Assembly: GCF_009389715.1 (NCBI RefSeq)
Contig: NW_024067786.1
Span: 372,001 to 436,000, forward strand
Reading direction: 5' to 3'
Source: Phoenix dactylifera
Lineage: Eukaryota; Streptophyta; Magnoliopsida; Arecales; Arecaceae
DNA length: 64,000 nucleotides
This document shows, piece by piece, positions 1 to 64,000 of this stretch (within the stretch, counting starts at the first letter, position 1; every line of letters begins with the position of its first letter). The notes beneath the pieces are model-generated. The model searched no databases and was not told the DNA's origin. It saw only the letters and a program-made list of their open reading frames with translations. The position numbers and the translations under genes were made by a program.

Positions 1-396
1 ACGGCTTGCCGGCCGGATTCCAAGGCGACGGTGGCCCAAAGATAAAGGAGAAGGAGGAGACGGTGCTTACCTTGACTCCGACGAGTTCCTCCGGTGAGAT
101 CGGCAGCGAACAACCCAATCTCACGGATCCCTTTTTTTTTTTCCTTTCCTTTTTCTTTTGAACGGCACTCGGTTAATGCCCTAGGATAAGGAGAAAGGGA
201 TCTTTTATAGATGGAGTTTGGTTCAATTTAGGTAAAATTTAATCCCCCTTTTTCCTCTATTTTTTTTTCTTCTTTCTCTTCCGGTGGATTTGGGAAGCAA
301 TTGAAACAGGGGAGGAAAGACTCTGTTCGGGAGTCTCCCTCCCGTTTCACATGTCGGGCCGGCCCAGGCCTCCCCCCAAAAATGTGGGTCCTCACA
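1..396 (-). mobile_element. Terminal part of an LTR retrotransposon (5' LTR, minus strand), cut by the window edge
   Basis: On the minus strand the segment begins at 396 with TGTGAGGACCCACA, a typical TG-start of a plant LTR. It has a TATA box (TATAAAA, 209 down to 203) about 190 bp inside, as expected for a U3/R boundary, and pyrimidine-rich stretches. At about 80-70 (minus) there is a good splice donor, AAG|GTAAGC. The second boundary lies outside the window, so the LTR end, primer binding site and family cannot be seen. Alternatively this could be the 5' end of an ordinary gene. No coding domain is recognised. Confidence 0.4.
203..209 (-). promoter_or_regulatory. TATA box of the putative LTR promoter
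   Basis: TATAAAA on the minus strand, 190 bp downstream of the inferred LTR start at 396. Position and sequence fit an LTR promoter; function is inferred. Confidence 0.35.
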
Positions 397-1199
397 CATA
401 TATTCCGGCTTGTGATAATGCATTTCAGTTTAGATTTGTGGCCTGCTTTTCGGTAAATAGATCATTTGCTTGTTTGTTATTTGTGCCTCAGAGATCGCTG
501 AAATTATTCTCAAAACTTTTCAACTATTTTTGAGCTCAACCATATACTGAGAAGAAATGCAGGCCTGAAGTGGAAGCTAATAAAAGGGAAAAAATTAATG
601 AGCAGCAATTTATTGGCATTTTCCTAATAGATAATTTATTGGCTAGTTGGTGGATCGGATCGAGCAGTGCACATATGATTGGCAAGAACATGAAGGGATA
701 AAGCCATTTATGTACAAATTTAGGTCATCAGCCTCATAACTTATGTACAGCGGCTCATCATCGAATCACAGCCACCAGTATTCCTGCAGTGTAGGGGACA
801 GACAGATGCACTAGTACTAGGGAATTCATGAAAGAGGGCATCTAATATCCAACTACATGCTGTGATGCAAGATCTTTTCCTCTCATTCGTATATATCTAC
901 TATTCAGAGAAACTATTTTCTTCCACAAATTTTTTTCTTCTTTGCATTAATTAGTCCAACCTGTACTTTGAAGGAATCTTTCTTAATGTTTGAACAAGTG
1001 AACTAGTCTAAATGACTCTGATATTCTTTTGTAGGTTTGAACAAGTCTACCAAGGCATATTAGGTGAAATGAGAAGTCTATCATTGTCATGCCGTAGAAA
1101 ATTTCGCAAATTATTGTGACACTTGGAAAATGCAAACCCATTTGGATAAGGAATACATAGTTTCAACCGAAGAAAAAATTCTTAAGTTGCCCTGTTCTC
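397..1199. other. Intergenic, no gene recognised
   Basis: AT-rich unique-looking sequence without a coding signature, RNA gene or clear repeat. The short ORFs on it have no recognisable domain. Confidence 0.5.
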
Positions 1200-1205
1200 C
1201 ATCTC

Positions 1206-1520
1206 TTTTTTTTTTTTTTTTTTTTTTGCTTAAACGGGTTCTTCATACAGTGCGTGTACGAATACATCCAATAAAATCAAAATACACTATCTCGCGGAGT
1301 GCCAGTGGCAGCTCCCCCTCCCCTGATTAAAGGGTGTACTCTGAGTGGTGGGCCGCATTGGCAGCCACCCAGTCGGCCGCTTCATTGGCTTATCTGAATA
1401 CATGCTTGGCCTGGAAGGCCCCTCCATCTCTCATCATCATCCCTATGTTCCGGATCAAGGGATGGTCCATGCTCTCACCCCTCGACCCCTCCTGAATCCA
1501 CTCGATAACCGTTGTGAGTG
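1206..1520 (-). mobile_element. LINE 3' end with RNase H fragment (minus strand)
   Basis: A T-tract of about 21 nt at 1206-1226 is the poly(A) tail of a minus-strand element. Upstream of it the minus strand reads, with stops, as the C-terminal half of a plant LINE RNase H domain: VIEWIQEG, then a spacer, then FQAKHVFR, then ANEAADWVAA. The same block recurs at 9.1, 9.5, 24.7, 25.9, 31.1, 32.7 and 33.8 kb, and a 3' tail without it at 36.9 kb. It is 5'-truncated and dead. Confidence 0.75.
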
Positions 1521-1744
1521 TAATTATTCATTTGCATGTTAACATCATGAAGGAAAACAGACGCCATGTGTGGATGGATGGGATTGTAGGCCAACAAGAT
1601 ATAAGCCTTGCCATGGTTGTGACCCAGTAAATTATTAGCATGTTTCAGGCCCCAAGCAAATTAAGGGTTCGACTTCATGTCCCAGCTGATCAACTCGAAG
1701 ACTAGACCAAGTTTGGATCGTGTGTTCAAGTAGTGAGAAAAATA

Positions 1745-2605
1745 TGAAGGCTAATGCCTCGGATTGGGCAATGGTAGCAGCATCAGATTTTGGAAGGATA
1801 CCTGGATTGGTCCCACCCTACTAGCTCACCTTTTTAGTGACCTCTTCAGAGCTGTGAAAGCCAATGCCTTCATGACATCTCAATGGAACCGAGGTCCCTT
1901 AGCTGGAAAATTAAGCTCTAAGGCCCCCTCAATCAGCATCAAACCATGCAATTAGAGAATTTGTTGGATCTTCTCCCTTATGTTCGACCATCTAGACTTG
2001 CTAATTCTCATGTTGGGAGGCTCAACCCGAGTTGCTTCTTTTTAGTAGATTCATACTGCAAATTCATAAGCAAAGGTGGTTTGATCTTCCCTTACTACAA
2101 GGTCACTTGGAAAGCGGTGGTGCCGGAGACGATGAAGGTATTTATGTGGCTTGCCTTAAAGAACAAGCTTTACACAGGGGAGGTGCTTGCAAAGAAAGGT
2201 TGGTCGATAAGTGTGGGTTGTCCACTCTGTGGAGATAACATCGAAACTGTTTGATCACATCTTTTTCTTTGATGCTCCTTCGTTGGAAGTATTTGGGAAA
2301 CTCTAGAGACATACTTGCACTTATGTGGATGGCCAACCAACCTGCTATCTTTGGACTTCTTGGAGGTGTAAGGGAATACGTTGGTTCTGAAAAGATCATG
2401 GAAGGGCACCGAATGCTTTGGAATTTTTCGTCTCTCTGTCTCTTCATCATAGCCCCTAACTCCCTATCGTGTTTTGTGCCCGGTTAGTTGACTACGTTGT
2501 ATATTTCCTTTCTCTTTTCTCTCCTTGTAAATACTTCATTAGAATGAATAAATAGGCTGGGAAGTTCCTTACTTCCTCCTTAACCTATCAAAAAAAAAGA
2601 AAGAA
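1745..2605 (+). mobile_element. LINE fragment with zf-RVT region (plus strand)
   Basis: The plus strand encodes, across frame changes, GNGSSIRFWKDTWIG, typical of the region just after a plant LINE reverse transcriptase, and then a zf-RVT-like segment: VTWKAVVPETMKVFMWLA, then a variable part, then CPLCGDNIETVDHIFF. The conserved W, the CPLC cysteines and the H are visible. It ends in an A-rich tail near 2590-2605. The reverse transcriptase core and endonuclease are missing, so this is a 5'-truncated, non-functional copy. Confidence 0.75.
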
Positions 2606-2719
2606 AAAGAGAGTAGTATTCCACTTTATTTTATTTAACATTTTCTTAAGAAAATCATAAATGAGCAAAGGATCTAATTTATCCAAAGCAATCATGTCGG
2701 AACTAAAACAAAACCAACA

Positions 2720-3146
2720 GCAACAACTCAACACCTCACCCAAAATGGCTAGTCAGAAGATATTATTTAGATTTCTTGATCCTATATAAGTACTCAAGAT
2801 CTACTTAGTGAATAATCGATATGGGACTAAACATACGTCCGCATGGATTCTCACATATTTCTCATATTTAAGTTCTGACATACTCGTCAAGCTAAGGGTT
2901 ATAATCCATTCAAATCTAATCACAAGCACTATGATCGGCCCGTGGTCAATCTCAATGGATCTGTGCTGCAGTTCACATAGGTTATAGGCCGGGTCCACTC
3001 TGATACCATTTGTTACAACCCAGGACCTCACCCAAAATGGCCAGCCGAAAGATATTATTTTGGTTTCTTAATCCTCTATAGTACGTAAAATCTATCTAAC
3101 GAATAACAGATGTTGGACTAAACACACGCACACACGAATCCTCACA
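2720..3146 (-). mobile_element. TRIM-type miniature LTR retrotransposon (minus strand)
   Basis: Two direct repeats of about 136 bp, 3011-3146 (5' LTR, minus orientation) and about 2720-2855 (3' LTR), flank about 155 bp without coding capacity. Both LTRs share the CACCCAAAATGG core and the AATCCTCACA-like end. Directly inside the 5' LTR the minus strand reads TGGTATCAGAGTGGACC, which resembles the initiator tRNA-Met primer binding site. The LTRs differ at many positions, so this is an old copy. A solo LTR of the same family is at 7066-7238. Confidence 0.75.
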
Positions 3147-3616
3147 CCAACAAAACTACCATGAAGAAGTCTTGGATGGAGGAAGGTTAACCCTACTCTC
3201 TATTCTTCATATGCTTCCCTCATAGGCAAGATCCCGTATTCTGAATCTATCTATTGGTGTCATTTCATTGGATTTGATCCCCCTGTTTTTAAAGATCAAA
3301 TAGATTTTCTTTATCCTGATGTTCCAAGGGGTACAAATGGCAACAAAGTTATCATCGATCTCCCTCTTGATCGTTCTTATCCATAAAAGCATTTATCTCT
3401 CATAACTGATCAATCGGCATACAGTCGTCTCAGAGCACACTGAATCACTATCTTCTTCTAGCGTGGGCTAAAATTTTGATTCTGTTCAAACCAATTAACT
3501 TGTGCACAATGATAAGCACATTTCAATCCCTCAAGGCATTAGGCTAGTTATACTGCTAAAATTTATCACCAAGCGTTGGGCAGAGTCCTAGCATCTTAAC
3601 TTTACAGTGACAACCC
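3147..3616. other. Intergenic, no gene recognised
   Basis: No coding, RNA or repeat signature seen between the TRIM and the MITE. Confidence 0.45.
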
Positions 3617-3619
3617 TAA

Positions 3620-4087
3620 AGGCTCGTTTGGTTCGTGGAAAGAATTTTTCCTCCTAGGAATATGATTCTTATGAAGCAGATTCCTAGGAAGAAGATGCCT
3701 AGAAAAGTATTTTTGGCATGTTTGGTTGACCATGGAAAAGTGACAGATTTTCAGAGTGCTTATGTTTGGTTGACCATCTGCTTTCCTGAAAAAGTTATGT
3801 GTAATTCCTATTATACCCTTAATAAAAATTAGATCTTTAGTGCCTCTTTAATGCTGAAGGGCCTTTTGCAAAAAAATAAAAATGGAGTGATTTCCGGCTC
3901 ATGGGAAAGTAACTTTTCCATATTTCTTATGGTAAAGACCTTCCCATGAAATGTGGGAATCATATTTCCATGGGAATACAACTTTTTCATCTCTCTTCTT
4001 TGAAAACTCCAACCAAATAAGAGGCATCTCATTACTTTTCCGTTGACCATACTTTTTCCTCTTCTTTTTCCGCGAACCAAACGAGTC
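3620..4087. mobile_element. Tourist-like (PIF/Harbinger) MITE
   Basis: Terminal inverted repeats of about 16-22 bp: left AGGCTCGTTTGGTTCGTGG, right (reverse complement) AGACTCGTTTGGTTCGCGG. The flanks show a possible 3-bp TAA target duplication (3617-3619 and 4088-4090), the TWA type expected for PIF/Harbinger. About 470 bp with no transposase. The short ORFs inside are chance. Its right terminus is included in the adjacent 122-bp tandem duplication. Confidence 0.6.
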
Positions 4088-4320
4088 TAAAAGTTTTTGA
4101 GTCTTGTCCTGAAAAACATCTCTACCCACCTTGCCAATTCCCGACAATGCATCCATTGCATGCATTCAATTCTTTCAATGTGCATGTCGTTGTTGGAACC
4201 AAACGAGCCTAAAAGTTTTCGAGTCTTGTCCTGAAAAACATCTCTACCCACCTTGCCAATTCCCGACAACGCATCCATTGCATGCATTCAATTCTTTCAA
4301 TGTGCATGTCGTTGTTGGAA
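4077..4320. repeat. Tandem duplication, 2 x 122 bp
   Basis: Positions 4077-4198 and 4199-4320 are nearly identical direct copies, each starting with CCAAACGAG and ending with TCGTTGTTGGAA, with only a handful of differences. The unit starts inside the right inverted repeat of the neighbouring MITE. Non-coding as far as can be seen; the 66-88 aa ORFs are products of the repeat. Confidence 0.85.
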
Positions 4321-4961
4321 AGAATTTCGTCTCCAACAGGTCCACTCTAAATGACAGTCCGAAAACAAATGGCTCCTTAGCTTAGCACAACTCAAACTAA
4401 ACAGAGTCTTCTTCCTCGTTTCCATTGAAAGGGAAAAAACTTTTCATCACCACCTAATGTTATGCATCACAAACATCGACACGTTTCATGCTGAGAAAGG
4501 AACAGCAGCAACCAATCCAATTTGTGTCAAAGTTCGGCTTGGTTCAAGCCAACTAACATTTGTATTCCATGTCCTCGTTAAAGGCATTTGAAGAGAGAAC
4601 AAGAGGCATCCTTTCTTTCTCCTCTTCGTATGCTTCAATAATAGAGATTCCATCAGAAAAACTTTTATACTTTGCGGAGTCATTGTCTTGCTTTTTCTTG
4701 GCCGGCCAACGTATTTGAATCAATTGTCTCTCCAAAGCAAATTCCCTTCGCCTTACATAATCCCAAGCACGCACCGACCTCTTTCTTCTCATTTAGACCC
4801 TTTGGGGATATGACAGAGACAGGAGAGCAAAGAAGAGAACTCTTTAAAGATAACCTTCTTGTGTCTTACGAAAAAGAAGGGAGCCTTCTTATCATATACG
4901 TCATCCTATACACTGTGAAGAGATTCCCACCTTTGGCTCTCCAATATTCCAATCCTCCAAC
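4321..4961. other. Intergenic upstream region of the HIPP gene
   Basis: No gene or repeat recognised. The 3' part is the likely promoter of the HIPP gene at 5067. Confidence 0.45.
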
Positions 4962-4969
4962 TATATATA
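4962..4969 (+). promoter_or_regulatory. TATA box of the HIPP gene
   Basis: TATATATA about 100 bp upstream of the start codon at 5067. This places transcription start near 4995 and gives a 5' UTR of about 70 nt. Inferred from sequence and distance. Confidence 0.55.
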
Positions 4970-5066
4970 GACTCCCAGTTAAGTCTCTAGTCGCAAAGTT
5001 ATAAACAACTAAACTTCTTCAGTTCGGTAGTCCATTGGTGACTCCTGCCATTCTCTGGCTTACCAC

Positions 5067-6200
5067 ATGATTCCAGAGCTAGAGGTAAGCTTCATCCAGT
5101 CCAAACCATTTTGATGCAACTAAATGGTAAGGGAAATGGATAAGCTTATGCACTAAGATATTGGTGTCCTTACTCTTGTTTGTATTCCTCTTGACTGCAG
5201 AATGCTCGAGTAACTGAGTTACAGGTCCGAATGGACTGCCATGGCTGCGCGAAGAGAATCAGGAAGGCAACGCGCGGCGTCGACGGTAAGAGAAATTCAC
5301 TTCAACCCAAGTTGTAGAGAATGAAACTATGAGTTAATCAACAAATCTCATCATGTACTAAAACTTCAACAGTAGTGTCTTTTCGAGTTGAAGTTTCTAC
5401 TAAAAGCTTTGTATCCTGTAAACCTGCACACTTTGAAGGTCATCTTTTTGGCACCATATAGTCAATATGGGGGCCATTTGAAGTTGAAAACCTGATTTTT
5501 TTTATAAAAAAAAATTGTATGCTTCTCTCCATCACATATCTAATTCAAATACATCCCTTCTCTTGATGTTGCTTGTTCCTTGGATACAACTTCTGACGAT
5601 TGTTCGGGCGTGATTTCTTCAGGTGTCTATGATGTCTACGTCGACTTCGATCAGCAGAAATTGACCGTAATTGGAAGGGCTGATATCGAAAAAATAGTCA
5701 AGGCCATTAGGAGGACAAGGAGGAAAGCTACCGTATGTTCCCAAAAGGAACCAAGTGAGCCAAATGGTTCGGAACCACCACCATCAACAGAACAACCAGC
5801 ACCAGAAGCTGCCGCCAACCAACCTCCAAATGAAGCTCCACCACCATCAGAGCCTCCCAAAGACACACCACCCCAGGAAAGCCCAAGCCCTGAAGAGAAG
5901 CCATCCTCTGAAGCCAAGGAAGTTGACCCATCCAAAGCCAAGGATGCCGAGGAGATCCACATGATCCATCTCTATCCGCATGGCTATGTCTATAAAGCAC
6001 ACTGGAATCAATACCCTTTAAGTGATCAACATGCAGTCCCTTACTTCATTGGTCATGGCTATAACAGCTACCAGTTGCCTTATTATGGGCAAGAAGCCTA
6101 TGGCAGGGACTACTATCACAGGCGAGGAGGTGGAGTTGATGCCAACGAGATTACCTCCATGTTTGATGATGAGAATCCAACTGCATGTACAATAGTATAG
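5067..6200 (+). CDS. Heavy-metal-associated isoprenylated plant protein (HIPP), three exons
   Basis: Exons 5067-5084, 5201-5285 and 5623-6200; all introns are GT-AG and the frame closes to 226 aa. The start is a 6-codon first exon (MIPELE), the usual beginning in this family. Residues 10-70 form an HMA domain with the metal-binding CxxC at C19 and C22 (MDCHGC), followed by GVYDVYVDFDQQKLTVIG. Residues about 80-135 are very rich in Pro, Glu and Ser and probably disordered. A His/Tyr/Gly-rich segment follows. The protein ends in CTIV, a CaaX prenylation motif (Cys223). Known HIPPs bind transition metals and are membrane-anchored by prenylation; the exact metal and partner are not visible here. 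A TATA box lies 100 bp upstream. The ORFs on the opposite strand over exon 3 are shadows of the proline-rich part. Confidence 0.93.
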
Positions 6201-7065
6201 GAAAATAGAGGTCATGTACACAATAGGATGCTTTCTTTAGCCTTGAAGAGTAGTAGGAAGTGGGAAGCTAGTGATGATAGAGAGTAGAAGTAGGATTGTG
6301 AGAATGAAGCGAAGAGAATGAGATGCTGAGCTTGGTCGGGGAAAACGTAATTTTGCCTGGTGGATAGTACTAGGCTACTAGTTTATTGCTTAACTTGTCA
6401 TTTGTTGTAATTGTTTTTGGCTACAAAGCAAGCACTCTTCAAAGAAAAAAATAATTTGTGGCTTGAGCAAGGAGCATCCACAAGTTTTGATCATATCATA
6501 TGTAAAAAAGTTTGGAACATGAAAAAAAATTCCATATCAAACGTAGCTCAATCTCGCATGGCAACGCAACGGCAGACACATCAATGGCCATTAATGAATC
6601 AACTCGAAGTTGCAATTGGGACCAAATTCGATCCTAACATGTAAATAAGCAAATCCAAATAATTAAAGACTTTTCAACTCAAATTAACTTACCAAGAAGA
6701 GGAGGACCTCAATTTTCTAAATGAAACGTAGAACATAAGATAAATATCAAAAATATTATAAAACAGGAAGAAAGACATGAAATTAATGTGAATGAGACAT
6801 CTTATTCAATCTTATGCATGTAATCAAAAGAAATTTGTTCCGCCTCTATTTTCTTTTCAAATCTTTATCTACTTACGCATTAATAGGACAAGACTTTAAT
6901 ATTGAAGCCACCAATCCAAAAAAAAAATAGGTACTTTATCTGCTGGGTCATGGGGGAAGGCATTTAGCAAAAGTATTTATCAATCTACCTTGGGTGATTC
7001 ATGTTGAATCAAATACGTAAGGGATAGGTGCGGCGGACAATTTCCAAATGGATACCTTATTGTAT
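6201..7065. other. 3' UTR of HIPP and intergenic sequence
   Basis: The first 200-250 bp are probably the HIPP 3' UTR. The rest is AT-rich with nothing recognised. Confidence 0.4.
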
Positions 7066-7238
7066 TGTGAGGATCCGTGCGGACATGTATTTAATCTCAC
7101 ATATCAGCAAAAAAAATATCTTTCTGTTAGCTTTTTAGTTATTCGCCGAAAAAAATTTGAGTACTTATACAAAACTAAGAAACTAAAAAAAATATACCTT
7201 CTAGCTAACTTTTTTGGATAAGATCTTGAATTGTTACA
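7066..7238 (+). mobile_element. Solo LTR of the TRIM family seen at 2720-3146
   Basis: Starts TGTGAGGATCCGTGCGGAC and ends GAATTGTTACA, matching in order the LTR of the 2720-3146 element (reverse-complemented), with a few insertions of A/T. Flanks TGTAT (7061-7065) and CGTAT (7239-7243) look like a decayed 5-bp target duplication. A single LTR without internal region suggests LTR-LTR recombination. Confidence 0.65.
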
Positions 7239-7442
7239 CGTATAGATAGAGATCACCAAGATTTCAAGTTCGTTGCCAAATCTATTCTGATATTCGCTAG
7301 CTACCCACCATCGTTGGTTTCAAATAGAGATACCACTCATGAAGGTAAATAATCTCTCTTTTCAATCCTTTACCCCAGCTGGACCAATTTGGACAAGAAA
7401 AACTCTATACAACCCTAATTTTTATTATCATATATGTATTAT

Positions 7443-7461
7443 TATATTTTGTTTATTTATT

Positions 7462-7497
<36 letters not shown>

Positions 7498-7500
7498 TTG
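7443..7500. repeat. Simple repeat (TTTA)n/(TTA)n
   Basis: Run of TTTA units passing into ATT units. Confidence 0.9.
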
Positions 7501-7889
7501 AAAGAGATATATGAATTGTTGAATCAAGCATAATTATTAATTATAAAAAATCTCAATTTGTTTTCTTACAACAATTTATAGATGTCAGCAAAAGGAAAAC
7601 AAGTAAAGAAATGCCTCCTGATCTAGCTAGCAGCGACCCTAAGAAAATAGAACTTTAAACCCAGTCAAACCCCCTCGCCTTTTCAGGGCCCTCCACTGGA
7701 AAAGGGTTTCCTTCAGATTTGGCCCACGTAGAGGTGCAACGCGAGCGCGACGCGCAAGTGCGACGCGCGAGGACCGCAGTGCCATGCCACCGTGGGCGAG
7801 CCCTCCTCCTGAAGAAATTAATTTAGAGTTTTTTTTGAGTACAGACGCTCATAAATATTTAAATTTATATAAATACCTTCTTAAAATTA

Positions 7890-7897
7890 ATATACAC

Positions 7898-7942
<45 letters not shown>
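7890..7942. repeat. Compound microsatellite (TA)n(TG)n
   Basis: ATATAT run directly followed by about 15 TG units. Confidence 0.95.
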
Positions 7943-7945
<3 letters not shown>

Positions 7946-9110
7946 TTGCATATGCATCCATTCTATCTAACGCCATTAAAAAATTAACGGTTTAAAATTG
8001 AAATGACCAAAATATCTAAAAAATATATTTATAAAAATATACATGCAAATAGCAATTTTAGAGGATGTTCATACAATTTCACATATTTAGTATGATAGAC
8101 ACGTAAAAAAATAGATTTTTACATAAATAGCCTTCTAAATATTGGAATTTATATGAATACTCTCCAAATCGATATTTACGTGCATACCCTCACAAAATAT
8201 TATTTTTGTATTAATACCTTTGATATAGTGATTTAGCTAACTATTATAATGACTATTAGTTGAAATTACAGTTCTAGATATGGAGGAGGTATTGCCATCA
8301 ATTATGCATTTATGCGTTGCAAAGGTTTCAAACATGGTCCTACCATGCTTTTAGGTAATTTATTAAAGAGAACAGAGAAAACATTCATTGGAAAATCATC
8401 CAACGTAATACTTAATTCTGCAGAAATCAGTATGATTTCCATGAAAAGTATATAAAATTATCGATAATCTAAATTTGAATTAAAAGATATATTCTCTTTT
8501 TTACAGCATTAAATTCTGAATTTTCATGATTATCACCTTTTAATGGAGGAAGCACTGAGTAGCCCTTGTCCAATTTAACAAGGCCAGATATGCCCAAATT
8601 TGGTGTAGCACCAAGAAGGTGAGATTTGACTTGGTTGAAATGGTCCTGCTAAGTTAAGAAACAGTTTAAATCTACAAAAAAAAAAAAAGCAGAAAAATGT
8701 GACTTGTTATTGTAAAGATGGAAATAAAGCAAATTTTCCATGCAAAATTCCCAAATAAAATTTCAGCAAGTTTTGTTCCTTTAGTATGGAATGACATATT
8801 TGAAGCAATCATGAATCTTCAGTCACTTAATCTTATCATGACATAATCTTTTCTTCGTTTTCTGATTAACATAATAAAATATTTTAATCCCATCTGAAAA
8901 TGTTTAAAATATAAACGTTTTGGCTCAAGAGAGTGAACATAGTTAAAAAGCAGGCCAACAGGTTTAATCCAAGGAAAGTTGAACCTTCCCTATGGTTTCC
9001 ATGAACAAGTACTTGGTAGACAACATGTTATGAGATTTTAGGCAGTCTGGTCCATAGAGTAAAACTTCTGAAAAGTTGGCTTTTGAACAGAGAGGTATAT
9101 CTTCTTTTTT
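7943..9110. other. AT-rich intergenic sequence
   Basis: No gene recognised; low-complexity A/T-rich stretches only. Confidence 0.45.
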
Positions 9111-9112
9111 TT

Positions 9113-9485
9113 TTCTTTTTTTTTATTTTATTTTTTTTGGTGCAATGGTGTCTCACTACATTTTACTGTAAGTACGCTCAGAATAGTCACAATACAGAAC
9201 ATGCTCTAGTGCCAGTGGCACATACTCCAAGACCCCCATGAGACAATCCTAGAGTGGTGTGTTGCAAAGAAGGCGATCCAGTCTGCCGCACTGTTCGCCT
9301 TTCAAAGCACATGCAAAACTCCGAAGGAATCAAACTTCTCCACAAGATGGCAAATATCACAGACTAGGGGGTGCAAATCTGTCCTGACATACCCGCTTTG
9401 AATCCAGTCAATCACTGTAACCGAATCGCCCTCAAAAAAGGCCCGCCGAGCACCCAGGTGCACTCTAGCATGGACGAGGCCCTCC
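9113..9485 (-). mobile_element. LINE 3' end with RNase H fragment (left arm of palindrome)
   Basis: T-rich tail at about 9107-9139 followed by a minus-strand RNase H C-terminal segment: ARRAFFEGDSVTVIDWIQSG, then DLHPLVCDICHLVEKFDS. The frame breaks afterwards. The element is an almost mirror copy of 9486-9834, head to head. 5'-truncated, non-functional. Confidence 0.75.
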
Positions 9486-9834
9486 CACACTAGAGTGCAC
9501 CTGGGTGCTCGGCGAGTCTTTCTTGAGGGCGATTCGATTACAATGATGGATTAGATTCAAAGCGGGCATGCCAGGACAGATTTGCACCCGCTAGTCTGTG
9601 ATATTTGCCATCTTGTGGAGGAGTTTGATGCCTTCGGAGTTTTGCATGTGCTTCAGAAGGTGAACAGTGCGGCGGACTGGGTCGCCTCCTTTGCAGCACA
9701 CCACTCTAGGCCATCTCATAAAGGGTTTTGGGGCACGTGCCGTTGACACTAGAGCATATTCTATACTGTGACTTTTCTGGGCATACTCACGGCCGAATGT
9801 AGTGAAACTGCCGTTGCACCAAAAAAAAAAAAAA
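9486..9834 (+). mobile_element. LINE 3' end with RNase H fragment (right arm of palindrome)
   Basis: Same LINE segment as 9113-9485 but on the plus strand. It begins at the same internal point (around CACTAGAGTGCACCTGGG), runs through the RNase H block with a stop, and ends TGCCGTTGCACC plus A-tail at 9820-9834. The two copies share their 5' breakpoints. Confidence 0.75.
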
Positions 9835-10480
9835 GGGAAAGAAATCGCCGAAGAATTAATAAGGTAAAAGAGGATGCTACAAAAAGAGAAGGTAATGCTT
9901 TCATCATAGAGATTCTCTCCTCCTCCAAAGCTCTCTCTCATGGTGCTTCTCCAAAGATGCTTCTTGAGTAATTAATTCTCTTCGAACTTTCTCTCAAATG
10001 TTTCCTTATTATGCTCCTAGTGACAATAAGAAATGATTCTGCTACAAGGTGGGGGCTTCCACCATGTGTAAGAATGCACCACAAATTACTTAGTGCAAAA
10101 TTTTAGAGCTGTCACAGTATGATTACTCTGTTCTCTCGCTTATGTTCATTGTCTTGTCTTTTGCAATAATTGCAACTGATCATTTGGAAGTTTATATTTT
10201 AACAACTTCATGCCAGCTTCATTACACTGCTTTATTTGATGGCAGCACAACCAGTCAATTGTAGCGCCACAAAGGCCTATTGTTAAGTGCTGCAAATTGC
10301 CAACCTATCGATTTCAGTGGTCCATCAATTGCCAAAGAAACTGCGAGAGGTGGGACCTTTGCAATTACAAGCTTGACACGACCACAGAGTAGGCCATAGC
10401 ACTGACATCATAAGCAAGAAGCCCAAAGAGAGGACAACAGCAGGAGCAATTAGATCAAGCTAATTTTATAACTTTAACAG
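9835..10480. other. Intergenic, no gene recognised
   Basis: Nothing recognised; the right end may belong to the 3' flank of the polygalacturonase gene. Confidence 0.4.
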
Positions 10481-10815
10481 CCAACCACCCATTTATTTTA
10501 ATAACATGAACACAAACCACTCCTGTCCCATTTCCATTTTGACGTCCACACAGGATAGAATATACAAACAAATATCAACCATAATCTGGTGGCTTAATGG
10601 CAAATGCAGCGGTATCAATCAAATATCTGGATTCCAACAACTACCAAAACTTTTTCTTACAGTTTGAATGAAAGAAATGTAGCTGTACAGGCAAGCACAT
10701 TGTCACCTCGGATGCTTTTTTTTGTTTGGAAGGTGCAAAAAAAAAACTGATTGCTTGAGTCCAAGGAAGCATGAATTGAATGGTGATGGAAAGGGAATGG
10801 TCGACTTTGTTGGGA

Positions 10816-10821
10816 TTTATT
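10816..10821 (-). terminator. Candidate poly(A) signal of the polygalacturonase-like gene
   Basis: AATAAA on the minus strand, about 95 bp after the stop codon at 10912. A further AATAAA lies at 10497-10492. Which one is used cannot be told from sequence. Confidence 0.4.
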
Positions 10822-10911
10822 GGCAAAAGAATTGACAAGATGGAGATGGAAGCTCAAGTCTCTCGATTGTACAGAGGGGCTGAAGCAAATGATAAGACAC
10901 AGCAAAAGATC

Positions 10912-13900
10912 TCATTTGGCTGCTGCAAGAGCGCTGTAGCTTGGAAGCGAGAAGCACACGAGAGAGGAGTTTGAGTATGGGATTTGGAGATCAGAGCATG
11001 GTTGAGGGAAGACTGATTCGGAGAACCCAGAGACATTTGAGCAAACCCATGAAGCAGAAGGATCTGAGGTGACAGACAGGTTGATGTTTGAAAGGCAGAT
11101 AGCAGTGAAGGGATCATCTTCAATTCCAGAGAGGACTCCAGCAATGGAAATGTTTGTACCAACCACATTCTTAAGGGTAATCCGATCGATGATTGGAAGA
11201 GCATCAGGATCATAATGGTCATCAGGGTGGCTGCCACAATGTCCTGTGAATTGAAAAGCCTCCTGAACATTTTCCATCTCGGCATCTGATATGACAATGT
11301 TTTCCATGAAACCACCTCGGCCTCGGATAGTCTTGAATTTTATACCGGTGAAAGAATCACGGACATGTAGGTGCTGAACATGTATGTCAGATATTCCACC
11401 AGACATCTCGCTGCCAAATGCAAGGGCAGAACCAAGAGAAGTCTGCAGATGGACATTGTTGATGTGAATGTTGGTGGAAGGTCTTCCAAAAGAGATTCCG
11501 TAGTTGTCCCAACCGCTTTTCAGAGCAATGGCATCATGTGAGACACTAATGCTGCAATCCTCAATGCTTACATTCGAGCATGAATCTGAAGTGATAGTAA
11601 TATGTGTTAGATATGATAGTATTGTTTTCTTTGCTGAATCTGTTTAAGCAACTGAACAATCCAAAAAAATGGACAGTAATAAACAAGAAGCCAATGTTGT
11701 CACGACCAATCAAAAGCTCAGCCACATAATAGTTTTAGAATGTCAGTCTATATTGCAAAAATTATCTAGTGGTCCAATTATGCTTATGCTGGTTTCAGGC
11801 TTTTTAAACTCTTTAAGAGGACTTATAGCAACCACCTATTCTTGGTTTTCATGCATGAGTCGAGGACATGTTAACAGGGAACCTTACCGCATTAGTGCAA
11901 TCAAATTTTGCGGGCAGAGTTAGCATTAATAAGAAAATTTAAATGAGAGCATTATTTGAAGCAAGAACAGTCCTTAGCAATGGCTAAAGCAGCAAATATA
12001 CTTATGCTGTGATGCAGCATAACATAATTGTGAACTTCTGGCGATAACATTCTTGCATTAAATAAATCAGATTTCGCTTTCAGTTAACTTTAGAGAATAG
12101 CATCTATCATTCGCATGAATTATTGCCGGTACTAGAGGAGTCGCACCAGGCATCATGATGCAGACACGAGATTCCATCCCCCTCTCATAAGAAAGAATGG
12201 AGTCGGAGACAATTCTCTGTGAATATCAACAAAAGTTGCTTGAATATGGTGATCTGTACCATGCTTTCAATATGTTGCCTATCTTTGCAGTCAATATATA
12301 ATGACCATTCTTTTTTGATGAATTGTGATCGGGGAGCAACTTATGTTGAGAACGGATTAAAGCTTACACGAGTCACATCCTACAGCTTGTACAATATGAA
12401 GTTGCCATTGTAGAGGATTTCAAGGACAAGCTCTGTGCATCACACATATCTAGAACATGTAACATAAGGATCATACTAGACCACTCGCTTTCATCAGTCA
12501 GATGGTAATTTTATGCCTTGGAACAGCATAGTATTGTAATCCGGGTATCAGAGCAATTTGTACTGTACAATGGTATTAAAGTAATGCCACTAACAAATTA
12601 TCTTCAGTCAATCTATTGGCAAATTCCTCAAGCTTCTAATATCTATAACTTATTATTTTGTTAAGTCCCAAATTCCTATTTATGTATGGCAATTTTTGAT
12701 AAGAAAAAATAATCAGCTTGTGAGCGTTCAAGAGAACTAACCGAGAATGATATTAATAGGATGATAACAGAGAAGTCAAGTGGTTTTTATACCCTGATGC
12801 TGTATAACAGAAAGCACAAAAAATGCGAACAGAATATTGGAAAGGAAGTTTGACGCTAACCTGGAACTATACCACTTGTAAATGAAGAATTGGATGAAGC
12901 GTGAATCGTTATATTTCGGACCTCCACATTTCTGCATCACATATAAACGAATATGAATAGTAGAATCCTGTTTTGAGTTTGCTAGGAAAATGCAACACCG
13001 AAAATAAAATAAGGTCAGATGTAAACATACCCACAGTATACTGGATGAATGCTCCAAGCAGGGGGATCCAAGAATATCAAATTTGAAATCACAACATCAT
13101 TGGAACTCACAAGTTCCACAAGGTGAGGACGGCTGAAGTTTAATGTGTGCGAACGGAACCACCCCCACCAAACTGAACCCTGACCATGGATGGTTCCATT
13201 ATCACCTGTTGCATCCAAATTAGTAAGGACATCAGCATTTGATCTCACTATAAAGGATGGAATGTCCACCAATCTGCTATAAATGTGTAGTAAAAAACAA
13301 AAGCGATAAAAACCATGCCTGTTATCACTACGTCTGTCAAGTTTTGCCCATTTATCAAGCTACGATGCCTCCCGCCTGGAAGATCTTGGCCTTGGCCATA
13401 TGAGGGTAAGGGCTCAATAATAGGCCACTGAGATGATTCCTACAAGCAATAGGGGAAAAATCATCATTTTGCAATATAACATGCTTGAGTCTAAAATTTT
13501 TAGTAAAAAATAAAAGTATCTTTTTCCTTTTTATAATTTAAACTCCGGCATGCTGATTTTCATGGTAAAATTTCCAGACTAGCAAAAGAATGCTAAAAAT
13601 TTCCAAGGCTACACAGTTTCCCCTTTTAAATTTACTCGGATTCTTAGGCAAGCACCCTTCAAGTCTTTCAGCAACTAACAGGATTGTTTTATCTAACAAA
13701 ATTGTATTAGCTAACACAATTCAGAATGCTTTAGTTGATATAGTAACAGAAAGCAAAAATCTGATATGTTGAACCACAAAAAGAAGAATACCTGATTTAA
13801 CCTCCAACCCCCCGGGCCAAAAAAAAAGAAAGGAATAAATGAAACTCCAAAGGGTGTGGAAGAAGTCCTGATATTATAACAGAATGAAGCTACATCTACT

Positions 13901-16058
13901 CTACTCCTTCAATGGAATTTCCAATGTGGTACATAAGGCTCTGCTTGTGTCTTTGCCCGTCTCCACAGCATGTGCCAAACTCCAGTTCACCTCTAGCTCC
14001 TAAAATTCATGTCGGACATGTATCCGTATCGGATACGTGTCAGACAATTGCATTCTTATCACCTCTTTCTTTTAGGTGCAGAGTTGGACTCCAATGAGAT
14101 TAATCCACCATAATGATGTTAAAAGTGAACCTTTTCTTTCTTTTTAGAGATGAGTTCATAACGTATATATTAAAACAATTTTGCAAATTGTCATTTTTCT
14201 AAAACTTTTTAAGCAAATTAGGGAGTTTGGATGAGAAATATCTAAAATATGCATAATGAAAAATTTTGACAATAATACTTTTTAATTTTTTCTTATATAC
14301 ATTATGAAAGATATTTGTCAAAATCACTTGTTCTATGTTTTTTTGTATCTCTTTTTTTTTTCTTGTTACCGAGTCAGATACTTAGACTGTGCTCGAGCTC
14401 ATTCTCATGTCAGTGTCCATGCAACATTGAAGGACAGGAAGCTAGAATGAACAAAGAAATACTATATTGGTGAGATACAAAGCATGTCTACTGTATTTTA
14501 TGAATTTTCAGTATTATATTAACAATTTAGAATTACAGGTGATTTGTACTGCAATTTCAACATTTTATTATAAGGGTATGCTTGGATATCAGGATCATAG
14601 TGTACTTACTTCTACAGTAGTGCCTTGGTAATTGAATGCCCCAAAGTAATTATTAACACAACATTGTGAGACATGAAGAAATCAGACCGGCATATAGGCC
14701 ATGATACGAAAAAATAAAAACATGACAAGATTAACAAAATTCAATGTCAATTATCAATTATTATAGAAGGAAACCTGAGTGCCAATTATAACAGCATCCT
14801 TGTCCAAAAAGAGGGTGAGGTGGCTGGTGAGGTTGAAACTTCCAGTCAGCCACCTCCCTTTAGGAACATAGAGCTGAGCGCCACCCTTATCGGCGAATGA
14901 CCTCAAATAGAAGATGGCATTCTGAAAGGCAAGTGTATTTAGTGTCACCCCATCCCCGACAGCGCCAAAATCCGTTATGGAAACACTATGCGGTCTCGGG
15001 TTCAAACTCCTCTCATATTTGCAGTGCTCATCGCTTGCTCCATTGCCTCCTACAGCATTAGCAACTGCTAAAACTAATAGCACAACCACCTGAAGAAGAC
15101 AAGCACCAAGACATCACATTAATTAACACTGCAAGTAGTGGCCAATCAGAATGAAGCTTTTAACAATTAGAAGAATCTACAAAAAGGCAATGAAATGAAT
15201 CAACATCACAGGGATAACCAATTCAAAGAGTTAAGCGCCATTCAGCTATTCTTCCATCGCCAATGAAGCAAAAAAAAGGGTTCAGGGATGAAAACCTAGT
15301 ATATTGATATAATGAGAAATGAGTGACAATTGATTGAAGAAGCTATGTTGGAACTGAGCACTGAGACAGCAAAGATCAGATTGGCTACTAAGATCTATTC
15401 TACAAAATTAACTCTTGCACATAAAACAAATAATCCTTCTTCTCCAAAGCAAAGGTAAGTCCTAAAAGAAAAAAAAATCAATGCCTGTGCTTCCAAGCCA
15501 ATCATGCCCATCATGTTGGAACTCTCATGATTCATAACATAAGAATTCATGTCCCTCGAAGAAATACCAGGATCCAACCTAAACTCCCTGAGACAAAAAC
15601 ACTGGTCTAATGGAGCCGCACCCACCAACAAAAAACTAACTAAAAATAGTAGAAACAGGAAGACAACATAATCAAAATGGCTACTTGGTTCAAGAATTGG
15701 CAAATCTAGGCATCACTGATCACCTAACCACAGTTAAAAGGCATCGATGATTGAACTTAGCCAAAGCTCTCGAACACCCAAAAGAGAAATTTTTGGGGAA
15801 GCAGCACCGAATTGGGCAAAACCACGCATCCCAGAACGCACAAGAAGAAAAAGGCAACAGAAAGCATCGGAAGAAACACAGTCAAAACCGGCAAAATGAA
15901 AATAAGATCGAAATTTTTCAAGTATGTAATATAAAACGAAGGCAAATAAACTCTCAAAATTCCTTTGTTTGGCGAGAAAGACGATTCCTTTATCAAATAA
16001 TAAGCAAAAAATACCCCCCCAAAAAAAAAACAGGAAACGTACTTACTAGCCTCTTCAT
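10912..16058 (-). CDS. Secreted GH28 polygalacturonase-like protein, six exons
   Basis: Exons on the minus strand: 16058-16047, 15089-14775, 13439-13319, 13205-13031, 12931-12861 and 11585-10912. The frame closes to 455 aa, normal for the family. Exon 1 codes only MKRL and completes a signal peptide (MKRLVVVLLVLAVANAVGG). GH28 landmarks follow: ITDFGAVGDG, LYVPKGRWLTGSF, then GTIHGQGSVWW, IHASSNSSFTSGI, VPDSC (Asp232) and LKSGWD, GSEMSGGI, then IKFKTIRGRGG. Such enzymes hydrolyse galacturonan in the pectin of the cell wall. Odd points: the catalytic Asp-Asp pair reads SHD (247-249), so one acid is replaced by His248. Intron 3 has a GC donor (CAG|GCATGG); using the nearby GT would break the frame. 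Whether the His is typical of this plant subclade or marks loss of activity is open. Intron 1 is 957 bp. Confidence 0.9.
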
Positions 16059-16231
16059 GAGCCCCTTTAAGCCCAGGGGCAGGACAAGGCGCAAAGGAAG
16101 AAGCTCCTACCAGAAGAGCCGGCAAGGATGAATGAAGATACGAAGAAGATTTAGAGAGAGAAGGGGTGGAATTATGGAGGAAGGAAGAATGAGAAACGGA
16201 GGAGAAGCACAAAAACTGAGAAGCTGTCCTG

Positions 16232-16237
16232 TTTATA
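16232..16237 (-). promoter_or_regulatory. TATA box of the polygalacturonase-like gene
   Basis: TATAAA on the minus strand, about 175 bp upstream of the ATG at 16058; predicts transcription start near 16205. Inferred. Confidence 0.5.
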
Positions 16238-16239
16238 CT

Positions 16240-17170
16240 TGAGAAACAAAAAATGGTAAGAAAATGGAAGGAAGTTTGGCCTTATGTACACCTAAAAGTG
16301 GACCCAATATTCACAACACTCAAGATTTTAGCTGTGCCATGCTGGGTGGAGAGGCAATCATGGTGTGGCGAGAGTACTTATTTGGGTCCCCTCGCGTTGG
16401 TGTTCTTTCCATGGATGCCTGAAGAATTACTAGGAAAAACACAAAATAGAAATAAGTGAGAGAATATATAAAGAAAGAACAAAAAATAAGGACATTGGAG
16501 GGGGCCTTGCCATGGCCCCAGATAATAAGGTTGTATGAGATTAATTGTCTTAGAAAGGAATATAATTAAGAGATAAAGAAATAACCTTCCTTAGCAGGAG
16601 GACTTGGCATCTAAAGCTAGCACCAAAGGAATCGACTTCATAAATTTTTTTAAAGGAAGAAGCTTTGCTGGCCAATAAGAATTCTTTGTGGTCATGCCTA
16701 TCGTTTTAATGCAGCATATTACATGCACATAAATGCATTGATATCATGAAGGACTTATAGATATCTAAATCTTCATCCATTATATATTGCATTTATGGCC
16801 AACATTAAAAATAAATCACATCCAAAATATTCTTTTTTGAATACCCATATAAAATAATTATACTATGTTAATCATTGAATTCCCCATCGCTATATTTTTT
16901 ACCAAAAATAAATCATAGATTCTCAAGAACATAATTGAAAAACTCTATATAAATAGTTTGTTTTGTGAATAAAAGTAAGTATTAATTAACCACAGACTGG
17001 GTTGCTATCTATACCGCCCAGCACTCGAAGGAAGTCTTCTGGACACATCAAGAGATTTCTCCTCCACGGTTGTGTCGTTTTCCCATTCTTAATTCTATTA
17101 GCTGAACCTATATTAAAATAGAATGCGTAGTCATTGTACCAAAATAAATAAATAAATAAATATTTTATAA
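16240..17170. other. Intergenic, promoter side of the polygalacturonase-like gene
   Basis: AT-rich, no gene or known repeat recognised. Confidence 0.4.
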
Positions 17171-17185
17171 AAAAATATATTGGAA

Positions 17186-17365
17186 AGTTTAAAGATACAG
17201 TGGAAGTTATAAATGGAAAAAAAACTGAAATATGGATGGTAGATTTTTTTTTTATTTTTGGTGAATCCATGGGAAGGTAAAAAGATATTGTGGAAGTTAT
17301 AAATGGAAAAAAATTAAATATGGTTGATGGATTTTTTTTTTTTTTTTTTAGGGGGTGAATTTGTG
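17186..17365. repeat. Imperfect tandem duplication, 2 x about 90 bp
   Basis: The block containing TGGAAGTTATAAATGG and a following T-tract with GGTGAAT is present at about 17186-17275 and again at 17276-17365. Copies differ by several substitutions and T-tract length. Confidence 0.7.
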
Positions 17366-17375
17366 GCTGTGAGAG

Positions 17376-17392
17376 AGAGAGAGAGAGAGAGG
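17376..17392. repeat. Short (GA)n microsatellite
   Basis: About eight GA units. Confidence 0.8.
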
Positions 17393-17399
17393 CGAGTAG

Positions 17400-18410
17400 A
17401 AGAGGTTGTGGGGTGGGAGGGGAAGCATAGGACTGCGTGTCCCATGTGGGTTGCCAGGGAGGAAGTGGGCCCCACGGTCAATCATGCCCGCCGATGCTAG
17501 CCTGGCATCGCTCACTGGCCTTTTGACAGAACATTTTGTTTCATTACCTTACGCTCTCTATCCCTTACGCTCCCAAAAACCCAAAAAGAAACATTTGAGC
17601 TCGCTGGGCCCGCAGGACAGCATAACTTTCCAATTGGGAACTGACACATCGGACTCCGGCGACGGGGCCCATAGAAGCGTGGGAGCTTTTTCTTAGAGCT
17701 TGGTTTCGGGGGGGGACGTTGATGGGTGTGGTGGTGGGTCCCCGTTCTTCGCTGCATCTTTCGATTTCGTTGCATGGAATGGACCAACGTACCCCTCGAT
17801 CTCTGCTGACTCTTGGATTGGCTTCACATGGAACAAGACAAATAGTTTTGACCGGAGATGCCGCGAGGTTGACCTTACCGCGGGGTTTTAGATAATAGAT
17901 TACATTACCAAAATCTCCCCCAAATTTATATATTTATTGTACTTACCTCCAATATTTATAAAATCTACAACTAATTCTAGTTACATTATTTATCTTATAT
18001 AAAAAATTAAAATTATTTTTGGATAATTGTTATATCACTTAAGATTATACAATTTGTGTTCTATTTAAAATTAATAGTTGAACTAATGTTATATTAATTA
18101 TAGATTAAAGTATTGGATAAAAATAAATTTCAAAGGTGTAAATGTAGATTTTTCAAACATTAAATATAAGTGTAATTTGCTTCTAATTTTAGAAAGATTT
18201 TTGTAATTTAATCATAAATTATAGTTTATTGGAAGGCTAGATTTGGTTTGTTATGAACTAGCAGGAGGGTATGGGTTGGCTAGCTGCTAATGATCCTTTT
18301 TGGTGCTTGGATGTCTCATTGTTATTCGAAGCGAAGACTGCATTCAACTAGAAACAAAGAGGGAAAGAAAGAGTAGCTATAGGGAGGGAAAGTTAAGGAA
18401 TGGATTTATC
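17400..18410. other. Intergenic, no gene recognised
   Basis: A GC-richer stretch (17400-17880) carries overlapping short ORFs without a recognisable domain. The remainder is AT-rich. Confidence 0.4.
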
Positions 18411-18416
18411 TTTGGC

Positions 18417-18838
18417 ACACAACATCTACTTGACTTTGATTCGAGGCTAGATTAGGAGGGAATGATCAAGATCCCATGGTAAATTCAAGGAACGTTTAGT
18501 TGAAAGTTAGCTTATGGACCATTGCCATCCTTGTCTTATGCTCTTTAGGACCATACCATGACTTTATTAGAACTAATGTCATTAAGAGATTTTAGCTATT
18601 GCTAATAAGATTATTAATTTTGCATATATCATCTACTTGACTTGGATTCCTAGAGACATTATGAGAGACTGATCAAGATCCCAAGTTAATTCAAAGAATA
18701 TTTAGATAAAACTTAGCTTATAGACCATTGTCATCCATTTCTTATACTCTTTAGGACGATATGGTGACTCCATTAGGGCTAATGCCATTAAGAGATTTTC
18801 GCTATTTTGCTAAAAAAATATTAATTTTGCTTATATAA
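18417..18838. repeat. Tandem duplication, 2 x about 210 bp
   Basis: Segments 18417-18626 and 18627-18838 share, in order, ATCTACTTGACTT, GATCAAGATCCCA, TTAGCTTAT(G/A)GACCATTG, CTCTTTAGGAC and ATTAAGAGATTTT. They have clearly diverged. Origin unknown, non-coding. Confidence 0.8.
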
Positions 18839-21280
18839 GTTTCCTTACATACTTACAATAATTTTCTCATGTTTGTATCAAGACCTAGGATGCTACAATA
18901 GGTGCCAATAATCAGAGAGAAAAAGAAAAAAAAAGGAGAGGTGAGAGAACTCTCTCTTGTTTTACAAATGATTACAAAGCTTTCTAGCCGATATCTGCAC
19001 AAGGAGGCTCTTTATATTTGCATATTTCAAATCTTATGCTTTAGTGTTGATAAAACTCTTCAAAATATGGTTTAGAGAATAAGTAATACGTCATTTAAGC
19101 ATTAATGCCTAATTTTAGCAATTATTATACTAGAAATTCACAAATACAATGTAGAAACTTCTAGATTTTCCTCAAACTAGCTCGTCCTACCAAATGCTAC
19201 GTAAATGTTTTGAAACCTTTTGATATTCTTCCATAATTTGGATGTCTATCTTTTTCTATAGATTTTCTTTTCTTTACACCCCCTCCCTCCTTTTAATTTG
19301 CTTGATGCATTGCATGTAGTGAACCATTAATGAAAAATCCTTCGGTAACTAAGGGCTGATTTTCTCGCCATGCTCGCTAAACTTGGATATAAAAAAAAAA
19401 AAGTTAAAGTTTTAAATAGGCCAGGCTCAATGTCTGATTAAAATTGAACAATTTAGACTCAAGGCTCGCCCGTGATCTGCATCCAATTCATAATTCTTGC
19501 ACTAATTGTCGGTCTAATTGTCACATCGTACATGCTTTCAATCTCATGCTTAATATCCTCACACTTTCATCTACCTTGATAAATAAGATTAAATTTTATT
19601 GCGACAAGTTCATAACTAATCATGTGCATCCCTTGTTTTTTTCTCACTGCAGTTTGATCTTGCATGCACTACTCAAAATCCAGTAGACTTGTATGCTTTC
19701 CCCTCCCTTTTGGCATGGTAAAGCCTATTAAAGTTTGCACAACATGTGACTTTTGTTTCATAAAAGTCTTACGTCAAGCACATCTCACTCATCAAGGAAA
19801 CTTGTTTCTTTCGGATCTAAACTCCCATGCGCATATGATTCTCATGATTTATTGGCCATCTTTTCCTAATTATGAGCCCAAACTTTTGGGGCACTGTCCA
19901 CTTCCATGGTACATGATTTACTCCTTTGTCTACATGCAATAGCACAGTGCCCACTCCATTGATGCCTCATGGAACTTGGAGGCCTACAAGGGATTTCCTC
20001 CCCATACCTAACTCTCTTGAGAGGTTCTTGTCTCTTCTCCTGTGTGGGCTACTTGGTCCCTCAATGACCACAAGCATGCGTTTGTTATTTTTGTGGCCAG
20101 TGGTAGGTTAAGCATGAACAATGAACACAAAAGCCAGGATATTCTTAATTGTCCCCATCATGCCATTGAAAAAATTCATGATAAATACATGTGCTGCTTA
20201 TATTGTTGTGCCTCCACCCATTCCCTTATGGTTGAATCATCCTAAAATTACATTGATTCCTGCAACCCCTCAATCTTGCCCATACAATAAGTACCTTAGG
20301 TTGTTGCTTTGCTTATAATTGAATCATTCACTTACCAGCATTCATTCACTTGCTTCATAGAAGATTTTTAGTCCATCTATGAGGAAAAAAAGAGCTTATT
20401 GGTCCATGGATTGCCATGATGCACAGCATTCTCTGGGATACCATCTATAACCATCTTAAGGATTTAAGTCCTGGCGAAGCATTCTACGGTATACCACGAT
20501 GAGGTATCATCCTTACTATTGGGATAGGAATAGAACCTTTCTACTACTGTTTCAGCATTCCGATCAGTACATCTTGAGACATCTCTTGACTTATGTATTG
20601 AGATGGAATGGGACGGTGGCGCATCCCTTCTACGAGAAAATTAAAACAACCTCATCTCACAGGCTTTAAAATCTTGGCTATGCCCTTAGCTTACCGATCC
20701 TTTTTTTTTTGTTCTATTTTTTTTTCTTTTCCCACCTCCCTATTAGAGGGAGAGAGGACGGAGGGAGATTCATCTGTGATTCGAATTGCAGAGATGTAGA
20801 TTTTTCAAGATAGCCAAGAGTAAAATATATCCTCATATATCAAGAAATGGTTCATCAACATCTTTGCAGACTTATTTGAAATCCTTTGAAGTTGGATTGC
20901 TTGCAAGCAATTTGGTACAATTAGTTGCGAGTCTTCAACTCATCCACATCTCCGGACTCATACAATTTATTCTTAGGTGTAAGGTCCTCTCCCTGTCTCT
21001 TCTCAAAGCTAGCTTCATAAATCATAACCTACTTCAAGAGCTTGGCATCTCTGTTACTGTTACGGTACAAGGTGCTCGAGGATTACCTTTTTCCACCCTT
21101 TGTCTTATTTGTCTGTGAAGTGTTGCGTCCAAGTACCCTTTTTGAGAAGAGTGAAAGCAACAGTGCACTTTAACGTACGGGCTCGCATCCATGGGCACTG
21201 CATGTGGCTTACATTAGTAAATAGTAATCTTAACATTATTTGCATTGAATATGGGATTTTGATTTCTCATCCATGAATAA
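18839..21280. other. Intergenic, no gene recognised
   Basis: Several 60-110 aa ORFs occur (for example 19926-20111 and 20786-21118) but none shows a family motif or splice-linked partner. Possibly decayed repeat sequence. Confidence 0.4.
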
Positions 21281-21281
21281 G

Positions 21282-21561
21282 TGTACAACTAAAAAAATAT
21301 AAAATATATAAATAAATCTACTTAAACTTTTGTGACAAGTGGTGATTTAAACATGGTATCAGAACAGATGCCCTGAGTTCGAACCCTATCTCTGCATTCT
21401 TTGACCTTATTATATTAAAAAAAATTTCACATGTTGGGCTCGCCCATTAAAAGAAAAGTGCGGCCCACATGTGAGAAGAAGTGTAAGAAAATATAAAATA
21501 TATAAATAAATCTGCCTCATCCTATAAGCTTAAGCTTTTGGGACAAGTGGTGATTTCAACA
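21282..21561 (+). mobile_element. TRIM-type miniature LTR retrotransposon, about 280 bp
   Basis: LTR-like direct repeats 21282-21353 and 21482-21561 both start TGTA, share AATATAAAATATATAAATAA and GACAAGTGGTGATTT, and end AACA/CAACA. Immediately after the first is TGGTATCAGAACAG, an initiator tRNA-Met type primer binding site (TGGTATCAGAGC) with one change. The 128-bp interior has no coding capacity. No target duplication was found. Different LTR from the 2720-3146 family but the same primer type. Confidence 0.75.
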
Positions 21562-22549
21562 ACTACTGTCTCAACTTCCTACTACTTTTCTCATTGCATT
21601 AAGTGGCAAACTTCTAGCAATCAAGAGGTGTGCCAATTTTGAAGTAGCTTGATGGAAATCTTATACACGTAATTTTATGATTTGGAGAACAAGCTGAATT
21701 CATGAACTTTAGACCATGGCTTTGGCATTAATCCCAAGTTTAAGCTAGCACGTATTCAAAAATTTTAGTTATGAATGGGATGGCAATTGAGTCGGATATA
21801 GACTCGATGGAAATAAATCGAATAAAAATTTCATTAATCTGAACCCAACCTATTTATTAAATAAGTCAAAAAGTTGATATCTGAATCTAAACTATTTATT
21901 AAATAGGTAACTCGACCCCATAAACTATTTATCAAATATATCAAGTCAGTTTAAATGGGTTAAATAGGTTTAGTAATTTTTTAATGAATTAAATAAATTT
22001 AAACAGGTTAAACAGAATACATAGAATTTTAACGTATTAAATATATTTAAATATATTAATAAGTTAAGCAGATCGAGTTAAATAGATTAAGTAGGTCGAA
22101 ATAATTTAAATAAGTCAAATAGATTTTAAATGGTTTAAATATGTCGGGTTATGATCCGATCTAATTTAAATAGATCAAAATAAATTAAATGGATCACAGA
22201 TCTAAATATGATCTGACCTATTTAATAAATAGATCTAGTCGGGTTGATATATTTATGATCCAAATTTATTTATATCAAATTTAAACTTATTTAAAATGGA
22301 TTGTTTGTGGGTCATATTGATATATTGGATCTTAAATTACCACACTATGTAAATCCAACCTAACTCGGAAATGGGATAAGTAATCTAGGATTAGCCATTA
22401 TTAACCTCAATAAGTATATCAATTCTTAACATAAGGCAAGACAAAAGTGGACTACCTATTTCTTTTCTTTTGTCTCGGCAAATCATATTTATCCGCGTGT
22501 CATGGTAACACTCCTCGACAGAACGTCCAATACTAGATAGGTCATCTTT
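21562..22549. repeat. AT-rich dispersed repeat with degenerate GTCGG/TTAAAT units
   Basis: From about 21776 to 22380 the sequence is built of variants of TAAATAGGTT, AAATAGATCAAA and (G/T)CGGGT. It begins GGGATGGCAATTGAGTCGG and closes with an inverted-looking CCTAACTCGGAAATGGGA. This fits a non-autonomous element related to the GGGTCGG-type repeats at 24.5 and 61-62.7 kb. No coding content. Confidence 0.4.
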
Positions 22550-23400
22550 GGGGAGTTCTATATACACCCCCCCTATTGCTCAGGACACCCCCCAAAAACC
22601 AAAAAAAAAATACCCAAACTAACCTTTAGTGTAATTACCATATTGCCCTTGAAATTTTCTCATACACCCCCCTTCCTCCTCCTCCGTTTCGTTTTGAAAA
22701 GAAAAAAAAAAACCCCTCAAACCCCCCTTAAACCCCTCCTCCCCCGTTCCCCCTTCTCCCTCTCGTCGCCGGCATTCTCCCGATCTCCGACCACCTCGTC
22801 GGCTTCTCCCGGAACCACCTCGCCGGCTTCTCCCGAAATTTTTTTTTCACGGTTCGTGCTCCGTTCGGCACTGGATCGCCGAACAAAAGGCTTCTGTTCG
22901 GCTGAACAGTGCCGAACAGAAGCCTTCTGTTCGGCAACCCTCAACCGAACAGATCTGTTCGGCTGCACAGTGCCGAACAGAAGGCTTCTGTCCGGCACTG
23001 TTCAGCCGAACAGAAGCCTTTTGTTCGGCGATCCAGTGCCGAACGGAGCACGAACCGTGAAAAAAAAAATTTTCGGGAGAAGCCGGCGAGGTGGTTCCGG
23101 GAGAAGCCGGCGAGGTGGTCGGAGATCGGGAGAATGCCGGCGACGAGAGGGAGAAGGGGGAACGGGGGAGTTTTGGGCGTTGGCGAGGTGTTTTGGAGGG
23201 AAAGAGCGGGGTGGGGGGGGGGGTTTGGGGGGTGTAGAGAGCAATTTAGGTGAGGGGGTGGGGAGGGTGGGGGGTAATTTAGGAATTTTTAATTTTTTAG
23301 GGGTGTCCTTAGCAAATGAGGGGGTGTAGAGAGTATTTAATTTTTTTTTAATTTTTGGGGGGTGTCCTGAGCAATAGGGGGGGTGTATATAGAACCACCC
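22550..23400. mobile_element. Foldback MULE-type element with 9-bp target duplication
   Basis: The 851-bp element is bounded by a perfect 9-bp direct repeat GTCATCTTT (22541-22549 and 23401-23409). That length is typical of Mutator-like elements. Terminal inverted repeats start GGGGAGTTCTATATACACCC (left) and GGGTGGTTCTATATACACCC (right). The left and right halves are reverse complements over most of their length around a centre near 22960. The core is GC-rich, with several copies of CCGAACAG(A)AG. It holds no transposase, so it is non-autonomous. A 228-aa ORF across it is a product of the palindrome. Confidence 0.85.
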
Positions 23401-23696
23401 GTCATCTTTGGCTAGAGAGACAAAAATGTCCTCTTTATACTTTGTTTTCCCCTTAATAAATGATCTTTTGAGTTATTTCACATTTGTAGGTGGAACAAAA
23501 ACATGGTATCTTATGTGGAATAAGGCAGGATAAACGCTTTATTCCACACACTGCCATGTTTCCAGCGTTCGGGGTGGCACGCGTCTGGATCCGCTGTCAT
23601 TTTATCGGCCCAAAGTATGGACCGCCCAAATCTCTCCTGGATCCCTGATGTGACCTTCGCTCAAACCCTCATGCAACGGTGAAAAGTACTCCGCGA

Positions 23697-23699
23697 GGC

Positions 23700-23734
<35 letters not shown>
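23697..23734. repeat. Microsatellite (TTA)n
   Basis: About 12 ATT units. Confidence 0.95.
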
Positions 23735-23742
23735 TTGGCTGA

Positions 23743-24645
23743 GGCTGTACATGGATCGGATCTGCCCGTGATCTGATTTAAATGTTAGGATCCGCGTGTC
23801 CAGACCGGATTCTAAAATTTGAATCGAATTATTTTCTGGATTGGATCCATGCGTGAGGGGTTGTGGTACCATCAGTCGTTTTTAAGTGAATTTATGGTGG
23901 ATTATCATGGCAGACTGGAAGAAGATATGGTTTGTTAGGAGCATGTTAGCTTGCTCCCTAAGAGATAGAAAATGCCAGCCAACGAGGAACAAGCATAGGT
24001 TCGCATAATCCAAAGGAAACTCGGCCCGTCAGGATTCTCTCTCGATCTATTACACTGTCGATACCTCTGGTGTCTCGGTAGCTGGCTCTTTTTTTTTCTT
24101 CTATTTTTTGGTTTTTGTTTCTTTTAACTTCTGAAGGGAGAAAGTGAGGGAACACTGAAGTGTATCTGGGTCGTGCCCGTTTTCTGCAATGGAGTTGGAT
24201 TTTGGAAGAAGGTGTGGCATTTTTTTTTGTCCTCGTGAGAGGGGAGCTGGGAGACACCAAGTTCCGTCCAATCAGTCATGTAGATAAAAAATAGTGTGAT
24301 ATGAAATTTAGCTTGTAGACCGACTTAGTAAGTCATGGGTCATCCGTTCTGACTGGAAGTTAATTGCCAGTCTTTCGAGTCATGGGTCACCCAGCACCTC
24401 ATAATTATGATATGACCAAATTAGATTTGCTCAAATTCTTTCTGAAAAGCACAAAAAAATTGGATTCGATAGGAATCCGAACCCGACTCGACTCAAATCC
24501 AGATCCAACTCGGATCCGATCTAATCCGAACCGATCTTCAACCAGATCGGATCTGAATCCAAAATTAGGATCCAAACAAAAAAATCAAGGCGGGTCGGAG
24601 TCACTCAGGATTCGACCCGATCCGAACCATTTGTACCCCTAACGA
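23743..24645. repeat. GGATCGGAT-type dispersed repeat, probably one non-autonomous element
   Basis: The left end (GGCTGTACATGGATCGGATC) and the right end read on the other strand (AGGGGTACAAATGGTTCGGATC) look like imperfect inverted termini. Inside the right half are many CGAACC and GGATCCGA units. The middle (about 23870-24400) looks unrelated and may be an insertion or host DNA. Boundaries are uncertain. Confidence 0.35.
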
Positions 24646-25165
24646 CGGCAGCTCACATATGATTAATATAAATGCGACTAACAAAATCAAAAAGCAAAAT
24701 ACTATATAGAGATTCTGGCACCAGCCCGTGGTCTGCCCAAATAAAGCCTCTCGAGTGATGAGCTGTATAGGAGGCCATCCAGTTAGTTGTATCATTCGTC
24801 TTCCAATAGACATGCATAGTCTGATAGGAGATGCACTCCCTCAATAGTCTATGAATATCGCAGAGTAACAGCCGATCCTCAACTAAGCTGCCTCGGCTTT
24901 GATCCACTATGGTCCAGGCTTCTTGAGCGGCAGATGATTCGCACCCAGTATCTGCCTCGCAAAAAAAACCATCTTTCTAGATCGCTCGAAGCCTGCTGAG
25001 TCGAAGATCCGCTGACTCCCTACCCAAGCAATCTGGTGTCATGGTCCCGGATAAACGAACCCCACGCCACCGCCACGTCCATCCTCTGCGACGCTGTCAT
25101 CGAAGTTCGCCAAAGGGTGGAGGCACCCAGGAGACGGAGATAGTCCTTTTGCTCCCTCCCCCATA
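24640..25165 (-). mobile_element. LINE 3' end with RNase H fragment (minus strand)
   Basis: The minus strand reads, across frame changes, GVGFVYPGP (RNase H start), then DIHRLLRECIS, then NWMASYTAHH, then FIWADHGLVPESLYSI. It ends in the family 3' end GAGCTGCCGTCGTT at about 24645. The poly(A) tail is missing; the GGATCGGAT repeat starts at that point. Degenerate. Confidence 0.7.
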
Positions 25166-25214
25166 AGGCTCGCCTCGTGACGGAGAGGAGACTCAGAGCA
25201 CTCCTGTTCCCATG

Positions 25215-27149
25215 GCGGCCATGGAGGAGCTCGGCGGATCGAAGAAGAGGAAGTGCGACTCCTCTTTTGGCGAAGGGAGGGGAGAAGTCCGATCCGAAGC
25301 ACCCCAAGAAGGCTTCATCCAGGCCCGCGAAGCCCCAGGCAACCGGCTCCAAAAAGCCTCCGAAGGATCTCGAAGCGAAGTCCATTAAGGCTTCCGACCG
25401 GAGAAATCGGCCCCTGTTCAGGCGAAAAAGGAGCCCAAGACGATTCCCAAAGAGCGTCGCTTGGGCTGCTAAGGTCTCTTCCTTGATCTCACTCTGTGTC
25501 TATATTCGCTTGTTTCTTTATTGGATTCAAGTGGATTTCGTGGGAATTGATGTTTCTTATCGAATATCTTCGCTTCCTAATTATCTCTGATCAAAAGATG
25601 CTAATTGCCGGGAAAAGGTGTTTTTCGTCACATCAATTAACTATTTTTCGTATTTAATCAAGGAATTCTGATTCTTTCCTCTTACCCTATTTGATAACTG
25701 TTTTTCCTTTTTTTTTTTCCTTCCCGAAAAGCAATGTAGAAGATTTACCTTGCTCCTGAGGAATGTTGGAGTCATAAGTTTCATGGGGAGCAAGAATTTT
25801 AGCTGTGGGATATGACTTTGCTTATTTGTTGGGTCTTTGGGTGTTTCATTTCCTTTGTCTTGGATGTATTTGCTGTTTTTAGGGTGACACGGTGCTCGAA
25901 CTAAGGGAACTCGAACATCTCGTGGTCAGGAGAACTAGATGCTAATTGGGCTTTAATGTTTCGGTTGTAGTAAATGGCAGTGCCAAAGGGATATGACATC
26001 CAGAGGCTGCTGAGGGAGTGTGATGTCTTTCAGATTGTGCATGTGTTCCGAGAGGCAAACAAAGCTACTAACTAGGTGACCTCCTTCTCACCATTCTGTA
26101 AAAATTCTCTGGATCGTTTTGTATCCGTTCCTCCATATCTGTGGAGTATTTTGTCTCTTGACTCAGATGACAATGCTTACACGAGACTAGTGTGAGCTGC
26201 CGATGTACCAAAAAAAAAAAAAAAAGGAAAGGAAGAAGAAGAGGAAGCCAAATTACGGTCTCGAGAAAGTACGATTGATTGCACTCAATTTTATTTCGGA
26301 ATCCGTATAACCATGTTGGTATTCTGGTTTACTTGCAGCCAGAGGTGCATGTTACTCTCCACGCTTTATCCCAAATTGTCATGCAAAGTTTGATTGGTTT
26401 GCTTCTGTACTCTGCTCTTTCCTCCCCTCTTTGACATATTGTTTTGTTAGTTTGTTGAAAGTGCAACATGGAACAATTATTTAGCCTGTTAAATAATTAC
26501 ATCCAGATTTTAAGGAGCTACTGGCTGTTTTTGTTATGAATTTTGAAGGTTAAGCATAGGCAAACGACACATTATCACTCATGCGTGAGATGTTTATTTA
26601 TTTATGAGAGTGTTCTCCTCTCCTCATGGCATTTCTGGTTATACATTGCGCACTTCATTAATGTATTGCTACCATCCTTGCCTGCAACATCTCCTGTTTT
26701 TCTTGTTAATGTTCATGATGTTCACTTGTTGTATCTTTCACTTTCAAGTTGAACATGTAGAATCGTGCTTCTTTTCTAATACTTCTTGTCTAAATTTGCT
26801 CATGCTATCTTAGTTTGGACGACTGGCTTGTCTAAATTTGTCTATTCCTTCCCTCTGTACAAAGATAATTCTTATTTGCATCTTAGTGAATTCAATCTAG
26901 CAGCATGTAAGAATAAGCTTAATCCTTACATTTTCATTTCAGAGTGAAGGGGAAGAAGCTGTTGCTGGAGAAGGCACAGATAGGCGCACTCAGAGGGTTG
27001 AGATGAAAGCATCAGTATCTGATGATGATAATAGTGAAATTTGTGGGAAGAGCAGGCAGTTAGCAGTGGGAGGAAAGAAGGATCCTTCAATATGGAGATG
27101 TGTGCCACTAGTGGAGGGTGGTCTTCCAAAGTTAGCATACAGTTGCTAG
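25215..27149 (+). CDS. Possible gene for a small basic protein of unknown function (two exons, perhaps broken)
   Basis: I do not recognise it. ATG at 25215 opens MAAMEELGGSKKRKCDSS. The Lys/Arg/Pro-rich stretch that continues best (GGEKSDPKHPKKASSRPAK) is in another frame, so either a small splice is missed or there is a frameshift near 25260. A plausible donor (AAG|GTCTCT) follows at about 25472. A second exon, 26943-27149, has a strong acceptor (TTTCATTTCAG) and 68 codons ending KLAYSC. It is acidic first (EGEEAVAGEGTD), then neutral. A LINE 3' end sits in the intron. Exon joining is tentative. High GC in exon 1 with a CpG-rich start looks like a real plant 5' exon. Alternatives: a pseudogene, or an exon pair of a larger gene. 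Confidence 0.35.
25870..26226 (+). mobile_element. LINE 3' end with RNase H fragment (plus strand)
   Basis: Reads, with stops, through CDVFQIVHVFREANKATN, the usual end of a plant LINE RNase H domain. It then has the family 3' end GAGCTGCCGATGTACC and an A-tail at 26210-26226. Lies inside the putative intron of the 25215-27149 gene. Confidence 0.75.
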
Positions 27150-27204
27150 CTCTACAACATTCTCAATACAAGGGGTACACAAGTGTACTAAGTTTTTAGA
27201 ATTC

Positions 27205-27480
27205 CATATCTTCTTTGCTCCTATCTTGCTCGCAAGTGTACTAGGATATCAAATGTAAGATGAGTGAAAACTTTGCGGGAGAATTATCCTGAGTTGCTGC
27301 CAAACGAAGTACAAGAAAATGTTGTTTTTGAGCGTACATAACTGAAGTTTTCTCCATAATTTCTTTGCTCCTTATTGCTCCTAAGTGTATAAAGATTCAA
27401 ATATCAGATAAGTGGAAACTTTATAGGAGACTTATCCTGAATGTCTGCCAAATGAGGTACAAGTTCCATGTTCTTTTGGT
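27205..27480. repeat. Imperfect tandem duplication, 2 x about 150 bp
   Basis: Order of shared blocks in both copies: TTTCTTTGCTCCT, AAGTGTA, GGAAACTTT-like, TTATCCTGA, CTGCCAAA and GTACAAG. Lies between the unknown gene and the 3' end of the J-protein gene. Non-coding. Confidence 0.65.
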
Positions 27481-27634
27481 ATATGTGATGTTCAACTAAA
27501 GCTGTCTGGGATAATTGCAATATGCTCTAAATTTTGATTTGTATGAAAACAGCCACAGGAGTCATTTATCATTGTTGAAATGGAGCAGTGCTGCATTGAA
27601 TAGCAATGGAAAAAAAAAAAAATACAGTGACAAT

Positions 27635-29887
27635 TCAATATCTGAAACTGGAATTCTTCGTTCTGTTTGGTCTATTTTCTGGTCTTGCCTGGTAGACAGG
27701 TGACTCGCATCTACCTCCTCTTCTGTTGTTGTTCTGAATTTCGCTGGCGTGGTTATACCGAGTATCCTGTGGATTTTTGATTACCTGATCCCTGTGGTGT
27801 GGATATTCTGGGAATAGCAGGTAGTCAGAAGGATCGAAGAGGGGAAAATCTCTTTGGAAAGCTGCATTGGCTCGTAAGCAGCTCTCAATCACTCTGCATT
27901 CCTGTTTGAATCTGTTCTGGACTTCCTTCAGGGCCTGTAGGATCCTCTTTGACTTCATTCTTCTTCGATCGTCGTGACCATTCCGTTCCTCCGTGCCATT
28001 AATGCCTGACTTCTGGTGGCATTCCTTGCAGTAGCTGTCCCTTCTATCAGAGTTGAAGTGTCTTCTTCTAATTTTGTCTGAGAGGCATGCATATGCCTGA
28101 AAATGATCGGATTTTCTTATTTTGAGAGAACTCTATGTAAGCCATCTTAACCCAGGTGCTCAGAAAATGACAATGGAAAAAGAAAAAAGATTTCTTTCTG
28201 AAAAAAAATGGAATAAGATGAACTTGAAACTTGAGATTAATTTCAAACCATCATGTAGTTTGTTATTCAGGTCTTCTCTTGGGAGTAGTCCTTGGATGGG
28301 GCTCCGCATCATTGATATCGGATTAAACTTGGGAGTAGAATGAGGCGTGGGTGGCTAAGAAACAAATGTATTTGCAGCATGTTTCTTTTGATCAGGTGAT
28401 CAAGAAGAAGAGAAAGTAAACTCATGATCAATGATTTGGATCAAATCCATAGATAGCTGAAGTGGAGAGAGAGACTGTGTATGATGAATGCATCTAGAAC
28501 TTGGATGTTGAGATTAGTTGTGCTTTTCTAGCTGTTACATAAATGACAATTATGCTCAGCAAAAACAATTGCTCGTGATTAGGGACTACCGAACCAGGCC
28601 GAACTGTCTAGTTCTAGCAGTGTCGAATCGACATGGTGCAAAACTAGGTCGGTTCGTCTGTTACATTTGGTTCCGGCCCATCACACCCAGTTTGCACCGA
28701 ACCGACCGGTTTCGACTGGTTCTATATGGGTTTCCGCTCCGTACTAACCGCTATCATTTTAAAGCAATAAGATGCATCATATAGGTTAAACCGAAATCAT
28801 ATAAACATTAAAAAATATTTAAAAAAATATCAAATTAGATTTAATTTTATAGAAAAAGTTTTAAAAAAGTGATTACTAATTTAATTTTTTTACAAACTTA
28901 AAAAAGAGGCGTGCTGGTCGATTTGGTTGGCATCGGTGCTGAACCGTACTGAGCGTCGACCGATATGGGTTTCGGTACCAGTTTGGTAGATCTTGTTTCA
29001 AATTAGTAGGAATCAAGAAATAGAATATGTTTACATGGGGAAATGTTATTTTAAATACGTATGAAGTACAGGAGCATTGACGTAGTGGCGAGGATGGACG
29101 AGAAAACCCCTCTAAGCGTTTTCTGTCGCTATGCCCGGACCTACCCACCCCCCAAAATAAAGTAGAGCAGGTAGAAGATTTCTGGCTAATTTGCCATGAA
29201 GTCTTTGTGACAATCAAATACCCCTTTTTTTGATTCAAGGTAGAAGATGGCAGAAATGGGAACCACAGCCAATCATAGCTAGGTGTTTGAATTATCTTTG
29301 CAATTCTCAAGGCTTCTACCTACATTTATTTGAACAAAAATGACCACCATTCACCTAGCTGAGCACCATCCTGACCTCACCCAAGTTTCGATACAAAGAA
29401 AAGAGGAGGAACTAGAGAAGAAGAAGAAGAAGAAGATGCTACAAAATACCTCTGAGACAAGTTTGAATGCAATTTCAGCCTTGGGGTGCTTGTTCTTGTC
29501 CGGATGAAGCTGTAATGCTACAAAACGAAATGAAATCAAAGAAAAGAAAACTGGAACTGGAATAGAACTGGAACTCTAGATTTATTGAGCACATACCCAG
29601 TTGGCGGTATCGCCTCCGGATTGCATCCACCTCTGAATCTTCATCAACCTATGGTTGGGCAATGGGCACTCAAAAACATGTTTGAACTTAGGAACAAATC
29701 ACAGCTGATAGATGTAAAATAATAAAACCAGCATCGAGATATAGAACTCAACTCCAAGAATGAGGTACCAATCAATGAAGGCCGGCTTCCGGGGTGATCG
29801 GCGACGATGAGTGCAAGAAGTGAATACAGATGATATGGCGCAAATATCTCTCACAAGCAGCGCTTTGGAATCCAATTCCCCTGCCAT
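27635..29887 (-). CDS. J-domain (DnaJ/HSP40-like) co-chaperone, four exons
   Basis: Exons on the minus strand: 29887-29753, 29648-29597, 29517-29450 and 28096-27635. All are GT-AG and the frame closes to 238 aa. The J-domain spans residues about 39-95: DWYLILGVDEDSEVDAIRRR, then a helix-II end, then ALQLHPDKNKHPKAEIAFKL, then AYACLSD. The HPD triad is at 67-69 and is intact, so stimulation of an Hsp70 ATPase is expected. There is no Gly/Phe region and no zinc-finger domain, i.e. a type III J-protein. The C-terminal 130 residues are Arg/Asn/Gln-rich with CKEC and no recognised domain. No signal peptide or membrane segment, so likely cytosol or nucleus. Intron 3 (1.35 kb) contains a repeat-like insert. 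A TATA box lies about 140 bp upstream. Confidence 0.92.
28570..28995. repeat. Repeat-like insert with ACCGAACCG/CCGGTTTCG units in intron 3 of the J-protein gene
   Basis: The two ends (28575-28760 and 28910-28995) are GC-richer, full of CGAACCG, GACCGG and CGGT units in opposite orientations, and enclose an A/T-rich core. This suggests a decayed inverted-repeat element, perhaps of the same kind as the GGTACCG-rich MITE at 53932. Boundaries not resolved. Confidence 0.35.
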
Positions 29888-30024
29888 CTTAGCCTTCCCA
29901 TGCTCCCAAAACCGACTCCAATTAAAAGATCCAATAGGAGGAAGAAGGAAAGGAACTCATCTTTGAATTCTTTATTGATTCGTTGGTTATTCTTCTTCTA
30001 ACTCGCTGAGCCTATGCTTCTAAT

Positions 30025-30031
30025 TTTTATA
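30025..30031 (-). promoter_or_regulatory. TATA box of the J-protein gene
   Basis: TATAAAA on the minus strand, about 140 bp upstream of the ATG at 29887; predicts transcription start near 30000. Inferred. Confidence 0.5.
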
Positions 30032-30039
30032 GTAGGCCA

Positions 30040-31049
30040 TGCAGTACTGGTAGGAGTGGATGAACGGAGCGGTTGAGTTTTTAAGTTTTCAAAGCGGGGT
30101 TTGCGGGAGAGATTTTGGAAGTGGGCGGAGATGGGTGGGAAGACGGGAAAGGTTACCGTTAGCCTTGCCACGTGGCACGTTGTGAGCCGGTTTCGGTGCT
30201 TCCGTTGCTCTTTTTCCTTTCTTTTTCTTTTTTTTCTCGCTTTTTTGTTTTCTCTGATGATGCACGGCTCTGCCCCACTTGACTACATCAGCCGGTGATG
30301 ACCGGTGGGAAACGGTCAGCCAAAATGAACTTGGGAAGCCAATCAGGGGGGAATAAAGCTAAATATAAAATTTGTATGACAAATTATATATCTATCTATT
30401 TCTATCTCTTCGATAAATAACATTGTGAATCACAAGAGATGCTAGCCTCAAGGTTATTGTAATCTATTATTATAATAAAAATGGCATATAATGTTTACAT
30501 GGTCAGATCTTTCATTACTCTACTAGTATAATTCTTGATAATTGTATCGAGGTTGTGAGGGTTACAAATATAAAGGAGCTCCCCAGTTCATATTGAACCT
30601 AGTGCCTCTTCTTTACAAAAATAAAATAAAAATAAAAGATTATTAAATCAATTTTTTGTTAACCAATGTGATGGAAAATAGCTTTGTGTATTTAATTTTA
30701 ATTTGGATTTAATAATTCATTAGTGAACTATGAATAAAGCAAAAGATTGCCGCTATTCCTATTATATAAAGATTGTCATATTATACCGATAGCTAAATTA
30801 CCATGATAGAAGAAAAGATATTAAATTATAATATCTCTTTAAATCTCTGCTATATATATATATATACATGTTATAGTAGAAAAAATTATATTAGCATTTT
30901 CCAAATTTTATTTCAAGCAAAATTTATCCATTTTATTAGGAGCAAAATCTTTCCTTCAATCTTAGCAAACTACTAAGTAAAGATCTAGAGAAACCGATGC
31001 AAAACAAAGATAAAAGATTTCAGGCCGTGCAACCGTCGCTAGGCGAGGG
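30040..31049. other. Intergenic, no gene recognised
   Basis: AT-rich beyond 30360; a short TA run near 30850. Nothing else seen. Confidence 0.45.
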
Positions 31050-31290
31050 AGGTTGAACACTTGCTGCTAGGTGACAATAGTTGGCTGGTGAAGAAGTGTG
31101 GTACCTTCTAGATCGTGCATATGTACCGAGAGACGAATAAGACAGCATATTGAGTCGCCTCTTTTGCTGTCCAGCATTTTGGATTTGTCATCTTCAATCC
31201 ACCAGCATTTCCCGCTACTATTTCCGTTTCCCAACGTAGCAATTTGGACAAGTCCCCACCACTTTCATTTGAATTGCAAAGACTGTTGTT
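31050..31290 (+). mobile_element. LINE RNase H fragment (plus strand)
   Basis: Reads IVHMYRETNKTAY, then a stop, then VASFAVQHFGF, the terminal part of the RNase H domain seen in the other copies. No clear poly(A) tail. Very degenerate. Confidence 0.55.
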
Positions 31291-32330
31291 AAAAATGGCC
31301 GGGCCTTGAACCTTGAGACCCACATCTAGGTGCCGTAGGCTAGTAGCCATAAGACCACCGGGATGCCTTGGGACCTGAGGGCAGTTGTTCAACGGCTAGC
31401 TGTCCGAGACCACCGTGGGTCCCCCTCGTAGGCATTTGGTTTGGTGCCTCCAGCTCGGTGAGCCTCCAATTTCAAAGCATGGAATTTGAAATATGATCCT
31501 TGTTTGACATCTAAGCTATGGGAAGCGTAAGTTGCTGTTGCAGACATGGATTAGATTCCAATTTGCGTACTTTTGGATTGCATGTCAAGCAAAGGAACTA
31601 AATTTTCAAGCGGTTACTTGTAATCATGCAATAGCTTCTTATTTTTTCTTGGTCAAGTGTTTGCTTCCAAGTCATTGGCATCAGTATAAATGCAGGACAG
31701 TCCATAATGAGTGCTAAGAAATGTTGGTAGGGTTAGTGTTATTATTTTTTCGCACAAAGTCCTTTGTGGGTGAGGTCATGGTTAGATGTGAGGACAACTA
31801 AAACATGTTAATTGAGGTGTGGAAAAATTGTCCTTGGTTTTATGGAAAGTCATTCATGATGAAATGGAATTCGGTTGGTGCAACTACTAGATTAGTGGAG
31901 GTGATAAATGGCTCTGGTTGCATGAACTAAGTCGCAAGCTATAAGATTAATTATGAGGATTCTTGCTTGGTTTGGAACCACAACTAACTTACTTTAAGAT
32001 AAGTTTCATGCTATGCCATGCCAAGAGGACAAAGTTGAATTTCATTAGCAGTAGCAGTGGGAGCTATGAAAGAGCTGAAGATTATGTCTCTTTTTGTCAT
32101 GTAACAATGAGGGGAAAAGGCTGAGACAATCTATGTAATGTTAGAGAAGCCATACTGCTGGTAATATTTTCCATTCTTGAAACCAAGCCAAGATTTTCAA
32201 TAAAATTGCTACCTCATTTTGATTGTCCACCCAAGAGAACAGAGCTTTGTTAAAAAATCTATAATTTTTATTACATAATTTATGTAAATCGTGGTAATAA
32301 AGCAATCCCTTTGATCAAAATTAGGGTTGT
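31291..32330. other. Intergenic, no gene recognised
   Basis: No coding signature; 61-64 aa ORFs have no family motif. Confidence 0.4.
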
Positions 32331-32535
32331 CACTCCACCCCATTAATCTGGTGCCCAACTAGGCCAAAAGCAGACCCAGACCCGATGCAATAAATAAGTT
32401 GTATTTGGGTCCAAAATCATGCCTATTAACATTTTTGGGTCAGGCATGATTTTGAGGTTTTTAGATTTGACTTGACCCGAACTCAACCTATAATCATATA
32501 AATTATCTGATTTATTACTTGTATACATATACACT

Positions 32536-32574
32536 TATATACAATACAATACAATACAATATAATATAATATAT
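32536..32574. repeat. (ACAAT)n/(ATAAT)n simple repeat
   Basis: Pentanucleotide ACAAT units passing into ATAAT units. Confidence 0.8.
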
Positions 32575-32700
32575 TAATTTTATTTATATATGCTTTACTT
32601 TATAAATTCTTAGCATATAAAGTTTGTTCTATGAACTTATAAGGGCAAAAGGTATAAAAAATAATGTGTTAGAATATGCTTGAGTATAAATACTTAACTC

Positions 32701-33405
32701 TTTTTTTTTTGTATGCTGAAACCGATGATTCATACAATTCTAGTATGGATACATCCAAGAAGGTCAAAATACAACATTATTCTAGAGCGTACAAGGCAGC
32801 TCCCTCTCTCCAACCCAAAGAGTGACTCCAAAGTGATTGGCCACGTACGAGACCATCTAGTTGTAGCCTCGTTGGTCTATCTGTAGACATGCTTAGCCTG
32901 AAAGACCACCCCGCTAGAGACCATAGCTTGGATGTCATGGATCAGAAGGTGGCACTCGCCCCTACCGCCGACAATCCGCTGGACCCAGCCAATGACTATA
33001 GCTGAGTCCCCCTCAAACAGTACCACACTAACTTGCAACACACGCCCTCAGCTTAGCCTCCGGGACCGATGTGTTGAAGATCTGGCAACCACCAGCCACA
33101 ATCACTCTGAAGTTCGGGCCCCTAATAACAAAGCCTACACATCCCCTCCTACCACCATCCAGCACGCATCCATCAAAATTGACCTTGAGGAAACTCGGGG
33201 GTGAGGGCTTACAGGTGAAGAACACTATCCGAAACGCTACACAAGTAGAAGTAGAGCCCCAGGTGCCCCGAGTTATCAAAGGTCCATTCAATAGATCTAG
33301 CTGACTAATCTCCACCGCCTGACCCCGGGCCCACTCCACAACAATTTCTAGAGAAGGACAGCTCTCGCCAAAAGTCCAAACATTTCTGGCTAGCCAGATC
33401 TGATA
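32701..33405 (-). mobile_element. LINE 3' portion with RNase H domain (copy 1)
   Basis: The minus strand codes WARGQAVEISQLDLLNGPLI, then RGTWGSTSTCVAFRI, then PPPSFLKVNFDG (RNase H start) and GFVIRGPNFRVIVAGG. The rest is frame-shifted, down to the T-tract (tail) at 32701-32710. Truncated, dead. It lies within the tandem duplication. Confidence 0.75.
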
Positions 33406-33831
33406 AGTATAAATACTTGACTTTAAGTAAAGCGGTTTTTTATTTTTAATCGATCATCACTACATAGTTAATCATCAATTGCTTATTCATGATTTGATTC
33501 TTGTGCATGTATGGATGTTTCTTTGATAAACTTCTCAAAGCTTGGACTGTTTTATCTTCTCCAATCCTTCAAGTTACAACATTTGATACTTGATAGGTAC
33601 ATGGACTCGACCTCTACCTGACCCCAATTCGATGTCATTTTTATTACTCGAATCCATACCTAACCCAATCCTTCTGGATATGGAATGGAAGAAAAATTAA
33701 ACCCAAAAATTTTATTTATATATGCTTTACTTTATAAATTCTTGGCATATAAAGTTTGTTCTATAAACTTATAAAGGCAAAAAGTATAAAACATAATATG
33801 TTAGAATATGCTTGAGTATAAATACTTGACT

Positions 33832-34555
33832 TTTTTTTTTTTTGCTGAAACGGATGATTCAAACAATTCTAATACAGATACATCCAAGAAGGTCAAAATA
33901 TAACATATTCCGGAATGCACAAGGCAGCTCCCTCTCTTCAACCCAAAAGATGTCTCCAAGTATTTAGCCACATACGAGGCCACCCAATCTGCAACCCCGT
34001 TGGCTTCTCTGTAGACATGCTTAGCCTGGAGGGTCACCCTGCCAGAGATCATGGCTTGGATGTCACAAATCAGGGGGTGACACTTGCCCTTACCGCCGAC
34101 AATCTGTTAGACCCAGCCAATGACCGTAGCCGAATCCCCTTCGAACAGTACCACATTAACCTGCAACATACGTCGAGCATAACCTAGACTGGGCCATGCT
34201 GCCCTCAGCTCCGCCTCCGGGACCAAAATGTTGAAGATCTGAAAACCACTAGCCATAATCACCCTAGACTTCGGGCCTCTGATAACAAAATCTGCACCCT
34301 TCCTCCTGCCGCTATCCAGTAGGCATCCATCGAAATTGACTCTGAGAAAACTCGGAGGTGGGGGCGCCCTGGTGAAGAGCACCATTCGAGACGCTACACG
34401 AGCAGAAGTAGAGGCCCAGGTGCCCCGAGCTATCAAAGGTCCATCCAACATATCTGCCTGACTAATCTCCACCACCTGACCCTAGGTTTGCTCCACAACA
34501 ATTTCCGGAGAAGGACAACTCTCGCCAAAAGTCTAAATATTTCTAGCTAGCCAGA
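33832..34555 (-). mobile_element. LINE 3' portion with RNase H domain (copy 2)
   Basis: Second, better preserved copy: VNFDGCLLDSGR, then AELRAAWPSLGYARR, then LFEGDSATVIGWV. After a frame break come LQAKHVYREANGVADWVASY and the tail (T-tract 33832-33843). These are the canonical RNase H elements with the first Asp, the Glu (AELRA) and the third Asp (GDS). Stops and frame breaks make it non-functional. Confidence 0.8.
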
Positions 34556-34869
34556 TCTGATAAGTATAGATACTTGACTTTAAGTAAAGCATATTTTTAT
34601 TTTTAGTCAATCATCGTTACATAGTTAAACATCAATTGCTTATTCATGATTTGATTCTTGTGCATGTATGGATGTTTCTTTGATAAACTTCTCAAGGCTT
34701 GGACTGTTTTATCTTCTCCGGTCCTTCAAGTTATAACATTTGATACTTGATAGGTACATGGACTCGATCTCTACCTGACCCCAATTCGATGTCATTTTTA
34801 TTACTCGAATCCATACCTAACCCAATCCTTCTGGATATGGAATGGAAGAAAAATTAGACCCAAAATCTT

Positions 34870-36600
34870 AACATGTGGGTCCAGCTTTAGTGAAACCTGG
34901 ACTTGATCCAACTGAATGGCATCCCTAGGTCAAATTAATTACCTGGTAGAAGGTTCTAAGTGTAGGAAACTTGAACAAAGACCATACATGTACTGTCAGA
35001 TTGTCAACATATATGTGCTCATCTCTTTCATACTATGTTTCCAAATGTCCACAGATATGCTAGAACCGAGAATAGGGCAAAATTTAGAACCTCAATCTAT
35101 AAAAGGATATCTAGATTCTCATTTGAGGTTCCTAATTCCTTGAGTGAGTATAGAGCTGAGAAATATCTGAGAATGAGATAAATGGAAGCTAATGAAGACT
35201 AAATTTATTAAGAAAATTTGTCGAACAAGCTGTTATGAAACATCAATAAAAAATGCCACTATAAAACATCTACTAAATTAGACTGAATTAGAGGTCCTTT
35301 TCATAACTTGAGAAAGTATCTTCAATAATTATTTCATAAGAGAAAAAAGAGTTTGTATGCATCTACTGCATCTTAGAATCTGTAATTTAATAATTTGCAT
35401 ACTGAATTGAATCACTAATAATTGTGTAAACCTTATCACGCCTCAGAGTTAAATATTAGGGAGTAAGGAACACATTTTAGTATATCCTGTTTTGCAACCA
35501 TTTTTTTTAGTTTTCTACAGAATATTAGACTTAAAAATATAAACAAATCTAACCTATTTAGTTTCAACTTTAGATTCATCTTCTCGTTGCATTCATTGCC
35601 AACATTCAAAGCCCTAACAAAGTCTACTTTGACAATGTAAGTAGAAATCCGCTGAAAAATAAAAAGCAAGAGTATGACATTCATATTAGAAGGAAAAGGT
35701 GGCCAAGGTTAACACAACTTCATAGCGGAAAAATTCTGCGGTGTTAAAGTATTTTTTACAAATTCTGAACCTTGTTCTATAACTCTCTCTGTTTCTTATT
35801 AGTCAGCAACACTTACTGCTTAGTTATCTTCTGTTCTTTCTTACTGTTGAGATATTACATCATAGAAAGAAGAGGCTAGGTTGATAAGGAAGAAAAAAGA
35901 TGTCAGAACAGAATGATGATGGTCCATTTGTCTTGAATCCTCCTTATATATGATGAGGCCACACCATTTTGTCAATATTTTGTTCCTTTAGGTATGCATT
36001 ATAGACAACTGATATTCTGCACCTCTTTCATGCATTCATGATGACAAAGATACAATTCATAGTTTCTCATAATCCAAACACATAACACCTGAACTTTAGG
36101 CCACCCTCTTATCATTGTATTTACCATTTCTTTCTCTCATGGTAGTAAGTCATGCAAAATACCTAAATTTTTTCAGTTTTTGGTTACTATAGAAGGGAAT
36201 TCACCAATACTTGGTGAATGAGAGTTCATAAAGCTGATTCAAATGGTCGAGAGAAATCATGAAGATTATCATGATTTTAGGTTACTATCGAAAATAACAA
36301 GAATCAATAGGAATAAGAGACAATTTTATCCTATAAAAGTTAGTAAGTGGTCGATCCATTCAATTTCCATGTGGGTAGATGAACATGCAAAGCTTCATAA
36401 AGTTAGCAGACGTTTTTTTGTCTTATGAATGTCTAACAAATTCTATCTAATCAACTATGGCCCATCAATTATAAAGATAAAATTTTCCTTAGTACTAAAT
36501 TATGTAATGGACCCTCTCGATTCCCCTCAGCTCCCCTGGTGCAAAACATACACAATAATATAGAAAGGCTATGAAATACATGAGAACTTAAATATTATAT
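34870..36600. other. Intergenic, no gene recognised
   Basis: AT-rich; short ORFs without domains. Confidence 0.45.
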
Positions 36601-36633
36601 ATATATATGCATGCCTCTGTGTGTGTGTGTGTG
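36598..36633. repeat. Microsatellites (AT)n and (TG)n
   Basis: Short AT run followed after a few bases by a GTGTGT run. Confidence 0.8.
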
Positions 36634-36849
36634 ATCTATTAATAATTTGCTGCATATGTTAGAGAAAAGTAATATAGAGATTATTGTGCTTTAGCTTGCT
36701 GGTTCAGATTAAGGTCATGCATGCTAGAAGAGAAATCATAAGGGAAATGGGTAATAGTACCCTTCACCAATCACGTAGCATAAAAACTGGTTTGGTTGTT
36801 GTTACTCTATGTGGTGCCCTTACGCTAGGTTATCACCCTCGTGTCTCCG

Positions 36850-37012
36850 CTTATAGTGTAGATAGATTTGTCTCCAAAGTACACGGCGATTTTGTTTGGG
36901 CCAATCATGGATCCGTGTCAGAGCCACTATATGATTTTTTTTTTATTTTGTTGGCCGCATTCACACCATTGCGTGTGAGTCACCGTTGTACCAAAAAAAA
37001 AAAAAAAAAAAG
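36850..37012 (+). mobile_element. LINE 3' tail close to the lipase promoter
   Basis: Family 3' end: FVWANHGSVSEPLYDF coding remnant, then GTGAGTCACCGTTGTACC and an A-tail of about 20. It ends about 375 bp upstream of the lipase start codon, so it may form part of the promoter region. Confidence 0.7.
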
Positions 37013-37387
37013 CGGCCCTTAGTGAACCGGTCTTATGCCGGTTTTTAACTTTTGGGGGTTGAATTGGGGGGCTGCCTATCACCACTACCTCTTTTATGCG
37101 GATCCTGTCCTTAGATTCTCCCTCCAGGAAAGATGCTTTGCCTTTCAAATTCCATGTACCACCTCCTAGTATCTCATTTACCAAGAAACCCTCGCTCATA
37201 AATAAATACCAATAGCCCACGTGAGGGTTCCTTCGTCAATTTGTAAATGCTCAAGGTTCGTTTAGTAAAAAGGAAATTTACGCTCCCACGACACGCAACG
37301 GCTCGTGGAAGGGAAAGGAATGTTTCCAATTCCAAGCCACAGGGGCTCCAAAACCCTGGAGTCGATCCGAAGAGTTCTAGGGTTCCG

Positions 37388-40300
37388 ATGGGCAGGGCCG
37401 CGGCGGCGACGACGGCGGCCGCGGTAGTGGCGCTGCTGGTGTACTGGGTGCTGAGCCGGAGGCTGCCAGGGAAGGCGGGAGAGAAGGGGAGCGGGAAGAG
37501 GAGGAGGTTCGTCCGGCGGCCGACACAGGCCCCGGCGACGTGGCGGGATGTAGTGGCGACGCTGGCGGAGACGGTGCGGTTCACATACTCGGAGACGTTA
37601 GGGAAATGGCCCATCGGGGACCTGGCGTTCGGCATCAACTATCTAATGAGGCAGCAGGTCAGTTGGGTTTTGATCAATTTGGATCAATTTGTTCGAATTA
37701 TTATCCAAGCAGCGACATTTTTTATGGTTATTTATTTTTATACAGCTTAGGGGTTTTCTTTGAGTATAAATGAGAAAATTGCAACCAATTAGATGATTTC
37801 TAACAGAATATTCAAGAAGAGTAGCTTTAGTCTCATAAAATTTGGATCTTTTCTTTTTTCTATTTTTCATTTTAGGTTTTATTTTTGATGCATTGAAGTG
37901 TTTTTCTGCTTATCTTTTACTCATTATGGAAAGAAGGGAAGAATGATCTTCATACTGTCTTCATGTAGGAAGTGTAGATTATTTGGCCATTGGTTATCTT
38001 GTGCAAACACAGGTAAAATTTGGCAACATATTTTATGAACTTTTAATAGATCTTGATTTTTTGTGGTTTCCCCTCCCTTTTTAGTTCTGTTTTATGCGTT
38101 TCTTTGGGTCCAAGGGAAGACAATTATATTAGATGACTTCTGTCAGAACACGTAAGAAGTCTGCTTGAAACCTTATAAAAATTGGATTTTTTTATTTGTT
38201 AATTTTTAGTTTGAGCTTGATTTTCGATATCCTGAAGTGACCTCTGCTTAAATTCCACCCATTATAGACTAATATAGGGTGAAGAGCTGAGAAAAGGAAG
38301 GAATAATTGTTGTCGACTCAAAGTGTCTTCATGTGGGTGATACTGTAATAATCCTTTGCAGTTGGTTATTCTTGTAGACAGGAAATAGTGGTATTGCAAA
38401 TCAGTTACATCAAAAAAAATATTGCTAATAATGTGGTGGATACAAGTTTGGAGTCGCTTCTCTTTTTTGGGTCTTATTTGGTATGAAGTCATTTGGAAGT
38501 TGACAGTGGTAATGCGCATACTCACTCAATTTTGACTATAGTGTAGCTCTAGGGTCAGTTTCTTGATTAGCATCATTGGATTTTGGTCTCATGGCTCAGG
38601 GTTTGATGTTGCATCTCATACAAGGTCTAAAATGTGGGAGACCTTCATTTCATGCTTTTCCTTAATTTGGTTGTTAAGAGTTGTTTCAAGGGTTTAGATT
38701 ATGTGATGGAGGGATGGGGAAGATAGGAAGGAGAAAACAAAGAAAAAGATAAGCATAGAACATCTGCTAAGTGCACTGTCTTTGTCGTGGAAGTGCCAAG
38801 TTCATTTGGCCTATGAAACTAGGAAATAATATAAGCAAACCAGATTTTGGTCTCAACGGAAAGGATTCATTTCCTATAGTAGTTGTGCTGGTCTTATAGC
38901 TCTATCGCATCATTCTATGCTCAAGAAGTTTTAGCTTTGTTTGAGTAGATAATGTAACTGTACTAAATATCATAAAGCAATTCTACCATGACATTTGATA
39001 AGAGAAATTGATGATGTCAGAATGTAATATCTAATGTGCTGTTGCAGGGTAATCTACAAGTTGATAGTGTGTATGCTGGAAATAATTGCACAGAATTGAA
39101 AGGCCGTGAAGTTATGGTGGAGTTGATTTATCTGTTAAGGTTTCTAAACCTTTGCATGTGGTTCTCAAAGAATCCATTTCAAGTATTCTTGGAGAATGCT
39201 GGGTGTTCCCAAGAAGATGTCCTTCTTCAAGAGCCTAAGGCAGGGGTGTGTAAGTATTGGAATAGGCAAATAGCCCTCTATTAGTTAGTTTTTTCCCCTG
39301 TTTTCCTGCTTACTTTCTTTTGCTTTCTTCTTTTTTCAGTATCATGGTATCTGGTGTTTCTTAATTCTTTTGATATAATGACGCTAAACCCCACAATCTT
39401 AAAGTTTGCTTAAATTGCTTCTCAACTCTATGCAGCTGCTGAAGCCCTCATTCGCAATTTTACGTGATAGAAATTCCAAATGTCTTCTTCTCTTAATCCG
39501 AGGGACGCATAGCATTAAGGATACACTGACAGCAGCAACGGGTGCAGTGGTTCCTTTTCACCATTTAGTTTTACGTGAAGGCAGTGTCAGCAGTTTAGTC
39601 TTAGGTTATGCACACTGTGGGATGGTTGCTGCAGCTCGTTGGATTGCAAAATGTACCACCTCCACGCTCCTTAAAGCAGTCAATCAATATCCAGATTACA
39701 ATATCAAGGTAGATTTATCTAATTTTGTAAACATACAAAGTAAGCTCAGCATGAAAAATTTAATTTGCTGCACCTTTTCCCCAAGCAAGACTCTTGGAGT
39801 TAAGAGTTTACTTGGAGTACCACACAATTTCAAAACAGAGCAATTATAGATGCAAGAATTGTTGTGAAGAAAATCCTTTTCAAGGTTTGCTAGTATGAAT
39901 CGTGAAACAGAAACCAAGTTTTATTTCTTAGTTTCTTCATTTCATATAGTAATTTCTTTTTGCACTAGTGCTTCATAATATACACGATCTAAAATGCCAT
40001 GATTATAAATTTATATATTTAAACCTAGGGGTAATATTTACTTTTGATTTTTAGATCATTGGGCATTCACTGGGTGGTGGCACTGCTGCACTTTTAACAT
40101 ATATTCTTCGGGAACATGAAGAATTCTCATCAAGCACGTGTGTTACATTTGCTCCAGGCATGTATCTACTGAATTACTATCTTGTCTTGATCTGATGAAT
40201 AAATATAAAAGTCTCTTTATCAAAATATTTTAATTTGATTTCTTTGCAAGTAAGGGATTGTAGAATTGGGGCAAGGATTGATGGTTATGGTTATCTAAAA

Positions 40301-43300
40301 TTTTGTTCTTTTTCACTTTGTATATCTAACCCCTTTTAGTGCCCTGTCAGAAGTTCACAAGAATTCTCCTTATCCCTAATACTATTACTCCCCAATTAGA
40401 CAATACTCCTTAATCCTTATCATGCACTCGCTCTCTCTTATTGATCTTTTGCAGTTGCAATGGATGTTTGGCATTACATGCTACATTGGTGGATCAAAAG
40501 ATGACAACATCTATGAGGCATTGTGAGGATATGACGTTCATATATATAGTAATGTTACTGTATATAATTGATCACCATTCCCTCTCACAAACATAGAACC
40601 ATTCAATAAGAGTACTGTATCTTGGCAAGTGATTTTTCACATGAATTTGTGTCAATGCGATACCCTATTGATATTTTGAATGGTTAATGATTATTTAGCT
40701 GCAATTTTCTAGTAATAATGGAACATTGTATATATACATGACCTACACTAATTGGGTTATTGTATGCTAAATCCACAACTTCTGCATATGATTATGCGAA
40801 CAACTTATTATATATGTAGTTTTAAGATAGATTTTCTTAACTTTCAAAGTTACTATATGTTCTCTAGCTGCCTGCATGACATGGGACTTGGCGGAGTCGG
40901 GTAAACATTTTATTACAACTATTATCAATGGATCTGACCTGGTGCCCGCATTTTCATCTGCTTCTATTGACAACCTTCGTTTTGAGGTACCTCCATAATA
41001 ACTTTGATGTGATTTTTATGTTTTGATTTATTAATGTTGCTTTTTTAACATGCTTGTTGAAAGTTGGGTGTAGATAGTTGAAGAAAAGTGATGTTGATAT
41101 TCATGCATAGCATCTTCCTTTTTTGTAACATTAATAACCTATAAAAATACAGAGGGCAGGCCTTGGCGCAATGGTAAGTTTTCTCCATTATGATCTAGTT
41201 GTCAACGGGCTTGAAACACGAGAACAACCTTTCTACATGCCGGGGCAAGGCTGCGCACAGCTAAACCTTCCCAGACTCCGTAATGGCAGGAGCCTTGTCC
41301 ACAGAGACGCCCTTTTTAGTAACCTATGAATTGCCAGCATTGCATTATTATACTATAGTGGTCTAGAGCCACACAAAATGTCAGCGTATTTATTTACATG
41401 AAGGATTAGATTTGTACCTTCTGAAAAGTAGATATTGTTATTAGTTGACATGGTTTTGATGTTTAGATGATGGTAGCAAATGAATTTATGTGAACAATCA
41501 ATGCCAACATTATCATGACCATCTACTTTTCTTCTTTATAGCTGTTTTTGGCTTTCTTGAATGTATTGCTGCATTCTTATGCTGTTGTGGTGGATTGTTG
41601 ATAACATTTTATGGTAGAAGCAATAGGTTCTTCTTTCCCTTGCATTTGTCGTAGCGGATAGGAGATCTATAAATTTTTGGAAGTGGGTGCACATTTTGGT
41701 ATTGCCTAATGTCAGTATTCTGGACAATGCTAGCGTCTAACATGTTATGATGTGTTATGCATGAGTGGTATAATATATAATAATTTTGATCTATATAAAT
41801 ATCATTATGATTTCAATCTTCCTTTACGCAATTGCTCTTCATTATGGGAAAAAATATCTCATTATATTTACCAGACAAGAAGACTGCAGGTCTCCCAAGC
41901 TAAGTTCTTTATTATACTTTTTGTACTTGTAAGTCAGCTTGTGTACTGTCCCTTGTGTTGCATATCATAATAATGTTAGTGGATTTGTTGAAAATTGAGA
42001 ATAATATGTGGATTATTGTGATAGACCGCCCGACATGCTCAAGCCCGAAGCCTTTAAGGCAGGCTTGGGCTAAGGTTTTAGGCCCGAGTCAGGTTTGATA
42101 AATAAGGTCGTTTATTAAACAAACCTGACCCGAGCTTAGCCCGGTCCAGTAGGTTCAGCATCTACTACAAAAGAGATAATCCACTTCAGATAACCACGTA
42201 TTTGCTTGGCAGCATGTGGAATGGCCGAGAGTGGACCCTTTTGGATATATGACCCAAGCCTAGAGTGGATTTATGTGAAGAACTGTTTGATGGAAAACAA
42301 CTTTCACATTTAGTTTAGAGAGCACTTTTTTATTAAGAATTCCTCGTTCCTTTTTGTGTGAATTCACCAATGATGAATTAATAACTTGTGGAGCCCTGTC
42401 TATTCAATCTCTTGAGCCCTAAAGAAAACCTCTTTCCCTCAGACTCTATATCTTTTAACTCAATATATGTGGACACCTAATATCGATGAGGGTTCACCCA
42501 CTCCATTGATTTTTTAAAAAAAATATTAGGTTTTGCCTGGCCCAAGACTGGCCTGGCCCGAAATTTTTTTAATACTAGGTTTTTATGATTAAACCATAGA
42601 TTTTGTTGATATGTAGACTTAATAGGAGAAGATCTAGAATCTCAAAGTACCTATTTAAGAGGTTTGAAATTGCTATTTAAAAATATTTAATTATTCATAT
42701 AAGCATTTTTAAGTATTTTTATTATTTTTTATAAATTAAAAAAAAATGTTTAGGTAGCTAGAAGCTCGGCCCGAAGCCTGAGTAAGGGCCAGGCTTGGGC
42801 CTGAAAAGTATGCCCAAGGTCAGGCCAGGGGCCCATGCCTAAATAATTGTTTTAATATTTGGGCAAAGCTTAACCTGAACCTATGTCGACCTGGCTTGCG
42901 AACAGGTCCGATTGTGAGGTACTTAGTTTCTCATCTGCCTATCACCTTGTCATATCCTGTTCTTACTCGATGGAAAATGTTTAGGCATCTTTTGGTATCA
43001 CTTTTATTTTTTCTATTTTCAAAAATAAAAAAATAAAAAAATTATTTCTATTTTTCTAATTTTTAAAATATAAAATATTTAGTATGGTGAATTATTTTTA
43101 AAAACATAAACTTTGTGATGGTGGTAGAGGCTGTGGTAGTGCCAACAGTATTGGCGGAGGCAATAGTAGTGTTGATGATGGGGGTGGCAGTGGTGTGGTG
43201 GAGATAGTGATGATGGTAGCGGGGGAGGCAGAGATGATGACTGCATTGGTGTGGCAGAGGAAGCAGCGATGGAGTAGTGATAATAATAGTGGTGGCGGGA

Positions 43301-46300
43301 GTACCAACTATATGGTGGAGCAATGAATGTTGGTGCCAATGGTGGCATCAATGGTTGCCATGTAGCAGTCAACGGTTGCCATGTAGCAGAGACGGCATGG
43401 GTGGTTGCAATGTAGCGGAGACAGCATGGGTGGTGGTGGCATTAGCGGCAATAGTGGCGGCAGTGGCGATGATGGTAGAGTTGACGTGAAGGTGGTAGTA
43501 ACAAATATGAGTTTCTTATTTTTGAAAATATTGAAATTAAGAAATTCTTACTTATATTTTTAAAAAAATAATAAAAATAATATTTAAAAATAAAAAATAA
43601 AAATAATAGCATCAAACATGTTTTTTGTCTCAGTTTTGGTAGTTATATTAAAAATAAAAATAAGAAATAATAGTGATGCCAAACCATATTTAGGCCCTGT
43701 TTGGGATTGTTGTTACCAATAGAGCTTTTGAAAAGTAGAGCTTTTGGAAGTAGAGTTTTTATTAAAAAAACTATTTACTATTTCGTAACTATATTTCTAA
43801 AGTGTTGTGAAGTTTTAACATATGTTTGGTAATCAAAATGAAAAAGTGCTTTTAGTATGATAAAATTACAATAAAGGATATTGCATAGTATTGCATAGTA
43901 GAGTATACAATATAATATTATATATTATTACATATTAAAATATTATTATTTTGTATAATATTATTATAATATAGTATAATATAATATTGAATACTATAGC
44001 ATAATAATATAACATAATATGATATGATATAATAATATATTATTAATAGTACAATATTACTGCAATGTAATAATGTAATATAATATTATTATAATTATTA
44101 CATGATATATAATATAATATTATATAATAATAATGTAATATAATATAACATAATAATATTAGATTATTATTAAATATTATTATATTAGATTGTATTATTG
44201 TAATATAATAATAATATATGGTATATTTATATTATAATGATATAATATTATTATATTATATTATATTGTATTATATTATATTGTCTTGTTATATTAGTAA
44301 TAGTATATTATTATATCATTACAATAATAATATATTATATTATCATAATATAACTATTATTATTACTATTATATAATATTATGATTGCAAAAATATGCTA
44401 TATTATGCTTATAATATAATATAAGAATATATTATATTATAATTATGTATTACTACAAGAATATAATATATTATACGATTATAATATAATAATAAAATAT
44501 AATATAACATAACATTTTATTAATTTGTTATTATATTATATTATATTATATTATAGTATAATAATATATTATGGCATGATATAATATAAGATGTAATCAT
44601 GAGATTTGTTGATGGGCATTTTGGTCATCAAAAAAAAATTATTAAAACCAAAACAACTTTCCAACATTGGCCAGAAAGCACTTTTGGAGAGAAACTCCAA
44701 AATAGAGTTTTTTTCCAAATAGACGTTTTCAACTTTATGGCAAAGCCAAAGCAATTTTTCGATTTTTTACCAAACACCACTATATCATCCAAAAGTGCTT
44801 TTGGAGGGCCAGAAATTGTTTTCTAGCCTACCAAAAGCTTTGTCAAATGGGGCTTCAGTATATTTGACCTACTTTTAGTTTTCTGTTTGTAGTCAACAAG
44901 CTCATAATGTAAAGTCTAACTAATGTTTTGATGAAGTTATTCACATTTCCAGATATCTAGGACTTGTAAATTTCAGAAGCATCTGAAATTTGATATTCAA
45001 CTATATTAATTTGTCAAACAAATCCAGGTAATAAACTGTAGCAGAAATTGGCAGATAATATTTTTAAGATGACTACCCATAGAGATGGGATAAGGATCGT
45101 CCTTTATGTAATCTGTGTAGATATCACTTTATTTACTTATGTAAACCTGCATGGGTTATCTACCTTTTAATCAATCAAGTTACGTTCCTTTTGTTTTTGA
45201 TGTTGTGTGTAGACTTTAAAATTCCAACTTTTAAACTATGTGAAATATTTTAATTATGTATTTCAAAGAAACTAGAAATAAAGGTAATTATGAAGAAAAT
45301 TGTCATCGAAACAACAATAAAAGACTAAATGTTTTTCCACCTTAATGGGGTCAGTTATGGAGCCCAACCTGAAAGCTTCGGGAAAGTGTTGTGCTGAATT
45401 ATTGGCTGGTTAGCAATATGTAATTTATTTTTTCATGGCTTGTGCAAGTTTCAGAGAAGAGGGGAGTACTATCAATACACAAACATGGCATAAATACATA
45501 TCCATAAACAAGATAGCCACTTAAACTCACCAAGTTTGCCTATCCTCCACTCCTGTACTACTAGTAGAAGTATATTGGGCTTCTCCACATGACATCATCC
45601 GTACAACTGCATCCACACAACATGCTTGAATCCCAACCTCTCGTTACTTTGGTTTTGGTTTCAAGATTCTTTGTTGTCACTCTTTTTAATTCACAGTTAA
45701 TACTATTGTTAAATCAAGACTCTTAAGATTTTCCCCACCACATTTCTGTGCTCCTTCTTTGTGGACTGCCATCCCTCTTCCCTACCAAGTCCTCTCATGG
45801 TTTTCTTTGAATGTGAACAAGGCATATATTACATATTTCAAAAATCTTGTCATGTAGTAACTCAATGTTTACGCAATACATAATCTTTAAAATCTTTCTA
45901 CATTCTTCTTTTAGTATATATCTGTTGCGAGTTGGCATGTCTTCAATTTTACATGGCTTGTTGCTTATTATAGGTATATTAAGCATTGCACCTGCACTGA
46001 TTTTGCTTTTCTTTTTTAATCTTCATTTCTCTTACCAGTTGTTTATACTCAAATTGTTTCTTTATGCAGGTCACAGCATCATCATGGCTAAATGATCTGA
46101 GGGATCGCATTAAACGAACAAGATTTTTAAATGTTGTATATCGCTCTGTGACCACTTTAGTATCTCATCTCCCATTGATATCCCATTCAAGAGCTAGGGT
46201 TGCAGGCACTGATACACGTCTACAGCCTGTGTCCGACAGTTCTGAGGTGAAGTATCTGAACTTTTCAATTGAATAGCTGGATTGGCTGGCAGTGATGATT

Positions 46301-47306
46301 CTCCATGGGGATTTTTTTTCTATTTTTTTCCGCATTATTAGAATTATATGATCAGTGGATTTGTACTGATTTATGTATATGCATGTATGAACAATCAAAT
46401 TTTAGATACTTTACATGCTGCTGTTTGTTCCTGTTGATCTGTAAGGATGCATCTTCCATACAAGTGTCAGAGGCTAAATATATGTTTTCAGGGTGGCCAG
46501 TAGTTGAATAATTCTTATATTGATAATCACCTATCTTATCCCACTTAAGTGTTATCTTCTGTATGAAACTACGGATCATTCTTTTTCAATTTGCCGATCC
46601 TTAATGTAAAGGCTGTAGTTAGGAGCCACTCCTCTGTCTTCGCAGTCATCAAAGGATGCTCCTGAACATGTTGTTGGCACAGTTACAAGCCCTTAAGATG
46701 ATAGAAACCGGCTCTCATCCCACATCTGGAAGTAACTCCTGCTCTCTTATGATTGAACAGGTCAGCGCAGAGCCAGTGCTGGACGAACCAGAGTTTATCT
46801 CAAGTGGCTCGTACAATGGGAAACCAGCTGGGATAGAGAAACTTAGGCAGCTTGATCAAAGCTCTGGTGCCACATTAGTAGAAGAAATGACTGAAGGTGA
46901 ACTATGGTCTGCATTGGAAAAGGATCTTCACGGGAATGATGAAGATGATAAGGCTCGGGAAGAAGAAGCAGCTGCTGTGAAGGAAATAGAAGAAGAGGAA
47001 AGCATGGTGCTAAAAAAAGCTGCAGAAAATAAACTGCCATCACCATCGGAGAAGCACCAGTTCTATCCTCCTGGCAGAATCATGCATATGGTTATGTTGC
47101 AAGCATTGGATTCTAACTTGGGCAAGGATGCTATAGGTGACAAAGATGTTGGTATTTATGAAACTCCAAGATATTTGTATGGTAAGATTCGGCTCTCACG
47201 GACTATGATAAATGATCACTATATGCCGATGTATAAACAAATGATGGAATTACTGATTGACAAACTTGGAAAAGATGACAATGGTTGTGAAACCATTTTA
47301 ATATGA
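37388..47306 (+). CDS. Class 3 lipase (sn1-specific diacylglycerol-lipase-like), about eight exons
   Basis: Exons: 37388-37657, 39048-39245, 39436-39708, 40055-40157, 40868-40986, 46070-46246, probably 46646-46693, and 46761-47306. They give about 577 aa. Near the N-terminus is a membrane segment (AAVVALLVYWVLSRR, residues about 12-26). Then come a Lipase3_N-type region, the nucleophile elbow GHSLGG (Ser252), FAPAACMTW, and INGSDLVPAFS (Asp305, likely triad acid). A late His in NDHYMP (about 549) completes the triad. Class 3 lipases hydrolyse acylglycerols; the plant substrate is not known to me. Intron 4 has a GC donor (CCAG|GCATG). Intron 5 is 5.1 kb and full of repeats. Exon 7 is the weak point: read through, it hits a stop, and an alternative reads 46647-47306 as one exon in another entry phase. 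An in-frame upstream ATG exists at 37247, but 37388 fits the family start better. Confidence 0.88.
41153..41319 (+). mobile_element. Au-like SINE in lipase intron 5
   Basis: tRNA-derived head: GGCCTTGGCGCAATGGTAAG (A-box region) and GGGCTTGAAACACG (B-box region). Then come the characteristic body CATGCCGGGGCAAGGCTGCG and AGACTCCGTAATGGCAGGAG, and a T-rich end. A target duplication TAACCTAT(A/G)AA flanks it (41135 onwards and 41320 onwards). This matches my recollection of the Au SINE family of seed plants. Same orientation as the host gene; not a functional tRNA. Confidence 0.8.
42015..42910. repeat. Dispersed repeat with GGCCCGA/AGGCTTGGGC units in lipase intron 5
   Basis: Two GC-rich ends, 42025-42150 and 42760-42910, built of CCCGAG, AGGCTTGGGC and GGTCAGG units and partly mutual inverted repeats, enclose AT-rich sequence. 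Probably one non-autonomous element; limits not exact. Confidence 0.4.
42983..43690. mobile_element. MITE-like element enclosing a GGT-rich minisatellite
   Basis: The left end TTTGGTATCACTTTTATTTTT and the right end on the other strand (TTTGGCATCACTATTATTTC) are imperfect inverted repeats of more than 25 bp, both passing into A/T-rich arms. No transposase. The centre is the minisatellite at 43110-43495. Family not determined. Confidence 0.5.
43110..43495. repeat. Degenerate trinucleotide (GGT/GGC/ATG) minisatellite
   Basis: About 385 bp dominated by GGTGGT-, GGCAGT- and GATGGT-like triplets, with a 30-bp near-repeat (GCAATGTAGC/GCCATGTAGCAG with CATGG(G)TGG) at 43355-43440. The His/Pro/Ser-rich ORFs on the minus strand are products of this composition. 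Confidence 0.75.
43692..44850. mobile_element. Non-autonomous element with an almost pure A/T core
   Basis: The left end GGCCCTGTTTGGGATTGTTG and the right end on the other strand (GCCCCATTTGACAAAGC) are weak inverted termini. Both sides carry AAAAGCACTTTTGG- or AGAGCTTTTGAAAAG-like arms. Between about 43880 and 44580 the sequence is almost only TATAAT permutations. No transposase. Family uncertain (hAT or PIF-like by the GTTTGG end). Confidence 0.5.
44851..46069. other. Remainder of lipase intron 5
   Basis: AT-rich intron sequence with nothing further recognised; ends in the acceptor TTTATGCAG at 46069. Confidence 0.6.
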
Positions 47307-48808
47307 AAAAGAAATAAAGAAAACAATTGATGATTTATAATGATTGGTCTAAAGTAATGTATAGACCCCAAGAAGACAGCTGACCCAACATCACAGTTTA
47401 ATAGCTTTACTGTGCATCTTGGTTCTAGGGCAAGCAACTGAGTAGTCTTGAATTTTGAAAACCTTTTATGTGCTGTATTTTCTATAAAGCAAGCATTTCG
47501 AAAGAGTGAAGACACATGGATGACTGCAGCAAAGCCCAGAAGCCCTAGGCATTGTTAGGCATCAATCAACAAAAGCGACATAAACTGTAATGTGGTTGAT
47601 ATGTGAGTTTTTGTCCAATGGTTTTTAGGATATTAATTTTGTTTTTTTGGGATAATTAACTACAGACAATGAACTTGTGTTCCCCCAACTTATTTAGAGA
47701 TAAGCTTTTATTTGTTTAATTTTCTTCTAGAATGGGTGCAATTCTTTAAGGCTGCGCTTGGTAGTGGGGATAAATTTTGGAGGGTAATCCTGTCTATTAT
47801 TAATAGGCTAAACAATTCCATGAAATAAGTTTATTTTCAGTATTTGGTTGGAGAGATAAGCGGAGGAATAAATGAGTGCATCCATTTCATAATTATTTGG
47901 ATTTTATTACAAGGATAAAATTGCCCTCCTTTTGGAGTGTTTAAAGAGTGGATAGAGGCAAAATTATAATTGAAGTGGGATAAGTTCTCTCTATGCCATG
48001 GAATGATTCTATTTTGTTGTTCCGAGGGAATATAAATATCCAGACAAATCTATTTCTTGGACATATTCTAAAACTATTCCATGACGGTCTCTGAACATTT
48101 GGCAAGCTAATACCCCACCTCAGTCTTTGGTACTCCACCTCATGGACTTTGTTATGCCGGCATTTCCTCTATTAAACCTTGATAAAAATGAAAGCCATAG
48201 ACACTTGCAAAAGAACTCAGACTAGTGTCCTGCAACTGAGTTTGATCTTTACCCCGAAAACACTTAATGCTTTACAATATCCTGCCATCCAATCAGCAAG
48301 AGCTTCTAAGTTAATTCTAACAATAGCGATAAAGAGGATATCAATCAGGTTGCTGAACAACTACTGTCAGAGCAACTTCCCCCAGAAAACATATCACCAG
48401 ACGCAGACTTGCTCAAAAAAATTTCATCCATTTTTTAATATAATTCTTTCCCTATCCTGAGGCCCCGAGTTCAATCACAAGAGTTTTTTGGTAGGAAGTT
48501 CATTCGCAGCGTTGCCTGACCAAACCAAAATGGGAGCCATTACAAGACAGCGCAGTGTTGCTGACAAGATAACATAAAGCTTCACTCTGTAAAAGTTGAG
48601 CCCTTGCATACAGGCATCTGTACCTATATTTAAAATACCAGCCAGAGTAAACGATATATACAGTACATTGTTCTCACTTCAAATAAACCATAAAATTGTC
48701 TTAGCACAAGCTAAAGGAATTATACAATTAGTATAATACCAATGTGCCCCATGAAAATGAAGTTAAGAACAAACGCATCATTAATTTGATACAAAACCAC
48801 TGGATTTT
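47307..48808. other. Intergenic between convergent lipase and AP-1 sigma genes
   Basis: Contains the 3' UTRs of both genes, which converge here. A segment 47750-48130 starts GCGCTTGGTAGTGGGG and has matching GGTGGGGTATTAG/GGAGTACCAA on the other strand near 48110-48140. It may be a MITE, not proven. Confidence 0.4.
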
Positions 48809-51800
48809 CTACTTGGTAGCCTGCGCAATCATGTTGCTAATTGAACTAGCCTGCTCTTTGGCTGTTTCCACCAATGCATCCTGCAGACCAAATTCAAATT
48901 GTTAAAACAACATTTTTCTAATAAAGGAACTCTGAAAGGGCAGCAGTCTTGTTATTCCTCTCCTTGATGGTTATTAAGAGAGAGCTAGATGATCGAAAGG
49001 ACAATGATAGAGCAGCAGATAAATGAAAACAAGATTTTTTTTTCCTTAAACAACCGAGGAAATATCATCCTCACGGATGTTTTCTACAAAAAATATTTGT
49101 CTACCTATTTTTTATTCTCTGGCAATTATATGAACTGCTATCTGATGAAAGTGAAATGTCATCTATCATAAACAGTCAATAAGAACAACAGTTGAAATGT
49201 TCCTAGATTGTAGGTTGAAACATCAACTGGTATAAAGGTGATATCAGAGCAGAACAGTTGTAATTATTTACCTGTGCAGCTATGAGCCGTGCAACAGTTT
49301 TCTTGCTTGGCTCCTGAAGTTCACCGGCAATCAGAATCTCATCCAATATATAGTATGCCTGCTCATAAGGCAAGTGCCAGGGATGTCAGAGCAGAAAACA
49401 AAGATGAAAATTGACCCAATTAAATGGCAATATATGGCAATACCTTGTGAAAATTGAAGATCAAGTCAAGCTCACAGACCTGAGAAAGTGTAAAGAAATG
49501 GTAATTTTATATAGGAATGCTGTTTACGTATCAAGAGTACATATAACTATCAAACAGTCAACTCACACTGCCAAAGTATCGATCCAATATCTCAACGAAA
49601 TGATGAATAATTTCAAGAATTTCCAGTTCATTGTCATCTGCATCAATGCACATGCAGAAGTAGAGGCTGGCATATCTGTAGATGCAACAAGAACATTATT
49701 TGGTAACCCCAGAAAACAGCATAAAAATTGGCAGACCTTGAAAGCAACACGTCGATATTAATTTTAACATGACATTACCTTCTATATACAACCTTGTATC
49801 CTTTCCACTCAACAAAATTGCAGAGCTTTGGACCTCGTGCGAGAATCATTCCACTAAGCTCTCGAATGACCTTTGTAAGACAATGAAAGCATTTAGGAAG
49901 CACATAAATTGAACCTTTGTAATGGCTCCAGTTTTGGAACTGGAACCAATTTAGGAAGCACAAAAATTGAATGAAAGTTCAAATTTTCTCTGCTTATTTC
50001 CATTCAAACATATCAGGGAGGAGAGGTGATACAGGATATCAAGAAAACATCACTTCATTTATACTACTGACTCTTCAGGATGGTAGTAAGACCTTCTTTC
50101 TATAACAGACAAACTAGCATGCCAAATAGAACAGCCACAAATGTCAACTTCGAAGTTACAAATGCAATGGTAAGCTTAACATAAAATTACCTGTTTAAAT
50201 AAAATGGAAATGTAACATCTACTTGAGATTATAAAACAAGCTTTAGCCCATCAATTCAGGGTCAATTTTATGTCTTGGTATCAAGAGAGAAGCAAGAAGC
50301 CCCATGACATAAGTCATTGACACCTGAGGTCTTGAATGGATGAAAGCCAGCCATTAGCCAAACACAAAAATTATCGATCCAGCATACTAGGTAGGTATGC
50401 ATTTCCTAGACAAAGTGGAACATGATAGAAGTGATGAACCCACTATGAAGAAAAATTGGCCTAGTTTCTTTTCCGTCATCTTCCCATCAATCATAAATGT
50501 CTGGGTATCAAATACATGAGCAGAAAACAAATCTCAATATATATATTCAACAAGCCACAAATTGCATTTCTTGAAACAGGTGAGCAACAAACAGAAGCGT
50601 TAATTCAAATGTAAAACTAGATTAGATATAAAAGATACAGAAACATAGGAGAGGATACCAATGTTCAGAAAGCCACAAGACAATCGGGTTACCACAGATA
50701 TTACAGGAGGAAAACAGTTCCATTTCTGAAGACACAACTTAAATGGTAAACTTTACATAAGACAAGCTTTTGAAACCAAGAAATCAAACAGTAAAATAAG
50801 TTAATATATCAGGGACAATAGAAAGTAGCAACATATCAAAAAGGATGGACTATAAAATTTTACAGAACAGCATACCTTGGTTCTTTCTTTTTGTGAGTAC
50901 GGGGAGTACCATTTTGTCAATCTAACCTTTCCTTGTCGACTAATTAAAACTACAAAATGGATCTGGAAAAGGTGAAAATGAAATAAATTATTAGACATGC
51001 AATACAAGAACAGATGCCAAGGCCTTCAAGCAAGTAGAAACTCTTAGCTAGCATGTTTAACAACAAGAAGTGAAATCTCTCTCTCTCTCTCTCTCTCTCC
51101 CTCTCTCATTATCAAATATCTTATTCACTTAGTTCGATCATCTCTCACAGTGAACAAAAATGGAGAAAAATGCAAGTATTAGTGGAGCAGAATTAGTGTT
51201 TGGGATGAAGGCATTATTATTGAAATTTATCTATGCAGTTGGCTCTCTTGTTTTCTTATACATTCATTCATCTTCCATGACCCGTGTGCACATAGATGCA
51301 ATCATCAACCAATAACTAGAGGATAGACAATAGGTTGACCTTGTGATCATAAAATTCAAATGACTGTTACATGGAGCCTTCTTGAATGGAGCTTTTCTCT
51401 ATAGCCAACTGCATATCTGATCGGATAAAGTTTGGATGATGCTAATTATACTGACCCGCAATATGATACCACCCTGATTTGTCCACCACTTCATCTTCTA
51501 CTCCCACTTAAATGCAACCAGCAAAATCCCTTTGACGTCCCCCATTTCTAACACTACAAACTTAGACTTCCCACACATCTGCCCGGGCATTCTCATCACT
51601 ACTACTCTAACCTTACATTCCCAGCACCTTCTTTGGTGCCCCTTGATGGGGGTCAAAATGGATCGTCCAGCCCACAACAAAAAGGAGGCCTAATTTCGGC
51701 CCAATACACACCAACGCCGATCAGACGTATCCTCAATCCAACCCAGAATCAACCCGACCTCGGACTCTACCGAAAGTTCCTCCAACTTCCTGTATTCGCC

Positions 51801-54800
51801 AACGCGCCCCAAGCAGACGTATCCTCAGTCCAACCCAGAATCAACCCGACCTCGGACTCTACCGAAAGTTCCTCTACTTCCTGTATTCGCCGACGCGCCC
51901 CGGCCAAGCTCGGGGCGCCCTCCTTATTCGCCGACGCGCCCCGGCCAAGCTCGGGGCGCCCTCCTTATTTGCCAGCACGCTTTGGCCAAGCTCGAGGCGC
52001 CCTCCTGTATTCCCTGACGCGCCCCGGCCGAGTCTGGGGTGCTTGCCTTATTCGCTGACGCGCCCGACCAAGCTCGGGCGCCCTCTCCAGCAATGCACCC
52101 CGACCCTCAGGCTCGAGGCACTCCACCAAGCACGCCTCCAAATTCGGGACGCTAGGCTGACCTCAATACCCGTCCAGCTGACCTCGCCAAATGCCAGATG
52201 CAGCCTCGGCAAGCTACGCCTCGCCAACCACCGCACCCATGTGCATCCATTCGCCCTCCTACGTGGCCATGCATTGCGACGTCGCCACACCATGCTCCGA
52301 TTACCAACGCAGGACGGCAGGACGGCCAGGGGCAACATCTTACCGTTCCCAAGAACGGACTCCACTGCGCGCCATAAGCAAGCCCAAGCAGCGCGCCACT
52401 CCCACTCATGATGATAACGGGCCATGCCCTGCTACAGCTGTCAACGTCTCGCCATTCCGCAGGACAGACTCCAACACGCGCCACAAGCTAGCTCAGGCTG
52501 CACGCCACTCCCTCTCATAATGAGGAGGGGCCATACCTCCGCCACCTAAGCGCTCCTACCAGGGCTATAAAAGATCCCAACAGGTAATGCCTAAGAGACC
52601 TTCGGGGCTGGATATACAAACCTCCACTCTAACTTGATCGTCGGAGAGCCCTCACCGAAAACACCGGTAAGGCTTTGTGTAGGTACACAGCCGGTCGCAG
52701 GAGATCGTTCTCCCCGTCTTCTTCTTCACTCCGATAGCTCCTCCGACTCCTCCGGCGCGGTCACCCTCGGGCCAGATTTGAACCACAACATTTCTGGCGC
52801 TAGAAGAAGGGTCTGAGTCGTGACCATGAGGTTAAGGAGTCACGGAGCTCCGAACGCGTCGAGTGACCAGACGTCGGTGCCTGGCCACTCCCTTCAAAGT
52901 CCGCCTCCTGCAGCACCTTCATCGGCAGACCAGATCCTCCAGGTCCAGCCAGAGCAGTTTTACCTACTGGCTCAACAAGTCCAAGCTCTTACTGTCGCTG
53001 TTCAAAGCCTTCAGCCGGTAGGAGCCTCATCTTTCGTCGAGCTCGACAGAAAGATCGAGGAAGTGGGGCGGCAAGTCCAAATACTCCGGAGACAAGTTGT
53101 GGAGCGCTACAAGGGGTGTCGTCAATCAAGGAGCAAATCCCCTCGAAGGTCTAGTAAGTACGCCCCCCTCAGCTTTGCGGAGTATACTCCCCTCACGTCC
53201 TCCCGGACGGAGATCCTTATAGAGATCGAGGATCGCGGCTACCTCCGACCTCTACCTAAAATGCGACCATCAGTATCGCGACAGCACCAGGACAGGTAGT
53301 GTCGCTTCCACAAAGACCATAGTCATGACCCGGAGGACTGCTACCAACTCCGTGACAAGATTGAAGCGATTGTCCGCCAAGGCCTACTGATCAGTTTGTC
53401 CATGACCAAGCCGACAGAATGGAGTTCGACGGACAAAGCCCGGAGCCGCTCAATGGGTCCGACAACAATTTCCCCAGTACGGGCACCGTCAATACTGCCC
53501 CTCCCCATCCTATATGCTAGTGGCCCTTTTCGACTTCTGGGGGCAGGGGCGAGGCTGTGCCCCCGTTAGTCCGGGTCCCACGACCCGGGATGTAAGCTAT
53601 AGCTCCCGGATGGGACTTTAGCCCCGCCGGGTCAGGGTTCCTTTTTTTAAAAAAAAAATCAGAATGTGTCTATTAATAAAGTCACTCCCTGGGATTTCTC
53701 TAAAGTGTCTCCGAAACCCCTAATGGGCTCGCCACACTCCAGCTGCCCCCACAGCGCGAGTCATATATTGATTTATCGACAAAGTCGTCCTTCGAGCTCG
53801 GCTCGGGACGCCCTACAGCATCGATTGAGAGTCAAAGGGCCTCACGACTGCCTGCAGGATCTATCAACAAAGTCGTCCCTCGAGCTCGGCTCGCCCTGCA
53901 GCATCGATTGAGAGCCAAAGAGCTTCACGACCAAGGTTCGCCATACCGGTACCGAACCCCGTACCGGTGCCGCATTAGTATAGGCGTACCGAGTGTCGGT
54001 ACGGTACCGTACGCTCGGTACCGACCGTACCGACATTGGTGTACCGATACCGGTACCCATCGGTATGGGTACGGTACGCTCGGTACCGACCGGTACCGAC
54101 CGGTACAGCGAACCTTGCTCACGACTGTAGGATCTATCGACAAAGTCATCCCTCGAGCTCGGCTCGGGACGCCCTGTAGCATCGATTAAGAGCCAAAGAG
54201 CCTCACGACTGTAAGATCTATCGACAAAATCGTCCCTCAAGCTTGGCTCGGGACGCCCTGCAGCATCGATTGAGAGCCAAAGGGCCTCACGACTGCAGGA
54301 TCTATCGACAAAGTCGTCCCTCGAGCTCGGCTCGGGACGTCCTGCAGCATCGATTGAGAGCCAAAGGGCCTCACGACTGCAAGATCTATCGACAAAATCG
54401 TCCCTCGAGCTCGGCTCGGGACGCCCTGTAGTATCGATTGAGAGCCAAAGGACCTCACGACTGCAGCATCTATCGACAAAGTCGTCCCTCGAGCTCGGCT
54501 CGAGACGCCCTACAATATCGATTGAGAGCCAAAGGGCCTCGCGACCACAGGATCTGTTTATAAAGGGCGCCCTTGATCTGAGTGGAGGGACGCCCTGCGG
54601 CGTCAACTGGGAGCCGTTAAAGAGCACCCCCGTCCGCAGTACTCTATAAAGTGCGCCCCCGATCTGAGTTGGGGGCGCCCTGCAGCGTCAACGGGGAGCC
54701 ATTGAAGAGCACCCCCGTCCGCAGTACTCTAAAAGTGCACCCCTGATCTGAGTGGAGGGCGCCTTGCGGCGTCAACGGAGAGCCGTTGAAGAGCACCCGT

Positions 54801-57800
54801 CCGCAGTATAATATTCTCGAGCTGGTATCAACCCTCGAGCGGATTTCTATTCTCGAGCAGGTCTCGAGCTATTTCTGAGCTGGAATCAACCCACAGGCGG
54901 AATTCTATTCTCGAGCTAGTATCAACCCTCGAGCGGATTTCTATTCTCGAGCAGGTCTCGAGCTAGTCCCGAGCTGAAATCAACCCTCGGGCGGAATTCT
55001 ATTCTTGAGCTGGTATCAACCCTCGAGCGGATTTCTATTATCGAGCAGGTCTCGAGCTATTCTTGAGCTGGAATCAACCATTGGGCGGAATTCTAGTCTC
55101 GAGCTGGTATCAACCCTCGAGCGGATTTCTATTCTCGAGCAGGTCTTGAGCTATTCTCGAGCTGGAATCAACCCTCGAGCGGAATTCTATTCTCGAGCTG
55201 GTATCAACCCTCGAGCGGATTTCTATTCTCGAGCAGATCTCGAGCTATTCTCGAGCTGGAATCAACCCTCGGGCGGAATTCTATTCTCGAGCTGGTATCA
55301 ACCCTCGAGCGAATTTCTATTCTCGAGCAGATCTCGAGCTATTTCCGAGCTGGAATCAACCCTTGGGCGGAATTCTATTCTCGAGCTGGAATCAACCCTC
55401 GAGCGGATTTCTACTCTCGAGTAGGTCTCAAGCTGGTGACAACCTTCGAACAGATTTTTCTCGAGCTACTTTCAAGTCAGTTTTCTTCCTTCGCCAGCAT
55501 CGCCTCTTTGGGCCAGGCTCAAGCTAGCCTGTAATATTAAACAAAGAGCCACGAGCTCAATTTACTAGAGGATTATTCCCAAGACAAAAGCAAATGCCGA
55601 GCATGAGGACTTTGGCGAATGCCCAAAGCAGCCCCTGCTATGAGAGATAGACTCAAGCCTGAGCTGCGTGGTTCGGATTTTTGACAACCGGACACAAAGC
55701 AGGACGAGCTCGAATGCCTAGCCAGATTATAAGGGCGAAGCAAAAGAAGCTCGAACACTCAACAAAAGGTACGAAGTACTAAAAGAAACTGTATATTTCA
55801 TTAACGTCAAAAAGGGGCCAAAGGCACAATACAAGGGAACCCGACCTAGAGGTCGGGCAGAATACAATAGGCCCGAGGCGGCCGACCTTACAAAAATAAG
55901 AACAGAAAACTAGTTAATCTGGACGACCTCCACATCGGCGTTAGGAGCGGATTCCGTTCCAGTAGCGATTTCAGGGACGACCTCTGGTCTGACTTCGGCG
56001 ATGGCTTCTGCGGCACCCCCGGCCATTTCGGCAGCTTCGTCCAGATTTGGCTGAAGGGTACTAAGGTTGGATCAAAAAAAGTCGCTAGACTTGATCGCGA
56101 CAATTCTCGAAGCCCTGAATCATCGCAGTAGCAGCCCCTTCCGCCAGCTCGTTAAGATACTCTCCCGACTGGCGGAACTTCCTAACGGCCTCACAGGCAG
56201 ATTCCTCCAAGAGGCCTTCAAGTCGCCCGACCTTTGGCCTCAGCTCCTCAACCTCGCTTTGAAGGCGGATCAGAGCAGCTTCAAACTCCGAGATCCGACC
56301 TGCAGCGGATGAACAAGCCCGGGAGTGATCGGCCTCCATTTCCCAGATCTGAGCAAGCTTGTCTTTAAGTAGGGCCTCAACAGGCCGTACCTTCTTTCTG
56401 GCACTCCGAAGCCGTTGCTTAGCAACCGCAGCCCTCACCTCGATCCTGCACCGCTGCTGCTCAACCAGTGTCGCCCGCTCCTCGGCCTCCTGTCCCTAGA
56501 GCTCAACACGCTCCACCCTCGGCCTAAGCGCCCTTATCTCCTTCCGGTAGGTGAGCATGCTAGACATCAGCATGTCAACCACATGAAGGGACTGGCACAA
56601 AAGATGAAGTCAGTGAAGGTCGGACACTTGCAAAGAAAATGAATAAGCAGAAGGGTTGCACTACTCACCCGGACACTGTTTGAATAAACACGACGAACAA
56701 AGTCATCGAAGTTCTCCATTAAGGCTCGATCGCGCGGGAGCATGATGATGCGCACGAGCTCGCTAGAGCCGAGTCGCCCTTAGATATGCGGCACTGATGC
56801 CGCGATGGTCTTGTCCCGAACTTGGAAGGAATGGAGTCGACCCCGGTTGACGTCGGAACCCCAGGAGGAGTCAAAACCCCAGCGAAGGTTGGAGCCTCAG
56901 GGAAAGTCGCGACCTTAGCAAGGGTTGGGCCCACAAAAGGAGTCAGGAGCTCGGACCCGCTCCCCAACTCGGGACCCGATTTAGATAGTCGGATAGCTTC
57001 TCCGGCCTCTTGGACTTGGCCGATGGACACGGCCGCCACTGAACCAGAAGGGCTCCCCCTTGCCGCTAATAAGGGCACCTCGACCGCCGCCGCGAGAGCC
57101 TGATCAAATCCGACTTCATCAAGGGCGGCAACCTCAAACGCTTCAAGCTCACTCCGCTCAATCTCAGAGTCGGAGCTAACTCTGGTCTTCTTTGGCCTTC
57201 TTTCGGGTTGAGCCCCCTCCGAGGTGGCCATCCTCTTTCTATACTTGGCCATCAACGTCTTGGCGTTGAAGATCATCCCTACAATATCTGACGACAAAGG
57301 TCTTATTAAGACCCAGCATGGAAAGAAAAAAGGAGCAACTAAGTTACTCTTACCTTCGGGGCGAGCCGGGCTCAGGCCAAGATTTACCAAAGCCTCCTCG
57401 GTGAGCAGGTCGGAGAGCTGTGGAGTTCCCTCCAGCCCGAGCAAACTATCTAAAATACCCTGCTCGGACTGCGACAACTGTGGGAGCTTATTATTCGCTG
57501 AGGCCAGCAGAAAGCTCCAGGTCAGATTAAACCCCCACGACCGCTCGGAGGAAATAAGGAAAACTTGTTCTTCCACCCATGGTTGGAGGTAGGAATACCC
57601 CTGAAAAGCTTATGGCCTCCTCGGGAGGAGAAGTACCACCATCCTTTGTCTGCGGGGTTGTCCTTTAATATAAAGCAACTCCTGAAGACGTTTACTGAGG
57701 GGAGCAGACCGTGTGCAAGGCAAAGGGCGAGGAAGCCAAATATCATCCTCCACGAGTTCGGGACGAGCTGTGCAGGCACAAGACGGTAAACCGTCAGAAG

Positions 57801-60590
57801 CTCTCCCACAAACTCGTGCAAAGAGAATCCCAGCCTTGCTCGGAGCATCTCTATGTACACTCCAATCCAACCTTTAGGAGGGTTGGTGACTCGCCCTCCG
57901 AGGTCCGGGAGCTTGAGAACAAACTCCGGAGGAAGAAAGAATTGGGAACGAACCATGCCCAAATCCTCATCACTCAAAAGCGAGCCGGTCCCGTGTGGAC
58001 CCAGGCCCGCCTCAAGCTCAGTCTCCCCTGCACCGGAAGAAGTCTAAGCTCGAAACAAACCTGTGCCAAACATCAAGACCCTCGTAGGCGAACTCATTGC
58101 CTTGTTCACAGAAATACAAAGAGGAGAAAAGACAAGAGACTCTCCGAGCGATCGAGAGAAGGATAAAATGCCAACTCGAAGAACTCGCCAAAGAAGATGA
58201 TCGGGAAGAAGCGGGACGATCGCCGGAGATTATGAATAGCGTTCAATGCGAAGGTCGACGAGGAGCTCCCAGACGCCCAAGGAAAGGCTTGAACACCACA
58301 GTGATGACGGCTGAGAAGAAAAAAAGTAGAGGCGGAAAGGATCAAATAATGATCCTACGGCCCTCTCCAGGTCTTATATAGTCCACTACAACGGCTCCGA
58401 TCGGATAGCCCAAGCGATCAGGCAAGCCAAATTCCGCCACATGGCAAACTCCGAAACGGCCTCAACAAATCTTTCTGAATCACAGCACTAAATGCCGATC
58501 ATCATGAAGGGTGCTCCAGAGATCTGAACTTTAATAGCCGGCCTCTCGCATTCTACTGGGCGAGACGCTTCGGAGAATGGAGCATTAATAGCTGGCCTCT
58601 CGCGTTCCATCAGGCGGGGCGCTTCGGGAGACGAGGCATTAATAGTCGCCCCTTTTTTTCATTCCATCCAACAACCTCTTTTTGAAAAGGATGCACACGT
58701 GGAATGCAAAAAAGTCCCCCCGACGGATTCTGCTCAAGATGGCGTGGTAGCTCAAGCCACCTAAGCCCAGCTCCGAAAGTCTAACTCAATGCTCTCGGCT
58801 ATAAAATGCCCTAAGTATCCCCAGCTCGGTACGTGCATTTTCATAAGCGCTTGGCTAATGCGCAGGACGATCAATAGTCCAGCTACTTCTTTCGCCTGAG
58901 CTGGAGAGCAACTCGACCTCGGAAGTCGGAGGACAAATGATGGAGGTCAAAATGGATCGTCCAGCCCACAACAAAAAGGGGGTCCAATTTCGGGCTGATA
59001 GACACCAACGCCGATCAAACGTATCCTCAGTCCGGCCCAGAATCAACTCGACCTCGGACTCTACCGAAAGTTCCTCCAACTTTCTGCATTCGCCGACGCG
59101 CCCCGGCCAAGCTCAGGACGCCCTCTTTATTCGTCGACGCGCCCCGGCCAAGCTCGGGGTGCCCTCCTTATTCGCCAGCACGCCCTGGCCAAGCTCGGGG
59201 CGCCCTCCTGTATTCGTCGACGCGCCCTGGCCGAATCCGGGGCGCCTGCCTTATTTGCTGACGCGCCCGACCAAGCTCGGGCGCCCTCTCCAGCAATGCA
59301 CCCCGACCCTCGGGCTCGGGGCACTCCACTGAGCACGCCTCCAAATTCGGGATGCTAGGCTGACCTCGGCGCCCGTCCAGCCGACCTCGCCAAATGCCAG
59401 ATGCAGTATCGATAAGCTAGGCCTCGCCAACCACCGCACCCATGTGCATCCATCCCTCCTACGTGGCTGTGCATTGCGACATCGCCACACCATGCTCCGA
59501 TTACCAGCCCGGAATGGCCAGGGGCAACATCTTACCGTTCCCAAGAACGGACTTCACTGCGCGCCATAAGCAAGCCCAAGCAACGCGCCACTCCAACTCA
59601 TGATGATAACGGGCTATGCCCTGCTACGACTGTCAACGTCTCGCCATTTTTCAGAACAGACTCCACCGCGCGCTACAAGCTAGCTCAGGCTGCGTGCCAC
59701 TCTCTCTCGTAATGAGGACGGGCCATACCTCCGCCACCTAAACGCTCCTACCAGGGCTATAAAAGATCCCAACATGTAATGCTTAAGGGACTTTGGAGCT
59801 GGATATATAAATCTCCACTCTAACTTGATCGTCGAAGGGTCCTCACCGGAAACACCGGTGAGGCTTTGTGCAGGCACACCGCCGGTCATAGGAGGTGGCT
59901 CTCTCCGTCTTCTTCTTCACTCCGGCAGCTCCCCCGACTCCTCCGGCGCGGTCAACCTCGGGATAGATTTGAACCACAACACCCCTAATGGTCAAATTCT
60001 TCTTCCCTTATTCCTTTCCAAAGGTTCTATATTTACGACCATGAAAAAATATATAAAGGGAACTACAAATGAGGGAAAGAGCATTAATCGCTCGCACAAA
60101 TTAAATATATATGAAAGGCTCCGTAGCACTCGGATTAAAGAACGACCAATCAAATTATTCAACAAGATTCTTTCTGCCAATCATCGAAATGCATTCCGAG
60201 ATCTAAAGGGAGGCCCGTCAGAAAAACTTAAAACTCCAAAATGTCATTTTAAAATACAAATACCAAAAGGTTTTGAAATGAAATCAATAATCTACGACTC
60301 GCATCATGATGCAGATAACTCCATCTCTACTGATAGAAAGCAGACAAAAGAATTAGCCATAACACAAGTAAATCAACGAGACATAAACGTTCACATGATT
60401 ACAAGAAATCAAACCGTTCCCACACCAAATCATCCCATTCAGATCTACAAAGATCTCAATACAAAGTACAATTCATCAAAAAAAATGCACAAACCCTGAA
60501 TCCTAAATCCGAGCGAGAAATCCACAAAGAAAACAAGAAAATACTTCGATTAAAACAAGACTTTAGGATCGATTTAAGGGAACAAACCAT
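48809..60590 (-). CDS. AP1S: AP-1 clathrin adaptor complex subunit sigma, seven exons
   Basis: Exons on the minus strand: 60590-60588 (ATG alone), 50962-50876, 49870-49779, 49675-49567, 49479-49444, 49358-49272 and 48880-48809. They sum to 486 nt, exactly 161 codons plus stop, the length I recall for plant AP-1 sigma (AP19). Every junction is GT-AG and in frame. Sequence landmarks: [20 protein letters not shown], then [40 protein letters not shown] and [13 protein letters not shown]. The protein is the small longin-like subunit of the heterotetramer that sorts cargo at the trans-Golgi/early endosome and helps bind dileucine signals. The ATG-only exon 1 is inferred from CCAGAAAAATG|GTTTGT with a GC-rich leader. 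Intron 1 is 9.6 kb because an 8.3-kb retrotransposon is inserted in it. Exons 2-7 are very sure; exon 1 fairly sure. Confidence 0.9.
51078..51108. repeat. (CT)n microsatellite
   Basis: About 15 CT units in AP-1 sigma intron 1. Confidence 0.9.
51644..52790 (+). repeat. 5' LTR (1147 bp)
   Basis: TG...CA ends. It contains a 102-bp tandem duplication (51722-51823/51824-51925) that the 3' LTR lacks and which accounts for the length difference. It also has four to five units of about 43 bp (GACGCGCCC(C)GGCCAAGCTCG type, 51890-52090). TATAAAAG is at 52566, followed by a leader of about 220 bp. Confidence 0.9.
52566..52573 (+). promoter_or_regulatory. TATA box of the 5' LTR
   Basis: TATAAAAG in the context GGGCTATAAAAGATCCC; an identical box is in the 3' LTR near 59758. 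Likely U3/R promoter. Confidence 0.6.
52793..52811 (+). other. Primer-binding-site region
   Basis: TGGCGCTAGAAGAAGGGTC starts 2-3 nt after the 5' LTR, the usual place and TGG start of a tRNA primer site. The tRNA species is not assigned. Confidence 0.55.
52826..53420 (+). pseudogene. gag fragment, interrupted
   Basis: ATG at 52826 opens a reading frame with a Gln-rich N-terminal stretch, then an Arg/Ser-rich part ([12 protein letters not shown]). An in-frame TAG sits at 53297-53299 exactly where a Tyr codon stands before [19 protein letters not shown], a motif typical of this gag lineage (C, H, H, C). The frame then continues with IEAIVRQGL, and a frame change near 53390 leads to [15 protein letters not shown]. 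The main capsid part is missing. Non-functional. Confidence 0.8.
53767..54552 (+). repeat. Tandem array 1, period 84 bp
   Basis: Unit core: ATCTATCGACAAAGTCGTCC, CTCGGCTCGGGACGCCCTG, CATCGATTGAGAGCCAAAG and CCTCACGACTGCAG. Unit starts at 54131, 54215, 54299, 54383 and 54467 are exactly 84 bp apart. Two more units lie to the left of an inserted MITE. Long ORFs on both strands here (up to 261 aa) only reflect 84 being divisible by 3. Confidence 0.92.
53932..54118. mobile_element. GGTACCG-rich MITE inserted in tandem array 1
   Basis: 187 bp with inverted ends CAAGGTTCGC...GCGAACCTTGC. It is flanked by TCACGAC on both sides (53925-53931 and 54119-54125), i.e. a 7-bp duplication, or 8 with one mismatch, pointing to a hAT-like element. 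The interior is almost entirely variants of GGTACCG and CGGTACC, so it is self-complementary at many registers. Clean insertion into one 84-bp unit. Confidence 0.85.
54553..54812 (+). repeat. Tandem array 2, period about 91 bp, three units
   Basis: Units share CTGATCTGAGTGGAGG-like, GGCGTCAAC, GGGAGCCGTTGAAGAGCACC and GTCCGCAGTACT. It is related to array 1 by GACGCCCTGC(A/G)GC and GAGAGCC, so the two arrays may share an origin. Confidence 0.8.
54813..55440 (+). repeat. Tandem array 3, period 94 bp
   Basis: About seven units, each made of two similar halves of about 47 bp: CTCGAGCTGGTATCAACCCT and CTCGAGCTGGAATCAACCCT, each followed by CGGAATTCTATT or CGGATTTCTATT. Starts at 54901 and 54995 are 94 bp apart. 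Many CTCGAG (XhoI) sites. The 139-aa plus-strand ORF here is repeat-derived. Confidence 0.9.
55890..58097 (-). pseudogene. Antisense spliced gene of the retrotransposon (Transposase_28, 'putative gypsy type transposon'), decayed
   Basis: ATG at 58097 on the strand opposite to gag. Exon 1 (58097-57354) holds the conserved [22 protein letters not shown]-like ([13 protein letters not shown]) and PSVNVFRS, then GWWYFSSR. I recall these as the Pfam family 'Putative gypsy type transposon'. Intron 57353-57279 (75 bp) and intron 56668-56592 (77 bp) have GT-AG borders and preserve phase. Exon 2 has a basic, nuclear-signal-like RRPKKTR and acidic stretches. Exon 3 is a heptad-rich coiled coil (residues such as [16 protein letters not shown]). 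Breaks: an in-frame TAG at codon 18 (58044-58046), a frameshift near 57560, a frameshift near 56750, and a TAG near 56495. The function of this family is unknown. It has its own TATA box. Confidence 0.85.
58373..58380 (-). promoter_or_regulatory. TATA box for the antisense gene
   Basis: TATATAAG on the minus strand, about 280 bp upstream of the antisense ATG at 58097. It suggests an internal promoter independent of the LTR. Inferred from sequence and position. Confidence 0.5.
58400..58937 (+). other. Internal region before the 3' LTR
   Basis: Two related segments of about 60 bp (GCATTAATAGC(C/T)GGCCTCTCGC type, 58535-58650). A plus-strand TATAAAAT at 58800 lies in the same context as an LTR-like promoter. 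No clear polypurine tract; GGAAGTCGGAGGACAAA immediately precedes the LTR. Confidence 0.45.
58938..59981 (+). repeat. 3' LTR (1044 bp)
   Basis: Aligns with the 5' LTR over its length except for the missing 102-bp copy and small indels. Visible substitutions throughout show the insertion is not recent. Confidence 0.92.
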
Positions 60591-60848
60591 TTTTCTGGGA
60601 GTCGATCGGCCCTCTCGCGTGCCTCTTCCTCGGAGCTTCGATCCAGCAAAGAGTCTTCGGTGTGGAACGGAGGCAAGGTTGGAGTTTTGTCTGATTCTCG
60701 ATATTCTTTATACAATCGGATCCGGGTCGCCGTTGAGTAAGATCCATCTAGAGAGGATGAGCTCGTGAACCCCAAAATGAACCCGATAACGCAAATCCGA
60801 CCCGCTTCTGAAATTTGTCATCCAATGTCCTGGAATAAATATAATTGA
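60591..60848 (-). promoter_or_regulatory. 5' UTR and promoter of AP-1 sigma
   Basis: GC-rich leader just upstream of the ATG-only exon; a TATATTTAT at about 60848-60840 on the minus strand could be the TATA element. An upstream ATG at 60747 opens an out-of-frame ORF that runs over the main start. It would be in the transcript only if transcription starts upstream of 60747. Confidence 0.4.
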
Positions 60849-60899
60849 GTTCCGATCCGGAGTTTGGGTTTAACTCAGAAAGATTCAGGATCTCGATTA

Positions 60900-61400
60900 G
60901 GGTTGGAAACAACCATGACTGGGTACTGTGTGGGGTCGATTTAATTTGTAAAACACTTGAATGGTTGTGATTAGGAGATTTGACCTCTCCAATTCAATTA
61001 AAGAGGCATAATTTGGGCCAAGCTGGTTAATTCATGTTGTAGTTTTATTGAATTCTATTTGCAAGTCTCCACTTAGACTTACTCGAGTTTTCGGCTTGCT
61101 TAAGTTGGGAATCATGCTATGGAAGACCATTTGGTTTCGGACAGTGAGGGTCTTATTCCAACATAGAAACCTGATACTTGACCTAGACCCAGATTGGAAC
61201 AAGTGAGTTGGGTTGGGTATGGATCTAAAGTAATTCATGATAATTGGGTTGGGTATGGATCTAAAGTAAAATTCGCTGAAACTTGTGAGTTGGATTGGGT
61301 TTGAGATTTATAGACCCGACCCAACACGCATAATTACCTGACTTATGAATGCACATATATTTTGTTGCTTATATTTATATGATTTTTAAGCTCTTCCCAT
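60900..61400. other. Intergenic, no gene recognised
   Basis: Upstream of AP-1 sigma. A 27-bp direct repeat (ATTGGGTTGGGTATGGATCT type) occurs at about 61208 and 61240. Confidence 0.45.
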
Positions 61401-61404
61401 TAAG

Positions 61405-62270
61405 GCTACAAATGGGTCGGGTTGATTCACGATTCGATCCGTTCTAACTTATTTTAAGGACTGTGGGGTTGGGTCGGGTTTTCAAATTCAACCTGTTCTA
61501 TCTTTTGGGTTGGGTTTGAGTTTGCTAATCTCGAACCACTCTGGCCCAATCCGACTCATTGCTTTTGGGTTAATTTTGGATCGTTTACCCAATGACTCAA
61601 TCCGACCCAACCCAAATCCGAATTATCCATTAGTGTCCATAGGCTCGCTGCCTGCAAAGGGTGTCCGTGTCTCTGGTCTCAGATCTGCAACTCTGTGCCA
61701 TGGTATTAGCTCACAAGGCAGCCAAGGATTTGTAGCCCATTCTGGCCTGTGGGTGGAACTCTTGCCTAGAGAGTTCATGGTTTGGTATGCCAATGCTTGG
61801 GTGGCCACTTGGAGCTGAGAGGCACTTGTATGCATTTGAGATGTCAAGGGAAATGATGTGGCATTGGAACTGAGATTGGAACACTGGAATGGAGGATTTG
61901 TGAGCTCGGATGAGCTGGAGAGGTGGGGTGAAGTGCTTGATGGGGGATGAGGAGAAAGGCAAGAGGGTGAGGGCAAGGACCAGGGAGATGCAGGAAGTAG
62001 TTCATAAATTATTTATGGCAAAACTATATGCATGTGAATTTGAGGCAAAATGAATTACCCATATCTAACGAGGCATACTTCTTTTATGGGACCCATCTCA
62101 GATCCGAATTGAATCTGAATTTTTTGAGTTGGGATTGAGTTATTAATGGACCTGACCCAACCTCAAGAATCTTTCGGATTAGGTCTAGGTCTAATTTTAG
62201 GACCCAAACAAGGAATAAGATTGGGTCGAGGTCATGGCTTGGTCCGGCCCGACCCATTCATACCTCTAGT
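61405..62270. repeat. GGGTCGG-type non-autonomous element with a probable nested insert
   Basis: The left end GGCTACAAATGGGTCGGGTT and the right end on the other strand (GAGGTATGAATGGGTCGGGCC) are imperfect inverted termini. Both flanks are built of GGGTTGGG/CCGACCCAA units. The middle part (about 61640-62090) lacks these units and may be a separate insertion or original host sequence. No coding content recognised. Confidence 0.45.
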
Positions 62271-64000
62271 TAGCATATGAAATTTTATTATATAACTTAG
62301 AGATGCATAAAAAGAAAAAAAAAGTAATGATATGGTAGAATATGTTTGGGTGTTTCGATTTGACTCTAAATAAAGTACTTTTCAAATTTTACTCAATCAT
62401 ATTATTATGCAGTTAATCATCAAGCGGTTGTTGTTCATGATTTAACTTTTGTAATATGGATTGGATATTTATTCGACAGTTTCTCAAATCATGGATTGTT
62501 TTAGCTTGAAGTTTAGATACTTGATGAGTACCAAACTTTATTTCCACCTAAAATTAAAACCAATATATATTTTTATTACTTCAACTCGAATCTGACCCTA
62601 TTCTTTAATTACCCGAGTATGGATCAAAAGCTAGACGCAAACCCCAACGAAAGCCGAACTCGATCTAACACAATAGCACCCCTAGTGGTTATGTGATGGC
62701 TATCCACATTAACTTTATTTAATCAACAACCCTAAAAATGGCTTGACCAAATTAATTTTATTTCATCAGAGGGAGGAAAAATAGATATGCAATCTGCTTT
62801 AGATGTTGTTTGAGAGACAAGTCAACTCAATCACACCCCAATTCCAATATCTCCAACACATCCTACATAATGCAACTGATGTCACGAAAACTTAATTGGA
62901 GCATGGCTACATCAATGCATCAAAATTCACGATAACAGTGTGCCATGCACATCATGGTGACATAGAACCAGGGAATTGTCATGCAAAATCAATATCATAG
63001 AATTTAATCCAATTTGTCAAGATGTAGACATAGACCCACTCTATTGCAAAAGAGACCTCCTTATACTTTAGGGTGCTGTCAAGTGTCCGCGAAAAAAAAA
63101 GAAGAAAAAAAATGATAATCTCAAACCGCCAATTTTACCCTACCAATTTGGAATTTGCTTGGATATTTCTATAGGAATATTATGAAGGAATTGAGCCCAT
63201 CGAAGTCCTAGTCTAAATCCCAATTTGTAGATCTATTGATTTGTAAGGAAAAAAAAAAGATCTATGGAGATTCTTTTTTTCTTTCTATCGAATTTGGATT
63301 GCGAGATGTTGGGGGTTATTCAAGTTAAAGGACTTCACAATTCACAAATTTAGTAGAAAATTCAATCCAAATTCTGCTAGATTACTTCAGCATATCCTTA
63401 AATTGTATCTCTACTGGAGAACTTCTCTTGTGCATGAAATTGAGCGGTGCCCCCGAACTAAAACAAGATCGCTCAATCACATCCTAATTGCACATATCCT
63501 GCATAGGGCAACTGGAGTTTGGTTCAATATAATGCTCTAAAATCCATGATAATAATGTCATGCACATCATGCCATCATAAATACCAACGACCTATCATGC
63601 AAAATGAATATCCCCAAACTTTATCCTGTTTCTTCACATGTCCAAATAAACCTACTTTGTTGCACAAGAGTCCTAATCCATGGATATTAACATAAGCCTA
63701 TACATTCATGATCGCATATCAACATAAGCAAACTCCAATAAATAGAAGATAAGGCAATATGGAAGAGCCACATCATCTAATTCTTTGTTTATGCTAACCC
63801 TTATCCATCATTGTAAATGAGGCTACTTTGATATTAATGCATTATTTTTAAGTCCAATGAAATTGCCACCTACATTGTTTTTGCACGGGCACAAAAAACG
63901 TCATTATTTCTTCAACATCATATTTATTTGTGATTATGAACTATCTAATGAAAGCATTAGATTATTTATTTCTATCACTGTCTGAGTTTGGAATGATAGA
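62271..64000. other. AT-rich intergenic sequence
   Basis: Further CGA/CCGA-containing repeat debris to about 62690. Beyond it, two diverged versions of one block (CATGCACATCATG, with CATGCAAAAT(C/G)AATAT and AATTTAATCC/ACTTTATCC) at about 62930-63080 and 63540-63690 suggest an old duplication about 600 bp apart. No gene recognised. Confidence 0.45.

Follow-up and report, generated by a model that had tools for sequence, protein, structure and literature searches.

Relic of a plant LTR retrotransposon with the remains of an antisense Transposase_28 gene

The DNA analysed here, a stretch of 64 kb (hereafter the window), contains a complete LTR insertion at 51644-59981, bounded on both outer sides by the target site duplication (TSD) CCCCT. 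The element is an old, dead relic of a plant LTR retrotransposon that holds the remains of an antisense accessory gene. Our preferred reading, to which we assign a probability of about 0.85, is that of an old, dead and internally deleted insertion of the Tat/Retand type of Ty3/gypsy elements, whose antisense gene is the accessory gene commonly carried by that lineage. The features of the insertion are collected in Table 1.

Table 1. Features of the LTR insertion and of its antisense gene (window coordinates).
Feature	Position	Strand	Remarks
Target site duplication, left	51639-51643		CCCCT
5' LTR	51644-52790	+	1147 bp, TG...CA; 91-bp stretch 51785-51875 not in 3' LTR
Putative primer binding site	52795-52811	+	Starts TGG, 4 bp past 5' LTR
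Gag-like remnant	52826-53569	+	N-terminal leader and cysteine/histidine-rich piece; stop at 53297; without Pfam gag core
Tandem arrays, 84-, 84- and 94-bp units	53770-55434		Between gag remnant and antisense gene; first array broken by small insert
Antisense exon 3	55910-56591	-	Probable coiled coil; stops 56498, 56087; one frame change; frame ends 55912-55910
Predicted intron 2	56592-56668	-	77 nt, GT-AG, GTGAGT...CCAG
Antisense exon 2	56669-57278	-	Basic RRPKKTR stretch 57201-57181; one frame change; stop 56782
Predicted intron 1	57279-57353	-	75 nt, GT-AG, GTAAGA...TGTAG; no in-frame stop
Antisense exon 1	57354-58097	-	ATG; stop 58046; Transposase_28 domain ~57854-57663; one frame change before intron 1
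Candidate antisense TATA box TATATAAG	58373-58380	-	TATA-like, 283 bp upstream of ATG 58097
3' LTR	58938-59981	+	1044 bp, TG...CA
Target site duplication, right	59982-59986		CCCCT

The two LTRs differ by 87 transitions and 15 transversions over 1044 compared sites, corresponding to a K2P distance of 0.107. Rates in use for LTR dating are 1.3e-8, 6.5e-9 and 2.61e-9 per site per year; with these three assumed rates, the insertion would be about 4, 8 or 21 million years old, respectively. The 91-bp stretch private to the 5' LTR overlaps a 66-bp direct repeat (copies at 51717-51782 and 51809-51874), and a tandem duplication in one LTR is therefore likely.

The antisense gene relic occupies the minus strand from 58097 to 55910, about 680 codons. 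A previous reading made from the letters of this DNA (the sequence-only reading) had described TATATAAG on the strand opposite to gag, followed about 280 bp later by an ATG, and both were recovered at the positions given in Table 1. The ATG shares its frame with an open piece at 58043-57522 that matches PF04195 (Transposase_28) with 43.1 bits and an E value of 5e-11. This score exceeds the Pfam gathering cut-off of 26.2, so that the Transposase_28 type proposed earlier is borne out by HMM search of the minus strand. The motif GWWYFSSR and a 10-residue motif, both cited in its favour, lie within the same piece, and the basic signal is found in the RRPKKTR stretch of exon 2. The claim that the gene had its own TATA box holds in part: a TATA-like box is present, but the bare TATATAAG occurs eight times in the 64-kb window (both strands together, including the one at the antisense gene) and is for that reason weak evidence. 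A 54-bp unit in about two copies (58531-58645) lies between this box and the 3' LTR and may belong to the antisense promoter region.

Two short phase-preserving GT-AG introns had also been proposed, and they are probable: when the predicted introns 1 and 2 are taken out, the neighbouring frames stay in register. On the gene's strand, GTAAGA and GTGAGT occur once each, at the two donors, against five occurrences of the looser GTRAG. The length of intron 1 is divisible by three and it contains no stop, so that it could be read through; retention would alter the frame for intron 2 only. Both introns and the promoter are plausible predictions from the sequence. For the C-terminus, a by-eye reading together with a sub-threshold match to the Filament profile (E 0.028, 14.5 bits, cut-off 40) makes the coiled coil named in the sequence-only reading probable.

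Long frames run on both strands of this stretch of 55% GC, as would be the case if the antisense frame were an accident of GC-rich, low-stop sequence and no gene at all. The PF04195 match, well over its cut-off, comes close to refuting this idea, to which we give almost no credence, and the openness of the frame argues against it as well. When up to three frame changes are optimally placed in the spliced 2035 nt, two stops are left, a number reached by one of 500 dinucleotide shuffles (mean 10.5). Unspliced, the same stretch needs nine stops on the plus strand versus four on the minus strand. Of 124 overlapping 2187-nt stretches, counted by window position and strand, a single one has four stops or fewer, and it overlaps the antisense gene.

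The sense strand is more severely reduced. From the ATG at 52826 runs a gag-like frame of 248 codons, including the internal stop and a terminal stop at 53567. We take this frame to resemble the two ends of gag, its cysteine/histidine-rich piece being presumably like the nucleocapsid side; both likenesses are without a database match. Among the 19 interior sense-strand frames of at least 80 codons, none reached the Pfam cut-off for a gag core, protease, RT, RNase H or integrase. The nearest retroelement name was Gag_p12, whose match covered 17 residues of a tandem-repeat frame and scored 18.3 bits (cut-off 25); it was taken as a chance match. The earlier statement that the element had lost pol agrees with this survey of frames; however, gag is gutted as well, and the loss is not of pol alone. 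The interior measures 6147 bp, and besides the arrays, the gag remnant and the antisense region it comprises about 1.2 kb (200 + 475 + 557 bp), which therefore leaves insufficient room for a pol gene. The insert that breaks the first 84-bp array is about 190 bp long (53929-54120), is rich in CGGTACCG and has inverted repeats of 22 bp (86% complementary) at its ends; it resembles a small foldback element of the MITE kind.

The assignment to Retand draws on PF04195, the LTRs and TSD, the gene anatomy, the openness of the frame and the arrays, with no RT found that could be placed in an RT tree; we infer from these sequence features the lineage, as well as the transcription, splicing and nuclear role of the antisense product. 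As in Retand elements, an antisense TRP28 (PF04195) ORF stands before the 3' LTR, in the place described as between pol and that LTR, and the LTR lengths (1147 and 1044 bp) and the 5-bp TSD agree with the lineage (LTRs of 315-1194 bp). The interior of 6147 bp falls below the 7.4-12.9 kb of published clusters, which counts against the assignment, although such a shortfall is to be expected once pol is gone and this range describes size rather than defining the lineage. In the available text of Vicient 2025 (PMC11963269), antisense TRP28 ORFs are given for 97% of recently active Retand clusters (61 of 63) and tandem arrays for about half of the elements. TRP28 is kept in all 15 rows of the printed table with NO under GAG, AP, RH or INT, though defective clusters number ten in the text. 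Since an intact RT was the starting point of that survey, an RT-less copy like the present one lies beyond its reach. In the part of Neumann 2019 available (PMC6317226), where the survey was not limited to recent copies, Transposase_28 is present in 23% of Retand elements and is therefore not universal in the lineage. The same source gives an extra RNase H between RH and INT as a Retand trait and 5-bp TSDs as usual across plant LTR elements.

Searches for relatives were conducted at several levels. Within the 64-kb window, blastn returned no second copy of the antisense gene (no other match of at least 100 nt at E ≤ 1e-8). For the Transposase_28 piece, 94 word-sharing candidate proteins yielded no homologue at E ≤ 0.001. 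Five pattern-matching stretches in IMG/VR yielded no confirmed locus, and a PDB sequence search gave no match at E ≤ 5. Folded alone, a 144-residue piece reached a mean pLDDT of 50.3, too poor for a fold search. Ten flanking pieces compared with Pfam gave one domain above the cut-off, Glyco_hydro_28 (PF00295; minus strand, 10915-11643; 47.1 bits), which is compatible with a plant host, and one just below it, HMA. Outside the element, adjacent direct repeats of 665 bp (88%) and 471 bp (85%) lie at 32576-34865.

The sequence-only reading had stops and frameshifts arrive eventually, and the counts agree. The assigned antisense frames hold four internal stops and three frame changes, one per exon (Table 1). 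Neutral decay since insertion, calculated with per-branch rates from the LTR pair for an intact frame of the same composition, predicts 2.8 stops (P of four or more = 0.32) and 2.9 frameshifts, a match that serves as a consistency check and not as proof because the placing of the frame changes benefited from hindsight and the indel rate comes from the three frame-shifting gaps among four in the LTRs. These counts fit the LTR age, and the antisense frame was therefore probably about open when the copy inserted.

The insertion of a full-length element with pol, followed later by deletion of its middle, would equally well give a frame open at insertion, so that decay leaves the state of pol at that time undecided. 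We lean, without great firmness, towards this course of events, in which this copy alone lost the part reaching from the gag core to pol and the rest decayed. Deletions within old plant LTR elements are common, and the open frame is then obtained without any selection on a pol-less form. Against it, both gag-like ends stand in one frame, which would happen by chance about one time in three.

This private deletion is the simpler rival of the as yet unsupported proposal, made in the sequence-only reading, that what counted for the element was its antisense product and not pol. On such a view, a pol-less lineage would have multiplied with partner enzymes and kept the antisense gene for its useful product, which we regard as possible but on balance doubtful. 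The frame that was about open at insertion is consistent with it, as are the shortened gag-like frame of 248 codons, whose single internal stop compares with 1.4 expected from neutral decay, and the retention of TRP28 by the published defective Retand clusters (15 of 15 rows in the available text of PMC11963269). However, those clusters were found through intact RT and are thus silent on RT-less families, hitchhiking accounts for retention equally well as selection, and no second pol-less copy was seen in the 64-kb window. A stronger version, which we consider improbable, is an RT-less LTR family that maintained a single gene, the intron-containing antisense Transposase_28. It would live as a parasite and provide or hijack, in trans, the regulatory half of the Retand cycle. 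Such a family would be invisible to the Vicient 2025 survey as far as its available text goes, because that survey began from intact RT (PMC11963269).

Under our preferred reading of a Tat/Retand-type relic, the antisense gene of the living element would have had its own promoter within the 3' internal region, and its transcript would have been spliced. Translation would yield a nuclear protein that carries the Transposase_28 domain at its N-terminus and ends in a coiled coil. Following a published proposal, this protein would probably have regulated or assisted the element's own transcription or nuclear steps. The introns may persist through retrotransposition, since the genomic RNA has the opposite orientation and they are not recognisable in it as introns. 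In this copy, the gene would have been about open at insertion and would have decayed neutrally afterwards. The role of antisense ORFs in these elements, which the sequence-only reading had called unknown, is so still, although reviews already give a nuclear product, an own promoter and persistence in defective clusters. In the available text of the review by Vicient and Casacuberta 2020 (PMC7264820), gene23 of maize Grande is transcribed from an upstream promoter and its product is nuclear, and regulatory and dsRNA roles are discussed. What the antisense Transposase_28 gene does is a matter that concerns an entire lineage of plant elements, and RT-less copies that retain the gene offer a natural test. 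If the antisense frame proved to be under purifying selection in them, its action would be shown to be independent of the element's own pol; the single copy described here points to that test without answering it.

Several known systems resemble this element in part. LARD-type derivatives have LTRs, a large internal region and no pol, as here, but about 2.2 kb of the present interior is the antisense gene relic; such derivatives are named in the available part of an oil palm account (PMC4608283). TR-GAG and other single-protein non-autonomous LTR elements, as far as their account is available (PMC9784723), share the two LTRs and a reduced interior dependent on partner enzymes; however, they keep one sense-strand protein, whereas here the best-preserved gene is antisense and gag is broken. 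The present copy falls outside TR-GAG, which has a GAG-encoding frame between its LTRs, as its own frame has no Pfam gag core and contains one internal stop. Grande, in the text cited above (PMC7264820), is similar in having an antisense accessory gene whose own promoter, a feature predicted here, lies within the 3' internal region; a transcript and a nuclear product are reported for Grande, while the copy described here is known from its DNA alone. The available parts of the Cinful-zeon account (PMC2774510) and of the oil palm account (PMC4608283) hold nothing on antisense genes of elements.

The closest likeness is to the Retand elements with antisense TRP28 (PMC11963269, available text), which share the antisense Transposase_28 ORF before the 3' LTR, the tandem arrays, a long 3' internal region and LTRs within the same range of length, and some of which are defective. 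By contrast, neither RT nor a gag core was found in this copy among the frames searched, and two introns are predicted in its antisense gene, while the word 'intron' is absent from the main text of that paper. Introns in an antisense Transposase_28 gene, and RT-less copies carrying the gene, were not met in the available portions of the literature searched. What this copy adds to the literature covered is small, namely its RT-less state and the predicted introns; the antisense gene itself is already known for the lineage.
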